Positions 1-64,000 of a stretch of DNA of 64,000 nt are shown here, one piece after another. The position numbers and the translations under genes are program-made. The stretch spans positions 3,534,001 through 3,598,000 of the forward strand of contig NZ_CP084469.1 in the NCBI RefSeq assembly GCF_020405205.1, in the 5' to 3' direction. The DNA comes from Natrinema salinisoli. GTDB lineage: Archaea > Halobacteriota > Halobacteria > Halobacteriales > Natrialbaceae. A model generated the notes under the pieces. The model saw only the letters and a program-made list of their open reading frames with translations. It did no database searches and was not told where the DNA came from. Numbering within the stretch: the stretch's first letter is position 1; every line of letters begins with the position of its first letter.

Positions 1-327
1 GGCGTCGTCGGGGGCGCTCATCATGCCACAGTCGGTGTGGTTGATGACGATGATCTCGTCGGTGTCGAAGAAGTTCGTCGTCAGTGCGGCCGAGCGGATG
101 ACGTCGTCCGTTACTTTTCCGCCCGCGTTTCGGAACACCTGCGCGTCGCCGAGCTCGATCCCCAGCGCGTCCTCGATGGGGATCCGCTCGTCCATGCAGG
201 CGACGACGAGGAGGTTCTCGTTCGTCGGGACGCCCTCGCGACGACGGCGGGCCCAGGTTTCGCGGTCGTCGACGCCCTCGTCGACTCGCTCGTGGTGGTG
301 GTCGTGATCGGAGTGGTCCTCGGACAT
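1..327 (-). CDS. Beta-carbonic anhydrase, C-terminus cut by window edge
   Basis: Interconverts CO2 and bicarbonate with an active-site zinc in the cytoplasm. The 109 visible residues contain the beta-class signature: ACMDER with Cys44, Asp46 and Arg48, then INHTDCG with His97 and Cys100, which supply the zinc ligands and the Asp-Arg dyad. The first dozen residues are His- and Asp-rich, a variable haloarchaeal tail. The start is the ATG complementary to 325-327. The gene runs off the left edge about halfway through a typical 200-residue protein, so the second half cannot be judged. The signature leaves little doubt about the family. Confidence 0.93.
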   Translation of the reverse strand, partial: MSEDHSDHDHHHERVDEGVDDRETWARRRREGVPTNENLLVVACMDERIPIEDALGIELGDAQVFRNAGGKVTDDVIRSAALTTNFFDTDEIIVINHTDCGMMSAPDDA

Positions 328-712
328 CGGTTACCGTAACGGGTGCCAGCACCTGAACGGTACCGGTCACCATCTCGATTACCGTTATCGGGAAGGTGCG
401 GAGAATGCTACCGCTTCTCATATTCGCAGACTTTCGTTGGTTCGCTCGAGTGTCCTCGGTGCAGGCGCTCCGATCGACGAGCGAGCGTTCGACACTGGCG
501 GATCGATGCTCCGTTCGATCTCGACGTGTTCGGCACGACTGGACGGGGGCGTCTAACTGGATTCGACGTCGGAAGGCGGGCTCGAGTACGCCGTTCGTCG
601 CGAATCGCGGAAGTCTCCAGAGCAATAGTAGTAGTTCGCGATCCGTCAGACGGATCGCCCGCTGGGTTTCGGTTCCGAGCCGCGTGTTTTCGCGTTCGTT
701 CGAACCCGTGAT
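328..712. other. Gene-poor gap of 385 bases
   Basis: No gene can be supported here. One forward frame (343-711, GTG start) stays open and contains a CGEC and a CPRC motif 14 residues apart, which looks like a zinc ribbon. The rest of that frame is Arg-rich and not acidic, unlike real proteins of this organism. The other frames are no better. It may be a decayed zinc-ribbon gene or chance. Confidence 0.4.
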
Positions 713-1006
713 TCACAGAGGGGTTGTACAGTGACGACAGTACGTAAACGCGGGATCGTTCTTCGTCCCACACTCGCGACACGTCACACGGCGGTTCGCC
801 GTTGGATCGTCGCCCGGTCTGGGGGTACGGGCAGCTCGGTCGTACTCCTCGTCTTCGGAATAGCGTTCCAGTTCTCCGGCCTGTCGTTTGCGCCGTCGCT
901 CGAGGCCGTCCCGGACGATCCGCCCGAGAACCGGAATGCTGACCCCTACCGCGATGAGCAGGAGGACGCCGATGAGTGCGGCGTGGAGTTGTTCGAGCGC
1001 CACCAC
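713..1006 (-). CDS. Small membrane protein with C-terminal zinc ribbon
   Basis: A 97-residue protein with one hydrophobic helix at about residues 8-28, a basic stretch just after it, and a C-terminal zinc ribbon with Cys76, Cys79, Cys90 and Cys93 (CREC...CRHC). The basic segment after the helix suggests that the ribbon lies in the cytoplasm. Such single-span, zinc-ribbon proteins are common in haloarchaea and have no proven function. An A/T-rich TATA-like box at 1025-1034 sits about 27 bases before the ATG, which fits a leaderless transcript. It is divergent from the aldo/keto reductase. Protein interaction or nucleic-acid sensing would be speculation. Confidence 0.8.
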   Translation of the reverse strand: MVALEQLHAALIGVLLLIAVGVSIPVLGRIVRDGLERRRKRQAGELERYSEDEEYDRAARTPRPGDDPTANRRVTCRECGTKNDPAFTYCRHCTTPL

Positions 1007-1024
1007 ACGGTATCTTGGATCCGT

Positions 1025-1034
1025 ATTTATTTAT
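1025..1034 (-). promoter_or_regulatory. TATA box for the zinc-ribbon membrane protein
   Basis: The minus strand reads AAATAAATA here, centred about 26-27 bases upstream of the ATG at 1006. This is the distance seen for leaderless archaeal transcripts. Confidence 0.55.
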
Positions 1035-1201
1035 TCACTGTGGGTAGGTACCATGACACACGCCAGGCGACAGTATGGTGGTGCACTCGAGAACTGTCCG
1101 ATTCGTAGGGACTGGCAGCGACGAGAGCCGAGTCCCCTCGGTTTCCGGCAAGTCCCTCGGAACCGCCAACGGTTATCCGCCCGTGGCTCGGTAGTAGAAA
1201 C

Positions 1202-2062
1202 GTGAGCAGTAACTCGATCACAAACGAGAGCGGCACGTTCGAGATCGGCGATTCGACCGTCAACCGGCTGGGGTTCGGTGCGATGCGGATCACCGGGGAA
1301 GACATCATCGGATCGCCCGAGGACGAGGAGACCGCGCGCGAGGTCGTCCGGCACGCGGTCGATTGCGGCGTCGATCTCATCGACACGGCCGACTCCTACG
1401 GCCCGGCCGTGAGCGAACGACTCATCGGCGAGGCGATCGGCGACCCCGACGACGTGCTGGTCGCGACCAAGGCCGGCCTGCTGCGCAACAGCGAGGGCGA
1501 CTGGATCGCTCACGGCGATCCGGACTACATCCGCAATCAGGTACTCACGTCGCTGGACCGACTCCAGACCGATACCATCGATCTCTATCAGTTCCACCGG
1601 CCGGACAGTGACACCGACTTCGAGGACTCCGTCGCGACGTTCGCGGAACTCAAAGACGAGGGATTCGTCGACGCGGTCGGGGTCAGTAACGTCTCCGCCG
1701 AACTCCTCGATCGCGCCCGTGAACAGGTCGAGGTCGAAACCGTCCAGAACCGGTACAATCTGAACGACCGCGGGAGTCGAGAGGTCCTCGAGATCTGTGA
1801 CGACGAGGGCATCGGCTTCATCCCGTGGGCCCCGATCAACGGCGACGATCTGGCCGAACACGGCGATCTCCTCGACGAGATCGCCGACGATCACGACGCG
1901 ACGCGGCGGCAGGTGGCGCTGGCGTGGCTGCTCGAGCGCTCGGACGTCGTCCTGCCGATCCCGGGCACGTCCGACACCGAGCACCTCGAGTCGAACGTCG
2001 CCGCGTCGCAGCTCTCGCTCCGCGAGGAGGAGGTACAGCGACTGACCGACGCGGCGGAGTGA
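1202..2062 (+). CDS. Aldo/keto reductase
   Basis: An NAD(P)H-dependent oxidoreductase of the (beta/alpha)8-barrel AKR superfamily, 286 residues with a GTG start. The catalytic tetrad is visible: Asp61 and Tyr66 in DTADSYG, Lys90 in VATKAG and His132 in QFHRPD. The coenzyme-binding C-terminal part has the usual PIPGTS segment. The substrate cannot be read from the sequence; relatives reduce aldehydes, ketones or sugars, and the form is closest to the YdbC/pyridoxal-reductase-like branch. It stands alone between a divergent membrane-protein gene and a convergent one, so the neighbours give no pathway clue. Confidence 0.92.
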   Translation: MSSNSITNESGTFEIGDSTVNRLGFGAMRITGEDIIGSPEDEETAREVVRHAVDCGVDLIDTADSYGPAVSERLIGEAIGDPDDVLVATKAGLLRNSEGDWIAHGDPDYIRNQVLTSLDRLQTDTIDLYQFHRPDSDTDFEDSVATFAELKDEGFVDAVGVSNVSAELLDRAREQVEVETVQNRYNLNDRGSREVLEICDDEGIGFIPWAPINGDDLAEHGDLLDEIADDHDATRRQVALAWLLERSDVVLPIPGTSDTEHLESNVAASQLSLREEEVQRLTDAAE

Positions 2063-2108
2063 GCGCGGTCCCGTGCTCCATCGTTTGTGAGCGCGAATCG
2101 AGACGACG

Positions 2109-3392
2109 CTATTCTCCGAGTCGCCCGGCGATGCGGTGGGAGAGATCGGTGAGGTAGAACGAGCCCCAGATCGCGGCGATCACGGCACCGACGACGTTGT
2201 AGACGAGATCGACGATCGTATCGTCGAGCCCGTGCTGGGCGAGAACCGCCTCGAGGCCGAGCCGTTGGGCGCTCCAGTCGATCGCGAACTCCATGAGCTC
2301 CCAGACGACGCCGAAGGCCAGCACGAACACGAGGATGAACGCGAACAGCATCGCCGGGGGAACGTAGATCTCGTCGGTGTGGAGGTCGATCGCCCGGACG
2401 ACGGCGTACCCCGCGGCGGCGACGATCGACGCGGAAACCGTGTGCGTCAGGCTATCCCACTGGCCGATACTCCCGTACAACCCGGCCGAGCCGAGGACGT
2501 GGAGAAATACCGCCGCCGTCAGCCAGAAGACGAGCCCCGGCTCGAGGGGCAGCCGGTAGTCCCGCTCGAGGATAGCGGGAAGGAAAGTGATCGCCAGCGC
2601 GATGGCGGCGTTCGAGACCGTCGTCATGTCGCGAATAGCGATCCCGTAGAGCAGGACGGCGGCGAGGGCTAGCTGCATGACGCGGGAGAGCCGTCTAACG
2701 GTTTCGTCGGGAACGTCTAACCGACCGCGAATCAGCGCCGGGACGGGATCGGATTTGGCGTCGGGCGATGTCTCCTGTGCCGTGGGTTCGTGTGGTCGAT
2801 CGCGCCCCTCCACGCCGTAGGATCGAAAATAGCGGTCGAAAACGATGCCCGCGCCCAGACCCGCAAGCGCCGCGTAGGCGAATTCGATCATCAACGCGCG
2901 GTTGGCCGCGTCCTGTGAGCGGCCGCCCAGGAGGTAGTCGGTCCCGACGGTCACGTCGGCGACCCACTGTGCCACGTTCCAGGCCCCGGCGACGGCGAGG
3001 GTCGTCAGGACGACCACCACGACCGCGAACGGGTGGTTCATTCGGACCGCAGTGAACCGGTCGATCTCGACGGTGGCGACCAGCGCGACCGCGGCGACGG
3101 CGACGTAGACGGTGATCGACGTCAGAAACGTCTCGCCGAGCACCGTGGCGTTGAGGACGGGGAGCAAAACGAGAGCCAACAGCTCCCAGGGTGGCATCAC
3201 CAGCGGATCCCGAAACGCGACGACCGGAAGCACCACGATCGCGACCGCGAACCCGGTGAACGCGAACCAGCGGTAGGAGTCCGTCAATCCGTGATCGATC
3301 GCGAGTACGACGAGGACGACCGTGATACCCCAGGCCAGCGCGGCGTTCCGCCGCGTCCCCTCGAGCGTGCCGCCGAGTCGAGCGTCCGCCAT
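2109..3392 (-). CDS. Polytopic membrane protein with YjdF/DUF2238-like C-terminal domain
   Basis: A 427-residue integral membrane protein with about ten to eleven hydrophobic helices and a charged cytoplasmic loop at roughly residues 200-235. The last third resembles the YjdF/DUF2238 family: a WDSLTH segment, a VWELMEFAIDW segment and a following Asp-rich LDDTIVDL segment form the conserved His/Glu/Asp pattern inside the membrane. The biochemical role of that family is unknown. The N-terminal half has only helices and no recognisable motif. It is a single gene convergent with the aldo/keto reductase. Confidence 0.82.
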   Translation of the reverse strand: MADARLGGTLEGTRRNAALAWGITVVLVVLAIDHGLTDSYRWFAFTGFAVAIVVLPVVAFRDPLVMPPWELLALVLLPVLNATVLGETFLTSITVYVAVAAVALVATVEIDRFTAVRMNHPFAVVVVVLTTLAVAGAWNVAQWVADVTVGTDYLLGGRSQDAANRALMIEFAYAALAGLGAGIVFDRYFRSYGVEGRDRPHEPTAQETSPDAKSDPVPALIRGRLDVPDETVRRLSRVMQLALAAVLLYGIAIRDMTTVSNAAIALAITFLPAILERDYRLPLEPGLVFWLTAAVFLHVLGSAGLYGSIGQWDSLTHTVSASIVAAAGYAVVRAIDLHTDEIYVPPAMLFAFILVFVLAFGVVWELMEFAIDWSAQRLGLEAVLAQHGLDDTIVDLVYNVVGAVIAAIWGSFYLTDLSHRIAGRLGE

Positions 3393-3489
3393 AGACCGAC
3401 GTACGGGCCGCCCCTCCTAAACCCGAGACCATGAAAGAGCCATCATCGGTTCCGCTCGAGCGCGTCCCACCGCGCAGTTCGCCGGGACC

Positions 3490-3657
3490 TCACTCGCCGA
3501 CGAAGACGGTCTTCAGTCGCGATCCGCAGACCGGACAGCAAAGCGTCTACCACGTCCTCGGATCGAGTCCGCCTATCGTCTTCGTTCGGCGCGCTTCGTC
3601 GAGCGACACCCGATCGCCACAGGCGTCACATTCGAACGTCTCGTCCGTCTCGGTCAT
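3490..3657 (-). pseudogene. Zinc-ribbon microprotein gene interrupted by an in-frame TAG
   Basis: Read from the ATG complementary to 3655-3657, the frame encodes 35 residues with ECDACG, then TAG at 3547-3549, then 18 more residues with CCPVCG before TGA at 3490-3492. Together the parts make a complete 54-residue CxxC...CxxC zinc ribbon of the kind common in haloarchaea, with uniform acidic composition on both sides of the stop. A single C-to-T change (CAG to TAG) or TGG to TAG would explain it. Possible readings are a recent nonsense mutation, a sequencing error, or readthrough. No pyrrolysine machinery is visible and none is expected in a haloarchaeon. The upstream half alone has one CxxC pair and could not form the ribbon. 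Confidence 0.7.
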
Positions 3658-3750
3658 CGATCACTGGTACACTGTCCCTCGATATCTATCCGTGGGGTGG
3701 ATCGCCGATCGTACCGACTGCATGTCGGCGGGTTCACAGCCGAAGGCTGA

Positions 3751-3757
3751 TATATTA
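3751..3757 (+). promoter_or_regulatory. TATA box for the alpha/beta hydrolase
   Basis: TATATTA centred about 27 bases before the ATG at 3779. This places the transcription start at or next to the start codon and supports that start over the longer open frame that begins far upstream. Confidence 0.65.
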
Positions 3758-3778
3758 GCCACCTCATTCCGTTGTACG

Positions 3779-4624
3779 ATGACAGGTGACGATCTCGAGC
3801 ACGGACGCGCCCGCGTCAACGGTGTCAAACTGCACTACGTGACCGCCGGTGACGGCCCCCCGCTGGTGTTGCTCCACGGCTGGCCACAGACTTGGTACGA
3901 GTGGCGAGACGTGATTCCGAAACTCGCGGCGGAGTACACCGTCATCGCACCGGACCTTCGCGGATTGGGGGACTCCGAAGCGCCAGTCTCGGGGTACGAC
4001 AAGGACACGGTCGCGACCGACGTGCGGGAACTCGTCGCCCACCTCGGGTTCGACGACGAGCCGATCGCGCTCGTCGGCCACGACTGGGGGATGCCGACGG
4101 CCTACGCCTACGCCGCTCAGTACCGCGAGGATGTCCGCGCCCTCTGCGTTCTCGAGGCGGGACTCCCGGGCGTCAACGAGGATCAGAAGAAGAAACTCTG
4201 GCACACCCGCTTTCACAGCGTTCGCGACCTGCCGGAACGGCTGGTCGCCGGCCGAGAGCGGCTCTATCTCGACTGGTTCTACGGCGAAGGGGCGTACGAC
4301 CCGACGGCGATCGACGACGACGCCCGCGAGGAGTACGTCCGCTGTTACTCCCAGGCCGGCGGGCTGCGGGGCGGCTTCGAGTACTACCGCGCCTACGATG
4401 CCGACGCAGAGCACAACCAAGACCACGCTCAGGACCCCCTCGAGATCCCCGTCCTCGCCCTCGGCGGCGCGGCGTCCTTCCGCGAACTCCCGGTCAGGGA
4501 CATGGAGGCGGTCGCGACCGACGTCGAAAGCGAGGTCATCGAGCGCGCCGGCCACTGGATCCCCGAGGAGCGACCGGCGTACTTCGTCGAACGGCTGACC
4601 GAGTTCCTCGAGGGCGCGGAGTGA
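3779..4624 (+). CDS. Alpha/beta hydrolase, epoxide-hydrolase-like
   Basis: A 281-residue alpha/beta-hydrolase-fold enzyme. HGWP at 33-36 forms the oxyanion region, GHDWG at 100-104 carries the nucleophile Asp102, and AGHWIPEE near the end supplies His259. An Asp nucleophile with HGWP is typical of soluble epoxide hydrolases and haloalkane dehalogenases; HGWP favours epoxide hydrolase. The cap domain between about 125 and 215 contains Tyr-rich segments (ECYSQAG-like region, FEYYRAYD) that could polarise an epoxide. The open frame continues upstream to 3431, but the TATA box and the start of homology support 3779. It is monocistronic. The natural substrate is not known. Confidence 0.88.
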   Translation: MTGDDLEHGRARVNGVKLHYVTAGDGPPLVLLHGWPQTWYEWRDVIPKLAAEYTVIAPDLRGLGDSEAPVSGYDKDTVATDVRELVAHLGFDDEPIALVGHDWGMPTAYAYAAQYREDVRALCVLEAGLPGVNEDQKKKLWHTRFHSVRDLPERLVAGRERLYLDWFYGEGAYDPTAIDDDAREEYVRCYSQAGGLRGGFEYYRAYDADAEHNQDHAQDPLEIPVLALGGAASFRELPVRDMEAVATDVESEVIERAGHWIPEERPAYFVERLTEFLEGAE

Positions 4625-4657
4625 ACAGGTACCTCGAGGCGCCGGTGGGACTCGAGT

Positions 4658-5011
4658 TCAGTACGCTTCCTTGACGGCGTCGATCTGGCACTGAATGCAG
4701 TGATCGTCGGCGAAACAGGCGACGTTGTCGTACGGACAATCGTACTCCTCGACGTCGACGGACAGGCGACGTTTCGCGTGTTCCCACTCGGTCTCCCAGT
4801 CGTCGATATTCATGTCCGAAGACGTGAATACGACGTTTCCGTCCCGGTCGACGATCTTCGCGACCGTGACCGAGCGGTAGTTCTCCTTCACGACAGCGAT
4901 CGCTTCCTCGTACGATCCGCAGCGGATTTTCTCTCTCCCCGCCGTGTCGTCCAGGAGATGGACGACGATGGAGCCGTCGTACTCCTCGGTCGGCTCCAGC
5001 CCGTGAACCAT
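4658..5011 (-). CDS. Conserved haloarchaeal hypothetical protein with Cys-rich C-terminus
   Basis: A 117-residue acidic soluble protein without a recognised family. The first 75 residues look like a small alpha/beta fold with a central strand pair (SVTVAKIVD, NVVFTS). The last 25 contain four Cys residues in the pattern C-x6-C-x6-C-x2-C (YDCPYDNVACF, HCIQCQ), a likely metal site. It is convergent with the hydrolase gene. A role in metal binding is inference only. The uniform acidic composition and clean start make it a real gene. Confidence 0.75.
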   Translation of the reverse strand: MVHGLEPTEEYDGSIVVHLLDDTAGREKIRCGSYEEAIAVVKENYRSVTVAKIVDRDGNVVFTSSDMNIDDWETEWEHAKRRLSVDVEEYDCPYDNVACFADDHCIQCQIDAVKEAY

Positions 5012-5216
5012 GCCATCTACTGGCGGAACGAGACATAAAAAGCTGCGCTTCGGTGAGACGAACAGTTCGGGCGAATAGAGAACCGGCCCGGATGCGAGAA
5101 TCGACGGGAACGAACCGCGTTCACTTCGTTGGCGACGAGGTCGAGTTCACACAACAGGTGCATTGGGGCCGATCCACCGCAAGCCACAACCTGCCCCTCG
5201 CTAAAGGATACGTCGT

Positions 5217-5951
5217 ATGTCACCGAACTCCAATAGTAGCGTCACGCTCGTCCGTAACGCCACGCTCCTCGTGACCGTCGGCGAGACGACGTTTCTCGTC
5301 GATCCGCTGTTTGCGTCCCCCGGAGAGAACCCGTCGATACAGAATACACCGAACGATCGCCGGAATCCGCTCGTCCCGATGCCCGACGTGGATCTGTCCT
5401 ACGATGCAGTGATCGTCACCCACCGTCATACTGACCACTTCGACGACGCCGCGAAAGCGGAACTCGACGCAGCCGTCCCGTTGTTCTGTCAGCCCGCCGA
5501 GGCGGATGCGTTCGCCGACGAGGGGTTCACCGACGTGCGTCCCGTCGACGATTCGGTCTCGTTCGACGGCGTCACCATCTCCCGGACGCCCGGTCGTCAC
5601 GGGCACGGGGAGTTAGCCGAAAAGATGGGGCCAGTCTCGGGGTTCGTTCTCGAGGCCGACGAGACGCTGTACATCGCTGGCGACACGGTCTGGTACGATC
5701 AGGTCGAACGGACGCTCGAGCGGTTCGACCCCGACATGGTCGTCCTCAACGGCGGTGAAGCACAGTTCAATCAGGGCGAGCCGATCACGATGGGCGTCGA
5801 GGACGTCTCCACCGTCCGCGAAGCCACCGACGCAACGGTTGTCGTCGTTCACATGGAAGCCATCAACCACTGCCTGCTCACACGCGAGGAATTGCGCTCG
5901 GGGACGGAGAACGTTCTCGTCCCCGACGATGGAGAGACGATCACGCTGTAA
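5217..5951 (+). CDS. MBL-fold metallo-hydrolase
   Basis: A 244-residue metallo-beta-lactamase-fold protein of the COG2220 (UlaG-like) type. The metal motif HRHTDH (His69, His71, Asp73, His74) is complete. Further ligands are expected at RHGHGE, AGDT (Asp of the bridging position) and HMEAINH. The family includes lactonases and phosphodiesterases that act on small metabolites; the exact substrate is unknown. The short strand-rich N-terminus begins directly at ATLLVTVGETTFLVDP. It is a single gene, followed by the tRNA-His repeat region. Confidence 0.9.
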   Translation: MSPNSNSSVTLVRNATLLVTVGETTFLVDPLFASPGENPSIQNTPNDRRNPLVPMPDVDLSYDAVIVTHRHTDHFDDAAKAELDAAVPLFCQPAEADAFADEGFTDVRPVDDSVSFDGVTISRTPGRHGHGELAEKMGPVSGFVLEADETLYIAGDTVWYDQVERTLERFDPDMVVLNGGEAQFNQGEPITMGVEDVSTVREATDATVVVVHMEAINHCLLTREELRSGTENVLVPDDGETITL

Positions 5952-5998
5952 CTCGAGAACCGCCACTCACTCCGTTCGCGATGACGCTACAGAACGTT

Positions 5999-6017
5999 CG
6001 GGTGCGAGAATCGAACC
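5999..6017. repeat. Partial duplicate of the tRNA-His 3' end
   Basis: Nineteen bases here are identical to 6112-6130, the T arm and 3' acceptor side of the tRNA-His gene, in the same orientation and 113 bases apart. A 12-base inverted copy of the same T-arm segment lies at 6056-6067, opposing 6004-6015. Duplicated tRNA 3' ends are the usual product of integrases that use tRNA genes as attachment sites, so this may be an att-type scar. No integrase gene lies between or next to the copies. Confidence 0.6.
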
Positions 6018-6108
6018 ACGGTCGTTCCGCTCACTGCGTTCGCTCCACTCCCTGATTCGATTCTCGCCTTCCGGCTTTTCCGCTCCTCGTGTTACTCGTC
6101 GCGAAAAA

Positions 6109-6181
6109 GTCCGGGTGCGAGAATCGAACCCGCGTCTCAGCCTCCACAAGGCTGAAGGATAACCACTACCCCAACCCGGAC
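6109..6181 (-). tRNA. trnH: tRNA-His (GTG anticodon)
   Basis: The minus strand folds as a standard cloverleaf: G-1, seven acceptor pairs (TCCGGGT with ACCCGGA), D arm, an anticodon stem around loop CTTGTGG with anticodon GTG, and a T arm GCGGG/TTCGATT/CTCGC. The extra 5' G opposite discriminator C73 is diagnostic of tRNA-His. CCA is not encoded, so it must be added after transcription. A run of five T residues follows immediately (6104-6108) and probably ends the transcript. No intron is seen. Confidence 0.96.
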
Positions 6182-6360
6182 ACGCTTACAGGTTACTCTA
6201 CAGCCGGTTGGACTAAAATACGTTACGACTCTGCGATCGTGTGTGCGACTCCGTGCCGCGCGATTTCGACCGTCGTGAGTGATCCGTGGTATCTCACCCC
6301 ACTCGAGCCCCGCTCGCGACCGAGACGTTTTTCGGCACACGGCCGGTAGACCCGACAAGC

Positions 6361-6816
6361 GTGGCCATCACCGACAAGATCTACATCAAGAACCACCGTC
6401 AGCTCAGCTCCCAGCTCGAGACGAACATCCCCAAGGGAGCGTTCAAGGGCGCGACGCTGGACATGCTCTTCCAGGGCGACGGCCTCGAGAAACTCGACGA
6501 CGCGACGCGGGACCGGGTTCTCGATTTCACGCAGGACTTCCTCGACTGCGGCTGTGACAACAACCCCTATTGTGGCTGCCCCGAGCGGAAGTTCATCCAG
6601 TACCTGCTCGAGTTGCGCGCGCAGGGACTCGGCCCGGACGCGATCGTCGACGTGATGACCGACGACTACATGGTCTACGCCTACTCCGGCGACGTCCTCT
6701 CCTTCCTCGACAACGGCGTTCGGACGCTCGAGGCGGCTGAGGGACTCGCTCGCGTCGACGGCGCGGACGAGAAGTACGACGAGATTCGACGGGCGAAACA
6801 ACAACTCGAGCGATAA
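6361..6816 (+). CDS. DUF5814-like conserved haloarchaeal protein with Cys cluster
   Basis: A 151-residue protein starting with GTG at 6361; a T-rich TATA-like element lies about 27 bases upstream, so it is probably leaderless. The centre holds a compact cluster, CGCDNNPYCGCPERK, with Cys63, Cys65, Cys71 and Cys73, likely to bind zinc or an Fe-S cluster. The rest is helical and strongly acidic. The sequence matches, from memory, the haloarchaeal family called DUF5814, which also occurs near or within helicase-like proteins; the function is unknown. Strong conservation of the N-terminus (ITDKIYIKNHRQLSSQL) supports the chosen start. Confidence 0.8.
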   Translation: MAITDKIYIKNHRQLSSQLETNIPKGAFKGATLDMLFQGDGLEKLDDATRDRVLDFTQDFLDCGCDNNPYCGCPERKFIQYLLELRAQGLGPDAIVDVMTDDYMVYAYSGDVLSFLDNGVRTLEAAEGLARVDGADEKYDEIRRAKQQLER

Positions 6817-6963
6817 CTGGACTCCTCGAGTAGTGGGCGCTGACCGGTCTCGGATCGGTTCCTCTCGACTTCCGTTTCTGCAGACCACGGTGAGAAGTCC
6901 GTTTTGTAGCCGCGCTGGGTGCGGTGGAGTACAATTATCATCGTTCGGTAACTATCACCGCTC

Positions 6964-7842
6964 GTGTTGCTATCGGTATCGTTCGCCGGGGGCTGGGTCG
7001 GTAGCGTCCTCAGGGAACTCGCGATGTGGATCGGCGTTCTCCTCTTGCTCGCGGGCTGCCTCTCCGTCTATATCGGGTGGAAACAGCGCCAGAAAGCGAT
7101 GCTGGTCGGCGAGACACCGCGATCGGAGATCGCGGACGTACAATCGTCGAACGTCGTCCGAGTCCGAGGGACGGTCGTCCCGAACGGCGAGGGGAGCACG
7201 TTTACGTCCCCGATCAAAGGCGATCCGGGGTCGGTCCTCTCCGCGTGGGAAATCGACGAACTGTACGACACCCCGAAGACGCGAAGCTGGGAGGCCGCGG
7301 CGTGTGGCGTTCGGTCCGTCCCGTTTTACGTCGAAGACGAAAGCGGGAGGGTCCTCGTCGATATAGCCGATCGAACCGTCGGGAACGATACGGATGACAC
7401 GTTCACGCCGGCTCGAGTGCTCGAGTCGAACGGCGTTTCCGTGGCGGGATTGCGATGTTCCTTCGATTCGTTCGACGTGCACGTCGAAACTGATTACGGG
7501 GAGTCGCCACCGCCGCGGGTCGCCGAGTTCATCGACGCGACTGATGGCCTCTCTGCGGACCCGATGGCGACGGGGACGGTAGTCGACGCGAGTAAACGGA
7601 AATACGCCGAACAGACGCTCCAGCGGGGGAACACGGTCAGCGTTCTCGGATACGCGACTCGAGACGACAGTGCGCGTTCGACGGCGAGCGGGGACCTCAC
7701 CGTGGCCCAACCGCCCGACGGGACGCTCCACCTGTCTCCCAGCCCGTTCGACGACGTCCGGTCTGGCGGCGGAAGTCTGCTCTTCGGTCTGCTGACCGGG
7801 ACGATCGGCCTCGGGATCTTGACGGCGCTGTTCGTGCTTTGA
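6964..7842 (+). CDS. GIDE/MULAN-like membrane protein, paralogue 1
   Basis: A 292-residue membrane protein with two N-terminal hydrophobic segments (about 5-37), a large middle domain, and a final helix at about 270-290. The middle domain has the pattern of the prokaryotic GIDE/MULAN-type fold: a strand-rich RVRGTVVPN segment, a region ending in SAWEI, then PFYVEDESGRVLVD, followed later by GNTVSVLGYA. The gene at 40147 has the same order and segments. In eukaryotes this fold sits in a mitochondrial ubiquitin ligase; here there is no RING finger. The GTG start at 6964 is supported by a TATA-like ACAATTATCA at about 6931-6940. The function is unknown. Confidence 0.72.
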   Translation: MLLSVSFAGGWVGSVLRELAMWIGVLLLLAGCLSVYIGWKQRQKAMLVGETPRSEIADVQSSNVVRVRGTVVPNGEGSTFTSPIKGDPGSVLSAWEIDELYDTPKTRSWEAAACGVRSVPFYVEDESGRVLVDIADRTVGNDTDDTFTPARVLESNGVSVAGLRCSFDSFDVHVETDYGESPPPRVAEFIDATDGLSADPMATGTVVDASKRKYAEQTLQRGNTVSVLGYATRDDSARSTASGDLTVAQPPDGTLHLSPSPFDDVRSGGGSLLFGLLTGTIGLGILTALFVL

Positions 7843-7948
7843 GTTCTCCGGTGGCAGTGCAGATACGGCGTTCCGTCCCTCCCGATACGTGCCTATCGTC
7901 GGCCTGCATTACCTCGAAAAGCCGACTCGAACGGCCGTCGTCGGGTCG

Positions 7949-8371
7949 CTACCGCAGCTGGTACGATTCGTCTTCGTCGTCTAACTCGTCCAGTTCGTCG
8001 AGCAACAGGACCTCGTCTTCCTCGTCCTCGAGCCGATCCTGCAGGTCGTTGACGTACCCCTTGTACTCGTCGAGTTGTTCTCTCAGGTGTTCGGCCTCGA
8101 GTTCCAGCCGCTCGTGTTCGCGGATGAAGCGCTTCGGGACTTCGACGGTCGGCGGGAACGAGATGTCGTCGCCCTCGCCGTCGCCGCTGGTTCGGGCCTC
8201 GAGTTCGGCCTCGGGGACGACCTCGACCTGCCCGTCGTGCTCGACGAGCTGGTCGACGTAGTCCCGGAAGACGGCGGACAGCGAGATGTCGCGCTCCTCG
8301 GCGATGGCCTGGAGCGCCTCGAACGCGTCCTCGTTGACCCGAAACGAGATGGTCTTGTTCTTGTTCCCCAT
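7949..8371 (-). CDS. Ribbon-helix-helix (CopG-like) DNA-binding protein with coiled coil
   Basis: A 140-residue protein. The first 45 residues (KTISFRVNEDAFEALQAIA, then ISLSAVFRDYVDQLV) form a ribbon-helix-helix domain, which dimerises and binds the DNA major groove with its beta ribbon. Residues about 85-128 are heptad-rich and extremely acidic (LELEAEHLREQLDEY onwards), a predicted coiled coil. The C-terminus is nearly all Asp, Glu and Leu. A TATA-like TTAAGTAT at 8396-8403 is placed for a leaderless mRNA. Its targets are unknown; it is divergent from the dioxygenase gene and could regulate it, but this is a guess. Confidence 0.85.
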   Translation of the reverse strand: MGNKNKTISFRVNEDAFEALQAIAEERDISLSAVFRDYVDQLVEHDGQVEVVPEAELEARTSGDGEGDDISFPPTVEVPKRFIREHERLELEAEHLREQLDEYKGYVNDLQDRLEDEEDEVLLLDELDELDDEDESYQLR

Positions 8372-8395
8372 CGATAGCTACATTCGTTGTTCCCG

Positions 8396-8403
8396 ATACT
8401 TAA
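8396..8403 (-). promoter_or_regulatory. TATA box for the ribbon-helix-helix gene
   Basis: The minus strand reads TTAAGTAT, centred about 27 bases before the ATG at 8371. This is consistent with leaderless transcription. Confidence 0.55.
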
Positions 8404-8549
8404 CAATTCGTCAGACGAGCGGTGCCGTCGACGAGGGAGCCGTCGACGCGAGCGCACGGGCGGACGAGTGAACGGGTTCGTACGACCGAATCAGCGTACA
8501 GGTGACGACGACCACGCAGGCTATTGATCTGGAGACCCAATCGAGGCCC

Positions 8550-9530
8550 ATGCTGTCCGACACGCCGGGGCTCCACCACGTGACGGGGATCGTCGGGGAC
8601 GCACAGACGGCGATCGACTTCTACGTGGGTGTGCTCGGCGTTCGACTCGTCACGCAGACGGTCAACTTCGAGGACATCCTCCAGCACCACCTCTACTTCG
8701 GCGACGCGAACGGGACGCCGGGGACGGTCCTGACTCACTTCCCGGACCCGCACGGCGATCCCGGCCGGGCCGGAAAACCACAGCTCGAGTCGGTCTCGTT
8801 CGTGGTTCCGACCGACTCCCTCGAGTACTGGGAGACGCGGCTCGCGGATCACGACGTCGCGGTCGAGGGGCCGCTCGAGCGATTCGACGAGCGAGTGCTG
8901 CGGTTCGAGGATCCCGCGGGGACGCAGGTCGAACTCGTGGCCGGGCCGCCGGTTCCGGGGGACATCGAACGCTGGACCGCTGGTCCCGTTCCGACGGAGC
9001 ACGCGATCCGCGGGCTCCACGGTGTCGCGGCGCTGTCGGTCAATCCCTACGCGACTGCGGGGACGCTCGAGACGCTGGGATTCGAACACGAGGCCGAAGA
9101 CGGCGATCGGATCCGGTATCGTGCCACCGGATCGCGGGCCACGGTCGTCGACGTGCTGGATCGGGACGCCCCGTTCGGCCGCGAGGGGACGGGAACGCTC
9201 CACCACGTGGCGGTCCGAGTCGAGGAAGAGGACGATCTCCACGAGTGGAGAGACCTCTTCGACGACCGCGGCTACGACGTCTCCCGCGTCAAGGATCGCC
9301 ACGTCTTCCACTCGCTGTACGTCCGCGAGCCGGGCGGGATCCTCTTCGAACTGGCGACCGAGACCGACGGCGTCGCCGCGAGTGAGGCCGGAACGGACCC
9401 CGGCGAATCGCTGTACCTGCCCGACTGGTTCGAGGACGATCGGGACTTGATCGAGAGCCAGCTCCCGGCGCTGACGGTCCCGACGGGGCGATCGACCGAC
9501 GAGGAACCCGCAGGTACCGAGGACCGATGA
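8550..9530 (+). CDS. VOC-family ring-cleaving dioxygenase (MhqO-like)
   Basis: A 326-residue protein made of two vicinal-oxygen-chelate modules, at about 5-150 and 165-290. Metal ligands are expected at LHHVTGIVGD (first His pair), TLHHVAVRV and LFELAT. The length and PGLHHVTGI start match the extradiol dioxygenase-like MhqO/YdfO proteins, which in Bacillus degrade hydroquinones. The frame is open to a GTG at 8502, but homology begins at the ATG at 8550. Its stop overlaps the next gene by four bases (ATGA), so the two are translated together. The pairing with an MhqD-like hydrolase strengthens the assignment; the archaeal substrate is unproven. Confidence 0.87.
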   Translation: MLSDTPGLHHVTGIVGDAQTAIDFYVGVLGVRLVTQTVNFEDILQHHLYFGDANGTPGTVLTHFPDPHGDPGRAGKPQLESVSFVVPTDSLEYWETRLADHDVAVEGPLERFDERVLRFEDPAGTQVELVAGPPVPGDIERWTAGPVPTEHAIRGLHGVAALSVNPYATAGTLETLGFEHEAEDGDRIRYRATGSRATVVDVLDRDAPFGREGTGTLHHVAVRVEEEDDLHEWRDLFDDRGYDVSRVKDRHVFHSLYVREPGGILFELATETDGVAASEAGTDPGESLYLPDWFEDDRDLIESQLPALTVPTGRSTDEEPAGTEDR

Positions 9531-10204
9531 CGGAATCGGGCCGCTCGATGGATGCCGTCTCGGGACCCCACGCCGGTCAGCCGCTCCTCACGGCCGGTGC
9601 GCCCGCACTGGCCGCGGACGCAGCGTTGATCGCCTGTCACGGTCGCGGCGCGACGGCACAGGGCGTCATCAACCTCATGGAACCGGTCTCTCGACACGGC
9701 GTCGCCGTCCTCGCGCCGCAGGCCGAGCGAAGCCGCTGGTATCCGCGGCCGTCGACCGCACCGCGAGCGGACAACGAACCGTGGCTCTCCTCGAGCGTCG
9801 ACTGCGTGGCCGACGCAGTCGAGGCCGCGCGAGCAATCGACGTCCCACCGGAGCGGACCGTCATCGCCGGCTTCTCGCAGGGCGCGTGCGTCGCCGCGGA
9901 GTTCGTCCGCCGAAATCCGGCCCGCTACGGCGGACTCGCCGTCCTCTCGGGGCTGCTCCCCGGGTCGACCGGCGAGCTCCGTTCGACCTCGATCGACGGC
10001 TCGCTCGAGGACACGCCGGTCCTCGTGGGCTACGGCGCGGACGACCCGCGCGTCGATCGCGAGCGCGTCGCCGAGACGATTCGAATCTTCGAGGAGGCTG
10101 ACGCCGCGGTCGACGAGCGGTGCTATCCCGACACGGGCCACGAAGTCACCGACGACGAGTTCGACGCGATCGGCGCGATGCTCGAGGCTGTTCTGGAGGA
10201 GTAA
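9527..10204 (+). CDS. Carboxylesterase/phospholipase-family hydrolase (MhqD-like)
   Basis: A 225-residue alpha/beta hydrolase of the YpfH/MhqD carboxylesterase group. The nucleophile elbow GFSQG places Ser117; the acid lies in YGADDPR (about Asp172) and the base is His205 in DTGHEV. The ATG overlaps the dioxygenase stop as ATGA, a clear sign of an operon with translational coupling. In bacteria this pair helps remove quinone and aldehyde stress products; here the same role is inferred from gene order and family, without a visible quinone-sensing regulator beside it. Confidence 0.87.
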   Translation: MTESGRSMDAVSGPHAGQPLLTAGAPALAADAALIACHGRGATAQGVINLMEPVSRHGVAVLAPQAERSRWYPRPSTAPRADNEPWLSSSVDCVADAVEAARAIDVPPERTVIAGFSQGACVAAEFVRRNPARYGGLAVLSGLLPGSTGELRSTSIDGSLEDTPVLVGYGADDPRVDRERVAETIRIFEEADAAVDERCYPDTGHEVTDDEFDAIGAMLEAVLEE

Positions 10205-10263
10205 CGGTTCACGCGGCGATCGATACCGCCATCGCGGTCTGACCGAGGAAGTCGCTATCGAGC

Positions 10264-10279
10264 TGAAAACAAAAAAACC
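10264..10279 (-). terminator. T-rich terminator after rpap3
   Basis: On the minus strand the sequence about 15-30 bases past the rpap3 stop reads TTTTTTTGTTTT. Runs of T like this are the typical archaeal intrinsic termination signal. Confidence 0.55.
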
Positions 10280-10293
10280 GAGAGTGGCTGCGC

Positions 10294-10932
10294 TCAGACC
10301 GTCGCTTCCGTGTCGTCCTCGACGGTCTCGAGGCTCTCGAGCGCCTGAATCACGTCGTTGCGGTAGTTGACGACGGGCGAGTCGTAGCGTTCGCGGGCCA
10401 TCTCGGCGTATTCGTTCGTCGGTGCGGTCGAACCGCTTTCGGGCGCTTCCTGTTCGGCTTCCCACTCTTCGAAGGCCTCGATGCGATCGAGCGTGTGCCG
10501 GGCGGTTTCGACGACCCAGCGGTCGCGGGTGGCGTCGTCGACGACCGCGATCGACTCCGGTCGCAAGGAGACGTTGACGGTCCCGTCGTCGGTCTCGTAG
10601 GTGCGCGGTTTGCCGACGATGGAGACGTATTCCGGCGGCTCCGTGTCCCGGAGCACCGAGGCGGCCTCGGGCTGGTACTGGCCGGCGTAGACGAAGAACG
10701 TCCCCGTCGGGTCGACGACGCGGCCGCGCCAGTACTCGCTGTCGTCGCCGACGTCCTCGGTTTCGGTGAGGGTGCCGACGACGAACACGCGGTTCGCGCG
10801 GTCGCCCGTCGGGAGGAGCGCGAAGTTCGGCGCTCGCTCGTCGTCGCTCTCTTTGAACGCGTACGTCGAATCGTTGAATTCGGAAGCGAAGACGCGGCGG
10901 GCGACTTCGCGGGTGAGTTCTGACTGGCTCAT
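10294..10932 (-). CDS. rpap3: RPA-associated protein, COG3390 family
   Basis: A 212-residue protein of the COG3390 family that pairs with haloarchaeal replication protein A. It has an OB-fold-like central part (VFVVGTLTETEDVG, EYWRGRVVDPTGTFFVYAGQY, YVSIVGKPR), and a charged C-terminus. In Haloferax volcanii the equivalent protein is co-transcribed with RPA3 and needed with it for DNA repair. The gene starts one base after the rpa3 stop, so it belongs to the same operon. The assignment to the RPA3 rather than RPA1 system is based on the partner's length and zinc finger. Confidence 0.9.
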   Translation of the reverse strand: MSQSELTREVARRVFASEFNDSTYAFKESDDERAPNFALLPTGDRANRVFVVGTLTETEDVGDDSEYWRGRVVDPTGTFFVYAGQYQPEAASVLRDTEPPEYVSIVGKPRTYETDDGTVNVSLRPESIAVVDDATRDRWVVETARHTLDRIEAFEEWEAEQEAPESGSTAPTNEYAEMARERYDSPVVNYRNDVIQALESLETVEDDTEATV

Positions 10933-10933
10933 G

Positions 10934-11863
10934 TTACATCGACCTCGCTTTGATCAGCAGTTCCTCTGGATCCGCTGGCTCGTCCAGTTCTTCGACGTCG
11001 TCGGCCAGAACGTAGCGACCGAAGGTCGGCCCCTCGATGCGGTAGTAGGTGCCGACGATGTCGTCTCTGATCTCGTCGGCGACGACGGTCGTGTCCAGCG
11101 CGTCCATCGCCATGTCCTTGGCTTCCTCCAGGCTCAGGCCCGTCAGGTCCTCGGTGGCGTCCTTGTCGAAGATGACCTCGTGGGCGTCGATGCCGTCGTC
11201 GACGACGGCCTTGATGCGGAGATCGAACTCGCCTTCGCCCTCGCCGTGCTCGTTACAGCGGCCGTTCTGGAGGACGCGGGTACAGCCCTCCTCCGGACAG
11301 CGCTTGATCAGCCCGCTGCCGCTTTGCATGTCGACCAGTGCGCCCTCGACCTCGCTGGTGTCGTTGCCGACCTCGAGGTCCTCGTCGAGCTCCTCGATCA
11401 CCGTCGTCGAATTGAGCTTGACCGAGTACCGGCCCTGGTACTCGTCGGTGACGACGTTGCGAAGCTCGTAGACGCCGCCTTCCTCGAGCGCGGGAAGGTC
11501 GGATTTGGCCCACTTGGTGAACTTGATCGTCCCCGTCGGGTCGCCGAGCAGGCCGACCTGCGCGACCGAGTCGCTGCGGGGGTCCCAGAGTTCGATGACC
11601 TTGGCCGTCAGGTCGATCCACTCCTCGGGTTCGTCGACGTCCTCGACGCTGGCTTTCTCGCTGTCGCTGCTCGAGATGTCCTCGCGCTCGAGGCCGGCCT
11701 CCTCGAGGTAGTGGTTGGTGACGCTCCGGCGCGCCTCGTCCATCGGTACTTTGTACTCGTCGACGAGCGTGGTCAGGCGCTCTTCGACGTCCTCGACGCT
11801 CACGTCGAGGTGATCCGAAAACTGCTCGTGGATGTCGTCCGCGTGTTGTCGTACGTCGCTCAT
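10934..11863 (-). CDS. rpa3: Single-stranded DNA-binding protein RPA3
   Basis: A 309-residue haloarchaeal replication protein A. After a helical N-terminus there is an OB fold at about 80-155 (WIDLTAKVIELWD, VAQVGLLGDPTGTIKF), a zinc finger with Cys189, Cys194, Cys203 and His206, and a further OB-like region to the end. It coats single-stranded DNA in replication and repair. The length fits RPA3, not the longer RPA1 with three OB folds. An upstream in-frame ATG at 11890 exists, but MSDVRQ at 11863 has a GGAGG motif about nine bases before it and is preferred. It is followed directly by rpap3. Confidence 0.92.
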   Translation of the reverse strand: MSDVRQHADDIHEQFSDHLDVSVEDVEERLTTLVDEYKVPMDEARRSVTNHYLEEAGLEREDISSSDSEKASVEDVDEPEEWIDLTAKVIELWDPRSDSVAQVGLLGDPTGTIKFTKWAKSDLPALEEGGVYELRNVVTDEYQGRYSVKLNSTTVIEELDEDLEVGNDTSEVEGALVDMQSGSGLIKRCPEEGCTRVLQNGRCNEHGEGEGEFDLRIKAVVDDGIDAHEVIFDKDATEDLTGLSLEEAKDMAMDALDTTVVADEIRDDIVGTYYRIEGPTFGRYVLADDVEELDEPADPEELLIKARSM

Positions 11864-11867
11864 TGTC

Positions 11868-11900
11868 TCACGCCTCCTCTTTGGTTTCACTGGGAGGCAT
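11868..11900 (-). other. Possible ten-codon leader ORF before rpa3
   Basis: On the minus strand an ATG at 11900 begins MPPSETKEEA and stops with TGA at 11868-11870, four bases before the rpa3 start codon. It is in a different frame from rpa3. The TATA box at 11922-11929 would place the transcript start at this ATG. The GGAGG for rpa3 lies inside the small ORF, so its translation could expose or hide the rpa3 ribosome site. Confidence 0.4.
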
Positions 11901-11921
11901 ACGTCCGTTCGCGCCCGATAG

Positions 11922-11929
11922 TATTTAAA
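11922..11929 (-). promoter_or_regulatory. TATA box of the rpa3-rpap3 operon
   Basis: TTTAAATA on the minus strand, centred 26 bases upstream of the leader ATG at 11900 and about 62 bases upstream of the preferred rpa3 start. The second distance implies a short 5' leader, unusual for this leaderless-rich genome. Confidence 0.6.
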
Positions 11930-12039
11930 CTACCGCCACCGGAGCGGAAGTGAACGGCGGTGAAAGAAACCGCATGACGGCGTCGTGGAGTCAGTTCCAG
12001 TAGGGCGAGTACCGCCGCTATCGGAACGGGCGGGTTCCA

Positions 12040-12930
12040 CTACCGCTCGCCGACCGCGAGTGCGGCCTCGAGGGCGTCGCCGATCGCTTCGGAACCGGGG
12101 TCGTCGACGGCGACGAGCGGCGGCCGGACCTCGCCGGAGGAGATAACGCCGCGTTCGGTGAGTGCGGTCTTCGTCGCCGGGGCGAAGTCGTGGGTCGTAC
12201 AGGCCTCGAACAGCGGCGAGATGGCGTCGCGCTGGAGGTCTCGACCCCGTTCGTCGTCGGCCCGTTCGAACGCCTCCCGTAGAACCTCGGGGACGACGTT
12301 CGATAGCGCGTTGATTCCGCCGTCGGCACCCATTCGCAGCGCGGGGACCAGCAGCGCGTCGTATCCCTGCAGGCACAGGAACTCGTCGGGCGTCGTCCCG
12401 AGCACGGAGAGGAAGTACTCGAGGTCGCCGCTCGAGTCCTTGATTCCGATCGCCCGCTCGTGGTCCGCGACGGCGGCGACGGTCTCCGGTTCGATCCGCT
12501 GGCCCGTACATTGCGGAATGTTGTACAGCAAGACGGGGAGCGACGCGTCTGCGAGGACCGCTTCGAAGAACTGTTCGTTGCCAGCAGGCGCGTTCGCGGT
12601 CGTGAAATACGGCGCGACGATCGCGGCGGCGTCGGCACCCGCGTCGGCGGCGCGGTCGATGGCCGCGATCGTGTCCTCGACGCTCGTCGCCGCCGCCCCC
12701 GCGACGACGGGGACCTCGGCGTGGTCGACCGTCGTCTCGATGACGTGTCGTTGCTCGTCGGCCGTCAGGGCGGGGAACTCGCCGGTCGTTCCACAGGGGA
12801 AGACGGCGTCGATGCCGCCTGCTTGCAGGTGATCGAGCAGGTCGGCGAGAGCGGCATCGTCGATCGATCCGTCGTCGAACGGCGTCACCGTCGGACAGGT
12901 GATCCCCCGGAGTGCATCGTGAATGTCCAT
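12040..12930 (-). CDS. Dihydrodipicolinate synthase family aldolase
   Basis: A 296-residue (beta/alpha)8-barrel lyase that forms a Schiff base with a keto acid. GTTGE at 47-51 binds the substrate carboxylate, YNIP with Tyr136 is the proton relay, and Lys164 in GIKDSSG is the Schiff-base lysine. The family covers lysine-pathway DHDPS, KDG/KDPG aldolases and N-acetylneuraminate lyase. The region after the lysine and the lack of lysine-biosynthesis neighbours do not decide between them. The open frame continues far upstream, but the ATG at 12930 begins the conserved TCPTVTPF region. It is divergent from the next gene. Confidence 0.88.
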   Translation of the reverse strand: MDIHDALRGITCPTVTPFDDGSIDDAALADLLDHLQAGGIDAVFPCGTTGEFPALTADEQRHVIETTVDHAEVPVVAGAAATSVEDTIAAIDRAADAGADAAAIVAPYFTTANAPAGNEQFFEAVLADASLPVLLYNIPQCTGQRIEPETVAAVADHERAIGIKDSSGDLEYFLSVLGTTPDEFLCLQGYDALLVPALRMGADGGINALSNVVPEVLREAFERADDERGRDLQRDAISPLFEACTTHDFAPATKTALTERGVISSGEVRPPLVAVDDPGSEAIGDALEAALAVGER

Positions 12931-13071
12931 GTTCGGACGTTCGTCCATTCGGTCAAAGTCGTTGCCATCGCGGTCGTCCTCTCCGGTCGGCGCGATCGGG
13001 TGAGTCCCGCTGACGACGGATCGATACCGACGGCCAACAGTATATGTTCCCGGCGGCCAAATGGTGAGCCA

Positions 13072-13383
13072 ATGCCGGATCGGCGTCAGATCGAGCGGTT
13101 CCTCCGCTCGACGCTTCAGGAGGCGGGCGAGCAGTTCGAGGAGCTCCGCAGATCGACCGACGAGCAACTCGACGAGGCGCGAGACTCCTACGAGGTGGCG
13201 AAGAACGCTCGCGGGCTGCCGTCGGACGACGCGGGACGGGCGAAGATCGTCTGCCGGCGGTACGCCGAACAGCGGGCGGCGAAGCTCGACGAGGAGTTCC
13301 GACCGGCCTGTTACGAGCAGGGTCATCCCGATTGCGAAGGCTGTGCCGAGGACGTCCGGGAAGGACGGATCGAGACCTGGTAA
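13072..13383 (+). CDS. Small conserved haloarchaeal protein, DUF7091-like
   Basis: A 103-residue, highly charged protein with a helical N-terminal half (QIERFLRSTLQEAG, FEELRRSTDEQLDEA) and four Cys in the C-terminal part (VCRRYAEQ, ACYEQGHPDCEGCAED), which could bind zinc. It resembles a haloarchaeal family listed as DUF7091 and has no assigned function. The start ATG at 13072 begins the conserved region. One base separates its stop from the next start, so it is co-transcribed with the nucleotidyltransferase gene. Confidence 0.78.
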   Translation: MPDRRQIERFLRSTLQEAGEQFEELRRSTDEQLDEARDSYEVAKNARGLPSDDAGRAKIVCRRYAEQRAAKLDEEFRPACYEQGHPDCEGCAEDVREGRIETW

Positions 13384-13384
13384 G

Positions 13385-14416
13385 ATGGAGCGGCCAGTCA
13401 TCGCGTGCGTCCTCGCCGGCGGAACCGGAAGTCGACTCTACCCCGCGAGCCGAAGCGATCGCCCGAAACAGTTCCTCCCGCTCGTCGGGGAGCGGTCGCT
13501 GCTTTCGCGGACGATGGACCGAACGGCGTTCGCCGACGAACGACACGTCCTCACGCGCGAGTCCTTCGCCGGCGAGATTCACGAGCACGCACCGGAAGCG
13601 GGCGTGCTGGTCGAGCCCGACGGCAAGGATACCGGCCCGGCGCTGGTCTACGCGGCATGGCGGCTGCGCGATCGCTTCGAGACGGAGCCGGTGTTGGTCT
13701 GTCTGCCCAGCGATCACCACGTCGACGACGACGCGGCGTTCGCAGCTCGACTCGAGCGCGCCGCCGAAATAGCGGCCGAAACGGACGGCCTCGTCACGCT
13801 CGGGGTCGCGCCGACGAGACCTGCGACGGGGTACGGCTACATCGTCCCCGACCGAACCGAGTTCAGCGAGAGTGGTGAGTTCGCCTCAGTCGAGCGATTC
13901 ACAGAGAAACCCGACCGCGAGGAGGCGACCCGGCTCCTCGAGTCCGGTGCGTACTGGAACGCCGGCATCTTCGCCTGGACGCCCGGCGCGCTGTTACGCG
14001 AAGCGCGCGACTCCCCGCTCGCGCCGCTGGTCGACGCGCTCGAGGACGGTGATCCCGACTGCGGGTTCGACGCTATCGACCCCGCCAGCGTAGATTACGC
14101 GATTATGGAGCGTGCGAGCGACGTCTTCGTGACGCCGCTGTCAGTCACCTGGGACGACCTCGGGACGTGGGACGCCATCGGACGGGTGCTCGAGACCGAT
14201 AACGACGACGCGGAGAATCAATCTGTCGGCGGAGACGTCCTCTCCGTCGACGCGTCGAACAACGTCGTCGCCGCGCCCGACGCACACGTCTCCCTGCTCG
14301 ACGTCGACGACCTGATCGTCGCCGCGTTCGACGATCGAATTCTCGTCGCTCCGCGCGATTCGTCACAGCGAGTTCGAGACGTCGTCGCCCGCCTTCGCGA
14401 ACGCAACGCTTTCTGA
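13385..14416 (+). CDS. Mannose-1-phosphate guanylyltransferase-type nucleotidyltransferase
   Basis: A 343-residue enzyme that makes a nucleotide sugar (GDP-mannose in the named family) from a sugar 1-phosphate and NTP. AGGTGSRLYP at 11-20 is the nucleotide-binding loop and PKQF at 27-30 follows, both typical of ManC-type enzymes; LPSDHHV carries the metal-binding Asp and FTEKPDR the sugar-phosphate lysine. WNAGIFAW and the C-terminal SVTWDDLGTWDA complete the family pattern. The bacterial bifunctional isomerase domain is absent. Its product probably feeds S-layer or lipid glycosylation. It forms an operon with the small gene upstream. Confidence 0.9.
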   Translation: MERPVIACVLAGGTGSRLYPASRSDRPKQFLPLVGERSLLSRTMDRTAFADERHVLTRESFAGEIHEHAPEAGVLVEPDGKDTGPALVYAAWRLRDRFETEPVLVCLPSDHHVDDDAAFAARLERAAEIAAETDGLVTLGVAPTRPATGYGYIVPDRTEFSESGEFASVERFTEKPDREEATRLLESGAYWNAGIFAWTPGALLREARDSPLAPLVDALEDGDPDCGFDAIDPASVDYAIMERASDVFVTPLSVTWDDLGTWDAIGRVLETDNDDAENQSVGGDVLSVDASNNVVAAPDAHVSLLDVDDLIVAAFDDRILVAPRDSSQRVRDVVARLRERNAF

Positions 14417-14432
14417 AAAATCGGACCGCGGG

Positions 14433-14642
14433 TCAGCTCGAGCGGGTCGGTTCGGCCTCCGCGTCACCGTTGGGCGGCCACACAGCCCAGATCACGATCG
14501 CGAGGACGACGACCGCGCCCAGTACGAGCGACTCGAGGACGGAGATCTCGACGCCGAACCACGAGAGCACCGTCCGGAACTCGACGATGAACGGGACGAG
14601 GATGGCGATGACGACCAGCAGCGCCCCCTTCGAGATGCGCAT
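14433..14642 (-). CDS. Small membrane protein, likely subunit of the ba3-type oxidase
   Basis: A 69-residue protein with two predicted membrane helices (about 6-24 and 37-59) and a polar tail. It begins directly at the stop of the oxidase subunit I gene on the same strand with no gap, which argues for translational coupling. Natronomonas ba3 oxidase operons contain small membrane subunits of this kind; the exact equivalence is not certain from sequence. Confidence 0.75.
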   Translation of the reverse strand: MRISKGALLVVIAILVPFIVEFRTVLSWFGVEISVLESLVLGAVVVLAIVIWAVWPPNGDAEAEPTRSS

Positions 14643-16382
14643 CTACGGCATCACCTCCCGGAGATGCTCGAGGGCGACCGCGGGGTCGGATCCGATGGAG
14701 AGCTGGAGGCCGTCGATGCCGGGACCGAACAGGCCGCCGGCGTCGATGATGCTCGCCAGCGGGAGCGTGTACGCGAAGATGACGAGCACGGTCGCGATGG
14801 CGGTCCAGAGCTTGAGGTTGTCGAGGACCACCGGGGCGTCCTCCGGCCCGGACAGCGTCTCGGCGTAGGTGTTGTCCGGGATCTCGTCGCTGGAACCGCC
14901 GAGCGACGTCATGACCATGTTCAGGAGGAACAGGGCGAGCGACACCGTCAACAGCGTCGCGCCGAGGGCGACCTGCGCGTTGATTTCGCCCATGCTGCCG
15001 GCGGCGGGCTCGAACGCGAAGTTCTCGTACTGCGGTTCCGCGGTCCGACGGGGAACGCCGAACAGCCCGGAGCGGTGCATCGCGTTCGACATGAACGTCA
15101 TGCCGACGAACCAGACCAGCACCTGGACCAGGCCGAGCGAGCGGTTCCAGAGCTCTTTGCCGGTGACCTGCGGAATGAACCAGTAGGCGGCCGCCATGAA
15201 CGTCAGCGCGACGGCGGTGCCGACGGTGAGGTGGAAGTGACCGACGATCCACCACGTGTTGTGGACGAGGTAGTTGATGTTCATCCCCGCGTTGATCATG
15301 CCGGAGAAGCCGGCCGCGGCGAACATGAGTCCCGCGAGCGCCATCCCGGTGAAGACCGGGTCGCGCCAGGGCAGTGCTTTGAGCCAGCCGAGATAGCCCG
15401 TCCCGCCGCGCTGGCGCGCACCGTGTTCCATACTGGCGACGACGGTGAAGGCGGTCAGCAGGCTCGGGAGGAGCAAGAACATCGTGTTCGTCATCGCGAT
15501 GAACTTGTACCCCTCAGCGATGCCGGGATCGAGGTACTGGTGGTGGATCCCGGTCGGCGTCGACAATAGCAGGAAGAGTACGAAGACGACTCGTGCGAGC
15601 GGGTCGCTGAACAGCTTCCCGCCGGAGAGCTTCGGCAGCATGATGTACCACAGCATGTACGCCGGCATCAGCCAGAAGTAGACGACCGCGTGCCCGAAGT
15701 ACCAGAACAGCGTCCGGGTGAGCAGCGGGTTGACGGAGTCGACGATCCCCATCGACCACGGAAGGAGGAGGAGGAGAATCGACAGCGCGACCCCGAGCGT
15801 ACAGAGGTACCAGAACAGGGTCGTCGTCAGGGCCATGAACGTCGGCAGCGGAATCCGCTCGTCGGGGTTGTCACTGCGCCAGGCCAACCACGTCCGGAAC
15901 CAGTCGGCACCGGCGAGCCACGTCCCGACGACGAACAGCACGAGCCCCACGTAAAACGCCGGATGCGGTTGCAGCGGCGCGTAGAACGTAAAGAGCACGT
16001 CCGCGTTCATCGGAATAGCGTCCACGACGCCACCGAGGATCGAGACGCCGACCAGCACCGTTCCGACCACCATCATCGCGTACCAGCCCCAGCTGAACCG
16101 GAGGTCGACGAGCCCGCGATCGAGGCTGGTCGTCACGCCCCACGTGAAGATACCCACGAGGAAGAAGATCGTGAACGTAATCGCGAGCAACACGCCGTGA
16201 GCGGTGAGGACGGTGTAGTAGTCCGGCGACTCCATAATGCGGAGGAAGTCGGTGCGGTGAAGCGCCTGCAAGAGCCCGAGCGAGCCGCCGATCGCCAGCG
16301 CGAGGAAGGAACTCCAGAACGCCGCCTCGATCAGCCGCGCTTCGTTCGGGAACCGGTCGATGTAGGCGTTACGCATCGCCAT
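14643..16382 (-). CDS. Heme-copper terminal oxidase subunit I (ba3/b-type)
   Basis: A 579-residue membrane protein with about 13-14 helices that reduces O2 to water and pumps protons. Ligand sites are clear: His in TAHGVLLA for the low-spin heme, GHAVVYFW and GIHHQY for CuB, and VGHFHLTVG for the high-spin heme and low-spin partner. The B-type pattern, with Tyr near GHAVVYF and no D-channel motifs, matches ba3 oxidases. The start is uncertain: MAMRNAY at 16382 and MRNAY at 16376 both overlap the subunit II end by a few bases; the upstream frame to 16409 is unlikely. Confidence 0.95.
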   Translation of the reverse strand: MAMRNAYIDRFPNEARLIEAAFWSSFLALAIGGSLGLLQALHRTDFLRIMESPDYYTVLTAHGVLLAITFTIFFLVGIFTWGVTTSLDRGLVDLRFSWGWYAMMVVGTVLVGVSILGGVVDAIPMNADVLFTFYAPLQPHPAFYVGLVLFVVGTWLAGADWFRTWLAWRSDNPDERIPLPTFMALTTTLFWYLCTLGVALSILLLLLPWSMGIVDSVNPLLTRTLFWYFGHAVVYFWLMPAYMLWYIMLPKLSGGKLFSDPLARVVFVLFLLLSTPTGIHHQYLDPGIAEGYKFIAMTNTMFLLLPSLLTAFTVVASMEHGARQRGGTGYLGWLKALPWRDPVFTGMALAGLMFAAAGFSGMINAGMNINYLVHNTWWIVGHFHLTVGTAVALTFMAAAYWFIPQVTGKELWNRSLGLVQVLVWFVGMTFMSNAMHRSGLFGVPRRTAEPQYENFAFEPAAGSMGEINAQVALGATLLTVSLALFLLNMVMTSLGGSSDEIPDNTYAETLSGPEDAPVVLDNLKLWTAIATVLVIFAYTLPLASIIDAGGLFGPGIDGLQLSIGSDPAVALEHLREVMP

Positions 16383-17184
16383 CACCTCCGTTCGCGGCGC
16401 TCTCGTCACCGCCGTCGGTCGCGTTGACGACCGTGAGCGTTCCAGTCTCCTCGTGGTCGTCGACGGTTACCGTCCAGTCGTGGTCTCCCTCACCGAGTTC
16501 GGCGCTGTCGACCGTGAACTCGACTGCTTCGCTGCCGTCACCGGGGACCGTGACGTCTCGCTCGGATCCCTGATCGCCGATCTCGAGTGCGACTGTCGTC
16601 TCGAGGTCCTCTTGCATCCCGTTGCTCACGTTCGCCGTGATCGTCGTCTCGTTGCCCGCCTCGACCTCGCTGGGAGCGTCGACGGACAGCTCGGTCAGGT
16701 CGAACTCGTCTTCGGGGACGACGTTCAGTTTGCCCTCCATCGTGTGGTGGTACTCACCGCAGTATTCGTTACAGAGGATGCCGTACTCGCCCGGTTCGTC
16801 GAACCGGACGGTCATCTCCGAGATCTGCCCGGGGATGACCATCGTGTTGACGTTCGTCCCGACGACGGAGAAGCTGTGTGTCACGTCCCGGCTCGTGACG
16901 TAGAACGTGACTTCGCTGTTCGCCGGGACTTCGATCTGCTCGGGCGTGTACGCCCACGCCTGTGCGACGACGTTGACCTCGTACTCGTTGCCGCCGACGT
17001 GCTCGACGCCGGGGTCGCCGAAGCGCTCGTGGTCGTTGATCTCGGCGGGATCGATCGTCCCGCCGTCGTCGTCGATCATCGCGATGCCGGGACCGACCGC
17101 GCCGTACGTGATCGTCGCCATGAAGCCGACGATCAACACCATGGCCGCGACCAGCCACGCCTTTTCGTAGGTGTGGATGTTCAC
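16369..17184 (-). CDS. Cytochrome c oxidase subunit II with CuA site and extra C-terminal domain
   Basis: A 271-residue subunit anchored by one N-terminal helix (about 9-32) with an outward cupredoxin domain. All CuA ligands are present: His103, Cys138, Glu140, Cys142, His146 and Met149. It accepts electrons, probably from halocyanin, and passes them to subunit I. After the cupredoxin domain, residues about 165-255 form a second, strand-rich module (VDAPSEVEAGNETTI, then GEGDHDWTVTVDD) like a CARDB or Ig-like domain, not part of classical subunit II. It overlaps the neighbouring genes on both sides, showing a tight operon. Confidence 0.94.
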   Translation of the reverse strand: MNIHTYEKAWLVAAMVLIVGFMATITYGAVGPGIAMIDDDGGTIDPAEINDHERFGDPGVEHVGGNEYEVNVVAQAWAYTPEQIEVPANSEVTFYVTSRDVTHSFSVVGTNVNTMVIPGQISEMTVRFDEPGEYGILCNEYCGEYHHTMEGKLNVVPEDEFDLTELSVDAPSEVEAGNETTITANVSNGMQEDLETTVALEIGDQGSERDVTVPGDGSEAVEFTVDSAELGEGDHDWTVTVDDHEETGTLTVVNATDGGDESAANGGDGDA

Positions 17185-17384
17185 GCTAGTCCCACCACCG
17201 TCAGGACCGCTCCGACGACCGTCGGCCCGTTACCGAGGAACTCGACGAAGTACATGAACACCCACAACAGTACCAGTATCAGGAAGTAGATCGTGATCAG
17301 GATCGCCGTCCCGACCGGATCGTACTCCTCGTGACCGATCTCGCGAACCTGATCGGTCTCGCTCTTTTCCGTTGCCGAAGCCAT
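17181..17384 (-). CDS. Small oxidase-associated membrane protein
   Basis: A 67-residue protein with a polar, acidic N-terminus and a hydrophobic region at about 25-66 that can form one or two helices (ILITIYFLILVLLWVFMYFV). Its stop overlaps the subunit II start by four bases and it is first in the operon. Such small proteins resemble subunit IV-type or IIa-type helices of ba3 oxidases. The assignment rests on position and topology. Confidence 0.78.
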   Translation of the reverse strand: MASATEKSETDQVREIGHEEYDPVGTAILITIYFLILVLLWVFMYFVEFLGNGPTVVGAVLTVVGLA

Positions 17385-17483
17385 ACGCTGTGTAGGGCAA
17401 GTGGACCACTTACAACCGGTCAGACTTCCCGTTCGGTGGGAATACCCTCAGAATTTAAGATATCGACTCTCTCAGTGTTGGGT

Positions 17484-17702
17484 ATGACTCTCGAGAGCGT
17501 CACGCCGCGACACGCGGCGGCCGTCGGATTGCTCGCGTTCGTTCCGGTTCTCGTCTACGGGATCACCCACTCCGCACTCGCCGGCATCGTCAGCGGGATC
17601 AATCTGCTCATCATCTTCGCCTCGCTGTACATCGCGACGACGCCGGTCGAGGGCGGGCACGGACACGGTCATCCCGGTGACGGCAACGGCACCGCGAGTT
17701 AA
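17484..17702 (+). CDS. Small His-tailed membrane protein near the oxidase
   Basis: A 72-residue protein with two predicted helices (about 13-30 and 34-52) and a tail of alternating Gly and His (GGHGHGHPGDGNG) that could bind copper or other metals. It is divergent from the oxidase operon and 17 bases before the SafE-like gene, so it may head a forward operon for copper handling and oxidase assembly. Similar small proteins accompany haloarchaeal ba3 oxidases. The metal role is inference. Confidence 0.72.
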   Translation: MTLESVTPRHAAAVGLLAFVPVLVYGITHSALAGIVSGINLLIIFASLYIATTPVEGGHGHGHPGDGNGTAS

Positions 17703-17719
17703 GCGCCCCCTTCTCTCAG

Positions 17720-18562
17720 ATGGTTCCAGTACCACTCGCGGCGACTCCGAACCCGTCGTCGCTCGCACTCGAGGCCGCGCCGCTATCCGCTGCCGGCCTC
17801 GAGAACGCGGACCTCCTCGTCCTCGTCGTCGTGGGACTGCTCGCCGGCGCACACTGTCTCGGCATGTGCGGGCCGCTGGTGACGGCCTACGCCGATCGGA
17901 TCGCCGCCGCGAGCGAGAAGCGCCGCGAGGACACGCTCACCGGGTACGAGGTCCGACAGCACGCGCTATTCAATCTCGGTCGGACGGCCAGTTACGCCGC
18001 CATCGGCGGCCTCTTCGGCCTGCTGGGCGCGGTGACGATCGCTTCGAGCGAGGCCGTCGCCGCGGTCGGCGATTCCGTCAGGGGCGCGACCGGTATTCTG
18101 GTCGGGATCGCGATCATCGTGAGCGGGGCGTACTACCTCCGGGGCCGAACTGCGGTTCCCGGTCACGGGCTCCCCGTCGTCGGCTCGCTGTTCGGTCGAC
18201 TGTCGGGACTGCTCTCGAGCCGGATCGACCGGCTCGCGACGTCGCCGGGAATCGTCGCGCTCGGCGCGCTCCACGGCTTCATGCCGTGTCCGATCATATA
18301 TCCGGCCTACCTCTACGCGTTCGCGCTCGGCTCGCCGACGCGCGGTGCGCTCTCGCTGGCCGCGCTCGGCCTGGGGACGATCCCGACCCTGTTCGCCTAC
18401 GGTACCGTCCTGACGTCGATCGATCCGGACACGCGCGTTCGCCTCCACCGCGGGCTCGGGGCTTCGTTCGTCGTCCTCGGCTACATCCCCCTCTCGCACG
18501 GGTTGATGCTGTACGGCGTCGACCTCCCCCACCCGCCGCTCCCGTTCGCACAACCGTTCTAA
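17720..18562 (+). CDS. SafE/COG2836-type membrane protein, probable copper-assembly factor
   Basis: A 280-residue membrane protein with about six helices. AGAHCLGMCGPLV near the N-terminus is the characteristic Cys-Met motif of the COG2836 (UreH/SafE-like) family, which in bacteria is found beside the CcoI-type ATPase and has a role in copper delivery to oxidases. A second conserved segment, HGFMPCPIIYP, supplies another Cys. The next gene begins one base after its stop. The location between a ba3 oxidase and a copper-type ATPase supports a role in CuA/CuB supply. Transport itself has not been shown. Confidence 0.83.
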   Translation: MVPVPLAATPNPSSLALEAAPLSAAGLENADLLVLVVVGLLAGAHCLGMCGPLVTAYADRIAAASEKRREDTLTGYEVRQHALFNLGRTASYAAIGGLFGLLGAVTIASSEAVAAVGDSVRGATGILVGIAIIVSGAYYLRGRTAVPGHGLPVVGSLFGRLSGLLSSRIDRLATSPGIVALGALHGFMPCPIIYPAYLYAFALGSPTRGALSLAALGLGTIPTLFAYGTVLTSIDPDTRVRLHRGLGASFVVLGYIPLSHGLMLYGVDLPHPPLPFAQPF

Positions 18563-18563
18563 C

Positions 18564-21050
18564 ATGAGTCACGAATCCCGGCCGCCCACGAATCGGCCTG
18601 TCCCCGCGTCGGACTCCGGCAATTCGAGCGAGACCTCCACCTCGAGTCGCCACACTGACGCCGCCGCCACGTGTGACCTCTGTGACCTCCCGACCCCCGA
18701 CGACCCCATCACTGCGGCCGACGCGGACGGGTCGTTCTGCTGTCGGGGCTGTCTCGAGGTCTCCCGAACGCTCGACCGGACCGACGCACCCGACGTCCCC
18801 GACGAATCGGCGGTGCGCTCGCGGGTCGGGCAGGACGAGATGGACGACCGCGACCTCGCGGATCTCGAGGGCGAGGACGCGTTCCTCGCGGTCGAGGGAA
18901 TGCACTGCTCGACCTGTGAGGCCTTCCTCGAGGCGACCGCCGAGGGCGAAGACGGCGTCCTCGGTGCGACGGCCAGCTACGCGACGGACACGATCCGAAT
19001 CGTCTACGACTCCGACCGGGTCGCGGCCGAGGACCTCCCGGACCTCGTCTCCGGGTACGGCTACACCGCGGCCGATCGGGCCGCCGATGACGAGACGGAC
19101 GCGGACGACGGCCTCGTTTCGCTCCTGCTGGGCGGGTTCTTCGGCATGATGGTCATGGTGTGGTACGTGCTGTTCCTGTACCCGACCTACTTCGGCTTCG
19201 AGCCGGTGGCCGACTTCGGCGGCTACGACGGTCTCTTCCTCGCCGCGAACATCTGGTTGCTGGCCTCGTTCATCCTGTTTTATACCGGCTACCCGATCCT
19301 CCGCGGTGCGTACGTCAGTCTCAGAGCGGGCCGGCCGAACATGGATTTACTCGTCGCGACGGCAGCGCTGGGGTCGTACACCTACAGCGTAATCGCGATG
19401 CTGCTCGGGGAACTCCACCTCTACTTCGACGTCACCGTCGCGATCGTCCTCGTCGTGACCGCCGGGACCCACTACGAGCAGGCGGTCAAGCGCCGCGCAA
19501 CTGGCTTGCTCTCCGAGCTGACCGAGCGACAGGTCGACGAGGCCCGCCTCGAGAGCGGTGAGACGGTTCCGCTCGAGGCCGTCGAACCCGGCGACCGACT
19601 CCTCGTGCGGCCCGGCGAGCGGGTCCCCCTCGACGGCGAGGTGGTCGAGGGAACCGCCGCGATCGACGAGTCGCTGGTCACGGGCGAGTCCCTGCCCGCC
19701 CGGAAGGAACCGGGCGATTTCGTCCGCGGCGGGACCGTCGTAACCGACGCCCCGATCGTTCTGTCGGTGGGCGACGAGGCCGAGAGCACCCTCGACCGGC
19801 TCGTCTCCTTGCTCTGGTCGATCCAGAGCGCACGGCCCGGCGTCCAGCGGCTCGCGGACAAGCTCGCGACGGTCTTCGTCCCGCTGGTCGTCGCCCTCGC
19901 CGTCGGGACCGCCGCCGTTCTCCTCCTGACTGGCTCGAGCGCGTCGGATGCGCTGCTGATCGGACTCACGGTCGTGATCGTCTCCTGTCCGTGTGCGCTC
20001 GGACTCGCGACGCCGCTCGCCATCGCCGCGGGCGTTCAGGCCGCGGCGGAGCGCGGAATCGTCGTCGCGACGGAGACGATCTTCGAAGACGCGCCCAGTA
20101 TCGACGTCGTGGTGCTCGACAAGACGGGAACCCTCACGACCGGGACGATGGCGGTCGAAGCCGTCCACACCGTCGACAGTGACGACGGCGACGAAAGCGA
20201 TTCGGATGCCGACGAGGTGCTCCGGCGTGCCGGTACGGTCGAGGCGCTCTCCGAACACCCGATCGCGGCGGCCGTGGCAGACGCTGCGGCGGCGCCCCCG
20301 ACCGCGGACGGCACACCCGCACGCGCCGTCGAGGGGTTCGAGCGAACGGACCGCGGCGTCAGCGGACTCGTCGACGGCGAACGGGTCACCGTCGGCCACC
20401 CCGAGTACCTCCGCGAGCAGGGACACGCAGTTCCCGAGGCCCTCGAGTCGCGGATCGACGAGACTCGAACCGCCGGTCGTGTTCCCGTCGCCGTCGGCTG
20501 GGACGGGCGAGCCCGCGGCGTGATCACCGTCGGCGATTCGCCACGCGGGGAGCTCGAGGACGCACTCGAGACGCCCTCGACGGGTCGCGACGTCGTCGTC
20601 CTCACCGGCGACGAGGGCCGGGCGGCCGACGAGTTCCGGGAACTGGACGGCGTCGACGAGGTCTTCGCCGGCGTCCCACCGGAAGCGAAGGCGGAGACCG
20701 TCGATCGGCTGCGGGCTCGCGGGACGGTCGCGATGGTCGGCGACGGGAGCAACGACGCGCCCGCGCTGGCCGCCGCCGACGTCGGCATCGCGATGGGTGG
20801 CGGGACGAAACTCGCGACCGACGCGGCCGACGCGGTGATCGTCGACGACGACCTCACGGCCGTCGCAGACGCCTTCGACATCGCCACGAGTACCCATCGG
20901 CGGATCCGACAGAACCTCGGCTGGGCCTTCGCGTACAACGCGGTCGCGATCCCCCTCGCGGTCGCCGGCCTGTTGAACCCGCTGTTCGCGGCCGTTGCGA
21001 TGGCCGCGAGCAGTGCGCTCGTCGTCTGCAACTCGGCGCGGTCGCTCTGA
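18564..21050 (+). CDS. Copper-type heavy-metal P-type ATPase (CcoI/CopA-like)
   Basis: An 828-residue P1B-ATPase. The N-terminus has an extra Cys-rich metal domain (Cys37, Cys40, Cys59, Cys60, Cys63), as in FixI/CcoI proteins, then an HMA domain with GMHCSTC at about 113-118. The membrane part carries CPC at 475-477, VTGES is the actuator loop, DKTGT at 519-523 has the phosphorylated Asp, and GDGSNDAPA closes the P domain. CPC with the FixI-type N-terminus and adjacent SafE and oxidase genes points to copper export for oxidase metallation, not simple detoxification. The metal specificity is inferred. Confidence 0.93.
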   Translation: MSHESRPPTNRPVPASDSGNSSETSTSSRHTDAAATCDLCDLPTPDDPITAADADGSFCCRGCLEVSRTLDRTDAPDVPDESAVRSRVGQDEMDDRDLADLEGEDAFLAVEGMHCSTCEAFLEATAEGEDGVLGATASYATDTIRIVYDSDRVAAEDLPDLVSGYGYTAADRAADDETDADDGLVSLLLGGFFGMMVMVWYVLFLYPTYFGFEPVADFGGYDGLFLAANIWLLASFILFYTGYPILRGAYVSLRAGRPNMDLLVATAALGSYTYSVIAMLLGELHLYFDVTVAIVLVVTAGTHYEQAVKRRATGLLSELTERQVDEARLESGETVPLEAVEPGDRLLVRPGERVPLDGEVVEGTAAIDESLVTGESLPARKEPGDFVRGGTVVTDAPIVLSVGDEAESTLDRLVSLLWSIQSARPGVQRLADKLATVFVPLVVALAVGTAAVLLLTGSSASDALLIGLTVVIVSCPCALGLATPLAIAAGVQAAAERGIVVATETIFEDAPSIDVVVLDKTGTLTTGTMAVEAVHTVDSDDGDESDSDADEVLRRAGTVEALSEHPIAAAVADAAAAPPTADGTPARAVEGFERTDRGVSGLVDGERVTVGHPEYLREQGHAVPEALESRIDETRTAGRVPVAVGWDGRARGVITVGDSPRGELEDALETPSTGRDVVVLTGDEGRAADEFRELDGVDEVFAGVPPEAKAETVDRLRARGTVAMVGDGSNDAPALAAADVGIAMGGGTKLATDAADAVIVDDDLTAVADAFDIATSTHRRIRQNLGWAFAYNAVAIPLAVAGLLNPLFAAVAMAASSALVVCNSARSL

Positions 21051-21074
21051 TCGGGCGCTGTCCTTCCCCCTACT

Positions 21075-21326
21075 CTATTCGGTCGCGTCCGTTCTGTCCC
21101 CGTCGTCAGTCGTCACGACTCGCTCGACCGCTCGGCGTTCCCCGTCTTCGTAGACGTACGTCGTTCCCTCGTCTTCGTCGCTCGTCTGTCGATGACTGCC
21201 GTCACAGAACGGGAACGACTCCGAAAGGCCGCACTGACAGACCGCGATATCTCCCTTTTCGTCGTCGATATCCGACGGGTCGAGTTTGCGCGGTCCGTCT
21301 TCCTCGAGTTCGACGAGTCGCGTCAT
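21075..21326 (-). CDS. CDGSH iron-sulfur protein
   Basis: An 83-residue soluble protein with one CDGSH domain. Cys30, Cys32, Cys41 and His45 (CQCGLSESFPFCDGSH) are the three-Cys-one-His ligands of a [2Fe-2S] cluster. Such proteins act in redox signalling or Fe-S transfer; no partner is evident here. The C-terminal 35 residues are acidic and disordered in appearance. The frame is open further upstream, but the ATG at 21326 starts the conserved sequence. It is convergent with the copper ATPase. Confidence 0.9.
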   Translation of the reverse strand: MTRLVELEEDGPRKLDPSDIDDEKGDIAVCQCGLSESFPFCDGSHRQTSDEDEGTTYVYEDGERRAVERVVTTDDGDRTDATE

Positions 21327-21471
21327 CGGATAGGGGTTTGGAGGCCGGCCGCAAAACCCTTCGCTCGAGGGGCAGACCGGATCGAACCGGACGGCAAATT
21401 GCGGGGATAGCTGGCACGTCCCACGCCTTTCGGGAACGGCAAGGTTCTTACTACAGGTATTGAATATCGAA

Positions 21472-21777
21472 GTGAGCACAGCTATGTGGTTCTACGCCGC
21501 GGCCATACCGACCGCGATCGCGCTCGCGGTCGTCAAAACGCTCGTCCTCGTCGTCGGCGGCGTCATCACGTTCTTCGCGTACAAGGCCTACCGCCGGACG
21601 CGCCAGCCCGCGCTGGGCTATCTCTCGCTGGGTTTCGGGCTCGTCACGCTCGGACTGGTCTTCGCAGGGATGCTGTACGAATACCTCGGCATGGATCTGA
21701 TGACCGGCATTCTGCTCGAGAGCCTGCTGGTTCTCGCGGGATTTCTCGTGATCGCGTACTCCTTGTACGTCACGTGA
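21472..21777 (+). CDS. DUF7521-like three-helix membrane protein
   Basis: A membrane protein of about 101 residues with three hydrophobic helices (about 8-32, 45-65 and 75-98) separated by a basic loop, ITFFAYKAYRRTRQPALGY. This pattern is typical of a small haloarchaeal family found beside transcriptional regulators. The GTG at 21472 is favoured because a TATA-like TTCTTACTA around 21444-21452 is centred about 25-27 bases upstream; the ATG at 21484 is the alternative. No function is known. Confidence 0.75.
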   Translation: MSTAMWFYAAAIPTAIALAVVKTLVLVVGGVITFFAYKAYRRTRQPALGYLSLGFGLVTLGLVFAGMLYEYLGMDLMTGILLESLLVLAGFLVIAYSLYVT

Positions 21778-22108
21778 CGCGGGTTCCGATCCGCACGAGC
21801 CGGGCCGCGGCCCGACTCTCTGCCGCCCGGCTCGAGCGACCGAGGGGTCGGACGGCTCGAGGACTGAGATCACCTAACTAATTTGGGAACAACGGTATTG
21901 CTACGACCGTCGTACGTCCCTCCCACGGCAGGGAGACCCAACACTGAACCATGGAGTTCCGCCCTGCCGTCGTACCCCCCTTCCTCCCGTCTCGACCGTG
22001 ACGAGTACGGATCCCGTCCGCTGGACAGCGCCGCTCGAGGAGCGCCGCGGGTGGCAACCCGTACCGCGACCACCCAGAGGTAAGTAGACCCCAGCCCGAG
22101 TTGGGGCC
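21778..22108. other. Intergenic region of about 330 bases with small repeats
   Basis: No convincing gene. The motif CCGTCGTAC occurs twice in the same direction (near 21908 and 21968), and ACGGCAGGG near 21930 is the inverse of CCCTGCCGT near 21965, so the stretch can fold. A short GC stem, CCCCAGCCCGAGTTGGGG, lies just before the small ORF at 22109. It may be a long 5' leader of the oxidoreductase transcript. Confidence 0.4.
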
Positions 22109-22204
22109 ATGCAAGTCGATTCCGACGACCTGGGGGAACGGGTGTGCGATGGAGACGACTCGAGTCGACGCTGCCAACCCATACGGGGGAGTGATCGCTC
22201 ATGA
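22109..22204 (+). CDS. Possible 31-residue leader protein, translationally coupled to the oxidoreductase
   Basis: An ATG at 22109 opens 31 codons that end as ATGA over the start of the FAD oxidoreductase. The predicted product is acidic at first (MQVDSDDLGERV) and contains two Cys. The overlap is the common form of coupling in this genome, and the composition fits haloarchaeal coding. It is too short to recognise. It could be a leader peptide, a microprotein, or chance. Confidence 0.4.
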   Translation: MQVDSDDLGERVCDGDDSSRRCQPIRGSDRS

Positions 22205-23385
22205 GCGGCGACGGCGAGCCGGAGCTGGCCGTCGGCGCGGACGCGTTCACCGAACGGGGTGCGGGCCTCGAGGTGGCGGTCGTCGGTGCGGGAGCCGTCG
22301 GCGCGACAGCGGCCTACGATCTCGCGAGCGAGGGCGCGGACGTGACCCTCTACGATCGCGACTCCGTGGCGAGCGACGCGACCGGTCGTGCGGCCGGCAT
22401 CTGCTACGACGCCTTCGCCGACGGCCTCGACGCCGAAATCGCGGGCGACGCGATCGAACGGTTTCGCGCGCTTTCGGGCGACGATACGTTCCCGTTCGTC
22501 GAGTGTCCCTACGTCTGGCTCGCCCGCGAGGGCGACGCGGCTCGGGCCGACGCCATCCGCGAACAAGTGCGTCGCATGCAGGACAACGACATCGTCGCCT
22601 TCGAACTGGACCGTGACGCGCTCGCGGATCGCTTCCCCGCGTTACGGACCGACGACGTCGCGGTCGCGGGAATCGCCGGCGCCGCCGGCTACACCGACCC
22701 CGCAGCGTACACGGCCTGTCTCGCCGCAGCAGCCACCGGCGCCGGCGCGACCCTCGAGACCGACACGCCGGTTGCCGTCGAAACCGATCCGGCACGGGTC
22801 GTGCGTCCGGACGGCGAGAGCCACGAGGTCGATGCGGTGCTCGTGGCCGCCGGCGCACGAACGAAAGCACTGCTCGCGGACGCCGGCATCTCCCTCGCCG
22901 TGAAACCCTATCGCGTGCAGGCGCTCGTCGCGGGCGGCGACCTCGCGGAGCCGATGTGTTACGACGCGACCGGCGACTTCTATCTGCGACCTCACGGCGA
23001 TGGCTTCCTCGCGGGCAACGGTACCGAAGAACGCGAGGCCGACCCGGACGCGTACGATCGCGACGCCGACCCGGACTTCGCCGACGACCTCCTCGAGCGC
23101 GTCGCCCACCGCGTTCCAGCGGTCGAGAACGGCACGCTCGAGCGGGCGTGGGCCGGCCTCTGTACGGCGACGCCCGATCGAAACCCGCTGGTCGGACAGG
23201 TCGATACGGGACTGTACGTCGCGACCGGGTTCCAGGGCCACGGCTTCATGCGTGCGCCAGCGATCGGACAGCGGGTTGCGGAAGAAATACTCGGTGGGTC
23301 GGGGATCGACGCCTTCGATCCACTGCGGTTCGACGGCGACGAGTCGTTCGACGTCGTCGAGGGAATGGCGCTCGATCGAACCTGA
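22201..23385 (+). CDS. FAD-dependent amine/amino-acid oxidoreductase (DAO family)
   Basis: A 394-residue flavoprotein. VAVVGAGAVGATAAYDLA at about 24-41 is the FAD-binding Rossmann loop, followed by an acidic residue at the end of the second strand (TLYDRD). The C-terminal YVATGFQGHGFMRAPAIG is the second FAD-contact region of D-amino-acid, sarcosine and glycine oxidases. RAWAGLCTATPDRNPLVG is the usual segment before it. The substrate is probably a secondary or N-methyl amine or amino acid; nothing nearby decides. The start overlaps the 31-codon ORF by four bases. Confidence 0.89.
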   Translation: MSGDGEPELAVGADAFTERGAGLEVAVVGAGAVGATAAYDLASEGADVTLYDRDSVASDATGRAAGICYDAFADGLDAEIAGDAIERFRALSGDDTFPFVECPYVWLAREGDAARADAIREQVRRMQDNDIVAFELDRDALADRFPALRTDDVAVAGIAGAAGYTDPAAYTACLAAAATGAGATLETDTPVAVETDPARVVRPDGESHEVDAVLVAAGARTKALLADAGISLAVKPYRVQALVAGGDLAEPMCYDATGDFYLRPHGDGFLAGNGTEEREADPDAYDRDADPDFADDLLERVAHRVPAVENGTLERAWAGLCTATPDRNPLVGQVDTGLYVATGFQGHGFMRAPAIGQRVAEEILGGSGIDAFDPLRFDGDESFDVVEGMALDRT

Positions 23386-23386
23386 C

Positions 23387-23869
23387 TCAGTCGTCGATGG
23401 CGACCTGTTCCGTGTCCGTCTCCGACTCGATGGTCCCGTCGGTCTCGTCGGCTGTCTCGGCCCCATCTACGGTCTCGCCGGCATCCCCGACGGACGATCG
23501 TTTCGGAATCTCGACGTTCAGCGTTCCAGTTTCGCTGAGCGTCGCCGTTCCGGCGTCCGGATCGACGACGGCGTCGGTCGGTAACTCGGCCTCGCCGTTC
23601 AGCGACATCCCGCGGCCGGGGAAGCGCATCTCGTAGCCCTCGTGAAACTGCCGGAACCGGTCGATGCGAATCCTGACGTTGCCCTCGAGGTAGCGGACCT
23701 GGACGTCGTCCGGTTCGGCTCCCGGTGCGTCGAAGACGACGCGATAGGAGGTGTCGTTTTCGAGGATGTCGACGGGAAGCGATCGGTAGTTCTGGACGCG
23801 GCCGTTCGCGCGGCCGACCTGACGATAGAGGGCGTTACCAACCGATTTACCGAGGTCTGAGAGGCTCAC
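23387..23869 (-). CDS. Hsp20/alpha-crystallin-family small heat-shock protein
   Basis: A 160-residue protein with an alpha-crystallin domain at about 30-128. The strands are visible as LPVDILENDTSYRVVFDAPGA-like order, VQVRYLEGNVRIRI and a later TATLSETGTLNVEIPK, which carries the conserved LxVEIPK ending. Such proteins bind unfolding proteins as ATP-independent chaperones. The C-terminal 35 residues are an acidic Asp/Glu/Thr tail, an adaptation to salt, and the classical IxI tail motif is only weakly present (EQVAIDD). Monocistronic and convergent with the oxidoreductase. Confidence 0.85.
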   Translation of the reverse strand: MSLSDLGKSVGNALYRQVGRANGRVQNYRSLPVDILENDTSYRVVFDAPGAEPDDVQVRYLEGNVRIRIDRFRQFHEGYEMRFPGRGMSLNGEAELPTDAVVDPDAGTATLSETGTLNVEIPKRSSVGDAGETVDGAETADETDGTIESETDTEQVAIDD

Positions 23870-24062
23870 GGGTGGTCACCCCGGGCGGTGTGAGCGACGC
23901 TGGCGGCGGTCGCGGGGACCTGACAATGTATTGAGGGCATAACCGTGGTAATCACTACGATATCCCCGTTGAAATCCCTTTTGCTACGCCAAAAGAAACG
24001 TCTGACGAGGCCACCGCTGGTCGAGTCACGATCGGTTGTGGAGTGAGTCGCACGGTCACCGC

Positions 24063-24221
24063 TCAGAGTTCGACGCGCTCGAGGCAATCGGTCCCGCCAC
24101 AGACCGGACACGAGAGTTCGGAGACGCTGAACTCGTCCGGCACGTCGTAGGTGTAGTGGTTCTCGAAGATGTCGAGAAAACAATCGTCGGCAGTACAGAC
24201 GACTTCTTCCGTCGGAGGCAT
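24063..24221 (-). CDS. Zinc-binding microprotein, DUF7559-like
   Basis: A 52-residue protein with Cys9, Cys14, Cys38, Cys41 and Cys46 (CTADDC and CPVCGGTDC). It matches the pattern of a haloarchaeal family of about 50 residues with one zinc site. The ATG at 24221 begins the conserved MPPTEEVVC. Haloarchaeal zinc-finger microproteins of this type affect growth and motility in some species, but no role is known for this one. Confidence 0.8.
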   Translation of the reverse strand: MPPTEEVVCTADDCFLDIFENHYTYDVPDEFSVSELSCPVCGGTDCLERVEL

Positions 24222-24345
24222 ACGCAGCCATTGGGGGGCCGAACTAATCAAGATTGGCTTCACCCACGACGACTGCAGGCATCGGTGTCGCTCACGGCCG
24301 GACTACTCGCGGTCGGTGACCCGATACGCCGGCGGGACCCGTTCG

Positions 24346-25806
24346 CTACCGCTGCTCGACGGTTCGCTCGATACCGGGTTCGAGACGGGTCATGACCGCC
24401 GATCCGTCGCGAGTTCGAACCACGAGCCCGCTTTCTTCGAGCGCCGAGAGGTGGTGAGTTACCGTACTCGGATGCCGATCGAGTTCGTCAGCGAGCGTCG
24501 TCGTCTGTGTGGCGCCGCGATCAGCCAGCGTCTCGAGGAGCCGCCTGGTTGCGGGCTTCTCGAGCGCGATCCGGAGTGCGATATCGACGTCCTCGATCGT
24601 ATCGCCGCGGTAGTAACAGCGATTGCCGCGAATTTTCTTCGAGCTGATCAGGTTTTCCTCGTCGAGAATCCTGAGGTGGTGTCGGATCGTCGACAGCGAG
24701 GCGTCGGTCGCGTCCGCGAGTTCGGAGAGGTGTATCCCGGGGTCGGTCCCGATTTTGTGGTAGATCTCCCGACGGGATTCGTGTGCGAGCGGATCGGAAT
24801 CGTCGAACCGACTGTACTGGAACAGCGTGCCGAAGTATCGCCACTGATCCGTGCCCGATTCCTCGAACGCCGCCGTCGTCATCCGAATCGTCCCCTGCAG
24901 AGACGACCACTGACCGACGATAAGCGACGAGAGTCCGACCGTCGAACTGTTTGTCAGTGCCGTTGAGAAGAGAGCCACGAACGCGATACTGATAGAGTGT
25001 CCCCACTGCGACGGCCCGTCCGTCGAGTCTTTACCGGCAGTCGAACCGGTTTCGTTGTCGGGGCTCGTATCATCAGATCCGTTCTCGCTCGTCCGGGCCG
25101 CTCCGTCGTCGTCTGAGATCGATCCGATCCCAGTGCTTGAGATACCCGACCCGAGGCCATTGGCTGAATCAGCAGAGTAGTTCGAATCGTTGAACTCGTC
25201 CGGTTGCTCGGGTTTGCCGGGTTTATCGGGTTTGTCTGACTTCCCTGGTTTATCGGGTTTGCCAGGCTTGTCGGGTTTACCAGGTTTGTCGGGTTTGCCG
25301 GGCTTGTCGGGTTTACCAGGTTTATCGGGTTTACCGGGTTTGTCTGGCTTCCCTGGTTTATCGGGTTTATCGGGTTTACCGGGCTTATCGGGTTTACCAG
25401 GTTTGTCGGGTTTGCCGGGCTTGTCGGGTTTACCGGGCTTATCGGGTTTGCCAGGCTTATCGGGTTTACCAGGTTTGTCGGGTTTGCCAGGCTTATCGGG
25501 TTTACCAGGTTTGTCGGGTTTACCGGGCTTATCGGGTTTGCCAGGCTTGTCGGGTTTACCAGGCTTATCGGGTTTACCGGGCTTATCGGGTTTGCCAGGC
25601 TTGTCGGGTTTACCAGGTTTGTCGGGTTTGCCGGGCTTGTTCTGAATCGAGAACGGTTGATGTGTCTCGTCCGCCTCAGCAGTCAGCGCCTCACCGTTGG
25701 TCTCGGCGGAGACGGTTGCCGTCGCTCCTCCGATGAGAACCGTCGCGAGGAGTATCACGACGATGGTCGTACACAGCCGCACTCGAGTCTCCGTCCTCCG
25801 GCTCAT
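24346..25806 (-). CDS. Membrane-tethered winged-helix regulator with PGKPDK repeat stalk
   Basis: A 486-residue protein with an unusual order of parts. Residues 1-35 are a signal peptide (basic start, hydrophobic core, SAE end). Residues 57 to about 201 are some 24 copies of PGKPDK. A Ser/Asp-rich linker follows to about 265, then one hydrophobic helix at about 270-295. The rest is cytoplasmic: a winged helix at about 338-400 (IHLSELADATDASLSTIRHHLRIL) and a second at about 418-470 (TTTLADELDRHPSTVTHHLSALE). The two helices with STIRHH and STVTHH are ArsR-like recognition helices. A likely reading is a one-component sensor that couples an external, rod-like Lys-rich stalk to gene control. The target genes and signal are unknown; no operon partner is present. 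Confidence 0.85.
   Translation of the reverse strand: MSRRTETRVRLCTTIVVILLATVLIGGATATVSAETNGEALTAEADETHQPFSIQNKPGKPDKPGKPDKPGKPDKPGKPDKPGKPDKPGKPDKPGKPDKPGKPDKPGKPDKPGKPDKPGKPDKPGKPDKPGKPDKPGKPDKPGKPDKPDKPGKPDKPGKPDKPGKPDKPGKPDKPGKPDKPGKPDKPGKSDKPDKPGKPEQPDEFNDSNYSADSANGLGSGISSTGIGSISDDDGAARTSENGSDDTSPDNETGSTAGKDSTDGPSQWGHSISIAFVALFSTALTNSSTVGLSSLIVGQWSSLQGTIRMTTAAFEESGTDQWRYFGTLFQYSRFDDSDPLAHESRREIYHKIGTDPGIHLSELADATDASLSTIRHHLRILDEENLISSKKIRGNRCYYRGDTIEDVDIALRIALEKPATRRLLETLADRGATQTTTLADELDRHPSTVTHHLSALEESGLVVRTRDGSAVMTRLEPGIERTVEQR
25204..25641 (-). repeat. 18-base tandem repeat encoding PGKPDK
   Basis: About 24 head-to-tail units of 18 bases, varying mostly at third codon positions (for example GGT or GGC, AAA or AAG). 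Two places break the register by nine bases, giving PDKPDK, one near 25366 and one near the distal end with a KSDK variant. The third-position variation shows the array is old and under protein-level selection rather than a fresh duplication. Confidence 0.95.
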
Positions 25807-26158
25807 ATTCCCTTTGTTATGCTACTGGTCGGTCATCGTCTCCAGCCGGCTTGGCCTGACGGAACCGATGGCTCAGGATGGATGGGTCGTGCCTCTCGTC
25901 GACCGTCACACTTTCATCTGTCACGAGTATCAAATATCATCTCTTCAAACATCATTAAATTAATGAATTCTCTCCAATCTGATTCCTGTTGATTCGGTTC
26001 AGTAGACCTCGATGGAGAAGTCGGAGATATCGAGGAGGCTAATGGAAGCGAGTGATCCATGGCGGACTACCGCATCCGCCATCTCGAAACGCGCACACTC
26101 GAGGGGCGACCGACGGCGTGTAGTTACCGTTTTACCACTCGAGGCGCTATCGGGAGCC
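25807..26158. other. Intergenic region with divergent promoters
   Basis: A 352-base gap between divergent genes without a supportable ORF. It is clearly more A/T-rich than its surroundings, with a palindromic CATTAAATTAATG near 25952-25964. The TATA-like GTTTTACC at 26129-26136 is about 27 bases before the radical SAM ATG at 26159. The stretch must also hold the promoter of the membrane-tethered regulator. Confidence 0.5.
26129..26136 (+). promoter_or_regulatory. TATA-like box for the radical SAM gene
   Basis: GTTTTACC centred about 27 bases before the ATG at 26159. It supports this start over the longer open frame that begins at 26012. Confidence 0.5.
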
Positions 26159-27886
26159 ATGACTGACCCCGAGACGCTGTCGGTGACGATCGTCGACGGC
26201 TACGTCGACGAGCCCGCACACTTCGGGGTGCCGCCGTACATCTCGACGTACCCCCGGTACGCAGCAGGCGCGCTCGTGGACGCGGGCGTTCCGCGCGAGC
26301 AGATTACGTACCACACGATCGACCGACTTCGCGACGAACCCGACTACTGGCAGGACGTCGACGAGGCGGATCTCCTGATCTACCTCGGCGGAATGACCGT
26401 TCCCGGAAAGTACGTCGGCGGTACGCCGGCCGAACCCGACGAAGTCCGAAAGCTCGCCTGGACCGCGAACGGCACCAGCCTGATGGGCGGCCCGGTCAAG
26501 TTCGGCGTCGGGGACGAAAACGCCGGCGCGACCGAGACCGAACGCCAGGATCTGGATTTCGATTTCGTCGCCAAGGGCGACGTCGAGGCGGCCGTCTTCG
26601 ACCTCGTCGAGAGCGGCCTCGAGGGCTTCAACAACCGAATGCGCGACATCGACGAGGTGTCGCGGTGGGCTCAGGACGGTGCGTTCATCGTCGAGCAACA
26701 TCCCAATCACCCGGAGCACCTCATCGCGGAACTCGAGACCTCCCGCGGCTGTGCGTATCGGTGTTCGTTCTGCACGGAACCGCTCTACGGCAACCCCTCG
26801 TTCCGGCCGCCGCCGACGGTCGTCGGCGAAGTCGACGCGCTCTCCGATTTCGGCGTCAAACACTTCCGAATCGGCCGGCAGGCCGACATCCTCGCGTACG
26901 GCGGTGACGGCGAAGCACCCAATCCGGACGCACTTCGACAGCTCTACAGCGGGATCCGCGAGGTCGCGCCCGACCTCGAGACGCTCCACCTGGACAACAT
27001 GAATCCCATCACGATCGTGAACTGGCCCGAGCAGAGCCGGGAGGGGATCCGGATCATCGCCGAGCACAACACGCCCGGCGATACGGCCGCGTTCGGCCTC
27101 GAGTCGGCCGATCCGGTCGTCCAGGAGGAGAACAACTTGAACGTCAGCGCCGAGGAGTGTTTCGAGGCGGTCCGAATTGTGAATGAAGAAGCAGGGTGGC
27201 GGCCCGGGGAAGACCCCGCGGACGCGCCCACCTTCGGCGAGGATGCGCCGCGACGGCTGCCAAAGCTCCTCCCCGGAATCAACCTCCTGCACGGACTCAA
27301 GGGCGAACGCGAGGAGACCTACGAGCGCAACCGCGAGTTCCTCCAGCGGGTCTACGACGAGGGCTACATGCTCCGGCGGATCAACATCCGGCAGGTGATG
27401 GCCTTCGACGGCACCGACATGAGCGAGACGGGGGCCGAGATCGCGAACGAACACAAACAGCTGTTCAAACGCTACAAGAAGCAGGTCCGCGAGGAGATCG
27501 ACAATCCGATGCTCGAGCGCGTCGCACCGCCCGGTACCGTCCTCCCGGACGTCCACCTCGAGTACCACCAGGACGGCAAGACCTTCGGCCGCCAGCTGGG
27601 TACCTATCCCCTGCTGGTCGGTATCCCCGGCGAGCGCCAACTCGGCCGAACGATCGACGTCGCCGTCGTCGATCACGGCTACCGCTCGGTGACGGGCGTC
27701 CCCTACCCGCTCGATCTCAACGCGGCCTCGATGAACGAACTCACCGCGATTCCCGGCATCGGCGACAGCACCGCCGGTGACATCGTCGTCAACCGCCCCT
27801 ACGAGTCGATCGCCGACGCCGATCTCGGCACGGAGTTCGACCTCTCTCGGTTCGTCACGACGCGGCCGCTCGAGCTCGCGGACTGA
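26159..27886 (+). CDS. Radical SAM protein with C-terminal helix-hairpin-helix
   Basis: A 575-residue radical SAM enzyme. SRGCAYRCSFC has Cys198, Cys202 and Cys205 for the [4Fe-4S] cluster that cleaves S-adenosylmethionine. The N-terminal 180 residues resemble a cobalamin-binding-like Rossmann domain, without a clear DxHxxG motif. The C-terminal part has a strand-rich TRAM-like section (about 480-530), then LNAASMNELTAIPGIGDSTA, a ComEA-type helix-hairpin-helix. This archaeal family (COG1031-like) is conserved but its reaction is unknown. The nucleic-acid-binding end suggests an RNA or DNA target. It is monocistronic. Confidence 0.88.
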   Translation: MTDPETLSVTIVDGYVDEPAHFGVPPYISTYPRYAAGALVDAGVPREQITYHTIDRLRDEPDYWQDVDEADLLIYLGGMTVPGKYVGGTPAEPDEVRKLAWTANGTSLMGGPVKFGVGDENAGATETERQDLDFDFVAKGDVEAAVFDLVESGLEGFNNRMRDIDEVSRWAQDGAFIVEQHPNHPEHLIAELETSRGCAYRCSFCTEPLYGNPSFRPPPTVVGEVDALSDFGVKHFRIGRQADILAYGGDGEAPNPDALRQLYSGIREVAPDLETLHLDNMNPITIVNWPEQSREGIRIIAEHNTPGDTAAFGLESADPVVQEENNLNVSAEECFEAVRIVNEEAGWRPGEDPADAPTFGEDAPRRLPKLLPGINLLHGLKGEREETYERNREFLQRVYDEGYMLRRINIRQVMAFDGTDMSETGAEIANEHKQLFKRYKKQVREEIDNPMLERVAPPGTVLPDVHLEYHQDGKTFGRQLGTYPLLVGIPGERQLGRTIDVAVVDHGYRSVTGVPYPLDLNAASMNELTAIPGIGDSTAGDIVVNRPYESIADADLGTEFDLSRFVTTRPLELAD

Positions 27887-27993
27887 GCAGTCCGCAGCTC
27901 CGTTCGACCGCGGATCGGTCACCGACTGTCTCCGAACCTTTTGTTCTACCCGGAAATGAGGAATTTTATACTGGACGGCAGTAATTCGCTCCC

Positions 27994-28416
27994 ATGATCG
28001 ATTCCGTCAGTGACTCGACCGTGCTTTTCGTTCTGTTTTCGATATTGGTACTTCTCCTCGTCGCGATTGCCGGGAGTCTCTGTTATGCAGTTTGGCTGGA
28101 TGCGGCTTCGCGAGGCGCGAACCCGGCTGTCTGGACGGTCTTCGCGTTTGTCCTTCCGATCGCTGCGATTCCCGTCTACGCGGTCTACTGTATCCGGGGG
28201 TCTCGGGATCGGGAAACGCCGCCGGGAAGCACCGAGCGTACGCTCTGGGCAGTCGGAATCGGCGGTACTATCGGTCTCGTCGTCGCTGCCTTCGTTACCC
28301 CACCGGATCCGGTGGCGTCGGTGCTCGTCATGCCCCCGCTAGTGATCGTCTTTATCGCGGCGGTTCGAGCGATCGATCGATATCGCGGTTCCACCGCCAG
28401 CATTAGCGGGCAATAA
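27994..28416 (+). CDS. Four-helix membrane protein of unknown function
   Basis: A 140-residue membrane protein with helices at about 11-32, 45-65, 80-105 and 105-130. A loop after the second helix contains YCIRGSRDRETPPGS, which recalls the cardiolipin synthase-like or phospholipase D-associated PLDc_N segment seen in many small membrane proteins (AVWLDAASRGANPAVW). The function is unknown. The stop codon TAA ends one base past the ATG of the next open frame, but the TRAM gene probably starts further downstream. Confidence 0.72.
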   Translation: MIDSVSDSTVLFVLFSILVLLLVAIAGSLCYAVWLDAASRGANPAVWTVFAFVLPIAAIPVYAVYCIRGSRDRETPPGSTERTLWAVGIGGTIGLVVAAFVTPPDPVASVLVMPPLVIVFIAAVRAIDRYRGSTASISGQ

Positions 28417-28523
28417 TGGAGTCCCGTCTCGGGACCGTGAACCGGCGAAAGAAAAACGCCACCGCTGACCTGTCGGTAGTTCTATTACGGATGAGACGAA
28501 GAGAAGAAAGTGAGGGTCTGCCT

Positions 28524-28934
28524 GTGGAAATATCTGAAAAACTGCTGTGTCTGTTCAGTACGGACGTTTCGGAAGAGGAGGATCGTTACGTTATCGAGGT
28601 ACCGCGCCAGGAGATCGAAACCGGCGATATCGATCCCGGCGAGGTCTACCGCGTCGCGCTCATTTCGCGCGAGGACGAGGCCGACGCCGAGAACGTCTCG
28701 GCGACCACCCAACCACAGAGTGCGCCATCCGAGCCACAACCACCGGTCGACGTCGGCGAAACGCGCTACGTCGAAATCGAAGACATCGGCAAGCAAGGCG
28801 ACGGCATCGCTCGCGTCGAGCGCGGCTACGTCATCATCGTTCCCGGCGCCGACGTCGGCGAACGCGTCAAAATAGAAGTCACCGAGGTCAAGTCGAACTT
28901 CGCCGTCGGCGAGATCATCGAAGAGACCTTCTAA
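28524..28934 (+). CDS. TRAM-domain protein
   Basis: A 136-residue protein. The first 50 residues (ISEKLLCLFSTDVSEEED, RYVIEVPRQEIETGDI) are conserved in haloarchaea, and the last 60 form a TRAM domain (RYVEIEDIGKQGDGIARVERGYV-like order, then GERVKIEVTEVKSNFAVGEI). TRAM domains bind RNA; free-standing archaeal TRAM proteins are thought to act as RNA chaperones, including cold-shock-like roles. The GTG at 28524 begins the conserved part; the longer frame from 28416 is rich in Arg and not conserved in appearance. A T-rich terminator follows at once. Confidence 0.88.
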   Translation: MEISEKLLCLFSTDVSEEEDRYVIEVPRQEIETGDIDPGEVYRVALISREDEADAENVSATTQPQSAPSEPQPPVDVGETRYVEIEDIGKQGDGIARVERGYVIIVPGADVGERVKIEVTEVKSNFAVGEIIEETF

Positions 28935-28949
28935 AACGACCTTTTTTAA
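28935..28949 (+). terminator. T-run terminator after the TRAM gene
   Basis: A run of six T residues at 28942-28947 lies eight bases past the TRAM stop. Such runs end archaeal transcripts. Confidence 0.55.
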
Positions 28950-29020
28950 CGGGGACATCGGCTGGCGTCTTCGACGCTAGCCTCAATCCCCGTCAAAAAA
29001 TCTCGACCAAAAAAGGCCGA

Positions 29021-29047
29021 GCGCGCCGAAGGCGCGCTTCGCGCGCC
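29021..29047. repeat. Alternating three-arm hairpin with 3-base loops
   Basis: GCGCGCC-GAA-GGCGCGC-TTC-GCGCGCC: each arm of seven bases can pair with the next across a three-base loop. It lies between convergent genes. The loop pattern is the same as in the insert in the methionyl-tRNA synthetase gene near 56923-56995. Confidence 0.65.
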
Positions 29048-29158
29048 GTACAGTGACTCCGCTCTCGGTCGAGTCCCTTGAGCCATCCAAGTTCGTCACT
29101 CGAGTCGCGACCATCCGAACCGTCTCGCAGAAACCGAGAATCGACTGACCAGCCCCTT

Positions 29159-29830
29159 TCACTCCTCGAGCGGCGTCCCGTCGATCCGCTTTGCCCCTTC
29201 CGAGTCGTGAACGACGATCTCGCCGGGACCGCGGTCGGCGGGTTCGTACTCGTCTCGGACCGCGATGGCCTCTTCGAGTTCTCGAACGGCGCGTTCTTTC
29301 AGCGCTCGAGCCAACTCCTCGGCGTCGGCCCGGGAGATGTCCCGACCGAGCCCCTCGCACTCGTGGGCGCGGACCATGCCCGCTTCGTCGACGGCTTCGC
29401 CCATCGGCTGGCTGGTGCCCGCGAGCGCGACGCTGAACGGGTAGGTGCGACAGATCAGCGGGCGGTCGTCGTGGGCGGCGCAGGCTCCCGTTCCCGAGTC
29501 GTCTTCTTCGTAAAAGGTGCAGTCACCGCAGCCGTCGGTCTGGAGCGCCCACTCGAAGGTCTCGCCCTCGAGCCCGTCGTCACCCGCCGAGAGTCCGTAC
29601 GGCATCGGCCGAGCGACGTCGCGCCAGTCGTAGTCGCCGTCGTAACTGTCGCTCTCCGTCAGATCGCGCACCTCGTCCGGAAAGACGGTCGCGGTGTGAT
29701 CGTCTTCCTCGTCGTCCTTGCAGCAGGCGCCACAGCGGGTACACTCGAAGCCGATCGACTCGATCGCGTCCGCGAGGTCGTCGACGGCGAGCTGGCGTGC
29801 GTCTTCGAGTTCGGCTTCGAGCGATTGCAC
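29159..29830 (-). CDS. YkgJ-family cysteine-cluster protein
   Basis: A 223-residue soluble protein of the UPF0153/YkgJ group. CTRCGACC (Cys30, Cys33, Cys36, Cys37), CGDCTFY, ACAAHDDRPLICRTYP and a later HECEG provide the eight or so Cys that hold an Fe-S or zinc cluster. The RPxxCRxYPF segment is the family hallmark. The function is not proven; relatives have been linked to metal-cluster binding and to flagellar or protein maturation. It shares orientation and proximity with the MBL gene upstream and may be co-transcribed with it. Confidence 0.86.
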   Translation of the reverse strand: MQSLEAELEDARQLAVDDLADAIESIGFECTRCGACCKDDEEDDHTATVFPDEVRDLTESDSYDGDYDWRDVARPMPYGLSAGDDGLEGETFEWALQTDGCGDCTFYEEDDSGTGACAAHDDRPLICRTYPFSVALAGTSQPMGEAVDEAGMVRAHECEGLGRDISRADAEELARALKERAVRELEEAIAVRDEYEPADRGPGEIVVHDSEGAKRIDGTPLEE

Positions 29831-29860
29831 ACCGGAGGGGAGGCTGTCGACGCGGAAAAG

Positions 29861-30652
29861 TCAGTCGCCCTCCGCCGGGCTCGCTCGGTCACCGTTCCAC
29901 GTCACTCGTCCCTCGACGGCGACCTTCTCGAGGTGAGCGGCGACCGTCGCCCGCGCGAGGTCGCGCACTCCTGACAGGTCCTTTTCGTAGGCCCCGTCGA
30001 GGATTTCGTCGAGGGTCTCGGCGCCCTCGTCGACTGCCTCGCGGACGCGTTCCTCACGCTGGGCTCGATGAGAGAGCAGTCGCTCGAGGGTCGCTCGGGG
30101 AGCGTCGATTTCGGGGCCGTGTCCCGGATAGAGCGCCGGCGGGTTCCTCGCCCAGAGGCGTCGCAGCGTCGTCACGTACGCGCGCATGTCTCCTTCTGGG
30201 GCACCGACGACGACGCTGCCCTCGCGGACGGCGCAGTCGCCACAGAGAATCGGCCCGTCGCGACCGGCCTCGAGCGCGACGTGGTCCGGCGCGTGTCCCG
30301 GCGCGTCGAGAACCCGAACGCGGTCGTCGCCGAGTCGGATCGTTGTTCCCGATGTGAAGGTCCGGTCGGGGGAGCGGCCCGTCGCGTCGCGAAACCGGTC
30401 GGCTCGCCCGTACCGAGCCCAGACCGTCGCGTCGGTCTCGGCGGCGTAGGCGTCGACCGCACCGACGTGATCGGGGTGGGTGTGGGTGACGAGGACGTGT
30501 GCGACGTTTCGCTCGCGAACCAGTCGATCGAGCTCGTCGGTCCGTGCTGCCGGATCGACGAGGATCGCTGGATCCGTCCCGAGCAGATAGGCGTTGGTTT
30601 CACCGCTGGGGGCGCGCGTCGAGACTGGAACGGACCGGGAAACGACGTTCAT
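29861..30652 (-). CDS. MBL-fold hydrolase, LACTB2/glyoxalase II-like
   Basis: A 263-residue metallo-beta-lactamase-fold enzyme. THTHPDH is the metal-binding loop, CGDCAV holds the bridging Asp, and YPGHGPEI gives the final His. The last 60 residues are a helical extension with HRAQREERV, a feature of LACTB2-type proteins, which act as RNases or thioesterases. The preferred start is MNVVSRSVPV at 30652, and a five-residue longer form is possible. The gene is 30 bases upstream of the YkgJ gene on the same strand. Confidence 0.88.
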   Translation of the reverse strand: MNVVSRSVPVSTRAPSGETNAYLLGTDPAILVDPAARTDELDRLVRERNVAHVLVTHTHPDHVGAVDAYAAETDATVWARYGRADRFRDATGRSPDRTFTSGTTIRLGDDRVRVLDAPGHAPDHVALEAGRDGPILCGDCAVREGSVVVGAPEGDMRAYVTTLRRLWARNPPALYPGHGPEIDAPRATLERLLSHRAQREERVREAVDEGAETLDEILDGAYEKDLSGVRDLARATVAAHLEKVAVEGRVTWNGDRASPAEGD

Positions 30653-30772
30653 ACCTCGAGATGACACCGAGCGAAAAAGTGTATATCGGCGGCCGGCGGC
30701 TCCCCAGTGCCCGCGTTACCGGCTAATCCCCCCCGCACGTTCCCCGGAACCGAGTGACCGGCGTCTTCCCGG

Positions 30773-31054
30773 TTAGTGCTTGAGGAAGTACACCTGCTTG
30801 CGAGCGTCCCGGAAACTGTACCGGGAGCCGACGAGCCCGACGTCCTCGAGTCGGTTGAGCGCGTAGCGAACGGTGCGATCGGGAAGCAGCGATTCCTCGG
30901 CGAGTTGGCCCTGCGAGAGCGGTGAATCGGTTTCGAGCACCTTCGCGACGAGTTTCGCACTCGGCGGCAGGTCGCGGAGGCGATCGCGGTATTCGTCCTC
31001 GGAAAGCGTTTCTTCGGCGGCAGCGGTGCGGTCCTCGGCTGTACTCGTGCTCAT
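30773..31054 (-). CDS. Small MarR/HTH-type transcription regulator
   Basis: A 93-residue DNA-binding protein with a winged helix at about 35-90: LPPSAKLVAKVLE, then QLAEESLLPDRTVRYALNRLEDVGLV as helix-turn-helix, and YSFRDARKQVYFLK as the wing. The N-terminus is short and acidic. No ligand domain is present, so regulation may occur by dimerisation, redox or partners. An imperfect palindrome at 31101-31122 stands just upstream of its TATA-like box, suggesting autoregulation. Haloarchaea use many such regulators in stress responses; the target is unknown. Confidence 0.85.
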   Translation of the reverse strand: MSTSTAEDRTAAAEETLSEDEYRDRLRDLPPSAKLVAKVLETDSPLSQGQLAEESLLPDRTVRYALNRLEDVGLVGSRYSFRDARKQVYFLKH

Positions 31055-31100
31055 ACCTACGTGGGCGGAACCGCCGGTGGTAAAGCTTCCCTATATGTGG

Positions 31101-31122
31101 ATACGAACAATGTAGTTTGTAT
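31101..31122. promoter_or_regulatory. Palindromic operator candidate upstream of the HTH regulator
   Basis: ATACGAAC, six bases, then GTTTGTAT: eight-base arms with a single mismatch. It is next to a TATA-like CATATAG (minus strand, about 31091-31097) that would drive the regulator at 31054. Position and symmetry suit binding by a dimeric winged-helix protein such as the product itself. Confidence 0.5.
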
Positions 31123-31277
31123 AAGGCATATGAATGATGTATTAACACACTTAATTTGCTGGCCGCTTTCGGCGGTGCCCGTCGCGTAAACTGTTCGAAC
31201 GTCCATCTCGCCGCTTCGGTATTCGTCATCCAACTTCAGTATCGTTTTATCCCATCACAACAGTAGCTTCGCTCAGT

Positions 31278-31985
31278 GTGAAAGGACAGGAGTGGTACCA
31301 GGCCGACGACATCGCCGAGGAATACGACGATAAGCGGTTCTCCCGGGGCGGACAGCTGATCGACCGCCGGGAGAAAGAAGCCGTCCTCGACGCTATCATG
31401 CCGATCGAGGACCGAAAAATCCTCGAGATCGCCTGTGGTACCGGGCGATTTACCGTCATGTTGGCCGATCAGGGTGCGGACGTGGTGGGACTGGATATCT
31501 CGGCAGCGATGTTACAGCAAGGGCGACGGAAAGCGCAGAACGCCGAGCTCGAGGGAACGCTCGATTTCCTCCGCGGCGACGCTGGCCGATTGCCGTTCCC
31601 GGACGATCACTTCGATACCGTCGTGGCGATGCGGTTCTTCCATCTCGCGGACGATCCCGAGGCGTTCCTCCAGGAGATGCGACGGGTCTCCCGCGATCAG
31701 ATCGTCTTCGATACGTTCAACCGGTTTTCGACCCGGAGCGTCTACAACTGGGCGCTTCCGATGGGATCGCGGCTCTACTCGAAGAGCGAAGTCGCGGTCC
31801 TTCTCGCGAAGACGAATCTCACGCTCGTCGACGTCGAAGACGACTTTCTCCTGCCATACGGGCTGTACCGGTCGATCCCCAACGCGCTCGCGTCGCCGCT
31901 CCGAGCGCTCGACGAGGCGATCGGTGAATTTTCGGTTTCAGATCACCTCGCGTCGGTGTCGTACTGGAACACCCGCGTTCGCTGA
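31278..31985 (+). CDS. Class I SAM-dependent methyltransferase
   Basis: A 235-residue protein with a Rossmann-type SAM-binding domain. ILEIACGTGRFT is motif I, GADVVGLDISAAML is the acidic loop that holds the ribose, GDAGRLPFPDDHFD is motif IV/III, and MRFFHLADDP follows. The pattern is UbiE/methyltransferase type 11, acting on a small molecule or lipid. The substrate cannot be told. It starts with GTG at 31278, about 31 bases after a TTTTA box. The glycosyltransferase follows 53 bases later but has its own TATA box. Confidence 0.88.
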   Translation: MKGQEWYQADDIAEEYDDKRFSRGGQLIDRREKEAVLDAIMPIEDRKILEIACGTGRFTVMLADQGADVVGLDISAAMLQQGRRKAQNAELEGTLDFLRGDAGRLPFPDDHFDTVVAMRFFHLADDPEAFLQEMRRVSRDQIVFDTFNRFSTRSVYNWALPMGSRLYSKSEVAVLLAKTNLTLVDVEDDFLLPYGLYRSIPNALASPLRALDEAIGEFSVSDHLASVSYWNTRVR

Positions 31986-32007
31986 TCGAACTGATCTGAA
32001 ACCAATC

Positions 32008-32016
32008 TATTTACTA
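32008..32016 (+). promoter_or_regulatory. TATA box for the glycosyltransferase
   Basis: TATTTACTA centred about 27 bases before the ATG at 32039, consistent with separate leaderless transcription. Confidence 0.6.
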
Positions 32017-32038
32017 TTCGGAGTTCCTATCAGGCGGT

Positions 32039-32938
32039 ATGGAGCTCTCGGTAGTGGTGTCGACGCTCAACGACCGGGAGCAGTTGCTGTCGTGTCTCGA
32101 TGCGATCGCCGACCGGACGCCGTCGTCGACGGAGGTCATCGTCGTCAACGGCCCCTCCTCGGACGGGACGACCGGCGTCGTCCGGGAGCGCGACGACGTG
32201 GACGTCCTCGTCGAAATCTCGGAACGGAACCCGAGCGTCTCCCGGAACGCCGGCTTCGAACTCGCGACAGGAGACGTCGTCGCCTTCCTCGACGGCGAGT
32301 ACGCCGTCGACGAGGGCTGGTATCGGGGTATCGACGAATCGATGGCCGACGGGACGGCCGTCGTCACCGGACCCGTCACCGGCAGTCCGATCGGCACGGA
32401 CCGACAGTCGTCCCAGAGGGTCGCGGGCCGGACGGTAACCCACTTTCACGGTGACAACGTCGCGTTCGAGCGGTCCGTCCTCGAGTCGCTGGACGGCTTC
32501 GACGAGTACCTCGAGGAGGCGAGCGAACGCGACTGCGCACACCGCATCGCGGGATTCGAGCACGAGGTCGCCTGGAACCCGACGATGGCCGTCCGCTGTG
32601 AGGTCGGCACCGATGGTGGTCGAGCCGACCCCGACTGGGGCGCGGCTTACCGGTCGCTGTCCTACCGGCTGGCGAAGAATTACGGATTGCGGCCGACCGT
32701 CCTCGCTCGGACCGCCGGAAGCGCGCTCCGGGACGGCCTCTGCGGCGTTCGCCGGCTGGCGTCCGGCGACGCGACGCCGACGGGCTGGGTGTCGGACGGG
32801 ACCGACGTGGGGACGAACATCGCCCGCGGGCTGTGGGACGGCGTCGGCGCTCGATACGCCGACCGATCGACCCGGCGCAACCCAAACGGTCTCTCGAAGC
32901 GACACGATCGCGCGGTTCGGGTCTACGACCGCCGGTGA
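32039..32938 (+). CDS. Family 2 glycosyltransferase
   Basis: A 299-residue soluble GT-A-fold enzyme. ELSVVVSTLNDREQLLSCLDAI opens the nucleotide-sugar domain, split here as SVVVSTLND and LLSCLDAI; NPSVSRNAGFELATGDVVAFLDGE gives the RNAG and DGE (DxD-like) motifs, the latter near residue 88. A later EASERDCAHRI segment is in the place of the usual ED acceptor-side motif. It has no membrane helices. It may decorate S-layer glycoproteins or lipids, as many haloarchaeal Agl enzymes do, but is not in an agl cluster here. Confidence 0.85.
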   Translation: MELSVVVSTLNDREQLLSCLDAIADRTPSSTEVIVVNGPSSDGTTGVVRERDDVDVLVEISERNPSVSRNAGFELATGDVVAFLDGEYAVDEGWYRGIDESMADGTAVVTGPVTGSPIGTDRQSSQRVAGRTVTHFHGDNVAFERSVLESLDGFDEYLEEASERDCAHRIAGFEHEVAWNPTMAVRCEVGTDGGRADPDWGAAYRSLSYRLAKNYGLRPTVLARTAGSALRDGLCGVRRLASGDATPTGWVSDGTDVGTNIARGLWDGVGARYADRSTRRNPNGLSKRHDRAVRVYDRR

Positions 32939-32961
32939 TCGATCGCCCCCGCGTTTTCCGC

Positions 32962-33749
32962 TTATTCGCCGCGGAACTCCGGCTTTCGGTCCTCGAGCCG
33001 CGCCTCGAACCCCTCGCGGTAATCGTGCGTATCGTCGAGTTCGCGGCCCAACTGGCGTTCGTACTCGAGGCCCCGCTCGAGGGGCATCTCGAACGCGGCG
33101 TTGAGCGCTTGTTTCCCGTTTCGAAGTCCCAGTGGCGCGTTCTCACAGAGGTCGTCGGCGAACGCTTTCGCCCGGTCGTCGACCGCCCCGGTGTCGACGA
33201 CCTCGTGGACCAGTCCCATGTCGGCGGCGTCTTCGGGGTCGACGAACTCCCCGGTGAGCACGATCTCTTTCGCGTTCGAGAGCCCGACCAGTCGGGGGAG
33301 CCGCTGCGTCCCGCCGCCGTGGGGGAACGTGCCGAGCGCGACCTCGAGCAGCCCGTATTTCGCATCCCGACCGATAATTCGGAAGTCACAGGGAGCGTGA
33401 GTTCGAACGCGCCCGCCGGGGCCGCGCGCTTGATTCCGGCGACGACCGGCTGGCGGGTCCCCTCGATCGCCGCGAGCACATCGGGGAAGACGTCGCGATC
33501 GATCTCCGAATCGAGTTCGACGCGATCGCGCATCATCTCGAGGTCCATCCCTGCGCAGAAGACCGGCCCCTCGCCGAGCAAGGTGGCTGCCCGGACGTCC
33601 TCGGCCGCGTCGACCCGGTCGAAGGCCTCGATGAGGTCCCGCATCAGCGGGACTGTCATCGCGTTTCGCTTGTCGGGCCGCGAGAGGGAGACGTCGGCCC
33701 GGTGATCGTTCCAGTCGATCGCGGCGAGTCCACTGCCAACTGATTCCAT
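32962..33749 (-). pseudogene. Enoyl-CoA hydratase/isomerase gene with a frameshift
   Basis: The minus strand encodes a full crotonase-family protein in two frames. The first part from ATG 33749 runs through LSRPDKRNAM, GPVFCAGMDL and GAFELTLP; the second runs from CDFRIIGRDA through GGGTQRLPRLVGL and ends at 32962. The switch lies in a run of C residues (plus-strand GGG at 33391-33393), where adding one base restores TLPCDFR exactly as in relatives. Both halves keep family motifs and no other damage is seen. Either a recent -1 mutation killed the gene or the base was missed in a homopolymer. The intact enzyme would hydrate or isomerise acyl-CoA esters. Confidence 0.82.
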
Positions 33750-33944
33750 GACCGTACGATCGGAGCCGCAGTTCTTAGTACCCCGCGTAGATCGGCGGTT
33801 CTTCGCCGGACGAGCTCGCGCAGTCCCGAATCGCGGCTCACTGGTGGCTGCCGTGACGCACCGCGAGCAACGACACGGTCGGCACCGATCCGGCGTAAAG
33901 CGGAGACTACTGCGATCGGCTGGTCTCACCCCACGGGGCGGTCC

Positions 33945-34400
33945 TCAGGCCTCCTCCCATGGTTTGGTCTCGACGTCGACGAACTCGAACAGCTCCTCGA
34001 ACTCGTCGGGCAACTGCTCTTCCGCGTGGGCGAGTTCCCCGCCGGGAACCCGTTCGCTGACGAGTTCGACGACGGCCTTGATCCGGTAGACCGCCTCGGA
34101 TCGGTCGATGGTGGACGGCCGGCCGTACGACGCGTCGAGGTCCAGATCGTCGTAGTTCAGCCGCTCGAGGACCCGATCGACGAACGCGTCGTAATCGTAG
34201 GTCTGCCCGTGGTCGGCGGCCAGCAGGTATCGGTCGATCTCCATCGGGAGCGGGCCGGCGATGTCCGTCGCACCGCCTTCCCCGACGCGCTCGCCGAGCG
34301 TCTCGAGGACCGCACGCGTCGTTCGGACGGCTTCGGCCCGCCGACCGGCTTCGATTCGGTGCTGTACCTCGCCGACGAACTCGGTGTAGCTCGTACTCAT
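33945..34400 (-). CDS. DUF2267-domain protein
   Basis: A 151-residue acidic, all-alpha protein of the DUF2267 type. Two repeated helical units are visible: YTEFVGEVQHRIEAG...AVRTTRAVLETLGERV...ADIAGPLPMEI-like order, and YDAFVDRVLERLNYD...AVYRIKAVVELVSERV...ELAHAEEQLPDEF. The family is widespread in bacteria and haloarchaea with no known activity. It is a single gene; its N-terminus faces the F420-type oxidoreductase region. Confidence 0.85.
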   Translation of the reverse strand: MSTSYTEFVGEVQHRIEAGRRAEAVRTTRAVLETLGERVGEGGATDIAGPLPMEIDRYLLAADHGQTYDYDAFVDRVLERLNYDDLDLDASYGRPSTIDRSEAVYRIKAVVELVSERVPGGELAHAEEQLPDEFEELFEFVDVETKPWEEA

Positions 34401-34514
34401 GGGTCGTCCGTCGTCCGGACGTTCGCCGGTTCGATCAAAAAGCGCTCTCCGCGGATTCGCAAGGCTCGGTGGCAGTTTCTGGCCCGGACACCACCGGTTC
34501 CACCGCGACAGCCG

Positions 34515-35498
34515 CTACAACCGCTCCGGAGCGAGCGCGTCGATCGTCGTCTCCGTGACCTCGTTCGAGGCCGGTTCCGGGACGACGACGATCGGGTGGT
34601 CGATTCCCGTCTCGGCCACGAGCGTCCGGAGCTGGTCGCGGGCCTCCGCGGGCGTTCCGGCGACGCCGAGATCGGCGATCATCTCGTCGGTCACTGCGCC
34701 CGCGGCGTCGCTTTTCTCGCCGTTGCGCCACGCCTCGGCGATCCGATCGGCTTCGTCCGGGAATTTCGTCGCGACGGCGCGGCGGTAGCCCTCCCCGCTC
34801 CCGACGTAGTAGGCGACGTGTCGACGCAGGGTCTCGCGAGCCTCGGTCGGGTCGTCGCTGACCGCCGACGGCACGTACGGTGCGATCGTGATCTCGTCCG
34901 GCTCCCGATCGCGTTCCCGCGCGGCCGTTGCGACCTCGTCGAAGGCGTCCTCGAGCCGCGAGAACGGAATGTTGTGTGGGATCCAGCCATCACACAACCG
35001 GCCGACGACGCGGCGATTGGCCGGCCCGAGCCCGGCGTGATAGATCGGGACGTCGGTTTCCACGGACGGGAAGTTCGCCGCCTCGAGCAGTTCCCCCTCG
35101 TAGTCGACCGGATCACCGCTTCCGGCGGTGAACTCGCGGACGAGTTCGATCGTCTCGTGGGCGCGTCTCACCGGCCGATCGAACGACATCCCGTGGAGGC
35201 CCTCGACCGCCACGGCCGTGCTCGTCCCGAGGCCGAGGGTAAAGCGTCCGTCGGAGGCACGCTCGAGCGAGGTCGCGGTCATCGCGAGGACGGCCGGCGA
35301 TCGGGAATAGACGTTGAGGATCGCGGTGCCGATACCAATCTCGTCGGTCCGGCAAGCCATCTCGGTCGCCTGCACGACTCCGCTCTCGCCCCAGAGTTCG
35401 CCGACCCAGACGGCGTCGTACTCCTGACTTTCGGCTCGAACGGCGATATCCGCGAGGTTCACGTCGCCGAACGATGTGACCATGAGTCCAACGTCCAT
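34515..35498 (-). CDS. LLM-class flavin/F420-dependent oxidoreductase
   Basis: A 327-residue luciferase-like TIM-barrel oxidoreductase. The N-terminal DVGLMVTSFGDV, the VWVGELWG segment, TGIGTAI-like GIGTAILNVYSRSPAVLAMTA, and RFTLGLGTS follow the order of F420-dependent tetrahydromethanopterin reductase-type enzymes. Haloarchaea make F420, so F420 rather than FMN is the likely cofactor. The substrate is unknown. A very long open frame continues upstream, but the ATG at 35498 begins the homology; the amidohydrolase gene ends 47 bases away on the same strand, and the two could be one transcript. Confidence 0.88.
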   Translation of the reverse strand: MDVGLMVTSFGDVNLADIAVRAESQEYDAVWVGELWGESGVVQATEMACRTDEIGIGTAILNVYSRSPAVLAMTATSLERASDGRFTLGLGTSTAVAVEGLHGMSFDRPVRRAHETIELVREFTAGSGDPVDYEGELLEAANFPSVETDVPIYHAGLGPANRRVVGRLCDGWIPHNIPFSRLEDAFDEVATAARERDREPDEITIAPYVPSAVSDDPTEARETLRRHVAYYVGSGEGYRRAVATKFPDEADRIAEAWRNGEKSDAAGAVTDEMIADLGVAGTPAEARDQLRTLVAETGIDHPIVVVPEPASNEVTETTIDALAPERL

Positions 35499-35545
35499 GC
35501 TCCCGTCGTTGCTCTCCAGCGGCAAAAATCGACTCCCCGGGGCAC

Positions 35546-37138
35546 TCACTCCGAGCGGCCGTCGAACACGACCTCGCCGCCGACGATCGTCGTCGCAACC
35601 TCGATCTCGTCGATCCGGTCCGATTGATCCCACGGCGACTCCTCGAGAATTACGAGGTCTCCGCGGTTGCCGGGCTCGAGCGCGCCGAGTCGGTCGTCGT
35701 CGAAGCCGGCGTAGGCAGCGCCTCGCGTGTAGGCGCGTAACGCTTCGGTCACGGACAGTTGCTGCGTCTCCGTCGGCGCGTTCACTGCGTGATGGATTCC
35801 CAGGAGGGGGTCCAGCGGCATGCAGTCCGAGCCGAAGGCGAGGGGGACGCTGGCCTCGAGCACCCGGCGGAACCGGTTCGTCCGCCTGCGCCGATCTTCG
35901 CCCAGTCGCCGGTCGTACAGCCCGCCGTCGTCGGCCCAGCGATGGAAATTCGGCTGCATCGACGCGACGATCCCCACGTCGGCCATTCGCTCGAGGTGGT
36001 CGTCGGTCGCCAGCTCCGCGTGTTCGATCCGGTGGCGCGAGCCGCCGGGGTCGGCGGTCGATTCCAGCGCCGACAGCGTCTCCTCGATCGCCTCGTCGCC
36101 GATCGCGTGGACACAGAGCTGGTATCCGTCCCCGTCGGCCCGCTCGACGAGGGCAGCGAGATCGTCCGGTTCGACGACCCACTGGCCGCATCCGTCGATC
36201 GCCTCGTCGGAATCGTCGGCGTCGGTGTCGCCATCGGCGTCGAAATCCGCGTACGGCTCCCGGAGCTTCGCCGTCCGACTCCCGAAGCTCCCGTCCGAGA
36301 AGGATTTGATCGCGCCAGTCTGCACGCGCTCGTCGCCGTCGTTCGTCCCCAGCCCGACCTCGACGAGGGCCTCGAGGTGGTCGCTCCAGTAGTCGATCCG
36401 CACGCGCAGCGGGAGGTCGCCCTCCGCGGCCAGTTCGCGGTAGACGCGCGGGGCGACCGAGCCGCGGACCTTGTCGTGGACGCCGGTCACGCCGTGCTCG
36501 ACGGCGTACTCCCCCGCTGCCGCGAGCACGTCCCGCATCTCCTCCCGGTCGGCCGTGAGTCGCTTCCTGACCGCCTCGGCGGCGTCTTCGACGGCGACGC
36601 CCGTCGGCTCGCCGTCCTCCTGCTTGAGGTCGCCTTCGGGCAGGGCGTCGGCGAGGGTCTCGAGCGCGACCGAATTCAACGAGGCGGTGTGCAGATCGAC
36701 CCGCATCGCGACGACCGGTCGATCCTCGCTGACCCGGTCGAGTTGTGCGCGCGTCAGCGGGGACGACTGCGCGTCGGGCCACGCGCTGTCGTCGTAGCCG
36801 AACCCGAGGATCCACCCGCGATCCGGCTCGTCGGCGGCGTGTTCGCGGAGCGACTGTACGCACTCCGCCGCGCTATCGGCGCTCGAGAGGTCCGCGTGAA
36901 CCAGGTGCTGTCCCAGTTGCTCCATGTGCGTGTGCGCGTCGATGAATCCGGGCAAGACGACGCGGCCCTCGCACTCGATCACGTCGGTCTCGACGCCCGC
37001 GAGGAACTCGCACTCGTCCGTGTCTCCGAGCCGGACGATCTCGCCGTCGCGGATCGCGACTGCTTCGTACACGGTGCCCGATTCGGTGAGCGTCTGGACC
37101 TCCGCGTCGACGAGGAGGAGGTCGGCGGCCGCCGTCAT
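35546..37138 (-). CDS. YtcJ-family amidohydrolase
   Basis: A 530-residue metal-dependent hydrolase of the amidohydrolase_3/YtcJ group. The strand-rich N-terminus leads to DAHTHMEQLG, the HxH metal motif. Further ligands lie in CVHAIGDEA, HRIEHAEL and FGSDCMPLDP. GNRGDLVILEESPW ends the composite beta domain. Such enzymes hydrolyse C-N bonds in amides, ureas or N-substituted compounds; no substrate is apparent. The start at 37138 (MTAAADLLLVDAEVQTL) replaces the longer open frame. Confidence 0.9.
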   Translation of the reverse strand: MTAAADLLLVDAEVQTLTESGTVYEAVAIRDGEIVRLGDTDECEFLAGVETDVIECEGRVVLPGFIDAHTHMEQLGQHLVHADLSSADSAAECVQSLREHAADEPDRGWILGFGYDDSAWPDAQSSPLTRAQLDRVSEDRPVVAMRVDLHTASLNSVALETLADALPEGDLKQEDGEPTGVAVEDAAEAVRKRLTADREEMRDVLAAAGEYAVEHGVTGVHDKVRGSVAPRVYRELAAEGDLPLRVRIDYWSDHLEALVEVGLGTNDGDERVQTGAIKSFSDGSFGSRTAKLREPYADFDADGDTDADDSDEAIDGCGQWVVEPDDLAALVERADGDGYQLCVHAIGDEAIEETLSALESTADPGGSRHRIEHAELATDDHLERMADVGIVASMQPNFHRWADDGGLYDRRLGEDRRRRTNRFRRVLEASVPLAFGSDCMPLDPLLGIHHAVNAPTETQQLSVTEALRAYTRGAAYAGFDDDRLGALEPGNRGDLVILEESPWDQSDRIDEIEVATTIVGGEVVFDGRSE

Positions 37139-37312
37139 GGGAGAACGCGCACGGGCGAGCGGCAAAACGGTTTGGTCCGCCCGCTCCCTGTGCGTTCGTT
37201 TTCGTCGGCTCGAGACTGTAGGGTGCCCCAAACCACGAACCCGAGCCGTAACACGTCCCTACAACCCGTCTCGGTGCACAAGGTTCACTTGACCGCCCGT
37301 TGACCGAGCGGT

Positions 37313-37699
37313 ATGATCGATCGCGAAGGCCGAATTCTCTTTGGATCGCTTCTCCTGCTCGTCCTCGCCCTCGCCGGCTCCATCGTCGTCGATCGACAGT
37401 TCGGGGTCGCGGTTCGCGACCGCCCGCTCCTCTCGTTTCTCCTGGTCGCCGGGATCGCCGTCGCGCTCCCCCACCTGTACCTCGCGGCCACCGACGACGG
37501 GGATCGATTCCGAAGCAGACTCCGCTTCGCCGCGATCACGACGGCGGCGTTCGCGCTCGCGTTCACCGCCGAGGCCGAGGGGATCGGCTACCTCCTGATC
37601 GCCGGGATCGGAACCGGCTCGATCGTCGCACTGGTCTGCTACGAAATCTTCGCGGAGTACGGCGCCGGGACCGACGACTCGGTGACGAGAGTCTCGTGA
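37313..37699 (+). CDS. Four-helix membrane protein, unknown
   Basis: A 128-residue hydrophobic protein with four predicted helices (about 8-26, 38-56, 70-88 and 90-112) and charged ends. The amino-acid composition and length suggest a haloarchaeal membrane family without an assigned role. There are no motifs. It precedes HMG-CoA reductase in the same direction, 96 bases apart, so co-transcription is uncertain. Confidence 0.72.
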   Translation: MIDREGRILFGSLLLLVLALAGSIVVDRQFGVAVRDRPLLSFLLVAGIAVALPHLYLAATDDGDRFRSRLRFAAITTAAFALAFTAEAEGIGYLLIAGIGTGSIVALVCYEIFAEYGAGTDDSVTRVS

Positions 37700-37795
37700 C
37701 CGCTGCGGGGTCCGTTCGACGAGCTGGAGGAGGCGTCGCCGCTCGAGTCGCGACGATCAGCAACTGTTAGGACCCACCGCCCTCTTCCCCCATCC

Positions 37796-39022
37796 ATGAC
37801 AGACGCCGAGGACCTCGCCGAGCGGGTGCGCGACGGCGACCTTCGCATTCACGAACTCGAGGAGCACGCCGACTACGACACCGCGGCCCACGCGCGCCGG
37901 CTGCTCGTCGAACGCGAGACGGGGACCGAACTCGAGGCGATCGGGGACTACGCGTTCCCGGCCGAGCGGGCGGATCCGAACATCGAGAACATGATCGGCG
38001 CGGCGCAGGTGCCGATGGGCGTCGTCGGCCCCGTTCCGGTGAACGGCGGGGCGACCGACGGCGAACACTACCTCCCGCTCGCGACGACGGAGGGCGCGCT
38101 GCTGGCGTCGGTCAACCGCGGTCTCGGCGTAATCAGCACCGCCGGCGGGGCCGACGCGCGCGTAACGAAAAACGGGATGACTCGAGCGCCGGTCTTTCGG
38201 GTGGCGGGCGTCGCGGAGGCCGCCGAGACCGTCGAGTGGGTCGAGGACAATTTCGAGGCGCTCCGGGAGGCCGCCGAAGCGACGACGAGCCACGGCGAGT
38301 TGCTCGATATCGAGCCCTACGTCGTCGGCGACTCCGTCTACCTGCGCTTTGCCTACGACACCAAGGACGCGATGGGGATGAACATGGCCACGATCGCGAC
38401 CGGCGAGGCCTGCGAACTCGTCGAGCGGGAGACGCCGGCCTCGCTCGTGGCCCTCTCGGGTAACCTCTGCTCGGACAAGAAACCCGCCGCGATCAACGCC
38501 GTCGAAGGTCGCGGCCGCTCCGTCACCGCCGACGTGGTGGTCCCAGGCGAATTCGTCGAGGATCGGCTCCACACGACCGCCGACGCCATCGCCGAGGCTA
38601 ACACTCGCAAAAATCTGATCGGGAGCGCCAAAGCGGGCAGTCTGGGTTTCAACGCCCACGCAGCCAACGTCGTCGGCGCAGCGTTCCTCGCGACCGGCCA
38701 GGACGAGGCCCAGGTCGTCGAGGCCGCGAACACGATCACCACCATGGACGCCCGCGAACGCGACGACGGCACTACCGACCTCTACGCCAGCGTCTCGCTG
38801 GCCTCCCTCGAGGTCGGCACCGTCGGCGGCGGCACGAAACTCCCGACGCAGGCCGAAGCGCTCGAGATTCTGGGCCTTCGAGGGGGCGGTGACCCACCCG
38901 GATCGAACGCCGACGCGCTCGCCGAGATCATCGCCGTCGGCGCGCTGGCGGGCGAGCTCTCGCTGTTAGCTGCGCTCGCCTCGCGACATCTCGCGAGCGC
39001 TCACGAGGATCTGGGCCGATAG
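37796..39022 (+). CDS. hmgA: Hydroxymethylglutaryl-CoA reductase (NADPH)
   Basis: A 408-residue class I HMG-CoA reductase that forms mevalonate, the committed step to the isoprenoid ether lipids, quinones and carotenoids of archaea. Signatures are ENMIGAAQVPMGVVGPV at about 63-79, TTEGALLASVNRG with the catalytic Glu, DAMGMNMA, SDKKPAAIN with the catalytic Lys, GTVGGGT, and a C-terminal SRHLASAHEDLG with the catalytic His. It has no membrane anchor, unlike the eukaryotic enzyme. It is the target of statin resistance markers in haloarchaea. Monocistronic. Confidence 0.97.
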   Translation: MTDAEDLAERVRDGDLRIHELEEHADYDTAAHARRLLVERETGTELEAIGDYAFPAERADPNIENMIGAAQVPMGVVGPVPVNGGATDGEHYLPLATTEGALLASVNRGLGVISTAGGADARVTKNGMTRAPVFRVAGVAEAAETVEWVEDNFEALREAAEATTSHGELLDIEPYVVGDSVYLRFAYDTKDAMGMNMATIATGEACELVERETPASLVALSGNLCSDKKPAAINAVEGRGRSVTADVVVPGEFVEDRLHTTADAIAEANTRKNLIGSAKAGSLGFNAHAANVVGAAFLATGQDEAQVVEAANTITTMDARERDDGTTDLYASVSLASLEVGTVGGGTKLPTQAEALEILGLRGGGDPPGSNADALAEIIAVGALAGELSLLAALASRHLASAHEDLGR

Positions 39023-39077
39023 CTGCGGATCGATCTCGCGGGCGAAAAACAGTGTGTCGTCACGCCGACCGTATCGC

Positions 39078-39443
39078 TCACTCCGCTTCTGGACGGTCTT
39101 CGGAGCTATCGCTGCGGCGTCGAACCGTTCTGATCGCGATGTAGCTCCCGGACAGGACGAGCAGGACGACTCCGAGGATGACTTGCAGTCCCGACGTTCC
39201 CAGCAGGACGAACAGCCAGCCGACCGCGGCACCGCCGTGGCCGAGCGCGAGATCGTACTGCCCGACGTTCGCGTGGATCCCCGCGAGAACGGCGAACGTG
39301 ACCGCGAAGACCCACGTCGCCGCGACCGTCGCCTCGATCCCGGCGATCGTGTCGCTGACGACCGCGCCGTAGACGACGACTCCGACCGCGAGCAGGAGTC
39401 CCGCGCCGACGACCGGGTCTTGGAGATCGACCGTGTCTGCCAT
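39078..39443 (-). CDS. Four-helix membrane protein, unknown
   Basis: A 121-residue integral membrane protein with helices at about 11-30, 38-56, 68-86 and 88-106 and an acidic C-terminus. A conserved-looking loop, HANVGQYDLALGHGG, joins the second and third helices and could carry functional His residues. No family was recognised. It is convergent with HMG-CoA reductase. Confidence 0.72.
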   Translation of the reverse strand: MADTVDLQDPVVGAGLLLAVGVVVYGAVVSDTIAGIEATVAATWVFAVTFAVLAGIHANVGQYDLALGHGGAAVGWLFVLLGTSGLQVILGVVLLVLSGSYIAIRTVRRRSDSSEDRPEAE

Positions 39444-39496
39444 ACCGAAAGGAGTCGCCGGGACGGGATAGCCGTGGCGGTACCGTCGCGACTACC

Positions 39497-40021
39497 TCAC
39501 AACAGCCGGTATCGCCCGCGACTTTCGCTCACGACGCCGCGTCGCGCGAGCTTCTCGAGTGCATCCCTGACGTAGTCGGCGGGGACGCCGCGTTCGCCGG
39601 CGTAGTCGACGACCTCGTCCTCGGTCGGCCGGTCGAGGGTATCGAGCGCACCTTTCACGATCTCCTTCTTGCTCCCGCTGTGGCTCGAGCCGCGCGGATC
39701 GCGATCGCCGGCGGCTGCGACTTCGTCGACGTCCAGTCCGGACTCCTCGAGGTACTCGTCGTCGTCGACGACGCCGCCGGCGACGTCGTCCTCGAGGGCG
39801 GCGAAGGAGTCGAGTTCGGCGAAGGCCTCGCCCTCTCCCTGGCGGTTCGCGAGCATCGACGCGCGGACGTCGCGAGCGTGGGCGGCGTCGTCGGTCTCGA
39901 CGAACTTCTTGCGCTTCTCGTAGGATTTGCGCGCGCCACAGCGGGGACACTGGGTCGTCTCCGATCGGCCCTCGATGATCCAGAGGTTCGAACACTCGCT
40001 GCAGCCGACGACGGCGTACAT
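39497..40021 (-). CDS. DUF5817-like protein with zinc ribbon and winged helix
   Basis: A 174-residue protein. The N-terminus has a zinc ribbon, Cys7 and Cys10 in VGCSECSNLW, and CPRCG about 15 residues later. The middle is acidic and flexible. The last 60 residues (GALDTLDRPTEDEVVDYAGERGVPADYVRDALEKL, given here as parts GALDTLDRP, VVDYAGERG, YVRDALEKLARRG) form a winged helix. The architecture fits a nucleic-acid-binding protein, conserved in haloarchaea as DUF5817. The ATG at 40021 is the preferred start; the upstream frame is Arg-rich. Confidence 0.83.
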   Translation of the reverse strand: MYAVVGCSECSNLWIIEGRSETTQCPRCGARKSYEKRKKFVETDDAAHARDVRASMLANRQGEGEAFAELDSFAALEDDVAGGVVDDDEYLEESGLDVDEVAAAGDRDPRGSSHSGSKKEIVKGALDTLDRPTEDEVVDYAGERGVPADYVRDALEKLARRGVVSESRGRYRLL

Positions 40022-40146
40022 GTCTCGCAGTGGCCGCTCGCGGTAATTCAACCTTCGGCAAGCGGAGCGGAAGTGGTCGATCCTCATCGGCCCGATCGTC
40101 TCGACTGTCAGAAGATTTTACTTGTCCGACTGATACCTGCGTAGCG

Positions 40147-41124
40147 ATGGTCGTCCCCGACGTTCCGCCGACGGAGGTGCTCGCACTGTACAGTTTCGTC
40201 GCCGTCGTTTTGGTTTTGCTCGTCGGCGTGCCGACCGCCTTCCTGTTCCGGTATGTCAGGCTCGGTACCGAGTGCCGGCGCTTGGCTCGTCGGCTGCGAC
40301 TCGAGTGGCCGCTCCTCTTCGGAGCACTGCTCGTCGTCGGGGCCTGGTTCGGGCTTCTCCGCGCGCTCGGATCGATACCCGACACCGACTGGTTCCTCGT
40401 TGGATCGGCAGTGTTCATCCTCGGCGTCTTTTCGCTCTCGGTCGCCGTCGCGAACGCCGACTGGTACCGGGCGACGAATCTCCCCGTCTCGGAGACCGGA
40501 TTCGTTCGCGAGGGACCGGTACAGGTCTCCGGCGAAGCCAGTCCCGTCGACGCCCCGCTGACCGGTCCGGTTTCCGACGAGCCGTGTCTCGCCTACGCGG
40601 TGACCGTTCAGGAGCGGCGGTGGCTACCGAATAACCACGGTAGTTCTCGGACGGAGGTGCCGATCGCCCTCGACAGCGACGCCACGACGTTCACCGTCGA
40701 CGACGGTACCGGGCCAGTGCTCGTCGACCCGGCGGCCGCGGACGTCCGTCCGACTCGCCCGTCCGCCATCGTCGATCGGGACGTCACGGTCGCGGTCGAC
40801 GGCGACGAATCGCCGCCGGACCACGTCAGCGATTCGTTCGACGATCTCGACATCGGTCAGTCAACGAACGACCGACGCTATCGCGAGGACCACATTCAGC
40901 CCGGCGACACGGTCCACGTCGTCGGTTCGTGTCGATCGGTCGCGCACGGATACGACCGGAACAGGGTCATCACCGAGGCGGGCGATGCGCCGGCGTTCGT
41001 GACGACCAGCGGCGACGCCGAGACGGTCTCCGGGTCGGTTCACCGGCTCGTCAGAGGCAGCGCGGGGATCGGCTGCACGCTCGCCGCGTCCGGAGCGATC
41101 CTGACGCTCTGGTTGACTCTATGA
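40147..41124 (+). CDS. GIDE/MULAN-like membrane protein, paralogue 2
   Basis: A 325-residue membrane protein with three N-terminal helices (about 12-33, 52-73 and 80-103), a large strand-rich domain and a final helix (about 305-322). The domain reads VQVSGEASPVDAPLTGPVSD, then EPCLAYAVTVQER, a FTVDDGTGPVLVDP strand pair, and GDTVHVVGSC, in the same order as the gene at 6964 (RVRGTV, SAWEI, ESGRVLVDI, GNTVSVLGYA). This is the pattern of prokaryotic GIDE-like proteins. The function is unknown. The start ATG is at 40147. Confidence 0.74.
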   Translation: MVVPDVPPTEVLALYSFVAVVLVLLVGVPTAFLFRYVRLGTECRRLARRLRLEWPLLFGALLVVGAWFGLLRALGSIPDTDWFLVGSAVFILGVFSLSVAVANADWYRATNLPVSETGFVREGPVQVSGEASPVDAPLTGPVSDEPCLAYAVTVQERRWLPNNHGSSRTEVPIALDSDATTFTVDDGTGPVLVDPAAADVRPTRPSAIVDRDVTVAVDGDESPPDHVSDSFDDLDIGQSTNDRRYREDHIQPGDTVHVVGSCRSVAHGYDRNRVITEAGDAPAFVTTSGDAETVSGSVHRLVRGSAGIGCTLAASGAILTLWLTL

Positions 41125-41184
41125 GCGGCGACCGCCAGTCGACGCTGGGCAGTCGAACGACCGCGACCGAACTGTTTGACACGA

Positions 41185-41517
41185 TCAGTGAGCGGCAACG
41201 TCTGAGAGGATGTTGAGACAGTAGACGCCGGCGAGGATGAAACCGAGGCCGACGACCGCCGCGCCGTCCAACTGCTCGTCGAAGGCGAGCACGCCGATCG
41301 ACGCGACGCCGACGATACCGAGCGCGGCCCACGTCGCGTAGACGACGCCGACGGGTAACTCCTCGAGCGTCAGCGAGAGGAGGTAGAACGCCAGGCCGTA
41401 GCCGGCGACGACACCGAGCGTCGGGAGCGGCCGCGAGAACCCCTCAGAGAGTTTGAGCGCCGTCGTTCCGAGCAGCTCCGACAGGATCGCACCGCCGAGT
41501 ATCACGTACGGGTTCAT
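41185..41517 (-). CDS. Small multidrug resistance (SMR) transporter
   Basis: A 110-residue, four-helix EmrE/SugE-like exporter. Glu14 in ILSELLGTTALKLSEGF corresponds to the essential membrane-embedded glutamate that exchanges protons for cationic drugs or guanidinium. GVVYATWAALGIV and AGVYCLNILS are the other family signatures. It works as a dual-topology dimer. Whether it exports quaternary amines or guanidinium cannot be decided. Single gene. Confidence 0.92.
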   Translation of the reverse strand: MNPYVILGGAILSELLGTTALKLSEGFSRPLPTLGVVAGYGLAFYLLSLTLEELPVGVVYATWAALGIVGVASIGVLAFDEQLDGAAVVGLGFILAGVYCLNILSDVAAH

Positions 41518-41652
41518 ACGCCGCGATACTGTTAGAAAATATGTATTGGTTGCGAATCACGAACGCGATCGAAGCGACACCGCTGACGGGTCGGGAGACC
41601 ACCGTCGACGGTATCCGCGGAATTATGTAATCCGCCCCCGTGATGCCCGCAT

Positions 41653-41991
41653 ATGGAACGCGTTTCGCTCGAGGACCTCGAACCGTCGGAGGCCGCCGAC
41701 GGCGTCCACCTGGCGCTGATGGCGGGTACCGACTCGATGAACGTCCAGCACTTCGAAATCGAGCCCGGTGCGGTGGTCGACGAACACAGCCATCCCCACG
41801 AACAGACGGGATTCATCGTCGAGGGCGAACTGGTCTTCCTCACCGATGGGGAGGAGATCGTCTGTGGGCCCGGCGACTCCTACGCCATCCCCGGGGAGCA
41901 ACCACACGCCGCGGAAAACCGCGGCGACGAGACGGTTCGCGGGGTCGACATCTTCAGCCCGCCGCGGGAGAACCCGAGCTGGCAGGAATAG
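41653..41991 (+). CDS. Single-domain cupin protein
   Basis: A 112-residue beta-barrel protein. EHSHPHEQTGFIVEGE is cupin motif 1 with three His and a Glu for metal binding, and PGDSYAIPGEQPHAAEN is motif 2 with the fourth His. It may be a small dioxygenase, isomerase or metal-dependent binding protein. The ATG at 41653 starts 12 bases after the A/T-poor intergenic stretch. No operon partner is seen. Confidence 0.88.
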   Translation: MERVSLEDLEPSEAADGVHLALMAGTDSMNVQHFEIEPGAVVDEHSHPHEQTGFIVEGELVFLTDGEEIVCGPGDSYAIPGEQPHAAENRGDETVRGVDIFSPPRENPSWQE

Positions 41992-42137
41992 GGGCTGTAC
42001 TCGGTGGCCCGCGTTCGCGGTTTCTCTTCACGGGCGCTCGAATCACGACCAGCGGCTCGTCTCCGGGGTCGCTCGGGGCGTTCGACTGTCGGCGGCTTCT
42101 CGAGCGCTCCGTCGCTCGGAGGGTCACCCCCGAGCAG

Positions 42138-42296
42138 CTACAGCAGAAACGCGCTCACCAGTTCGAAGAAGACGAGCAAGCCGATGCCGGTGGTGACGGC
42201 CACGATCGAGATCGGAACGAGTATTCGGGACACTTTCCGGACGGTCTCTCTGGTGGATGCCGCGACGTTCACCGGGAGGGTAATTTCGTGCTCCAT
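42138..42296 (-). CDS. Single-span membrane microprotein
   Basis: Fifty-two residues, read from ATG at 42296 to TAG at 42138-42140. The N-terminus MEHEITLPVNVAAST is polar, a basic patch (RETVRKVSR) follows, and the C-terminal half (ILVPISIVAVTTGIGLLVFF) is one membrane helix ending in FELVSAFLL. Basic residues before the helix indicate a cytoplasmic N-terminus. It is too short for family recognition, but the coherent layout and the absence of another gene in 41992-42391 support it. Confidence 0.62.
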   Translation of the reverse strand: MEHEITLPVNVAASTRETVRKVSRILVPISIVAVTTGIGLLVFFELVSAFLL

Positions 42297-42391
42297 AGCA
42301 CCGACGCCCACACGTGACGACTTGAAACTCAGTCAGACGACCGAATGACGGCAAAAAGCTGGGACAAGACCGATCGACCGATCGCTGCCCG

Positions 42392-42829
42392 TCACTCCAG
42401 TCGCTTTCGCATTTCGACGTGTGGAATCCCGGCCTCCTCGAACTCCTCCCCCCGCCGTTCGTACCCCAACCGCCGATAGAAGTCGGCAGCCCGAGTCTGT
42501 GAGTGGAGTTTCAGCGTCGCGAACCCCCGCTCGTCGGCGCGGTCCTCGAGGGCAGTCATCAGTGCCCGACCGACACCCTCCTCGCGCCGGGGCTCGAGGA
42601 CGGCAACCCGTTCGACTTTGCCGACGCCGTCTTCGTACTCGCGAAGCCGAGCCGCGCCGATCGGCTCGTCGCCGTCGTACGCGACGAAGTGCGTGGCCGT
42701 TTCGTCGTGGTCGTCGTACTCGAGGTCTTCGTCGACGCCCTGTTCGTCGACGAAGACCGTTCGTCGGACCGCGAAGGCGTCCTCGCGTCGTCGCTTCGTA
42801 TCTGCAACGGAAACATCGACGTCGGTCAT
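42392..42829 (-). CDS. GNAT N-acetyltransferase
   Basis: A 145-residue acetyltransferase of the ElaA/YjcF-like GNAT branch. VRRTVFVDEQGVDEDLEYDD matches the conserved N-terminus (given as RRTVFVDEQGV), VERVAVLEPRREEGVGRALM contains the acetyl-CoA loop RREEGVGRAL, and TLKLHSQTRAADFYRRLGY closes the fold. The acceptor is unknown, probably a small amine or polyamine-like molecule. It is convergent with the microprotein, with no operon partner. Confidence 0.9.
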   Translation of the reverse strand: MTDVDVSVADTKRRREDAFAVRRTVFVDEQGVDEDLEYDDHDETATHFVAYDGDEPIGAARLREYEDGVGKVERVAVLEPRREEGVGRALMTALEDRADERGFATLKLHSQTRAADFYRRLGYERRGEEFEEAGIPHVEMRKRLE

Positions 42830-42886
42830 CGTGAACTGGTAGACAATCCGGTGGTGAGAGTGTTACTCTTCGGGAAGAGTGACCCG

Positions 42887-43999
42887 TTACCGGTCGGCGT
42901 CAGTTTCAGCGCCCTCGAGTTTCGCCGTCACGAGGACGCTGTCGGGCTGCGTTTCGTCGGCATCTCGTTGGACAGTGAGAGTGTCGGTGGTCGTCGCGCC
43001 GGGGTCGATCGTGGCGGTGGTTTCGTCGAGGTGGTCGTTCGCCGCGCCGTGGAGATCGATTTCTGTCCGACCGGCGACGTCACCGTGGTTACCAACAGTG
43101 GCGGTGACGAGGACGTCGTTTCGGGAGGTCGTCCCGGTTTCGACGCGCCGGATCGATAGCTCGGGACCGTTCTCGACCGTGATCGACGTCGAGTCGACCG
43201 TGTTACCCCAGAACGTGTCGATTGAGACCGCGAACCGACCGCGATGGAGTGACCGTTCGGGATGGGGAACGCTGACTCTCGTCCAGTTGCGTTCGGCGTC
43301 CGCTAGTCGTTCCGTCACGGCCGTCCCGTCGGGAGCGACAACGGTGATGTGAAGATCTTCCGAAGCAGTCTCCCGGTCCACCCGAAACGTCGCTTCCCAG
43401 CCGCTGTAGTCGAGATCGATGCCGTCGATGGACGCCGGCGGTGGCGTCGCGTACTGAACACCGGCCCCGACACCGATTCCGAACAGTGCCGTTGTGCCGG
43501 CCGCAGCCGTTACCTTCCGACGAACCGGGAGGCGGGTGTGCCGGATCGAGAGCTGCTCCGTCAGCAACGACAGGCCGACGGCCAACGCGCCGGCAGCGAT
43601 GATCGCGACTGAATACGACGGGACGTCGAAGAAGACGAAGCTGTCAAGCCACTCTACTTCGAGGACGGCGGTCACCAAGGCAACCCCTATCGTCGCGGGT
43701 ACCGGTGCCATAATCGCCGTCCCGAAAACGGTGACTCGATCGAGGTCGAGGCCGTCCACGATCAGCCACAGTCCGAGTGTGAGGCCGAGCCCGACGAGTA
43801 CGTTGTACTCCCCAGTATCCATGTATAGCCTGATGTGACCCTCGTATCGCGCAGCGACGAGCAGGGGGACTACCACCGCGACGACGACGAGTGCGATAGC
43901 CGGAACGAGGTCGTCACCCGGCTCACGACCGGCGCGCAGCCGGGCCACCGGATCGACCGTGTGTTTCGGATCGTCTGGACGTTCTGATCCGGACGTCAT
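42887..43999 (-). CDS. Membrane protein with C-terminal CARDB-like domain
   Basis: A 370-residue protein with about five to six helices in the first 180 residues (VPAIALVVVAVVVPLLVAA, LVGLGLTLGLWLIVDG and others). The rest is an extracytoplasmic strand-rich region with two modules, about 190-285 and 285-365; the second (ISTRDEVLVTATVGNHGD-like region VLVTATVGNHGDVAG, then ETTATIDPGATTTDTL) resembles a CARDB domain. It may bind carbohydrate or surface proteins. The ATG at 43999 is preferred to 44023 because the CTTAT at 44022-44026 is about 27 bases upstream. No function is known. Confidence 0.7.
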   Translation of the reverse strand: MTSGSERPDDPKHTVDPVARLRAGREPGDDLVPAIALVVVAVVVPLLVAARYEGHIRLYMDTGEYNVLVGLGLTLGLWLIVDGLDLDRVTVFGTAIMAPVPATIGVALVTAVLEVEWLDSFVFFDVPSYSVAIIAAGALAVGLSLLTEQLSIRHTRLPVRRKVTAAAGTTALFGIGVGAGVQYATPPPASIDGIDLDYSGWEATFRVDRETASEDLHITVVAPDGTAVTERLADAERNWTRVSVPHPERSLHRGRFAVSIDTFWGNTVDSTSITVENGPELSIRRVETGTTSRNDVLVTATVGNHGDVAGRTEIDLHGAANDHLDETTATIDPGATTTDTLTVQRDADETQPDSVLVTAKLEGAETDADR

Positions 44000-44121
44000 G
44001 TCTTTCAGTCGATTCGGCACCATAAGGATCTAACTATGATGGGAACAGGTGGCCGAGATCACGATCGATCCGGTGATCGAAGAAAACTGCAAGAATCGAT
44101 AGTCAGCTGCCAGCGGAGCCC

Positions 44122-45384
<1,263 letters not shown>

Positions 45385-45996
45385 CTCGTCTGTACGGTTC
45401 TTCGACGGGGGTAAAAGGTCTACCATTTCCGTCTCGGGGCGGCAAAAGTTGAACGATACCCAGTCGACACGAACGGTGCGTACGTGGCCAAAACGCGCGT
45501 TCGAACGCCCGATACGGCAAGAATAGCACCTCGTAGCCTATATAAAAATCTGTTAAATAAAGGGTGTGGTTGCCGCAAGATCAGCATTTTCGACTGGACG
45601 CCGGTCGATCCGATAGCGCCCGGATAGAACGCGGGGTGCAGAAAAAACGACGGCGTGACCGTCACCCTCGAGACGACGGTCCACCCGCCGGGACCGGCAG
45701 TCGCGTTCGCCGTCTCGCCGGTGGCGATCACGGTGGTCGAGCCGATGTCCGCGTGCCCGTGACGTCCGGCTCTGATCGGTGGCGTCTCTCACGCCAGTCG
45801 TACTCGAGACGCACGAACGGGATAATCCGTTGGGACCGTTTCACCGATCGGGGCGTCGTTGTCCATCGTTTCTTCTACGAACGGTCAGCTCAGGTGGTTG
45901 TTCGCTCGCCCCGATCGCAGTCGATATCGATTCTCTCGAAGAGTTCGACGATTGTCGTGGAGTGGTTTTATTATCGACGTATGCATTGGCCGATTC
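45385..45996. other. Long intergenic region with an orphan strong TATA box
   Basis: About 610 bases without a supportable protein gene. Forward frames from 45564 and reverse frames from 45731 stay open but give Arg-rich, non-acidic products and are taken as chance. A strong A/T element TATATAAAAATC stands at 45549-45560's left flank (about 45540-45552) and can be read as a TATA box on either strand. It is about 150 bases from the icd start, too far for a leaderless promoter. An uncharacterised RNA could start here. Confidence 0.4.
45966..45973 (+). promoter_or_regulatory. TATA box for the zinc-ribbon microprotein
   Basis: TTTTATTA centred 27 bases before the ATG at 45997, which is the ideal leaderless distance. 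Confidence 0.65.
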
Positions 45997-46122
45997 ATGC
46001 TTCGACCACCACAGTACGGTCCACGGCAGTGTCCGCAGTGTGCCGTAACGGTATCGAACATTCAGGGTGTCGCGACCTGTTCCGAGTGCAACTGGGTCGA
46101 GAGCAGCTATCGTAGTCGTTGA
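45997..46122 (+). CDS. 41-residue zinc-ribbon microprotein
   Basis: A very short protein with two CxxC pairs, CPQC and CSEC, 14 residues apart, forming a zinc ribbon that fills the whole protein. The N-terminus MLRPPQYGPR is typical of a conserved haloarchaeal microprotein group. A well-placed TATA box supports the start. The last codons overlap the left arm of a 13-base inverted repeat (46112-46124 with 46166-46178). The function is unknown. Confidence 0.8.
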   Translation: MLRPPQYGPRQCPQCAVTVSNIQGVATCSECNWVESSYRSR

Positions 46123-46178
46123 AACGATTTACGCACCGCTCGCACTCGAGCGGGAGTGCAATGACTTTCAACGACTAC
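46112..46178. repeat. 13-base perfect inverted repeat with 41-base spacer
   Basis: GTAGTCGTTGAAA at 46112-46124 is the reverse complement of TTTCAACGACTAC at 46166-46178. The left arm covers the end of the zinc-ribbon gene and the right arm the start of the next small ORF. It could fold in RNA or bind a dimeric regulator. There is no T-run after it. Confidence 0.65.
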
Positions 46179-46271
46179 TATAACGGAACCGTCGATCGCG
46201 TGACCGGTACCGGCTTCCTCGAGGGAGAGACGGAACCTCTTTTTATCGACCTGTCCAACCCCGGGGCATGA
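46161..46271 (+). CDS. Possible 36-residue protein coupled to methionine aminopeptidase
   Basis: An ATG at 46161 opens 36 codons that end as ATGA over the start of map. The product, beginning MTFNDYYNGTVDRV, contains GTGFLEGETEPLFIDL; the NGTVDRV start resembles small OB-fold proteins that begin with a GTVD strand, so it may be a shortened member. A TATA-like GATTTACG lies about 30 bases upstream. Overlap and composition favour coding, but map also has its own TATA box at 46239-46247. No function is offered. Confidence 0.45.
   Translation: MTFNDYYNGTVDRVTGTGFLEGETEPLFIDLSNPGA
46239..46247 (+). promoter_or_regulatory. TATA-like box for methionine aminopeptidase
   Basis: A CTTTTTATC element centred about 27 bases before the ATG at 46268. 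It would allow a leaderless map transcript independent of the upstream small ORF. Confidence 0.5.
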
Positions 46272-47167
46272 CCGAACCCGAGGTGGACCTCGAGTCCGAG
46301 CAGTACGAGAAACACCGCGAAGCGGGGGCGATCCTCGCGCAGGTACGCGAAGAAACGGCCGAACGCGTCGAGGTCGGTGCGAGCCACCTCGAGGTCGCAG
46401 AGTGGGCCGAGGAGCGCATCCGGGAACTCGGCGGTCAACCCGCGTTCCCCGTCAACATCTCCATCGACGAGGAGGCGGCTCACGCGACGCCGTCGATCGG
46501 TGACGAGACGACCTTCGGCGAGGAGATGGTCAATCTCGACATCGGCGTCCACGTCGACGGTTGGCTGGCCGACACCGCGATCACCGTCGACCTCTCCGGG
46601 AATCCCGAACTGGCGGAGGCGTCCGAGCAGGCCCTCGAGGCGGCAATCGATATCATCGAGCCCGGCATCGGAACCGGCGAGATCGGTGCGACGATCGAGG
46701 AGGTGATCGACGGCTACGGCTACAACCCCGTCGTCAACCTCACTGGACACGGGCTGGGCCACTGGGAGCAACACACCGCGCCGAACATCCCGAATCGCGC
46801 CGTCTCACAGGGGACGACCCTCGAGGTCGGCGACGTGGTCGCGATCGAGCCGTTCGCGACGGACGGCGGCGGGAAGGTCTCCGAAGGCGCGAGCGAGGAA
46901 ATCTTCTCCCTCGAGCGGGAGGGGACCGTCCGGAACCGGCAGGCCCGCGAGGCCCTCGAACAGATTACCGAGGAGTTCCGCACGCTTCCCTTCGCGACGC
47001 GGTGGCTCGAGACGGACCGGGCCGAGATGGCGCTGCGCCGGCTCAAGCGAAACGACATCGTCCACGGGTATCCGGTGCTCAAGGAAGACGACGGCAAGCT
47101 CGTCAGTCAGAAAGAGCACACGATCATCATCACCGAAGACGGCTGTGAAGTGACGACCGCGGACTAG
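46268..47167 (+). CDS. map: Methionine aminopeptidase, type II
   Basis: A 299-residue metalloprotease that removes the initiator methionine from new proteins. The pita-bread fold ligands are visible: Asp in VNLDIGVHVDGWLADTAI (two Asp), His in LTGHGLGHWEQH, Glu in AIEPFATDG and Glu in SQKEHTIII near the end. The insert of about 60 residues before the last helix (about 200-260) marks the archaeal/eukaryotic type II. It is a housekeeping enzyme. The four-base overlap with a small ORF is noted separately. Confidence 0.96.
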   Translation: MTEPEVDLESEQYEKHREAGAILAQVREETAERVEVGASHLEVAEWAEERIRELGGQPAFPVNISIDEEAAHATPSIGDETTFGEEMVNLDIGVHVDGWLADTAITVDLSGNPELAEASEQALEAAIDIIEPGIGTGEIGATIEEVIDGYGYNPVVNLTGHGLGHWEQHTAPNIPNRAVSQGTTLEVGDVVAIEPFATDGGGKVSEGASEEIFSLEREGTVRNRQAREALEQITEEFRTLPFATRWLETDRAEMALRRLKRNDIVHGYPVLKEDDGKLVSQKEHTIIITEDGCEVTTAD

Positions 47168-47289
47168 TCACGTCACACCGCTATCGGGCATCCCAATCGG
47201 TAATACGTGCGTCGCGGAGAAACGCAGAAGGACGGGAGACCGGGCAACGAGGGCGGTTCGGTGGAGGGTGTTTCGAACTCGCGGCGCGA

Positions 47290-47490
47290 TCAGGCGTTGT
47301 TCATCCGCTGACTCGAGCGGTTTCCACACCGCTGGCACTCGCTCACGCGGTACGGTTCGCGGGAGAACTGTGAGTTCTCCTCTTTGAGGCTCTCGGTTCT
47401 AATTTGGACGGAGACTTCGTGGAGCGTTTCCAGGTCGCAGTCCTCGCAGTGCTCGGTCATCCCGTTGACAGAGTCGTCAGTCGTTGCCAT
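47290..47490 (-). CDS. Zinc-binding microprotein, DUF7835-like
   Basis: A 66-residue protein with two Cys pairs, CEDC at about 15-18 and CQRCG at about 53-56, and a polar segment between them (LHEVSVQIRTES). The pattern matches a haloarchaeal family of small zinc-finger proteins listed as DUF7835. The function is unknown. The stop lies before a run of unrelated sequence; map is convergent. Confidence 0.8.
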   Translation of the reverse strand: MATTDDSVNGMTEHCEDCDLETLHEVSVQIRTESLKEENSQFSREPYRVSECQRCGNRSSQRMNNA

Positions 47491-47742
47491 TACTGAATTA
47501 CTTGAAGTAGCCCTATCTTAAACCCACGCTTCATTTTGAACGCTGAGTCGTAAAATCGAAAGAGGGCGGCGACTTCTCCGTGAAACTCCCTGAAAACGTT
47601 CTATATCGTTTAGATCCGGTTTTCGTGACTTTATATCGGAATTATGCGTTACAGTGCCATGGTTTTATTGGAATCTTACCACGAGTATCGGCCCCGCGCG
47701 ACGGACTGAAACGCTTTAGGTCGCCCTCGAGTGCCATCGACT

Positions 47743-48282
47743 ATGGACCAGGTGTTCGCACCGTGGCGAATCGAGTGGATCAGACGCGAGGAGAAGAACC
47801 CCGACATCGAGGAGTGTGTCTTCTGTGAACTGCCCGAGCAGGAGACCGATCGAGAGAACCTGCTCGTCGCCCGAAGCGAGCACGCGTTCGTCATGCTGAA
47901 CAACTACCCGTACAACCCGGGACACCTGATGGTCATCCCGCGAACCCACACCGGCGAATACGGGGCTCTCGCGGACGATGTCCTCCTCGATCACGCCCGC
48001 TTGAAACAGCGAACGTTCGATGCCCTCGAGGTCGCCCTCGAGCCGGACGGGTTCAACGCCGGCTTGAACCTCGGTGACGGGGCGGGTGGCTCGATCGACG
48101 ACCACCTGCACACCCACGTCGTTCCGCGGTGGCAAGGCGACACCAACTTCATGCCCGTTCTCAGCGATACGACGGTAATCGTTGAGGCACTCGAGGCAAC
48201 GTACGACCACGTCCACGACGCCTTCGCCGCTCAGGACGGTGCGGTCGTTCCCGACGAAGACAGTGCCGTCGTGTTCGAATAG
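47743..48282 (+). CDS. HIT-family nucleotide hydrolase/transferase
   Basis: A 179-residue HIT-superfamily protein of the galactose-1-P uridylyltransferase/FHIT-like branch. HLHTHVVPRW contains the His triad; its central His is the nucleotidylated residue. CVFCELP near the start, with the later N-terminal His, forms a probable zinc site as in archaeal HIT proteins. It likely hydrolyses AMP-linked or diadenosine compounds. The start is the ATG at 47743; a CTTTAG element about 30 bases upstream may be the TATA box. Monocistronic. Confidence 0.9.
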   Translation: MDQVFAPWRIEWIRREEKNPDIEECVFCELPEQETDRENLLVARSEHAFVMLNNYPYNPGHLMVIPRTHTGEYGALADDVLLDHARLKQRTFDALEVALEPDGFNAGLNLGDGAGGSIDDHLHTHVVPRWQGDTNFMPVLSDTTVIVEALEATYDHVHDAFAAQDGAVVPDEDSAVVFE

Positions 48283-48497
48283 CGGTCCGCACTGGGGCGG
48301 CTGTCGCAACACCTCCCCTGCGTACGGCCGTCTCGAACTCGACGTCTCGTAGTGGAGCTGGCGATATCGGCACTCGTCACACAGGCAACCGACTCGAGCG
48401 CCGATAGACGGTCGGAGCGGCCCGTTATTCGTACAGCTAGCAACCCGGACCGGACGACGGGACACTTTTGGTGACTGTTATCGTGATGGACGGTAGC

Positions 48498-48902
48498 ATG
48501 GACTACAAAGTGGTCCAGACGGACGACGTACCGCTCACCGATCTCTCCGACGTCGACGAGGTGCCGCCGGATCTGCGCATCCGCGCGCTCGACGAGTTCT
48601 TGGAGACCGACGCGCTCAACCTCAAACTCTGGTACTTCGAGCCCGGCGAGGAGATCCAGTACCACGCACACGCCGAACAGGAGGAGCTCTACTACGTCCT
48701 CGAGGGAGAGTTCTCGGTGAAACTCGGGCGGTCGGGCGAGGAAGAGTACATCGACGCCGGACCGGGGACGTTCTGGATCGCCAAACCGGAGATCGGGCAC
48801 GGCCACCGGAACGTCGGCGACGAGGAGGGCGTGGTCCTCGCGATCGGCGCACCCGCGGTCGACGATCCGGGGCTCGATCCGCACCAACTCGACGACGAGT
48901 AA
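48498..48902 (+). CDS. Cupin protein
   Basis: A 134-residue single-cupin protein. YHAHAEQEELYYVLEGE is motif 1 (two His and Glu) and GPGTFWIAKPEIGHGHRNVG is motif 2 with the fourth ligand; the surrounding strands are regular. Substrate and metal are unknown. The ATG at 48498 (MDYKVVQTDD) begins the conserved region; in-frame starts at 48468 and 48486 give short extra tails. Confidence 0.88.
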   Translation: MDYKVVQTDDVPLTDLSDVDEVPPDLRIRALDEFLETDALNLKLWYFEPGEEIQYHAHAEQEELYYVLEGEFSVKLGRSGEEEYIDAGPGTFWIAKPEIGHGHRNVGDEEGVVLAIGAPAVDDPGLDPHQLDDE

Positions 48903-48921
48903 CCGCAGAACGGCCCCCGGA

Positions 48922-49158
48922 TCAGGCGTGGGTCGAATCGAGGTAGTCGAGGATCCGCTCGGACTCGGCCATCGTCACGCCGCGGTCCTCGTCGATGATG
49001 ACCGGGACCTGCCGTTGACCGGAAACTTTCTTGACTTCGTCGCGTTTCGAGTGGAGCCCCTCGACCCAGACGCTCTCGTAGTCGACGTCGAGTTCCTCGA
49101 GTCGATCCACGACGTGCTCACAGTACGGACAGCCTTCCAGGCGGTAGAGCGTTACCAT
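48922..49158 (-). CDS. Glutaredoxin-like protein
   Basis: A 78-residue thioredoxin-fold protein with the redox motif CPYC at 10-13 (LEGCPYCEHVVDRL) and the cis-Pro segment QRQVPVIIDEDRG. It resembles GST N-terminal and NrdH-type glutaredoxins. Haloarchaea lack glutathione and use gamma-glutamylcysteine, so that thiol or thioredoxin reductase may be the partner. It is divergent from a peroxiredoxin-like gene 115 bases away, suggesting a shared redox theme. Confidence 0.9.
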   Translation of the reverse strand: MVTLYRLEGCPYCEHVVDRLEELDVDYESVWVEGLHSKRDEVKKVSGQRQVPVIIDEDRGVTMAESERILDYLDSTHA

Positions 49159-49272
49159 AGCACGTGGTACGGAGCGCTCCGTCAAAAGGATACGTGTCGA
49201 TCCGCGGTGCCGTGTGGACGTACGATCGGCCGCGGAACGGAGCTTTTTGTAGTCACGCGACAGTCCTCGCGT

Positions 49273-49752
49273 ATGCCACCGACTGCAGGTGAGACCGTTG
49301 CCGACTTCGAAGCGCTCCTCTGTGACGGCGAGACGTTCCGGTCGACGCCCCTCTCCGAGGCACTCGGCGCTCGCGGCGGCGTGGTCGTCTGTACCGGGTT
49401 CGCGTTCAGCGCGATCGCACAGAACTGGTGGAAACAGTTCGTCCGCGCCGGCTGGGACGAGTTCGAGGACGTTCCGGTGCTCGGCGTGAGCCGCGACGGT
49501 CCCTACGCACAAAACGAATTCCTCAACTGGCTCGACCACCCGGAGTTCCGGTTCTTCGCGGACGTCGACGGCGAGGTCAGCGAGTCCCTCGACCTGCTCG
49601 CCGAGCGGTCGCACATGGCGAACGTCTCGACCCCCTGGCGGTCCGCGTTCGTCCTCGATGCCGACCGCGAGGTACAGTACGCCTTCGTCGCGGACGACTG
49701 GATCTCGCCGCTTCCTCGCGAGGAAATCGAAGCCGCCGTCGCGGACCTGTAG
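49273..49752 (+). CDS. Peroxiredoxin-like protein lacking the peroxidatic Cys
   Basis: A 159-residue thioredoxin-fold protein of the AhpC/Redoxin type: ETVADFEALLCDGETF, then VVCTGFAFSAIAQNWWKQF, VLGVSRDGPYAQNEFLNW, and FVLDADREVQYAF. In active peroxiredoxins the AFSPVCT position holds the peroxidatic Cys; here it reads FAFSAIAQ, with Ala in its place. A Cys lies six residues before it (VVCTG), which is not the standard position. It may therefore be a non-peroxidatic relative with another job, or use the shifted Cys. It faces the glutaredoxin gene. Confidence 0.82.
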   Translation: MPPTAGETVADFEALLCDGETFRSTPLSEALGARGGVVVCTGFAFSAIAQNWWKQFVRAGWDEFEDVPVLGVSRDGPYAQNEFLNWLDHPEFRFFADVDGEVSESLDLLAERSHMANVSTPWRSAFVLDADREVQYAFVADDWISPLPREEIEAAVADL

Positions 49753-49863
49753 CCCGACGTAACAGCTGTCTCCGGATACCGTTTGCTCGAATTCCTCGTC
49801 ACCGAAAACCGCTGCGAGACTCACTGAAGACGGGTTCAAAACGGGTCGACGAGCTGCGGGCCG

Positions 49864-50229
49864 TCAGGGCTCGCAATACAGGACGTTTCCGTTGCACGCA
49901 CACTCGATCCGGAGCGGATCGTCGTAGGTCACCGACACGTGATCCATGGCCTGCACGTAGTGTGCGGGGGTCCCGGTCCGCGAGCGTTCGTTGAGCCGTG
50001 AGATGAGGCCGGCCTCCCGCAGGTGCTCGACCTTCCTGTACGCCGTCGACTGCGGGAGGTCGAGCTCGTCGGAGACGTCACGCACCGTCGCCGGCTCCTC
50101 GACGAGCAGATACACCGCTCGAGCGTCGTCGTCGCTGAGCAGCTCCATGATCCGATGAGGGTCACACCCGATCTCTCCGTCCTGTTCGATCCGCGGACAG
50201 CGGGTCGGCCGATCGGCTGTATTGCTCAT
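49864..50229 (-). CDS. Winged-helix transcription regulator with Cys residues
   Basis: A 121-residue DNA-binding protein. IMELLSDDDARAVYLLVEEPATVRDVSDELDLPQSTAYRKVEHL (shown as parts) forms an ArsR/TrmB-like winged helix at about 25-85, with STAYRKVEHLREAG as recognition helix. Cys residues near the start (TRCPRIEQDGEIGC) and at the end (ECACNGNVLYC) could bind a metal or act as a redox switch. Target genes are unknown; it may control the redox proteins just downstream, which is a guess. Confidence 0.86.
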   Translation of the reverse strand: MSNTADRPTRCPRIEQDGEIGCDPHRIMELLSDDDARAVYLLVEEPATVRDVSDELDLPQSTAYRKVEHLREAGLISRLNERSRTGTPAHYVQAMDHVSVTYDDPLRIECACNGNVLYCEP

Positions 50230-50315
50230 ATGTACCGGTTCGATGGACTCTTACTTCGCTTTCTCACCTCATTCCCGAGAACTGAGGATCGACGCTCACG
50301 GCTATAGTCCCGACC

Positions 50316-51569
50316 CTACACCGGCTCGCCGAACGCGTACATCGTCTCGTGGGCCGTTATCTCGAGGTCGAGGAAGTCGCCGGGCTCGATGCCGTGGTCG
50401 CTCGCGTTCTGGACGATGACCTGGCGATACGCCGAATCACGACACTTCACGGAGTCGGCGGTTCCCTCCTCAACGACCAGGCAGTCCTCGCGGCGCTCGC
50501 CGACCATGTCCGCGTAGGCCTCGCGGACGATCTCGCGCTTGACCTCGCTCATCGCCTTCGAGCGTTCCTTCTTGATCGTCCCGCCGAGTCCCTTCATGTC
50601 GGCGGCGTCGGTTCCCGGCCGCTTCGAGAAGCGAGTGACGTTGATCTTCTCCGGGCGGGTTTCTCGCAGGAGGGCCATCGACTGTTCGTGGTCGCGGTCG
50701 GTCTCGGTGGGGAAGCCGACGATGAAGTCCGTCGATAGCGTCCAGTACTCGAGCGCGTCGTCGAAGGTCTCGACGACCTCGACGTACTCCTCGACCTGGT
50801 GCTGGCGACGCATGTCGCCGAGCACGTCGTCGCTCCCTGACTGAACCGGCGCGTGCAGGAAGTCGTAGAGTTCGTCGTTCGCGGCGAAGACCGCGGCCAG
50901 TTCCTCGCGGATGCCGTGGACGCCCTTCGGGTTGGCCATCCCCACGCGGACCCGGAACTCGCCCTCGATCTCGCAGATCTCCTCGAGCAGCCGGTGGAGC
51001 TTGCGCTCGCCCTCGTCCCAGCCGTAGACGCCGGTGTCCTGGCCGGTGATTCTGATCTCCTTCGCGCCGGCGTGGATGAGCGCGCGGGCTTTCTCGACGT
51101 TCTCCTCGATCGACGGCGAGTCGATCTTGCCGGTCGCCTGCTTGGTAATGCAGTACGAGCAGTCGGACATGCAGCCCCGCGCGATGGGGAGGATGCCGAC
51201 GACGCCGTCGAGGATGGGCTCGGCGTCGGGGGTCGTCGTCGGACACTCGCCGTTGGTGACCGCCTCGGGCACCTCGTCCCAGTGGAGCACCTGCCCGTCG
51301 ACGTCCGCTCGTGCAAACTCCTCCCCCTGTGCCAGCGCCATACAGCCCGTGATGAAGAGATCGGCCGTCTCGTCGGCCAGCTCCTCGGCCCGCCGGAGCA
51401 TGTTCCGCTCGGTCTTCTCGACGACGGTACAGGTGTTGAGGATCGCGACGTCCGCCTCGTCCGGGCCGTCGACCCGGTAATGGCCCGCGTCGCGGAGCCG
51501 TCGCTCGATCTCGCGACTCTCCCCGCGGTTCGACGTACAGCCGTACGTTTCGATGTGATACCGGGCCAT
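50316..51569 (-). CDS. tRNA-t6A methylthiotransferase (MtaB/CDKAL1-like)
   Basis: A 417-residue radical SAM enzyme that converts t6A37 to ms2t6A37 in tRNAs reading ANN codons. The N-terminal UPF0004 domain has three cluster Cys: YGCTSN (Cys11), NTCTVV and TGCMAL. The radical SAM motif is ARGCMSDCSYC, and the C-terminal 60 residues form the TRAM domain (CLVVEEGTADSVKCRDSAYR). Archaeal and eukaryotic forms (e-MtaB) have this order. The start is the ATG at 51569; the longer frame from 51620 is not conserved. Confidence 0.95.
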   Translation of the reverse strand: MARYHIETYGCTSNRGESREIERRLRDAGHYRVDGPDEADVAILNTCTVVEKTERNMLRRAEELADETADLFITGCMALAQGEEFARADVDGQVLHWDEVPEAVTNGECPTTTPDAEPILDGVVGILPIARGCMSDCSYCITKQATGKIDSPSIEENVEKARALIHAGAKEIRITGQDTGVYGWDEGERKLHRLLEEICEIEGEFRVRVGMANPKGVHGIREELAAVFAANDELYDFLHAPVQSGSDDVLGDMRRQHQVEEYVEVVETFDDALEYWTLSTDFIVGFPTETDRDHEQSMALLRETRPEKINVTRFSKRPGTDAADMKGLGGTIKKERSKAMSEVKREIVREAYADMVGERREDCLVVEEGTADSVKCRDSAYRQVIVQNASDHGIEPGDFLDLEITAHETMYAFGEPV

Positions 51570-51630
51570 TCGCTTGCACCGTTCTCGGGGCTGGTGAATC
51601 AAAAGCGCGACGGATCGCACCCGCCGTCGG

Positions 51631-51990
51631 TTACCGCTCGTCAGCGTCGGAACCGCCCTCTTCAGTGCCAGAATCGACCTCTTCGTCCAGCGCCTCGAGC
51701 GCCGCCCGACCGACCGAAAGCCCCCGGCGGCCGGTCGGCTCCTGCGTCACGAGGACGCCCGCGGAGAAGTCCGGATCGCCGTCGTCGTCGTAAATCCCGT
51801 CCGGACTCGTCCCGATCCGGACCGACTCGCGGACCGTCAACATCGCCTCCCGGATCGCGTCGTCCCGGTCGTCCGCGGCGGCGACGTCCAGGTACTCGAT
51901 CCCCTCGTCGCGACTCGATAACCGCTCGAGGACGGCATCGACATGTTCCTCGGCGCGCTCCGAATCGTAAATATAGTGTCTGACGCGCAT
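51631..51990 (-). CDS. Conserved haloarchaeal hypothetical protein
   Basis: A 119-residue acidic protein. The first 60 residues (VRHYIYDSERAEEHVDAVLERLS, IEYLDVAAADDRDDAIREAML, shown in parts) have an alternating strand-helix pattern similar to a thioredoxin-like or ferredoxin-like fold. The middle (GVLVTQEPTGRRGLSVGRAALEAL) carries another strand. The tail is acidic. No motif or family is recognised. It lies 61 bases upstream of the tRNA methylthiotransferase on the same strand. Confidence 0.7.
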   Translation of the reverse strand: MRVRHYIYDSERAEEHVDAVLERLSSRDEGIEYLDVAAADDRDDAIREAMLTVRESVRIGTSPDGIYDDDGDPDFSAGVLVTQEPTGRRGLSVGRAALEALDEEVDSGTEEGGSDADER

Positions 51991-52052
51991 CGGTGCTTAT
52001 CGCCCGTCGCCCTTCGAGACGTTCGTACTCGCACCCGCTCCCCGTGAGTCCC

Positions 52053-52385
52053 TCACAGCGAGATCCCGACCAGTCTGACGAGGACGAGCACCATCGCGAT
52101 CGCTCCGAGGGCGACGAACAGCGCGTTCTCGAGGTCGGGATCGCCGGCTTCGATCGGCGTCGAACTCGCCTCGGGTGCGTATTCGTCCGCCTCGCTCGTC
52201 TCGTCGCCCGCCGACTCGTCGTCAGTACTCGAGCCGGAGAGGTCGAGCGGGATCCGATCCCGCTCGGCATCGCTCGATCCCGTCTGGCTCGAGTCGGTCG
52301 CCGTTCGGACGTCCGGCTCCGTCGCCGACCGCTCGTTCCATCGGTCGTCGGCGGTGTCGTCGTTCTCGGACCGGTCGCCTGCCAT
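52053..52385 (-). CDS. Tail-anchored acidic membrane protein, DUF7312-like
   Basis: A 110-residue protein with a long, very acidic, Ser/Asp-rich N-terminal region and one C-terminal helix (ALFVALGAIAMVLVLVRLVGISL, from about residue 88; helix shown in part). This makes it a tail-anchored protein with its body in the cytoplasm. It resembles a haloarchaeal family listed as DUF7312. The start ATG is at 52385. It lies beside the pyruvate kinase gene, and the two may be co-transcribed; no function is known. Confidence 0.72.
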   Translation of the reverse strand: MAGDRSENDDTADDRWNERSATEPDVRTATDSSQTGSSDAERDRIPLDLSGSSTDDESAGDETSEADEYAPEASSTPIEAGDPDLENALFVALGAIAMVLVLVRLVGISL

Positions 52386-52463
52386 ATGCCGTCGTAACGC
52401 CCCCGTGGTCAAAAACCCGCGGTCCGAGCGCGGAGCGCAGTCGCGGTCAGTCGCTCCGATCGC

Positions 52464-54221
52464 TCAGGGCCGTTCCGGACGTCCCTCGATATCGCCGCCG
52501 TAGACGACGCCGCGCTCGGCGTCGACGGTGACGACGTCTCCGGTCGCGAGGTCGCCGACCTCGGCGTCGCTGATCATCGGAATCCCCAGTTCGCGGGCGA
52601 CCATCGCCGGATACCCGGTCATTCCCCGCTCGGCGTTGACGATACCGGCGATTCGGCTCGTATCGCCGGTGAACTCCTCGTCGAAGTCGACGGGCAACGC
52701 GAGGATGGCCCCGTCGGGGACGTCCGAGAGGTCGCCGTCGGTCACGTGAACGACCGGTCCGGTCGCCCGGCCCTCGACGACCACCTGTCCGGTCGTCAGC
52801 GCGTCCGCCGCGACGTGGACCTTCAGCATGTTCGTCGTGTTGGCCCCCTCGAGATCGGTCATCATCCCGCAGAGGACGACGACGGTGTCCCCGCTCTCGG
52901 CGACGCCGGCGTCCAGTGCGGCCTGAACCGCCTTCTCGACGACGGCGTCGGCACCCTGATCCGAAACGGGCGCGTACAGCGGCGTCACCCCCCACGTCAG
53001 CGCGAGCTGGCGGCGGACCGCCTGACTCGGCGTCGAGGCGACGACCGGAACGCCGGGCCGGTACTTCGCCGTTTTCAGCGCCGTGTAACCGGACTCAGTG
53101 GCAGCGACGACCGCGTCCGCTCCGATGTCCCGCGCCAGGAACCGCGCCGAACGCGCCAGTGCGTCCGTTCGCGCCTCGCCGGACGCCGGAACGCGCTGCT
53201 CGAGCAATTCGGCGTGTTCCTCGGAGCGTTCGACCTCGCGGATGATGCTGTCCATCGCGTCGACGACTTCGATGGGGTGATCGCCGACGGCGGTCTCGGC
53301 CGACAGCATGACCGCGTCGGTGCCGTCGAGGACGGCGTTGGCGACGTCGGACGCCTCCGCGCGCGTCGGCCGGCGGGCGTGAACCATCGAATCGAGCATC
53401 TCCGTCGCCGTGATGACCGGTCGCCCGGCCTCGCGACTCTTCCGAATGATTCGCTTCTGGATCATCGGTACGTCCTCCATCGGACACTCCACGCCGAGGT
53501 CTCCCCGCGCGACCATCACGCCGTAGGCGGCGTCGATGATCTCGTCTAAATTCTCCACCGCGCCGGCGCGCTCGATCTTGGCGATGATCGGGATGTCCGC
53601 GTCGTTTTCCTCGAGGACCTCGCCGACCTCGTAGACGTCCTCGGCGTCCCGGACGAAACTCGCCGCGACGAAGTCGACGCCCTTCTCGGCGGCTAACTCG
53701 AGGTCCGCGCGGTCCTTCTCGGTGACGACGTCGAGGTCGAGTTCGACGCCGGGCACGTTGACCCCTTTCCGGCTGCTCAGCTCGCCGCCGGTGTCGATGC
53801 GCGCGCGAACCGCGTCGCCCTCGTGGCCCAGCACGGTCGCCTCGATCAGCCCGTCGTCGAGCAGGATGCGGTCCCCGGGCTCGACGGCGTCGATCGACAC
53901 CGAGAGGCCGACCGTCTCCGGTGTCGCCTCCTCTCCCTCGACGAACCGGATCTCGGAGCCCGTCTCCAGCGTCACCGTCTCGCCCTCGGGCAGCGGCGCA
54001 GTTCGGATCTCCGGCCCCTTCGTATCGAGCATGATCGCGACGGGTTCCGTTCGCTCCTCGTCGACCGCCCGGACGCGATCGATCAGCTCGGCGCGATCCT
54101 CGCGGGTCCCGTGGCTCGCGTTCAGCCGCGCGACGGACATCCCGGCGTCGGCGAGCTCCCGGATCGTTCCCCGGTCGTTCGACGCCGGCCCCAGCGTACA
54201 GACGATCTTCGCATTTCTCAT
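52464..54221 (-). CDS. pyk: Pyruvate kinase with C-terminal PEP-swivel-like domain
   Basis: A 585-residue glycolytic enzyme (PEP plus ADP to pyruvate plus ATP). The core has MRNAKIVCTLGPAS, LDTKGPEIRTAPL, IIAKIERAGAVENLDEI (active-site Lys) and ITATEMLDSMVHARRPTRAEASDVANAVLDGTDA, shown here in parts. After the usual C domain, residues about 480-585 form an extra module as in some Bacillus and archaeal enzymes. In related PEP-utilising domains the phospho-His lies in a TxHAA motif; here the site reads GMTGYPAMVA, so the His is missing. The ATG at 54221 begins the enzyme. Confidence 0.95.
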   Translation of the reverse strand: MRNAKIVCTLGPASNDRGTIRELADAGMSVARLNASHGTREDRAELIDRVRAVDEERTEPVAIMLDTKGPEIRTAPLPEGETVTLETGSEIRFVEGEEATPETVGLSVSIDAVEPGDRILLDDGLIEATVLGHEGDAVRARIDTGGELSSRKGVNVPGVELDLDVVTEKDRADLELAAEKGVDFVAASFVRDAEDVYEVGEVLEENDADIPIIAKIERAGAVENLDEIIDAAYGVMVARGDLGVECPMEDVPMIQKRIIRKSREAGRPVITATEMLDSMVHARRPTRAEASDVANAVLDGTDAVMLSAETAVGDHPIEVVDAMDSIIREVERSEEHAELLEQRVPASGEARTDALARSARFLARDIGADAVVAATESGYTALKTAKYRPGVPVVASTPSQAVRRQLALTWGVTPLYAPVSDQGADAVVEKAVQAALDAGVAESGDTVVVLCGMMTDLEGANTTNMLKVHVAADALTTGQVVVEGRATGPVVHVTDGDLSDVPDGAILALPVDFDEEFTGDTSRIAGIVNAERGMTGYPAMVARELGIPMISDAEVGDLATGDVVTVDAERGVVYGGDIEGRPERP

Positions 54222-54355
54222 ACCGGGCCCTACCGGCAGCATCGCCTAAAAGATAGTCACTTACTCGCGTTCGAGTACTAGTCTCGATACGAATGCGACC
54301 GACCCCGTCGTCTGCCACGGCAACCGTTTTGCACGGACCGGTCCTCGCGTCCGAC

Positions 54356-54643
54356 ATGCCGACCTACGCGACCCTCGTCGATCTCGCCGACCGCGACGTC
54401 CAGAACGCACAGGAACTCGCGACGCTCTGGGGCGAGATCAGGACCGAGTTCGAGACTCACGGCGCGGAACTCCGCGACTCCTACGCCGCGCTCGGCGAGT
54501 ACGACTTCCTCATCGTCTTCGAGACCGACGACAACGAGGCGGCGTTCAAATCCGCGCTAACGCTCCACCGGCACGGCCTCGAAGGAACGACGATGGAAGT
54601 GATCGACACCGACGACTTCTCGGACGTCGTCGACGAAATCTGA
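54356..54643 (+). CDS. GYD-domain protein
   Basis: A 95-residue protein with a ferredoxin-like fold of the GYD family. MPTYATLVDLADRD starts the fold, and LGEYDFLIVFETDDNEAAFKSAL contains the family segment (GxYD). The function is not known; related proteins are small alpha/beta dimers. It is divergent from pyruvate kinase. The longer frame from 54293 adds an unconserved N-terminus, so the ATG at 54356 is chosen. Confidence 0.87.
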   Translation: MPTYATLVDLADRDVQNAQELATLWGEIRTEFETHGAELRDSYAALGEYDFLIVFETDDNEAAFKSALTLHRHGLEGTTMEVIDTDDFSDVVDEI

Positions 54644-54667
54644 CGGGCGCGTACCGCGTGGCTCGAG

Positions 54668-55432
54668 TCAGTTCGCCGGCCGCTCGAGTAGCCCGATGAC
54701 CTGGTGGCCGCTGACGACTTCGGGGATGACGACCTCGTCGGCACCGATCTCCTTCGCGACCGACTCGTACATCTCCTCGCCGACGCGAACGATGATTTCG
54801 GGCGAGGAGTCGACCGTCCCGCTGACGATCGCGATCTGGATGTTGATATTGGAGTCGTCGATCCCCGCAACGAGTTTCGACGCGCGGTCGACGCCGGCGT
54901 CTCGCAGCACCTCCTCCCGTCTGGCGTCACCTTCGACGAGCAGGTGTCCGTCCTCTCGGACTCGCTGGGCGGTTTTCTCGTCGTTCTCGACGACAACGAC
55001 GGCTCGCCCGTCATCGACGAGGTGGTTCGCGATCGTGCGTCCGAACATCCCGTAGCCGCAGACGATAACGTGATCCTCGGTTTCGGTGAGTCGTTGTTTC
55101 ATCGTTGCTCTGGTTACTTCCGTTCGTATCTGGCCTCCGAACGCCGCAGTGAGGACCGTTTCGCCGATCCACAGTCCCGACAGGACGAGTCCGAACCGCA
55201 CCAGAACCGCGTACGCTTTGGTCGCTCGTTCCGGTCCGTCGTGTTCGGCGAAGTGGAGTTCGATGCTCGTTAGATCGACCAGCCAGAACGTCGCTTCGAC
55301 GAGTCCGACGCCCCCGAGGATCGAGAACCCGAGGACGCCGGCGACCACGACCCCGACGAAGCTACCGATCGGTGCCAGCGCTCGTCGTAAGATCGGCCGA
55401 TCAGTGAGGGCGGAAACGAACGCGGTCCGCAC
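54668..55432 (-). CDS. Ion-channel-like membrane protein with RCK/TrkA-N domain, degenerate filter
   Basis: A 254-residue protein with two helices (about 18-45 and 72-95) flanking a pore-loop-like segment, then an RCK domain (HVIVCGYGMFGRTIANHL, GDARREEVLRDAGVDRASKLV, shown in parts). GYGMFG is the NAD-binding glycine loop. The pore loop reads FWLVDLTSIELHF; the usual TVGYGD selectivity filter is absent (TSIEL). So it is probably not a standard K+ channel; it could be a filter-variant channel, a regulator, or another ligand-gated membrane protein. This form recurs in haloarchaea as I recall. Single gene. Confidence 0.82.
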   Translation of the reverse strand: MRTAFVSALTDRPILRRALAPIGSFVGVVVAGVLGFSILGGVGLVEATFWLVDLTSIELHFAEHDGPERATKAYAVLVRFGLVLSGLWIGETVLTAAFGGQIRTEVTRATMKQRLTETEDHVIVCGYGMFGRTIANHLVDDGRAVVVVENDEKTAQRVREDGHLLVEGDARREEVLRDAGVDRASKLVAGIDDSNINIQIAIVSGTVDSSPEIIVRVGEEMYESVAKEIGADEVVIPEVVSGHQVIGLLERPAN

Positions 55433-55555
55433 GGTCGGTCTTCGGTAACAATCGACATATAGTTGGTTGGTACTGCAACCGGCACCCGAGAGAGACGTCT
55501 CGAGAGGTGAGAAAAATAGTCGTCCGTTTCGAGTCGGCTCTCCAGCCGGTCGGCG

Positions 55556-57751
55556 TTACCGAACCTTCTCGCCGACGTCGGCGTCGCCGTGGGTCGTCAG
55601 CAGGTCTGCCTCCTCGCCGGCCGCGAGGATCATTCCGTTGGACTCGACGCCGAACAGCTCCGCTTTCTCCATGTTCGAGAGCAGGACGCACTTCTCGCCC
55701 GGCAACTCGTCGAGGTCGTGGAGTTGCTTGATCCCGGCGACGATCTGCCGCGTCTCGAAGCCGATGTCGACCTCGAGGCGCGCGAGGTCGTCCGCGCCCT
55801 CGATGCCCTCGGCCGCCTCGATCCGACCGACGCGGATATCGAGCGCCTGGAAGTCGTCGAAACTGATTCGGTCCTCTGCCAGCGCCTCGAGGTCGCCCGT
55901 GTCTGTCATACTCTCGGATTCGCTCGCGTCGGTGTCGTCGCTTTCGGTTTCGGCCGCATCGCCGTCGGATTCCTCGTCGTCGTCCGACGCCGCTTCGACG
56001 CGCTCTTCGAGCTTTGCGGTGAGTTCTTCGACCCGCTCGTCCTCGATCTTCTCGAAGAGCTCGCCGGGTTCCTCGAAGGTCTGCGGTGGGGCCTCGAGTG
56101 CGTGCTCGAGGCGGGCGTCCGCGACGTCGCCGTCCTCGCCGATCTGTGCCCACAGCGCCTGTGCCTTGTCGGGAGTGATCGGTTCGATGAGGACGCCGAC
56201 GGCCTTGGCGATCTGGACGCAGTCGCGGATGACCTGTGCGGCTCGCTCGGGGTCCTCGTCGGTGAGTTTCCAGGGCTCGTTGCGCTGGATGTACTCGTTG
56301 CCGTACTGCGCGAGTCCCGTGGCGGCCTGACCGACCCCGCGCATGGAGTAGTCGTTGACGTTCTCGCGGGCGTCGGCGATGGCGTCCTCGATGCGTTCTC
56401 GGACCTCCTCGGAGACGTCCGCGTCCGGCGTGCCCTCGAAGTTGCGGTAGGCGAAGAGCAGCGAGCGGTACCAGAAGTTGCCCACGGTGCCGACGAGTTC
56501 GCCGTTGACTTTCTCCTGGAAGGCGTCCCAGGAGAAGTCGACATCCTGCTGGAGCCCGCCCGTCGTCGTCAGGTAGTACCGCAGCAGGTCGGGGTGGAAC
56601 CCCTCGTCCAGGTACTCTTTTGCCCAGATCGCACGGTTACGACTGGTCGAGAGCCCCTTGCCGTTGATCGTTATGAACCCGGTCGCGGCGATTCCGCGGG
56701 GCTTGTTGTAGCCCGCGCCCTCGAGCATCGCCGGCCAGAAGATCGCGTGGTGCTGGATGATGTCCCGGCCGATGACGTGCATGATCTCGCCGTCCCCCTT
56801 CCAGACCTGCTCCCAGTCGTACTCGTCCGTGCCGACGCGTTCTGAGTACTGCTTCGTGCTCGAGATGTACTCGATCGGGGCGTCGACCCAGACGTAGAGG
56901 ACGAGGTCGTCGCCGTCGTCTCGCGGCTTCGCCGCTTGACTGTCCACGGAACTCCGTTCCGCGCTACCTCCGTCTCGTTGCTCCTCCGGAGCAACGCTAT
57001 CGCCATCATCGGGATAGTCGATTCCCCAGTCCATGTCCCGCGTGATACACCAGTCCTGCAGGCCGTCTTCGATCCACTGGCGCGGCTGGTTGCGCGCGTT
57101 CGAGGTGCCTTCGAGCCCGTCGAGGAACTCGGTGAGGAAGTCGGTGAACTCGGAGACCTCGAAGAACTTGTGGGTCCGCTCGCGGTATTCGGCTGGGTTC
57201 CCCGTGATCGTACTCGTCGGGTCCTCGACTTCGCCCGGCTCGAGGTGGCGCTGACAGCCCTCGTCGCACTCGTCGCCACGGGCTTTTGCTCCGCAGTAGG
57301 GACAGGTTCCCTCGACGTAGCGGTCGGGGAGGTACTGGTCGGCTTCGGGGTCGTAGGCGACCTGAATCTCTTTCTCGTAGATGTAGCCCTCGTCGTCCAG
57401 CGTACGGACGATCTCCTGGGTCAGCTCGGTGTTGGTTTCGTCGTGAGTGTGGCCGTAGTTGTCGAAGTCGACGTTGAACTTTGGGAACGTCTCCTCGTAC
57501 TGTTCGTGCCAGTCAAGCGCGAAGTCCTCCGGATCGACGCCCTGCTGTTCGGCGTTGACGGCAACCGGCGTCCCGTGCATGTCCGACCCGCAGACGTAGA
57601 TCGATTCCTGGCCCAGCATCTCGAGCGCGCGGTTGAACGCATCTGCACCGATATAGCCCCGCAGGTGACCGATGTGCAGGTCGCCGTTGGCGTAGGGCAA
57701 CCCGCAGGTCACGACGGCGGGTTCGTCCGTCGGAAACTCGTCGTGGCTCAT
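55556..57751 (-). CDS. metG: Methionyl-tRNA synthetase with in-frame hairpin insert
   Basis: A 731-residue class I synthetase. HIGHLRGY is the HIGH motif, and KGLSTSRN is the KMSKS equivalent. The zinc knuckle is CPYCGAKARGDEC. The C-terminal 120 residues are an EMAP/tRNA-binding domain (ALDIRVGRIEAAEG), after an acidic linker. At about residues 250-280 there is an insert absent from the usual sequence, SVAPEEQRDGGSAERSSVDS and so on, between two copies of DDGD; it is encoded by three consecutive hairpins at 56923-56995. The frame is intact, so the gene should work. The start is the ATG at 57751. Confidence 0.96.
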   Translation of the reverse strand: MSHDEFPTDEPAVVTCGLPYANGDLHIGHLRGYIGADAFNRALEMLGQESIYVCGSDMHGTPVAVNAEQQGVDPEDFALDWHEQYEETFPKFNVDFDNYGHTHDETNTELTQEIVRTLDDEGYIYEKEIQVAYDPEADQYLPDRYVEGTCPYCGAKARGDECDEGCQRHLEPGEVEDPTSTITGNPAEYRERTHKFFEVSEFTDFLTEFLDGLEGTSNARNQPRQWIEDGLQDWCITRDMDWGIDYPDDGDSVAPEEQRDGGSAERSSVDSQAAKPRDDGDDLVLYVWVDAPIEYISSTKQYSERVGTDEYDWEQVWKGDGEIMHVIGRDIIQHHAIFWPAMLEGAGYNKPRGIAATGFITINGKGLSTSRNRAIWAKEYLDEGFHPDLLRYYLTTTGGLQQDVDFSWDAFQEKVNGELVGTVGNFWYRSLLFAYRNFEGTPDADVSEEVRERIEDAIADARENVNDYSMRGVGQAATGLAQYGNEYIQRNEPWKLTDEDPERAAQVIRDCVQIAKAVGVLIEPITPDKAQALWAQIGEDGDVADARLEHALEAPPQTFEEPGELFEKIEDERVEELTAKLEERVEAASDDDEESDGDAAETESDDTDASESESMTDTGDLEALAEDRISFDDFQALDIRVGRIEAAEGIEGADDLARLEVDIGFETRQIVAGIKQLHDLDELPGEKCVLLSNMEKAELFGVESNGMILAAGEEADLLTTHGDADVGEKVR
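56923..56995. repeat. Three consecutive perfect hairpins inside metG
   Basis: Hairpin 1: GCGGC-TTC-GCCGC (56923-56935). Hairpin 2: CGGAAC-TCC-GTTCCG (56947-56961). Hairpin 3: GTTGCTCC-TCC-GGAGCAAC (56977-56995). All have three-base loops. Together they make up most of a roughly 90-base in-frame insert flanked by DDGD-encoding sequence. A similar GAA/TTC-loop array occurs at 29021-29047. Confidence 0.75.
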
Positions 57752-57937
57752 GCTCGTCACGTTGCGCTCGCGGGCGTAAAACCCGCCGGTTTCGATCGCT
57801 ACACTCGCGCCCCCTGTGCGCTCCGCCGCAGCAGGTGGTGACACTCACACGATCGGGATTTTTCGTCTCAATTGCTCCGCCCGTCGCTCGTGCTGCGATG
57901 GTAGCGTCCGTGACCGATCGAGGGGAGAAAACACGGA

Positions 57938-58546
57938 TCAGACTGCATATCCATCGTTTCGGAGCGCGAGTTCGACCGCCTGATCGAACCGCTCTCGGAG
58001 GTCGGGGTCGAGCCGTTCGACGCGCTCGTCGGAGTCCGTCAGTTCGAGGCGGCGTTCGTCGCCGCTGCCGTCGGCATCGATGGGACGATACGTTTCGGTG
58101 AATCTCCGGCTATCGTTCCCGTACACGGTTACGGTCACGGATTCCACATCCGACGGGCGTCCGTTCTGTGTCGACGTGTCCACCGCGCCGCTCACTTTCA
58201 CCCGTTCGAAATCGGTGAGATCCGTGCTGAATCCTCCGATCGCGAGCTTTTGGTCGAGCGATTCGCGATCCCATTCGCTCCGCTCGCCCGTTTCCTGATC
58301 CGTCCCGATGACGGTCTCCGGTCCGATCGTCTCTATCGTCCATTTCCTGAGCGATTCCGATGCGAGTTCTTCCGCGGTTCGTGACCGGATGTCTCCCTCC
58401 TGAACCGTGTCACCTTCTTCGACGCGGATATACCGCGAGTTCGAACCGGGAACGTCGACGAATATCTCACCTGATTCCGTGCTGACCAGCGTTTCCACTC
58501 CCTCGATAGTACGGGTAACGAGTTCTCGATTCCTGTCGTTGCTCAT
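57938..58546 (-). CDS. Hypothetical soluble protein
   Basis: A 202-residue, strongly acidic, soluble protein with no recognised domain. The first 80 residues are strand-rich (ELVTRTIEGVETLVSTES, GEIFVDVPGSNSRYIRVEEGD shown in parts), then a helical stretch, and a charged C-terminus with DSDERVERLDPDLRERFDQA. The even acidic composition supports a real gene. The start is the ATG at 58546; the frame is open five codons further upstream. It lies alone between metG and mfnA. Confidence 0.68.
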   Translation of the reverse strand: MSNDRNRELVTRTIEGVETLVSTESGEIFVDVPGSNSRYIRVEEGDTVQEGDIRSRTAEELASESLRKWTIETIGPETVIGTDQETGERSEWDRESLDQKLAIGGFSTDLTDFERVKVSGAVDTSTQNGRPSDVESVTVTVYGNDSRRFTETYRPIDADGSGDERRLELTDSDERVERLDPDLRERFDQAVELALRNDGYAV

Positions 58547-58780
58547 GGTTGATAATCTCACACATCTTTGGGTTCACGCTCATCTAAGGGTGATGCCGGC
58601 ACTATCCATACGAGCACCGGCCCGGATCACGCGTCGCCGTTCGACGCCTGACTCGACCCGTCTCGGCCGCCGTAGCGCTCGGACTACTAGTGCGAACGGT
58701 CCGGCTTTCGGGAACGCCCCTGATCCAGTGAAGACTGCTGGTTCGTCTCACCGGCGTCTGAACCTCTTCGATACAATCAG

Positions 58781-59866
58781 TTAGTCGTCACTCACGACCG
58801 GCACGCTCGCACGCACCTCGAGCCGATCCAGATCACCGATAAACGAGGCCAGCATCTCGCGGGTGACGTGTGGCATACAGACGACGCGCAGTTCGCCGGT
58901 CGCCGTTCGCGAGATCCGCCAGCCCTTGGCTCGCAGCGCGTCGAACGTCGACCGCGGCACGTCGGCCGCGACGAGCGGCAGCGTGGGATCGGCGACCGCG
59001 TAGCCCCGCTTCTCGAGGGCGTCGGCGAGCCACTCGGCGTTGTTCTGCGAGCGGACGTACTGTCGGCGGTAGCCGTCCGGCCACAGTTCCTCCATCGCGG
59101 CGACGGCGCTCGCGACGCCTGCGCCGGAGCGAGTTCCCGTCAGCGTCGCCTGCGAGGTCGACTCGAGGTAGGGCGTGTCGACGGCGAGTTCGTCGAGCAG
59201 GTCGGGCGAGCGGACGAGCAGTCCCCCCGCGGGAACCGCGGCCTGTCCCATCTTGTGGGGGTCGATGGCCATCGTGTCGACGGGCGCGTGGCCGAAGTGC
59301 CAGTCGTAGTCGGTAAAGGGAAGGACGAACCCGCCCCACGCGGCGTCGACGTGGAGGGTGGCGTCGACCGACCGGGCGATCCGGCCGAGTTCCTGAATCG
59401 GATCGACGCGGCCGTACTCGGTCGTTCCCGCGACGCCGATCACCGCGGCGGTGTCGTCGTCGACGGCGGACCGAACGGCCGCGAGGTCGGCCCGGTGGTC
59501 GTCGTCGGTGGGAACGATCCGGAGTTCGACGCCGAGCAGGTCGGCCGCCTTCTGGAAACTGAAGTGGCCGGACTCGGGCATGACGACGTTCGGAGTCCGG
59601 CTGTCGGCCCGTTCGCGGGCGATTCGAACGGCCTGAATGTTGGCCTCCGTGCCGCCGCTCGTGATGTAGCCCGCCGGCTCGTCGAGACCCGCAACGTCGC
59701 TCAACAGCTCGATCGCGTCGTCCTCGAGCGCCGCGACGGTCGGGTAGCTCCCGGGATCGCCGGGATTCGTCGCGAGAAACCGCTCCGCCGCGTCGCGCGC
59801 CGCCGGGTGAGGGTCCGTACACATCGACGAGAGAACCCGGTCGAACGCTTGCGGCTCGGATTGCAT
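58781..59866 (-). CDS. mfnA: PLP-dependent decarboxylase, MfnA-type (Asp/Tyr decarboxylase)
   Basis: A 361-residue group II amino-acid decarboxylase. HVDAAWGGF binds the PLP ring and DPHKMGQ holds the Schiff-base lysine; [11 protein letters not shown] binds the phosphate. In methanogens the enzyme makes tyramine for methanofuran or beta-alanine for coenzyme A. A halophile has no methanofuran, so the aspartate-to-beta-alanine role for CoA is more likely, as described for related archaeal enzymes. It is divergent from the membrane glycosyltransferase. Confidence 0.92.
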
Positions 59867-60063
59867 ATCACGTATGTAAACGGTCGCCGGTTTATGAGTT
59901 GTGTTTGTTGACGAGTTCCGCCACTTTCCTCTATCGGAAACCGAGGAATCACCCGTCGAGAGTCGGGCTGAACGGCGCGTCGTCGTTCTCGGTATTACCT
60001 TAATACCGTCCCCCGACGGCTCGCAAAGTCCGTATTTTCCGCCCCTTTCCAGCCTTATGACAA

Positions 60064-60071
60064 TATTGATA
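60064..60071 (+). promoter_or_regulatory. TATA box for the membrane glycosyltransferase
   Basis: TATTGATA centred about 27-29 bases before the ATG at 60097, consistent with a leaderless mRNA. Confidence 0.5.
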
Positions 60072-60096
60072 TGCTGTCGCCTGCAACCCCCCGATA

Positions 60097-61389
60097 ATGA
60101 TTTCGACAGCCCCTCGAGCCGTCGACCACGGCGCCACCGTCGTCGGTGCGTTCACCCTATTGCTGTTCGGGTTCGCGCAGGGGCGGGAAATCCAGCGCGT
60201 CTCGGTCGATCTGTTCGTCGTGACCGTTCAGGTGGTGTTCCTCGAGGCGATCTCGTCGATGGCCGTCTTCACCGGTTTCGTGGCGATCACCGGCCTGTTG
60301 TTGGTCCGCGAGGTGTGGACGTCGCGGGATACCATCGAACCGGTGACCGACGGCCCGCGGCTGACCGCGATCGTTCCGGTGTATCGCGATCACAAGGTGA
60401 TGGACGAGAGCGTCGAGAGCCTCTGTGAGAGTACGTACGAGAACCTCGAGATCGTCGTCGTCGCCGAGCCGAACGACGAGGCGACGCTGAAGCGAGCCCG
60501 CGAACTCGCGAACGCCAACGAGCGCGTCGAGTGTTTGATCAACGGGAATCCGGGCTCGAAAGCGGGGGCGATCAACTACGCGGTGCGCGAGACCGACGCG
60601 GAATACATCGCGGTCTTCGACGCCGACGAACGGGTCACTCCCGAGTTCCTGTCGCGGGGGATGGGCGCATTGCTCGAGGACGCGGACGTCTTTCAGGGGC
60701 GGCGGATTCCGCGGCCGACCGGCGTCATCGAGACGGTCGCCTACTGCGAGCGGATCGTCTTCCACGCCAGCTACAAGATCGTCGAACTCTCGGGCTTCGC
60801 GAACTGCCGGAGTTCCTCGACGGTGCTCACCCGCGAGGCCTTCGAGCGCGTGGACGGCTACGACGACGTGCTCACCGAGGACCTCGATTTCGCGCACGCG
60901 TGTTATCGCGAGGGGCTGACCGTCGAACAGGCCCGCCAGTGTACGAACACGATGGAGGCCCCCCACACCCTGCGGGATCTCTGGGGCCAGCGCAAGCGCT
61001 GGCGCGTCGGGCAGATCGAAGTCCTCCACGCGACCCTCATCGAACTCCTCCGCGGACAGCTCGGCCGCCGCGGTATCATCTCGATCGGCCGCATGTGCTC
61101 GAGCCTGCTCGGGTGCCTGTTCACGCTCGCCCTCACTTCGAAACTCCTGTTGTTGTTCATCCTCGACGTCGAGTCGGCGTTTCTCCTCCCCGCGGCGATC
61201 CTCGTCGGAACGATCGCCCTCGTCGCGTGGCGCGACACCAGGGACGGACGGATCGACGGCCTCAGCTGGACCGTCGTCCTCGCGCCGCTCCTCTATCCCG
61301 CATTCGGCATACTGACGCTCAAATCGCTGCTCGGCTACGGGCTCAGCTGGGACGGGACCTGGTACGAGGTCGAGAAGACCGGCTCCTGA
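60097..61389 (+). CDS. Processive-type membrane glycosyltransferase (family 2)
   Basis: A 430-residue membrane enzyme with two N-terminal helices, a cytoplasmic GT-A domain at about 85-310 and three to four C-terminal helices. Motifs are VFDADERV (DxD), [10 protein letters not shown] (the TED base), and QRKRWRVGQ (QxxRW), which together mark cellulose-, chitin- or hyaluronan-synthase-like enzymes. It probably exports a polysaccharide or glycolipid as it is made. The acceptor and sugar are unknown. It is not in a polysaccharide cluster here, and stands alone between mfnA and gatD. Confidence 0.9.
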
Positions 61390-61575
61390 CGACGGACTCC
61401 GTTCTCGAGGCGCTCGGTGGTCGTCTTCTCGAAGACCGGCCGGTTCGACGACCCTCCGCCGGCCGGGACTGACAGGGCGTTCGGTCGATTCCGATGTCAC
61501 CGTATCCGTTCTCCCACTCGATCCACACCGGACGGAAAGCGTGCCTTCAAGTCCGCCGCCGCGCAACGGCCTTCC

Positions 61576-62829
61576 ATGAACCCAGGCGACCGCGTCCGCG
61601 TCGATCGCGCGGATCGGACGTACGAAGGCGTGTTGCTCCCCTCGAGCACGGACGACAACCTCGTGGTGAAACTCGAGGGCGGCTACAACGTCGGCGTCGA
61701 TCGGGACGGGGCCGACGTGGACGTGCTCGCGGAGGACGTCTACGAGATCGACGGCACCGATTCGACGGGGACCGACGAGGCGGGCTCGGAGATCGAGTTC
61801 GACGACGAGCTGCCGACGATTTCGCTGATTTCGACGGGCGGCACGATCGCCTCGACGGTCGACTACCGCACCGGCGCGGTGACGGCCCAGTTCGACGCCG
61901 AGGACGTCCTGCGAGCCGTTCCCGACCTCGCGGGCCGCGCGAACTATCGGGGCAGAGTCGTCGCCAACATCCTCTCGGAGAACATGGAGCCGCCGATCTG
62001 GCAGGACCTCGCCGAGGCGGTTCGCGAGGAGATCGCGGCCGGCGCCGACGGCGTCGTCGTCATGCACGGCACCGACACGATGCAATACTCCGCCTCGGCG
62101 CTGTCGTTCATGCTCGAGACGCCGGTGCCGATCGTCTTCACCGGGTCGCAGCGCTCGGCGGACCGGCCGTCGTCGGACAACGTGATGAACGCCGTGTCGG
62201 CCGTCGAGGCCGCCAAGAGCGACTGCGCGGAGGTGTTAGTCTGCATGCACGCCTCCGAGTCGGACGACGTCTGCGCGCTCCACCGGGGGACTCGCGTGCG
62301 GAAGAACCACACCTCGCGGCGGGACGCGTTCGAAACCGTCGGGGCGGAGCCGCTGGGCGAGGTCGACTACGAGACGGAGACGGTCGAGTTCCGTCGGGAG
62401 TATCAGGAGCGCGACGACGTCGAGCTCTCGATCGAACCCGACCTCGAGAGCGACGTCGAACTCCTGAAGTTCACGCCGGGAATGGATCCGCAGTTCCTCG
62501 ACGTCGTCGAGGAAAGCGAGGGGCTCATCATCGAGGGCACCGGCCTCGGCCACGTCCACACCGATCTGATTCCCCGCATCGAGGAGCTGATCGAGGACGG
62601 CACGACGGTCGTCATGACCAGCCAATGTCTCGAGGGCCGCGTCTGCGATCGGGTCTACGACACGGGTCGGGACCTCCTCGAGGCGGGCGTGATCGAGGGC
62701 GAGGACACGCTGCCCGGAACGGCGAAAGTGAAGCTGATGTGGGCGCTCGAGAACGCCGAGGACGTCGAAGCGGCGATGGGAACGTCGCTCGCCGGCGAGA
62801 TTCAGGAGCGGTCGGTGCCCTGGGAGTGA
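61576..62829 (+). CDS. gatD: Glutamyl-tRNA(Gln) amidotransferase subunit D
   Basis: A 417-residue asparaginase-like subunit of the archaeal GatDE enzyme, which amidates Glu-tRNA-Gln to Gln-tRNA-Gln. After an N-terminal strand domain, STGGTIAS holds the first nucleophilic Thr, MHGTDTM the second Thr-Asp, and RKNHTSRRDAF the catalytic Lys region. It generates ammonia from an amide and channels it to GatE. GatE is not in the window. The ATG at 61576 (MNPGDRVRVDR) is the preferred start; upstream open frame to 61417 is unsupported. Confidence 0.96.
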   Translation: MNPGDRVRVDRADRTYEGVLLPSSTDDNLVVKLEGGYNVGVDRDGADVDVLAEDVYEIDGTDSTGTDEAGSEIEFDDELPTISLISTGGTIASTVDYRTGAVTAQFDAEDVLRAVPDLAGRANYRGRVVANILSENMEPPIWQDLAEAVREEIAAGADGVVVMHGTDTMQYSASALSFMLETPVPIVFTGSQRSADRPSSDNVMNAVSAVEAAKSDCAEVLVCMHASESDDVCALHRGTRVRKNHTSRRDAFETVGAEPLGEVDYETETVEFRREYQERDDVELSIEPDLESDVELLKFTPGMDPQFLDVVEESEGLIIEGTGLGHVHTDLIPRIEELIEDGTTVVMTSQCLEGRVCDRVYDTGRDLLEAGVIEGEDTLPGTAKVKLMWALENAEDVEAAMGTSLAGEIQERSVPWE

Positions 62830-62914
62830 GTCGGGTTTCACTTGGTAACGACAGCTACGAACCCGTCGCTGCGGAAACGATATCGTCTTGATAATTCTCT
62901 CCAGTTTGTTGCGT

Positions 62915-63328
62915 ATGAGTCACGACCACGCCAATCCCGAGCGTGCCGGTCACCTCCATCACGTCGAGCTCTGCACCGCCGATCTCGAAGCGGCAGTTGA
63001 CTTCTGGGCATGGTTACTGGATGAACTCGGCTACGACCGGAAGAACGAGTGGAGCGGCGGTCGTTCCTGGCGGAACGGTCCGACGTACATCGTACTCAAA
63101 GAGGCCGACGACTCCGCGCCACCATTTCAGCGACGGGCACCGGGCCTGAACCATCTCGCGTTCCACGCCGGTTCTCGTGACCAGGTCGATACACTGACCG
63201 CAGCCATCCGTGACCGATCGGATTCCGCCGTTCTATACGAGGACCAGCATCCGTACGCTGGCGGCTATTACGCGCTCTACTGCGAGGGCCCCGACGGAAT
63301 CAAAGTCGAAATCGTCGGTCCCGAGTGA
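62915..63328 (+). CDS. VOC-family (glyoxalase-like) protein
   Basis: A 137-residue one-module vicinal-oxygen-chelate protein. AGHLHHVELCTADLEAAVDFW begins it (shown in parts), with the first metal-ligand His in LHHVEL; a second His lies in LNHLAFHAGS and a Glu near GIKVEIVG. It resembles bacterial lactoylglutathione-lyase-like and antibiotic-resistance proteins; the substrate is unknown. The start at 62915 is after a short A/T-rich stretch. Monocistronic. Confidence 0.88.
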   Translation: MSHDHANPERAGHLHHVELCTADLEAAVDFWAWLLDELGYDRKNEWSGGRSWRNGPTYIVLKEADDSAPPFQRRAPGLNHLAFHAGSRDQVDTLTAAIRDRSDSAVLYEDQHPYAGGYYALYCEGPDGIKVEIVGPE

Positions 63329-63464
63329 CGTCAGTCTCACTCGCCGTTCGCGGTGCTTCGGGCGGAGGCTCTGATTGCGGTCATCCGCTGCAGTAGATGA
63401 ACCGCGTCGATTCTGCGAAGCCCTTTCCCGCGCGACTGCGTGAGGTGCGACTGGTCACCTACCG

Positions 63465-64000
63465 ATGTCACCCGATACGAACGCCGACGCTTCTATCGAG
63501 ATTCGCCGCGCGACCCACGAGGATTACGACGCCGTCGTCGACTTCACCAGTGACATCTGGCCCGACCGCGGTGGCGACTACATCCCGCGGATCTACCACG
63601 ACTGGCTCGAGGACGAGCCCGGGCAGGGCAAGAAGACCTTCCTCGCGGAGGTCGACGGCGAGGCTGCTGGGATCCTCCAGGGAGTCATGCTCTCGCCGGA
63701 CGAGGCCTGGTTTCAGGGGATGCGCGTCGCGGCCGACTATCGTCGGCAGGGTGTGAGCCACCGACTGAACGAAGCGACGTTCGAGTGGGCCCGCGAGCAG
63801 GGGGCGACGATCGGTCGCGTCATGGTCTTCTCGTGGAACGCCGCCTCGCTCGGCGCCGCGCGGGCCAGCGGCTACGACCCGATCACCGAATTTCGGTTCG
63901 CCCATCCCGAACCGGATTCGACCGCCGAGGGTCCGTACCGGGTCTCGAGCGATCCCGCGGCCGCGTGGCGCTACTGGACGCACAGCGACGCCCGCGAGCA
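63465..64000 (+). CDS. GNAT N-acetyltransferase, C-terminus cut by window edge
   Basis: At least 178 residues visible. The first half (IEIRRATHEDYDAVVDF, DIWPDRGGDYIPRIYHDW) and the acetyl-CoA loop VAADYRRQGVSHRLNEATFEWARE, shown in parts, with RRQGV, are typical of GNAT enzymes. VFSWNAASLGAARASGY is the usual NxxAxxxYxxxGF-like ending of the fold. The remaining sequence, up to the edge, is a C-terminal extension with a Trp-rich segment (AAAWRYWTHSD), as in the two-domain GNAT group. The acceptor is unknown. Confidence 0.9.
   Translation, partial: MSPDTNADASIEIRRATHEDYDAVVDFTSDIWPDRGGDYIPRIYHDWLEDEPGQGKKTFLAEVDGEAAGILQGVMLSPDEAWFQGMRVAADYRRQGVSHRLNEATFEWAREQGATIGRVMVFSWNAASLGAARASGYDPITEFRFAHPEPDSTAEGPYRVSSDPAAAWRYWTHSDARE

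Follow-up and report, generated by a model that had tools for sequence, protein, structure and literature searches.

Hairpin units with copies of the tRNA tail stand behind haloarchaeal tRNA genes and may be recombination cassettes

Introduction

A stretch of 64,000 nucleotides of the Natrinema salinisoli genome, called the window in the following, contains a tRNA-His gene whose 3' end recurs a short distance downstream. What has placed a second copy of a tRNA tail next to an intact tRNA gene? Passages in two papers (PMC8371274, PMC3119063) describe that integrative elements at archaeal tRNA genes leave direct copies of the tail. The initial annotation of the site proposed such a footprint of integration, without remaining integrase or cargo, and named the scar of an excised element or a serial target site as its origin. 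Here, we compare the site with other tRNA loci of the same genome (G000) and of its relatives (other G numbers; individual loci are given as L numbers).

Results

The tRNA-His site of the window is one unit

The tRNA-His gene is encoded on the minus strand, and the tail copy is therefore located 3' of the tRNA. The duplication of the 3' end is confirmed: the direct copies at 5993-6017 and 6106-6130 share 25 nt with 92% identity (19 nt exact) at a start-to-start distance of 113. The 12-base inverted T-arm copy that had been noted between them is likewise present, at 6056-6067. The site is composed of the following features.

6108..6181, minus strand: tRNA-His (GTG) gene, found by ARAGORN and Rfam
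6130-6109, minus strand: copied tRNA-His tail, residues 53-73 plus one base
6068..6108, minus strand: a module, a T-rich start and hairpin reaching from the tRNA tail to the inverted arm
6056..6067, minus strand: inverted T-arm copy, 12 nt exact
6018..6055, minus strand: b hairpin of the class CAGGGAG...CGACCGTG
6029-6043: tandem-GA/GNA-triloop motif inside the b hairpin of the tRNA-His unit
5996..6017, minus strand: tRNA-His tail copy in direct orientation, with 1 mismatch in 22
5217..5951, plus strand: metallo-beta-lactamase-fold hydrolase gene between tail copies, possible cargo
5086..5107, minus strand: additional tail copy beyond the hydrolase gene, decayed, with 5 of 22 positions mismatched
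4658..5011, minus strand: conserved neighbour gene without Pfam match

The call of a module and inverted arm is based on the inverted pair 6056-6083 / 6101-6128. No integrase or element gene, intact or decayed, is found in the 91 bases between the tail copies (6109 to 6017), and the gene closest to them is the hydrolase. For the decayed copy at 5107-5086, none of 300 shuffled patterns matches equally well. It is close to certain that the window site represents one unit with the order a hairpin, inverted T-arm copy, b hairpin and tail copy.

Most units hold no gene. At tRNA-His, one gene is found between tail copies in five genomes: the hydrolase gene stands behind the tRNA in G000, G027, G010, G020 and G028, and in each of these it is separated from the next conserved gene by a tail copy that has 1 to 7 mismatches in 22. 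The far copy of G010 comprises a full inverted arm, hairpin and tail. The absence of cargo claimed before is therefore doubtful. In relatives without the hydrolase gene, the conserved neighbour gene directly follows the array; this neighbour could be placed in 16 of 33 genomes and is lost or ambiguous in its place in the other 17. Where other genes stand behind tRNA-His (G007, G008, G017 and G026), no tail copy stands out beyond them. One ancestral capture of the hydrolase gene followed by losses is as likely as repeated gains.

The same plan recurs at tRNA-His of relatives and at other tRNAs

The tRNA-His set consisted of 36 stretches of 20 kb each, two of them shorter, from 35 relatives and N. 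salinisoli itself. Three regions (G029, G034, G036), in which the tRNA pattern was unmatched, were left out, and 33 were counted. At least one further tail copy is present within 400 bases downstream in 27 of these 33 loci, the N. salinisoli locus included, and in 28 of 33 by the looser rule of the genome-wide count given below; G001, G002, G012, G013, G018 and G023 show none within 400 bases. The usual order is tail, a hairpin, inverted T-arm, b hairpin, tail, and G010 carries three further tail copies. The b hairpins vary between species and sort into a few classes. In G047 and G058, the tRNA-His tail differs by a base, and their units carry the same change. In G014, a second tRNA-His gene exists in altered form and is followed by a complete unit of its own (L178, G014:C2:222800-222990).

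In the genome-wide count, a copy of the tRNA's own tail with at most 4 edits in 20 was accepted within 400 nt downstream. After removal of duplicate stretches and of tRNAs without a readable GTTC, 44 N. salinisoli tRNA locus entries were left, at least one of which is a double (L079, read as Leu, is a second reading of the adjoining tRNA-Asn). A copy of the own tail lies downstream in 16 of the 44 entries, compared to 26 of 1345 tests with the tails of other tRNAs, and in the 400 nt upstream in 1 of 44. The inverted arm alone gives a weaker signal (14 of 44 entries versus 123 of 1345 other-tRNA tests; upstream 1 of 44). Two own-tail matches were discarded as units: L099 is a tandem tRNA-Asp, and L110 at tRNA-Arg(GCG) is a weak 4-edit match. 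True units stand at 14 of the 44 entries, tRNA-His included, and each of them copies the tail of its own tRNA. Copies are also found at 13 of 25, 13 of 26 and 15 of 25 tRNA loci of G027, G015 and G010, rates that are not unbiased because these loci were picked to match the array-bearing tRNAs of G000. A different hairpin, CCTTAGGTTC...GAACCTAAGG, begins 6 bases downstream of tRNA-Thr(TGT) in N. salinisoli (L107), where the usual tail copy is missing.

The copies have common edges. Compared with their own tRNA, 91 tail copies reach an identity of 0.96 at residue 53, and the two bases preceding it give 0.68 (nearest) and 0.25 (second). Up to residue 73 no value falls below 0.84, and the base after that has 0.52. 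Since the copies were selected by their match inside 53-73, only the sharpness of the edges counts as evidence. The inverted arm, also selected by match, agrees with the tRNA from residue 54 and fades past residue 63. Loci of tRNA-Asp were left out of this analysis and of those of unit steps and extra-unit positions below.

The inner hairpin is conserved in structure and orientation

For one b class with its arms, we built a covariance model, R1, from 7 sequences with 66 positions and 23 pairs. R1 matches 62 places at E 0.01 in 95 loci, chosen out of 200-odd. In the alignment of these matches, which was fitted to the model, 93.2% of cells are paired, compared to 74.8% after shuffling and at most 44.6% in slid controls, and 20 of the 23 pairs show changes on both sides, compared to 13.4 in shuffles. 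The seed alignment alone gives the same picture, with 97.5% of cells paired versus 86.9% shuffled and 9 pairs with both-side changes versus 3.3. The window's own unit, of the CAGGGAG class, has no R1 match, and a G035 unit of that class (L022) matches weakly with E 0.0037. What links the CAGGGAG and R1 classes is therefore the plan they share and the folds of single sequences; the model does not connect them.

The apical motif of the b hairpin is a tandem GA with GNA triloop. Around 149 tRNA loci, the loose form of this motif is found downstream 88 times in sense and 7 times in antisense orientation (upstream 7 and 4), the strict form 44 times and twice (upstream 4 and 0). In the 64-kb window, the loose motif occurs 4 times on the plus and 9 times on the minus strand, and the strict motif occurs once, inside the tRNA-His unit; this strict scan used 2-bp flanks, and with 3-bp flanks the window gave none, the His unit being missed too. 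Folding with DNA parameters favours the sense strand in 71 of 84 b hairpins. For the a modules it does so in 54 of 87, which is little strand preference. These data show that the inner hairpin is conserved in structure more than in sequence and mostly in one orientation.

Structure kept despite sequence change, a single orientation and arms that rebuild the target together argue that a folded single strand is recognised. The folded strand could also be RNA. A putative structured host RNA, with a role as terminator, processing signal or 3' trailer of tRNA transcripts, would be under selection for its fold, and ordinary homologous recombination and gene conversion across the tail copies would shuffle its units, both inside one tRNA locus and from one locus to another. 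Such an RNA would yield the same covariation, its single orientation would be that of transcription, and a T-rich start, which we find behind tRNAs as well as behind tail copies, would suit it. The RNA role itself does not explain the sharp edges at residues 53 and 73 at many tRNAs, the fit of the arms to each host tRNA, or the presence at just 14 of 44 loci. We regard this explanation as the main rival of the cassette reading given below, and consider it rather unlikely.

Matches to R1 come from haloarchaea in the genomes searched

Of 392 genomes sampled across the phylum, R1 matches 75 at E 1e-4, and every one of these belongs to the window's own order. Six other members of this order are named as lacking a match at this threshold, and 297 further genomes have none. 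Of 32 R1 loci examined (29 new loci and three from N. salinisoli), 31 are situated behind a tRNA on the same strand, at a distance of 35-262 bp, a position that is favoured by the tRNA-like arms contained in R1. In N. salinisoli, R1 gives 14 matches at E 1 or better, eight directly behind tRNAs and one in an array displaced by an element as described below. The remaining five lie elsewhere, four at E 0.03 or worse and L205 at 1e-11.

L205 (G000:C1:3028220) and L213 (G000:C1:3105213) are b-like hairpins without tRNA arms, and their 3-kb stretches contain no tRNA. Core hairpins may also exist independently of tRNA loci. The position of L205 at a gene end is in line with a host RNA.

A pattern scan of named genomes returned at least 120 stretches. 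The 80 that were examined are all haloarchaeal by their names, counting Actinarchaeum, which we take to belong there. Within them, 77 of 84 matches lie 46-688 bp downstream of a tRNA on the same strand, behind 27 tRNA types, and 75 of 84 have a tail arm fitting that tRNA. Five of the seven other matches are within 500 bases of a locus end.

Searched against Rfam 15, the window yields only tRNA at gathering scores, and 10 loci at E 0.1 yield tRNAs and one sub-threshold match opposite a tRNA. The arrays are described in no title or abstract start among the open-access papers found, an earlier description elsewhere being possible, and by their titles none of the eight open-access papers found with the motif strings deals with archaea. 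The units represent a structured, covarying element behind haloarchaeal tRNA genes that has no Rfam match and is not described in the literature searched.

The number of units varies between related species

When tRNAs of the same name are compared between related species, the differences consist of complete units. The array at tRNA-Thr(CGT) of G000 exceeds that of G027 by one unit of 102 bp, and this unit adjoins the tRNA. The extra unit of G025 over G014 and of G007 over G020 at tRNA-His has the same position. Overall, the extra unit adjoins the tRNA in 13 of 16 informative species pairs, which are not independent events and in which gain and loss are indistinguishable. The copies differ from their tRNA by 0.84 edits when first (n=70) and by 1.47 when second (n=19); comparing first with all later copies gives p=0.026, a weak polarity. 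Taken together, the sharp edges at residues 53-73 and the steps of whole units suggest a site-specific recombination that takes place at the tRNA tail.

Growth is not simply from one end. An extra unit lies inside the array at tRNA-His of G010. At tRNA-Ser(TGA), two a modules stand in opposite order in G000 (L108) and G027 (L129) with the b modules unmoved, and at tRNA-Ser(CGA) of G015 (L148) one b module is inverted; both arrangements argue against simple one-end growth. The a-module swap and the unit inside the G010 array resemble recombination within an array, as would be expected for a host RNA shuffled in this way.

Gain and loss of whole units could also come about passively, by replication template switching or unequal crossing-over beside heavily transcribed tRNA genes, which would leave quasi-palindromes and tandem copies with no function. 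Template switching can make alternating direct and inverted copies. A by-product would hardly be expected to have a few b hairpin classes common to different tRNAs with a structure conserved by compensatory changes, copy edges that agree across tRNAs, and 75 matched genomes all from one order. We regard this explanation as highly improbable.

Integrated elements displace the arrays where tested

Elements at tRNA-His, which the initial annotation had suggested to look for, are present in relatives. In G012, an integrase lies about 1 kb behind tRNA-His in an element of about 71.5 kb. A 42-nt tRNA repeat lies about 71.5 kb downstream, and the array resumes behind it. G022 holds an element remnant of about 3 kb at tRNA-His. 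Here, a unit with perfect tail stands between the tRNA and the more decayed element end, which suggests that units can also arrive later than an element. N. salinisoli itself carries an element of about 25.6 kb at tRNA-Leu(TAG) (G000:C1:1605452-1631227; L114, L208), with the tRNA at 1605452, the integrase next to it at 1606098 and, at the far end, about 59 nt of repeated tRNA sequence, 3 of them mismatched, followed by an array. In G001, a matching array is found directly behind the intact tRNA-Leu; the G000 array was therefore present before the element, which moved it about 25.6 kb away. Large elements, where tested, displace arrays instead of creating them.

By rebuilding tRNA-Leu, the element has given it 3 bases that differ from the old 3' part at the far end. 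At the far element ends of G012 (L177) and G022 (L061), an inverted tail copy precedes the direct one by some tens of bases. Inverted arms may matter for integration in general.

Viral contigs gave 5, 0, 1, 0 and 0 stretches in exact hairpin scans, without a true match. The five and the one were rejected as hairpin attP, as no tRNA was found there and they look like chance. A blastn search of plasmids (5 records) and of phages (27 records) with the site returned the tRNA part or short chance stretches.

These results bear on the origin proposed initially. That an element was excised from tRNA-His, or decayed there, would agree with the use of this tail by the elements of G012 and G022 and with Haloquadratum GI3, which a passage of PMC3119063 describes as integrated at tRNA-His. 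Against such a scar, the same plan recurs in 27 of 33 tRNA-His loci and at 13 other tRNA loci of N. salinisoli, the examined ends of the two large elements (the 42-nt and about 59-nt repeats) differ from the units and lack the b hairpin, as do the viral contigs, and the tRNA-Leu array predates the element now in front of it. We therefore reject a scar as the main reading and consider it improbable. The serial target site is supported in part, in that elements do use the tRNA-His tail in relatives. It is also not the case that all relatives share the repeat with no element ever found, since 6 of 33 lack it and elements are present.

Discussion

The description of the unit family is close to certain. 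For its mechanism, we infer, at about even odds (probability roughly 0.5), that the units are fold-back recombination cassettes which a putative trans-acting recombinase inserts at tRNA tails. In a single-stranded unit, pairing of the inverted arm with the tail copy would recreate the tRNA tail in double-stranded form. This folded copy could then be joined to the tail of the real tRNA by a trans-acting site-specific recombinase; a tyrosine recombinase would be the most likely candidate, for example a Xer-type enzyme or the integrase of a helper element. The tRNA would stay intact and gain one unit, occasionally together with a gene. A folded RNA combined with homologous recombination accounts for the fold as well as these cassettes do, but is less successful with the arms that match the tRNA.

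A wider form of the cassette reading is tentative, and we would hold it with less than even confidence: an order-wide haloarchaeal fold-back system with tRNA tails as primary site, in which a putative recombinase captures one unit at a time and can carry a gene with it, similar to an integron with the tRNA in the place of attI.

Should the units recombine as folded DNA, tRNA genes would hold a gene-capture platform, and their status as hot spots would become easier to understand. Should the units be RNA, they would form a hitherto unseen layer where tRNA transcripts have their 3' end. With either reading, a tail copy near a haloarchaeal tRNA is by itself no proof of a lost virus.

Integrons offer parallels in architecture. 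Like attC arrays, the units would grow mostly at one end, and they form strand-biased hairpins with conserved fold and variable sequence. Unlike integrons, they use a tRNA tail instead of attI, hold few genes and have arms that copy the tRNA. None of 41 genomes has an IntI above the TIGR02249 cut-off, and weak matches below it occur in 32 of the 41 and likewise in all 14 control genomes; membership among integrons is rejected on this absence. Archaeal integrons are the subject of PMC9668308, which contains none of the words halobacter, haloarch and Halobacteriota.

In folding back, the units would resemble a fold-back attP of the CTX type, from which they differ in having no phage genome and in targeting a tRNA tail instead of dif. 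The CTX phage integrates at dif through such an attP, in which inverted core sites pair into a double-stranded site.

REP and BIME sequences are short non-coding hairpins of alternating orientation with many copies per genome. The same properties are described for the palindrome-associated elements of haloarchaea in a part of PMC3119063. The units are likewise a short hairpin repeat in many copies, and unlike both groups they are tied to tRNA 3' ends and their arms copy the host gene.

With archaeal tRNA-integrated elements of the SSV, pNOB8 and SNJ2 integrase types, the units share the direct tail copy. In contrast to these elements, they are about 100-180 bp long, mostly gene-free and without integrase, contain hairpins and an inverted arm, and stand behind many tRNAs of one genome. 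The units look like recombination cassettes more than like the scar of one lost virus.

What the first reader, a model, noticed from the sequence alone, without database searches (positions are those of the whole stretch)
24346..25806. Membrane-tethered regulator with a collagen-like PGKPDK stalk
One protein combines a signal peptide, about 145 residues of PGKPDK repeats, a single membrane helix and two winged helices with near-identical recognition helices. This looks like a one-component transmembrane sensor in which an external rigid, Lys/Pro-rich rod is coupled to DNA binding on the inside. Winged-helix proteins with a membrane anchor are known in haloarchaea, but this stalk and the two-HTH arrangement are not a family I can name. 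The stalk may sense the S-layer, polyanions or mechanical state of the envelope.
Basis: partly seen in the sequence, partly recalled or inferred. Interest (0 to 1): 0.78.

Follow-up and report, generated by a model that had tools for sequence, protein, structure and literature searches.

The report
Stalked membrane-tethered winged-helix gene regulator
A salt-loving archaeon carries a gene regulator that appears to be anchored in its membrane with a long repetitive stalk outside the cell; it belongs to a so far undescribed family whose stalks change fast, and in this species and one sister species an ancestrally acidic stalk has become lysine-rich.

Summary
The 486-aa ORF (24346-25806, minus strand) is real. 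It has a signal peptide, 48 K-P-x tripeptides (mostly KPG-KPD), a sequon-bearing linker, a marginal hydrophobic segment (about 270-298) and two ArsR-type winged helices. It is one member of a haloarchaeal family marked by a YSR[YF]DD[ST]DP signature before the winged helices (64 of 391 genomes, 24 of 86 genera). The same genome holds a paralog with a different stalk. The conserved unit is hydrophobic segment + juxtamembrane + tandem winged helices; the stalk is hypervariable and net acidic in every other stalked member read. The Lys-Pro stalk occurs only here and in Natrinema salsiterrestre, nested among relatives with DDPDDP or other Asp-rich stalks. Flanking charge and sequon enrichment favour stalk outside, winged helices inside. 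But the membrane helix is weak, AlphaFold did not build it, and some short relatives lack it. Best reading: a membrane-tethered one-component regulator with a disordered, probably glycosylated, rapidly evolving spacer ectodomain, analogous to the DUF7345-TM-DUF7343 proteins of the same genome. New variant of a known kind.

The parts
24346..25806 (-). complete gene, 486 aa
   Evidence: the ORF listing and translation; orthologs
25705..25806 (-). signal-peptide-like N terminus, residues 1-34
   Evidence: KD peak 2.3 at residues 11-29; VSA|E cleavage site by eye; similar N termini in Natrinema orthologs
25207..25638 (-). stalk: 48 K-P-x tripeptides, residues 57-200, net charge +23
25015..25206 (-). 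acidic Ser/Gly linker, residues 201-264, with N-x-S/T sequons at 206, 209, 242, 251
24913..24999 (-). marginally hydrophobic segment, residues 270-298, presumed membrane span
   Evidence: KD 1.4-1.5; position conserved across the family; not built as a helix by AlphaFold
24784..24912 (-). juxtamembrane segment ending in the family signature YSRFDDSDP, residues 299-341
   Evidence: invariant columns in a 60-sequence alignment; motif scan of 391 genomes
24607..24783 (-). winged helix 1, residues 342-400 (PF24266 HTH_HVO_0163_N)
   Evidence: Pfam 45.9 bits, cut-off 31; AlphaFold pLDDT mostly above 85
24379..24570 (-). winged helix 2, residues 413-476, ArsR/SmtB type
   Evidence: HTH_20 60.2 bits and NCBIfam HTH_metalloreg 79.8 bits; Foldseek to CzrA/SmtB/PagR, TMt up to 0.8
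26012..27886 (+). divergently transcribed radical SAM gene with C-terminal helix-hairpin-helix; neighbour in all nine clade A loci compared
23387..23869 (-). Hsp20-type gene downstream, also conserved next to clade A members

Best explanation
A membrane-tethered one-component transcription regulator. The signal peptide exports the stalk. A marginal hydrophobic segment stops transfer and leaves the tandem ArsR-type winged helices in the cytoplasm, where they bind DNA. The stalk is a disordered or polyproline-II-like, probably glycosylated spacer that reaches into or through the S-layer; its length and low complexity matter more than its sequence or charge. The signal most likely passes through the weak, small-residue-rich membrane segment and the conserved juxtamembrane region, by a change in dimerisation or by membrane cleavage that frees the winged helices. 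Shown by computation: family architecture, conservation pattern, charge asymmetry, sequon enrichment, one switch of the stalk to Lys-Pro. Inferred: topology, DNA binding, signal, release.
For: Tandem winged helices over Pfam and NCBIfam cut-offs, AlphaFold pLDDT mostly above 85 there. Invariant columns lie in both recognition helices and in the juxtamembrane YSxxDDxDP. Signal peptide - low-complexity stalk - hydrophobic segment - two HTH is seen in the paralog L004 and most relatives. Net charge averages -4.5 in the 30 residues before the segment and +2.7 after it. Sequons: 317 observed against 127 expected in ectodomains, 16 against 23 in the HTH part. The genome has at least five DUF7345-TM-DUF7343 proteins with the same general plan.
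Against: AlphaFold builds no helix at 270-298 (pLDDT about 50; about 30, as strands). Estimated insertion energy is about +1.8 on average over the family, weaker than the DUF7343 proteins' spans (-1.6 to +0.6; rough scale). In this protein the charge after the segment is -1, against -5 before. Short relatives (L067, L072, L077; apparently L113, L123, L127) have an exported-looking N terminus but no clear second span, hard to square with cytoplasmic HTHs. No target gene or signal is known.
Confidence: 0.62

Rival explanations
1. A latent transcription factor released by regulated intramembrane proteolysis: the weak, small-residue-rich span is the substrate of a rhomboid or other membrane protease, and cleavage frees the tandem winged helices. 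(A special case of the best explanation.)
For: The span is conserved as marginally hydrophobic and rich in Ala/Gly/Ser/Thr, with an N-x-S in its middle in most of clade A. Four rhomboid-family genes are in the genome. Rhomboids affect motility and cell-surface traits in Haloferax volcanii (PMC11985538).
Against: No cleavage site or haloarchaeal precedent was found; the passages read name no transcription factor as a substrate.
Confidence: 0.25
2. One reading: the Lys/Pro-rich rod is the sensor and binds the acidic S-layer or polyanions, or reports on envelope mechanics.
For: The rod has net charge +23 and is held at protein level.
Against: Natrinema orthologs with 57-67% identical C-terminal halves carry stalks of opposite charge (K/R 1-7 against D/E 47-126), and clade B has Thr/Glu/Asp-rich stalks. 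The Lys-Pro stalk is a single derived state in two sister species.
Confidence: 0.08
3. The winged helices are outside: the hydrophobic segment does not span the membrane and the protein is an exported or surface-held DNA-binding protein.
For: Weak segment, no AlphaFold helix; short relatives with an exported-looking N terminus and no second span.
Against: Positive-inside charge asymmetry over the family; no sequon enrichment in the HTH part against a 2.5-fold excess in the ectodomain.
Confidence: 0.08

Closest known systems
DUF7345-TM-DUF7343 haloarchaeal proteins (PF24036/PF24034)
   Same: Signal peptide, ectodomain, single span, C-terminal winged helix; at least five in this genome
   Different: Folded DUF7345 ectodomain, one winged helix after an acidic linker, strong membrane helix; neither domain is found in this protein
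HVO_0163-type tandem winged-helix proteins (PF24266)
   Same: First winged helix scores over the PF24266 cut-off; two winged helices in tandem, as in the paralogs L001 and L002
   Different: L001 and L002 are about 210 aa, without stalk or clear membrane span
ArnR/ArnR1 of Sulfolobus acidocaldarius (PMC6396743)
   Same: Archaeal membrane-bound one-component regulators with an HTH
   Different: N-terminal HTH, putative HAMP, sensing domain and two C-terminal membrane spans; opposite order, no exported stalk
ToxR/CadC-type transmembrane regulators (PMC5430869; details from general knowledge)
   Same: DNA-binding domain held at the membrane with an extracytoplasmic part
   Different: N-terminal OmpR-type winged helix and folded C-terminal sensor; reversed order

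Membership tests
PF24266 HTH_HVO_0163_N | Domain score at or over the Pfam cut-off | tested here: met
   45.9 bits, cut-off 31, residues 342-400
ArsR/SmtB winged helix (superfamily level) | Score over the NCBIfam subfamily cut-off and ArsR-like fold | tested here: met
   HTH_metalloreg 79.8 bits, cut-off 55; CzrA, SmtB, PagR by Foldseek, TMt up to 0.8
ArsR/SmtB metal sensors | Paired thiolate metal ligands in the HTH part | tested here: not met
   Only one Cys (397) lies in the HTH part (sequence); other ligand types not examined
DUF7345/DUF7343 membrane regulators | DUF7345 ectodomain and DUF7343 winged helix | tested here: not met
   Neither is among the 25 best Pfam matches, and own-genome searches for both families do not return this locus
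DUF7345/DUF7343 membrane regulators | Layout: signal peptide - ectodomain - one span - winged helix | tested here: inconclusive
   Order of elements present; membrane span marginal
ArnR-type regulators | N-terminal HTH and two C-terminal spans | tested here: not met
   HTHs are C-terminal and nothing hydrophobic follows them
Collagen-like proteins | Gly at every third residue | tested here: not met
   Alternating KPG and KPD; Gly only every sixth residue
One-component transmembrane regulator (functional class) | DNA binding by the C-terminal half in cells | not testable with these tools
   Needs EMSA or ChIP-seq; only fold and conserved recognition helices are shown

The most novel reading that the evidence does not exclude
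The family has mixed or switchable topology: in short members, and perhaps conditionally in long ones, the tandem winged helices are exported and act outside the cell, with the marginal hydrophobic segment deciding between membrane insertion and export.
Probability: 0.07. Interest if true: 0.8.

Novelty: new variant of a known kind. Interest (0 to 1): 0.45.

Why it matters
If right, haloarchaea hold a widespread class of membrane-tethered tandem winged-helix regulators whose exposed stalk is free to change sequence and even charge while the membrane and DNA-binding parts stay fixed. That is a natural swap experiment (Lys-Pro against Asp-Pro stalks on orthologous regulators) for asking what a low-complexity ectodomain does, and it adds candidates for trans-membrane gene control in archaea, where few membrane-bound regulators have been studied.

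Tried and rejected
Collagen-like stalk: rejected, Gly only every sixth residue. Repeat as artefact or antisense gene: the antisense LSGLPG frame is also open and conserved, so codon variation alone does not decide, but only the sense frame joins the conserved domains. Neighbourhood as a clue to the target: clade A lies beside a radical SAM and an Hsp20 gene, clade B beside mutS; whole blocks are syntenic, so this does not point to a target. Upstream palindrome CATTAAATTAATG: shared by some orthologs but may only be promoter elements; not claimed. Second AlphaFold job on clade A alone: too shallow to be useful. Literature: no paper with PGKPDK or DUF7343; the only paper with HVO_0163 is an acetylome study that I did not open. 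CsmR (PMC13286277) turned out to be a small 13-kDa protein, not pursued.

Full report
Observation. The minus-strand ORF at 24346-25806 encodes 486 residues. The N terminus is signal-peptide-like (KD peak 2.3 at residues 11-29). Residues 57-200 are 48 K-P-x tripeptides: 23 KPG, 23 KPD, one KSD, one KPE. Within the KPG and KPD classes every nucleotide difference lies at a third codon position. That points to selection on the protein, with the caveat that the antisense LSGLPG frame would also be kept. The repeat carries net charge +23, the whole ectodomain about +6.

Domains. Pfam places HTH_HVO_0163_N at 342-400 and an ArsR-type HTH at about 417-470, both over cut-off; NCBIfam gives HTH_metalloreg 79.8 bits against 55. 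AlphaFold on a 60-sequence alignment builds both winged helices with pLDDT mostly above 85, and Foldseek matches CzrA, SmtB and PagR. The recognition helices share 8 of 18 residues.

Family. The same genome holds a paralog, L004, with the same plan and a Thr/Asp-rich stalk. Matches at E 1e-12 come from 34 of 61 related genomes, some of them short homologs without stalk, and 44 loci with named organisms were fetched. A DNA pattern for the YSR[YF]DD[ST]DP signature (slightly degenerate) finds 64 of 391 genomes of the class, 24 of 86 genera, and no hit with the reversed control. Most relatives read have signal peptide, long low-complexity stalk, hydrophobic segment and two winged helices.

Stalk evolution. 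Stalk K/R counts are 0-24, always below D/E, in the other stalked members measured, and 42-50 only in the window protein and N. salsiterrestre. Clade A orthologs have DDPDDP or SDPSDTSDSPDD-like stalks, including that of Halobiforma haloterrestris. In the tree the Lys-Pro pair (100/100) is nested among these (99/88 for the seven-row group that holds it), so the acidic stalk is most likely ancestral and the switch happened once. The Lys-Pro pattern is found in no other of 61 genomes and at no other place in these two.

Topology. Around the hydrophobic segment, mean net charge is -4.5 in the 30 residues before and +2.7 after, over about 70 rows that include some duplicate loci. Ectodomains have 317 N-x-S/T sequons against 127 expected by shuffling (highest shuffle 149); the HTH part has 16 against 23. 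Repeats and relatedness inflate the first figure. Both favour stalk outside, HTH inside. Against this: the segment is marginal, AlphaFold does not build it, this protein's own post-segment charge is -1, and some short relatives lack it.

Known proteins of similar plan. The genome has DUF7345-TM-DUF7343 proteins with a folded ectodomain and one winged helix; this protein is not a member of that family. ArnR/ArnR1 are archaeal membrane-bound regulators with the opposite order.

Mechanism. A membrane-tethered one-component regulator with a disordered, probably glycosylated spacer is the best reading (0.62). Release by membrane proteolysis is possible: four rhomboid-family genes are present, but the passages read name no transcription factor as a substrate. 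A sensing role for the Lys-Pro rod itself is disfavoured by the charge of the orthologous stalks.

Limits. Signal peptide and membrane span were judged by hydropathy in scripts, not by a dedicated predictor. Gene starts of relatives were chosen by rule. There are no expression, binding or localisation data.

Noticed in passing
L067, L072, L077, L113, L123, L127: Short family members with a signal-peptide-like N terminus but no clear second span before the winged helices; their topology is unexplained.
   Followed up: partly
L051: Clade B member (Natronococcus pandeyae) with several hundred residues of TTDTVDETTDE-like repeats as stalk.
   Followed up: no
L002 (G000:C1:3633378-3633590): Own-genome tandem winged-helix paralog with a short twin-arginine-like leader (LRRFAALGAASPLVG).
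   Followed up: no
window 25190-25645 (+): Antisense open frame LSGLPG over the repeat, likely an artefact of the repeat composition.
   Followed up: partly
window 21075-21479 (-): Small protein with a CDGSH-like motif (PFCDGSH), next to an apparent heavy-metal P-type ATPase at 18564-21050; read by eye only.
   Followed up: no
L083: The clade B paralog lies beside mutS; a NucS gene and a CHY zinc-finger gene are nearby.
   Followed up: partly
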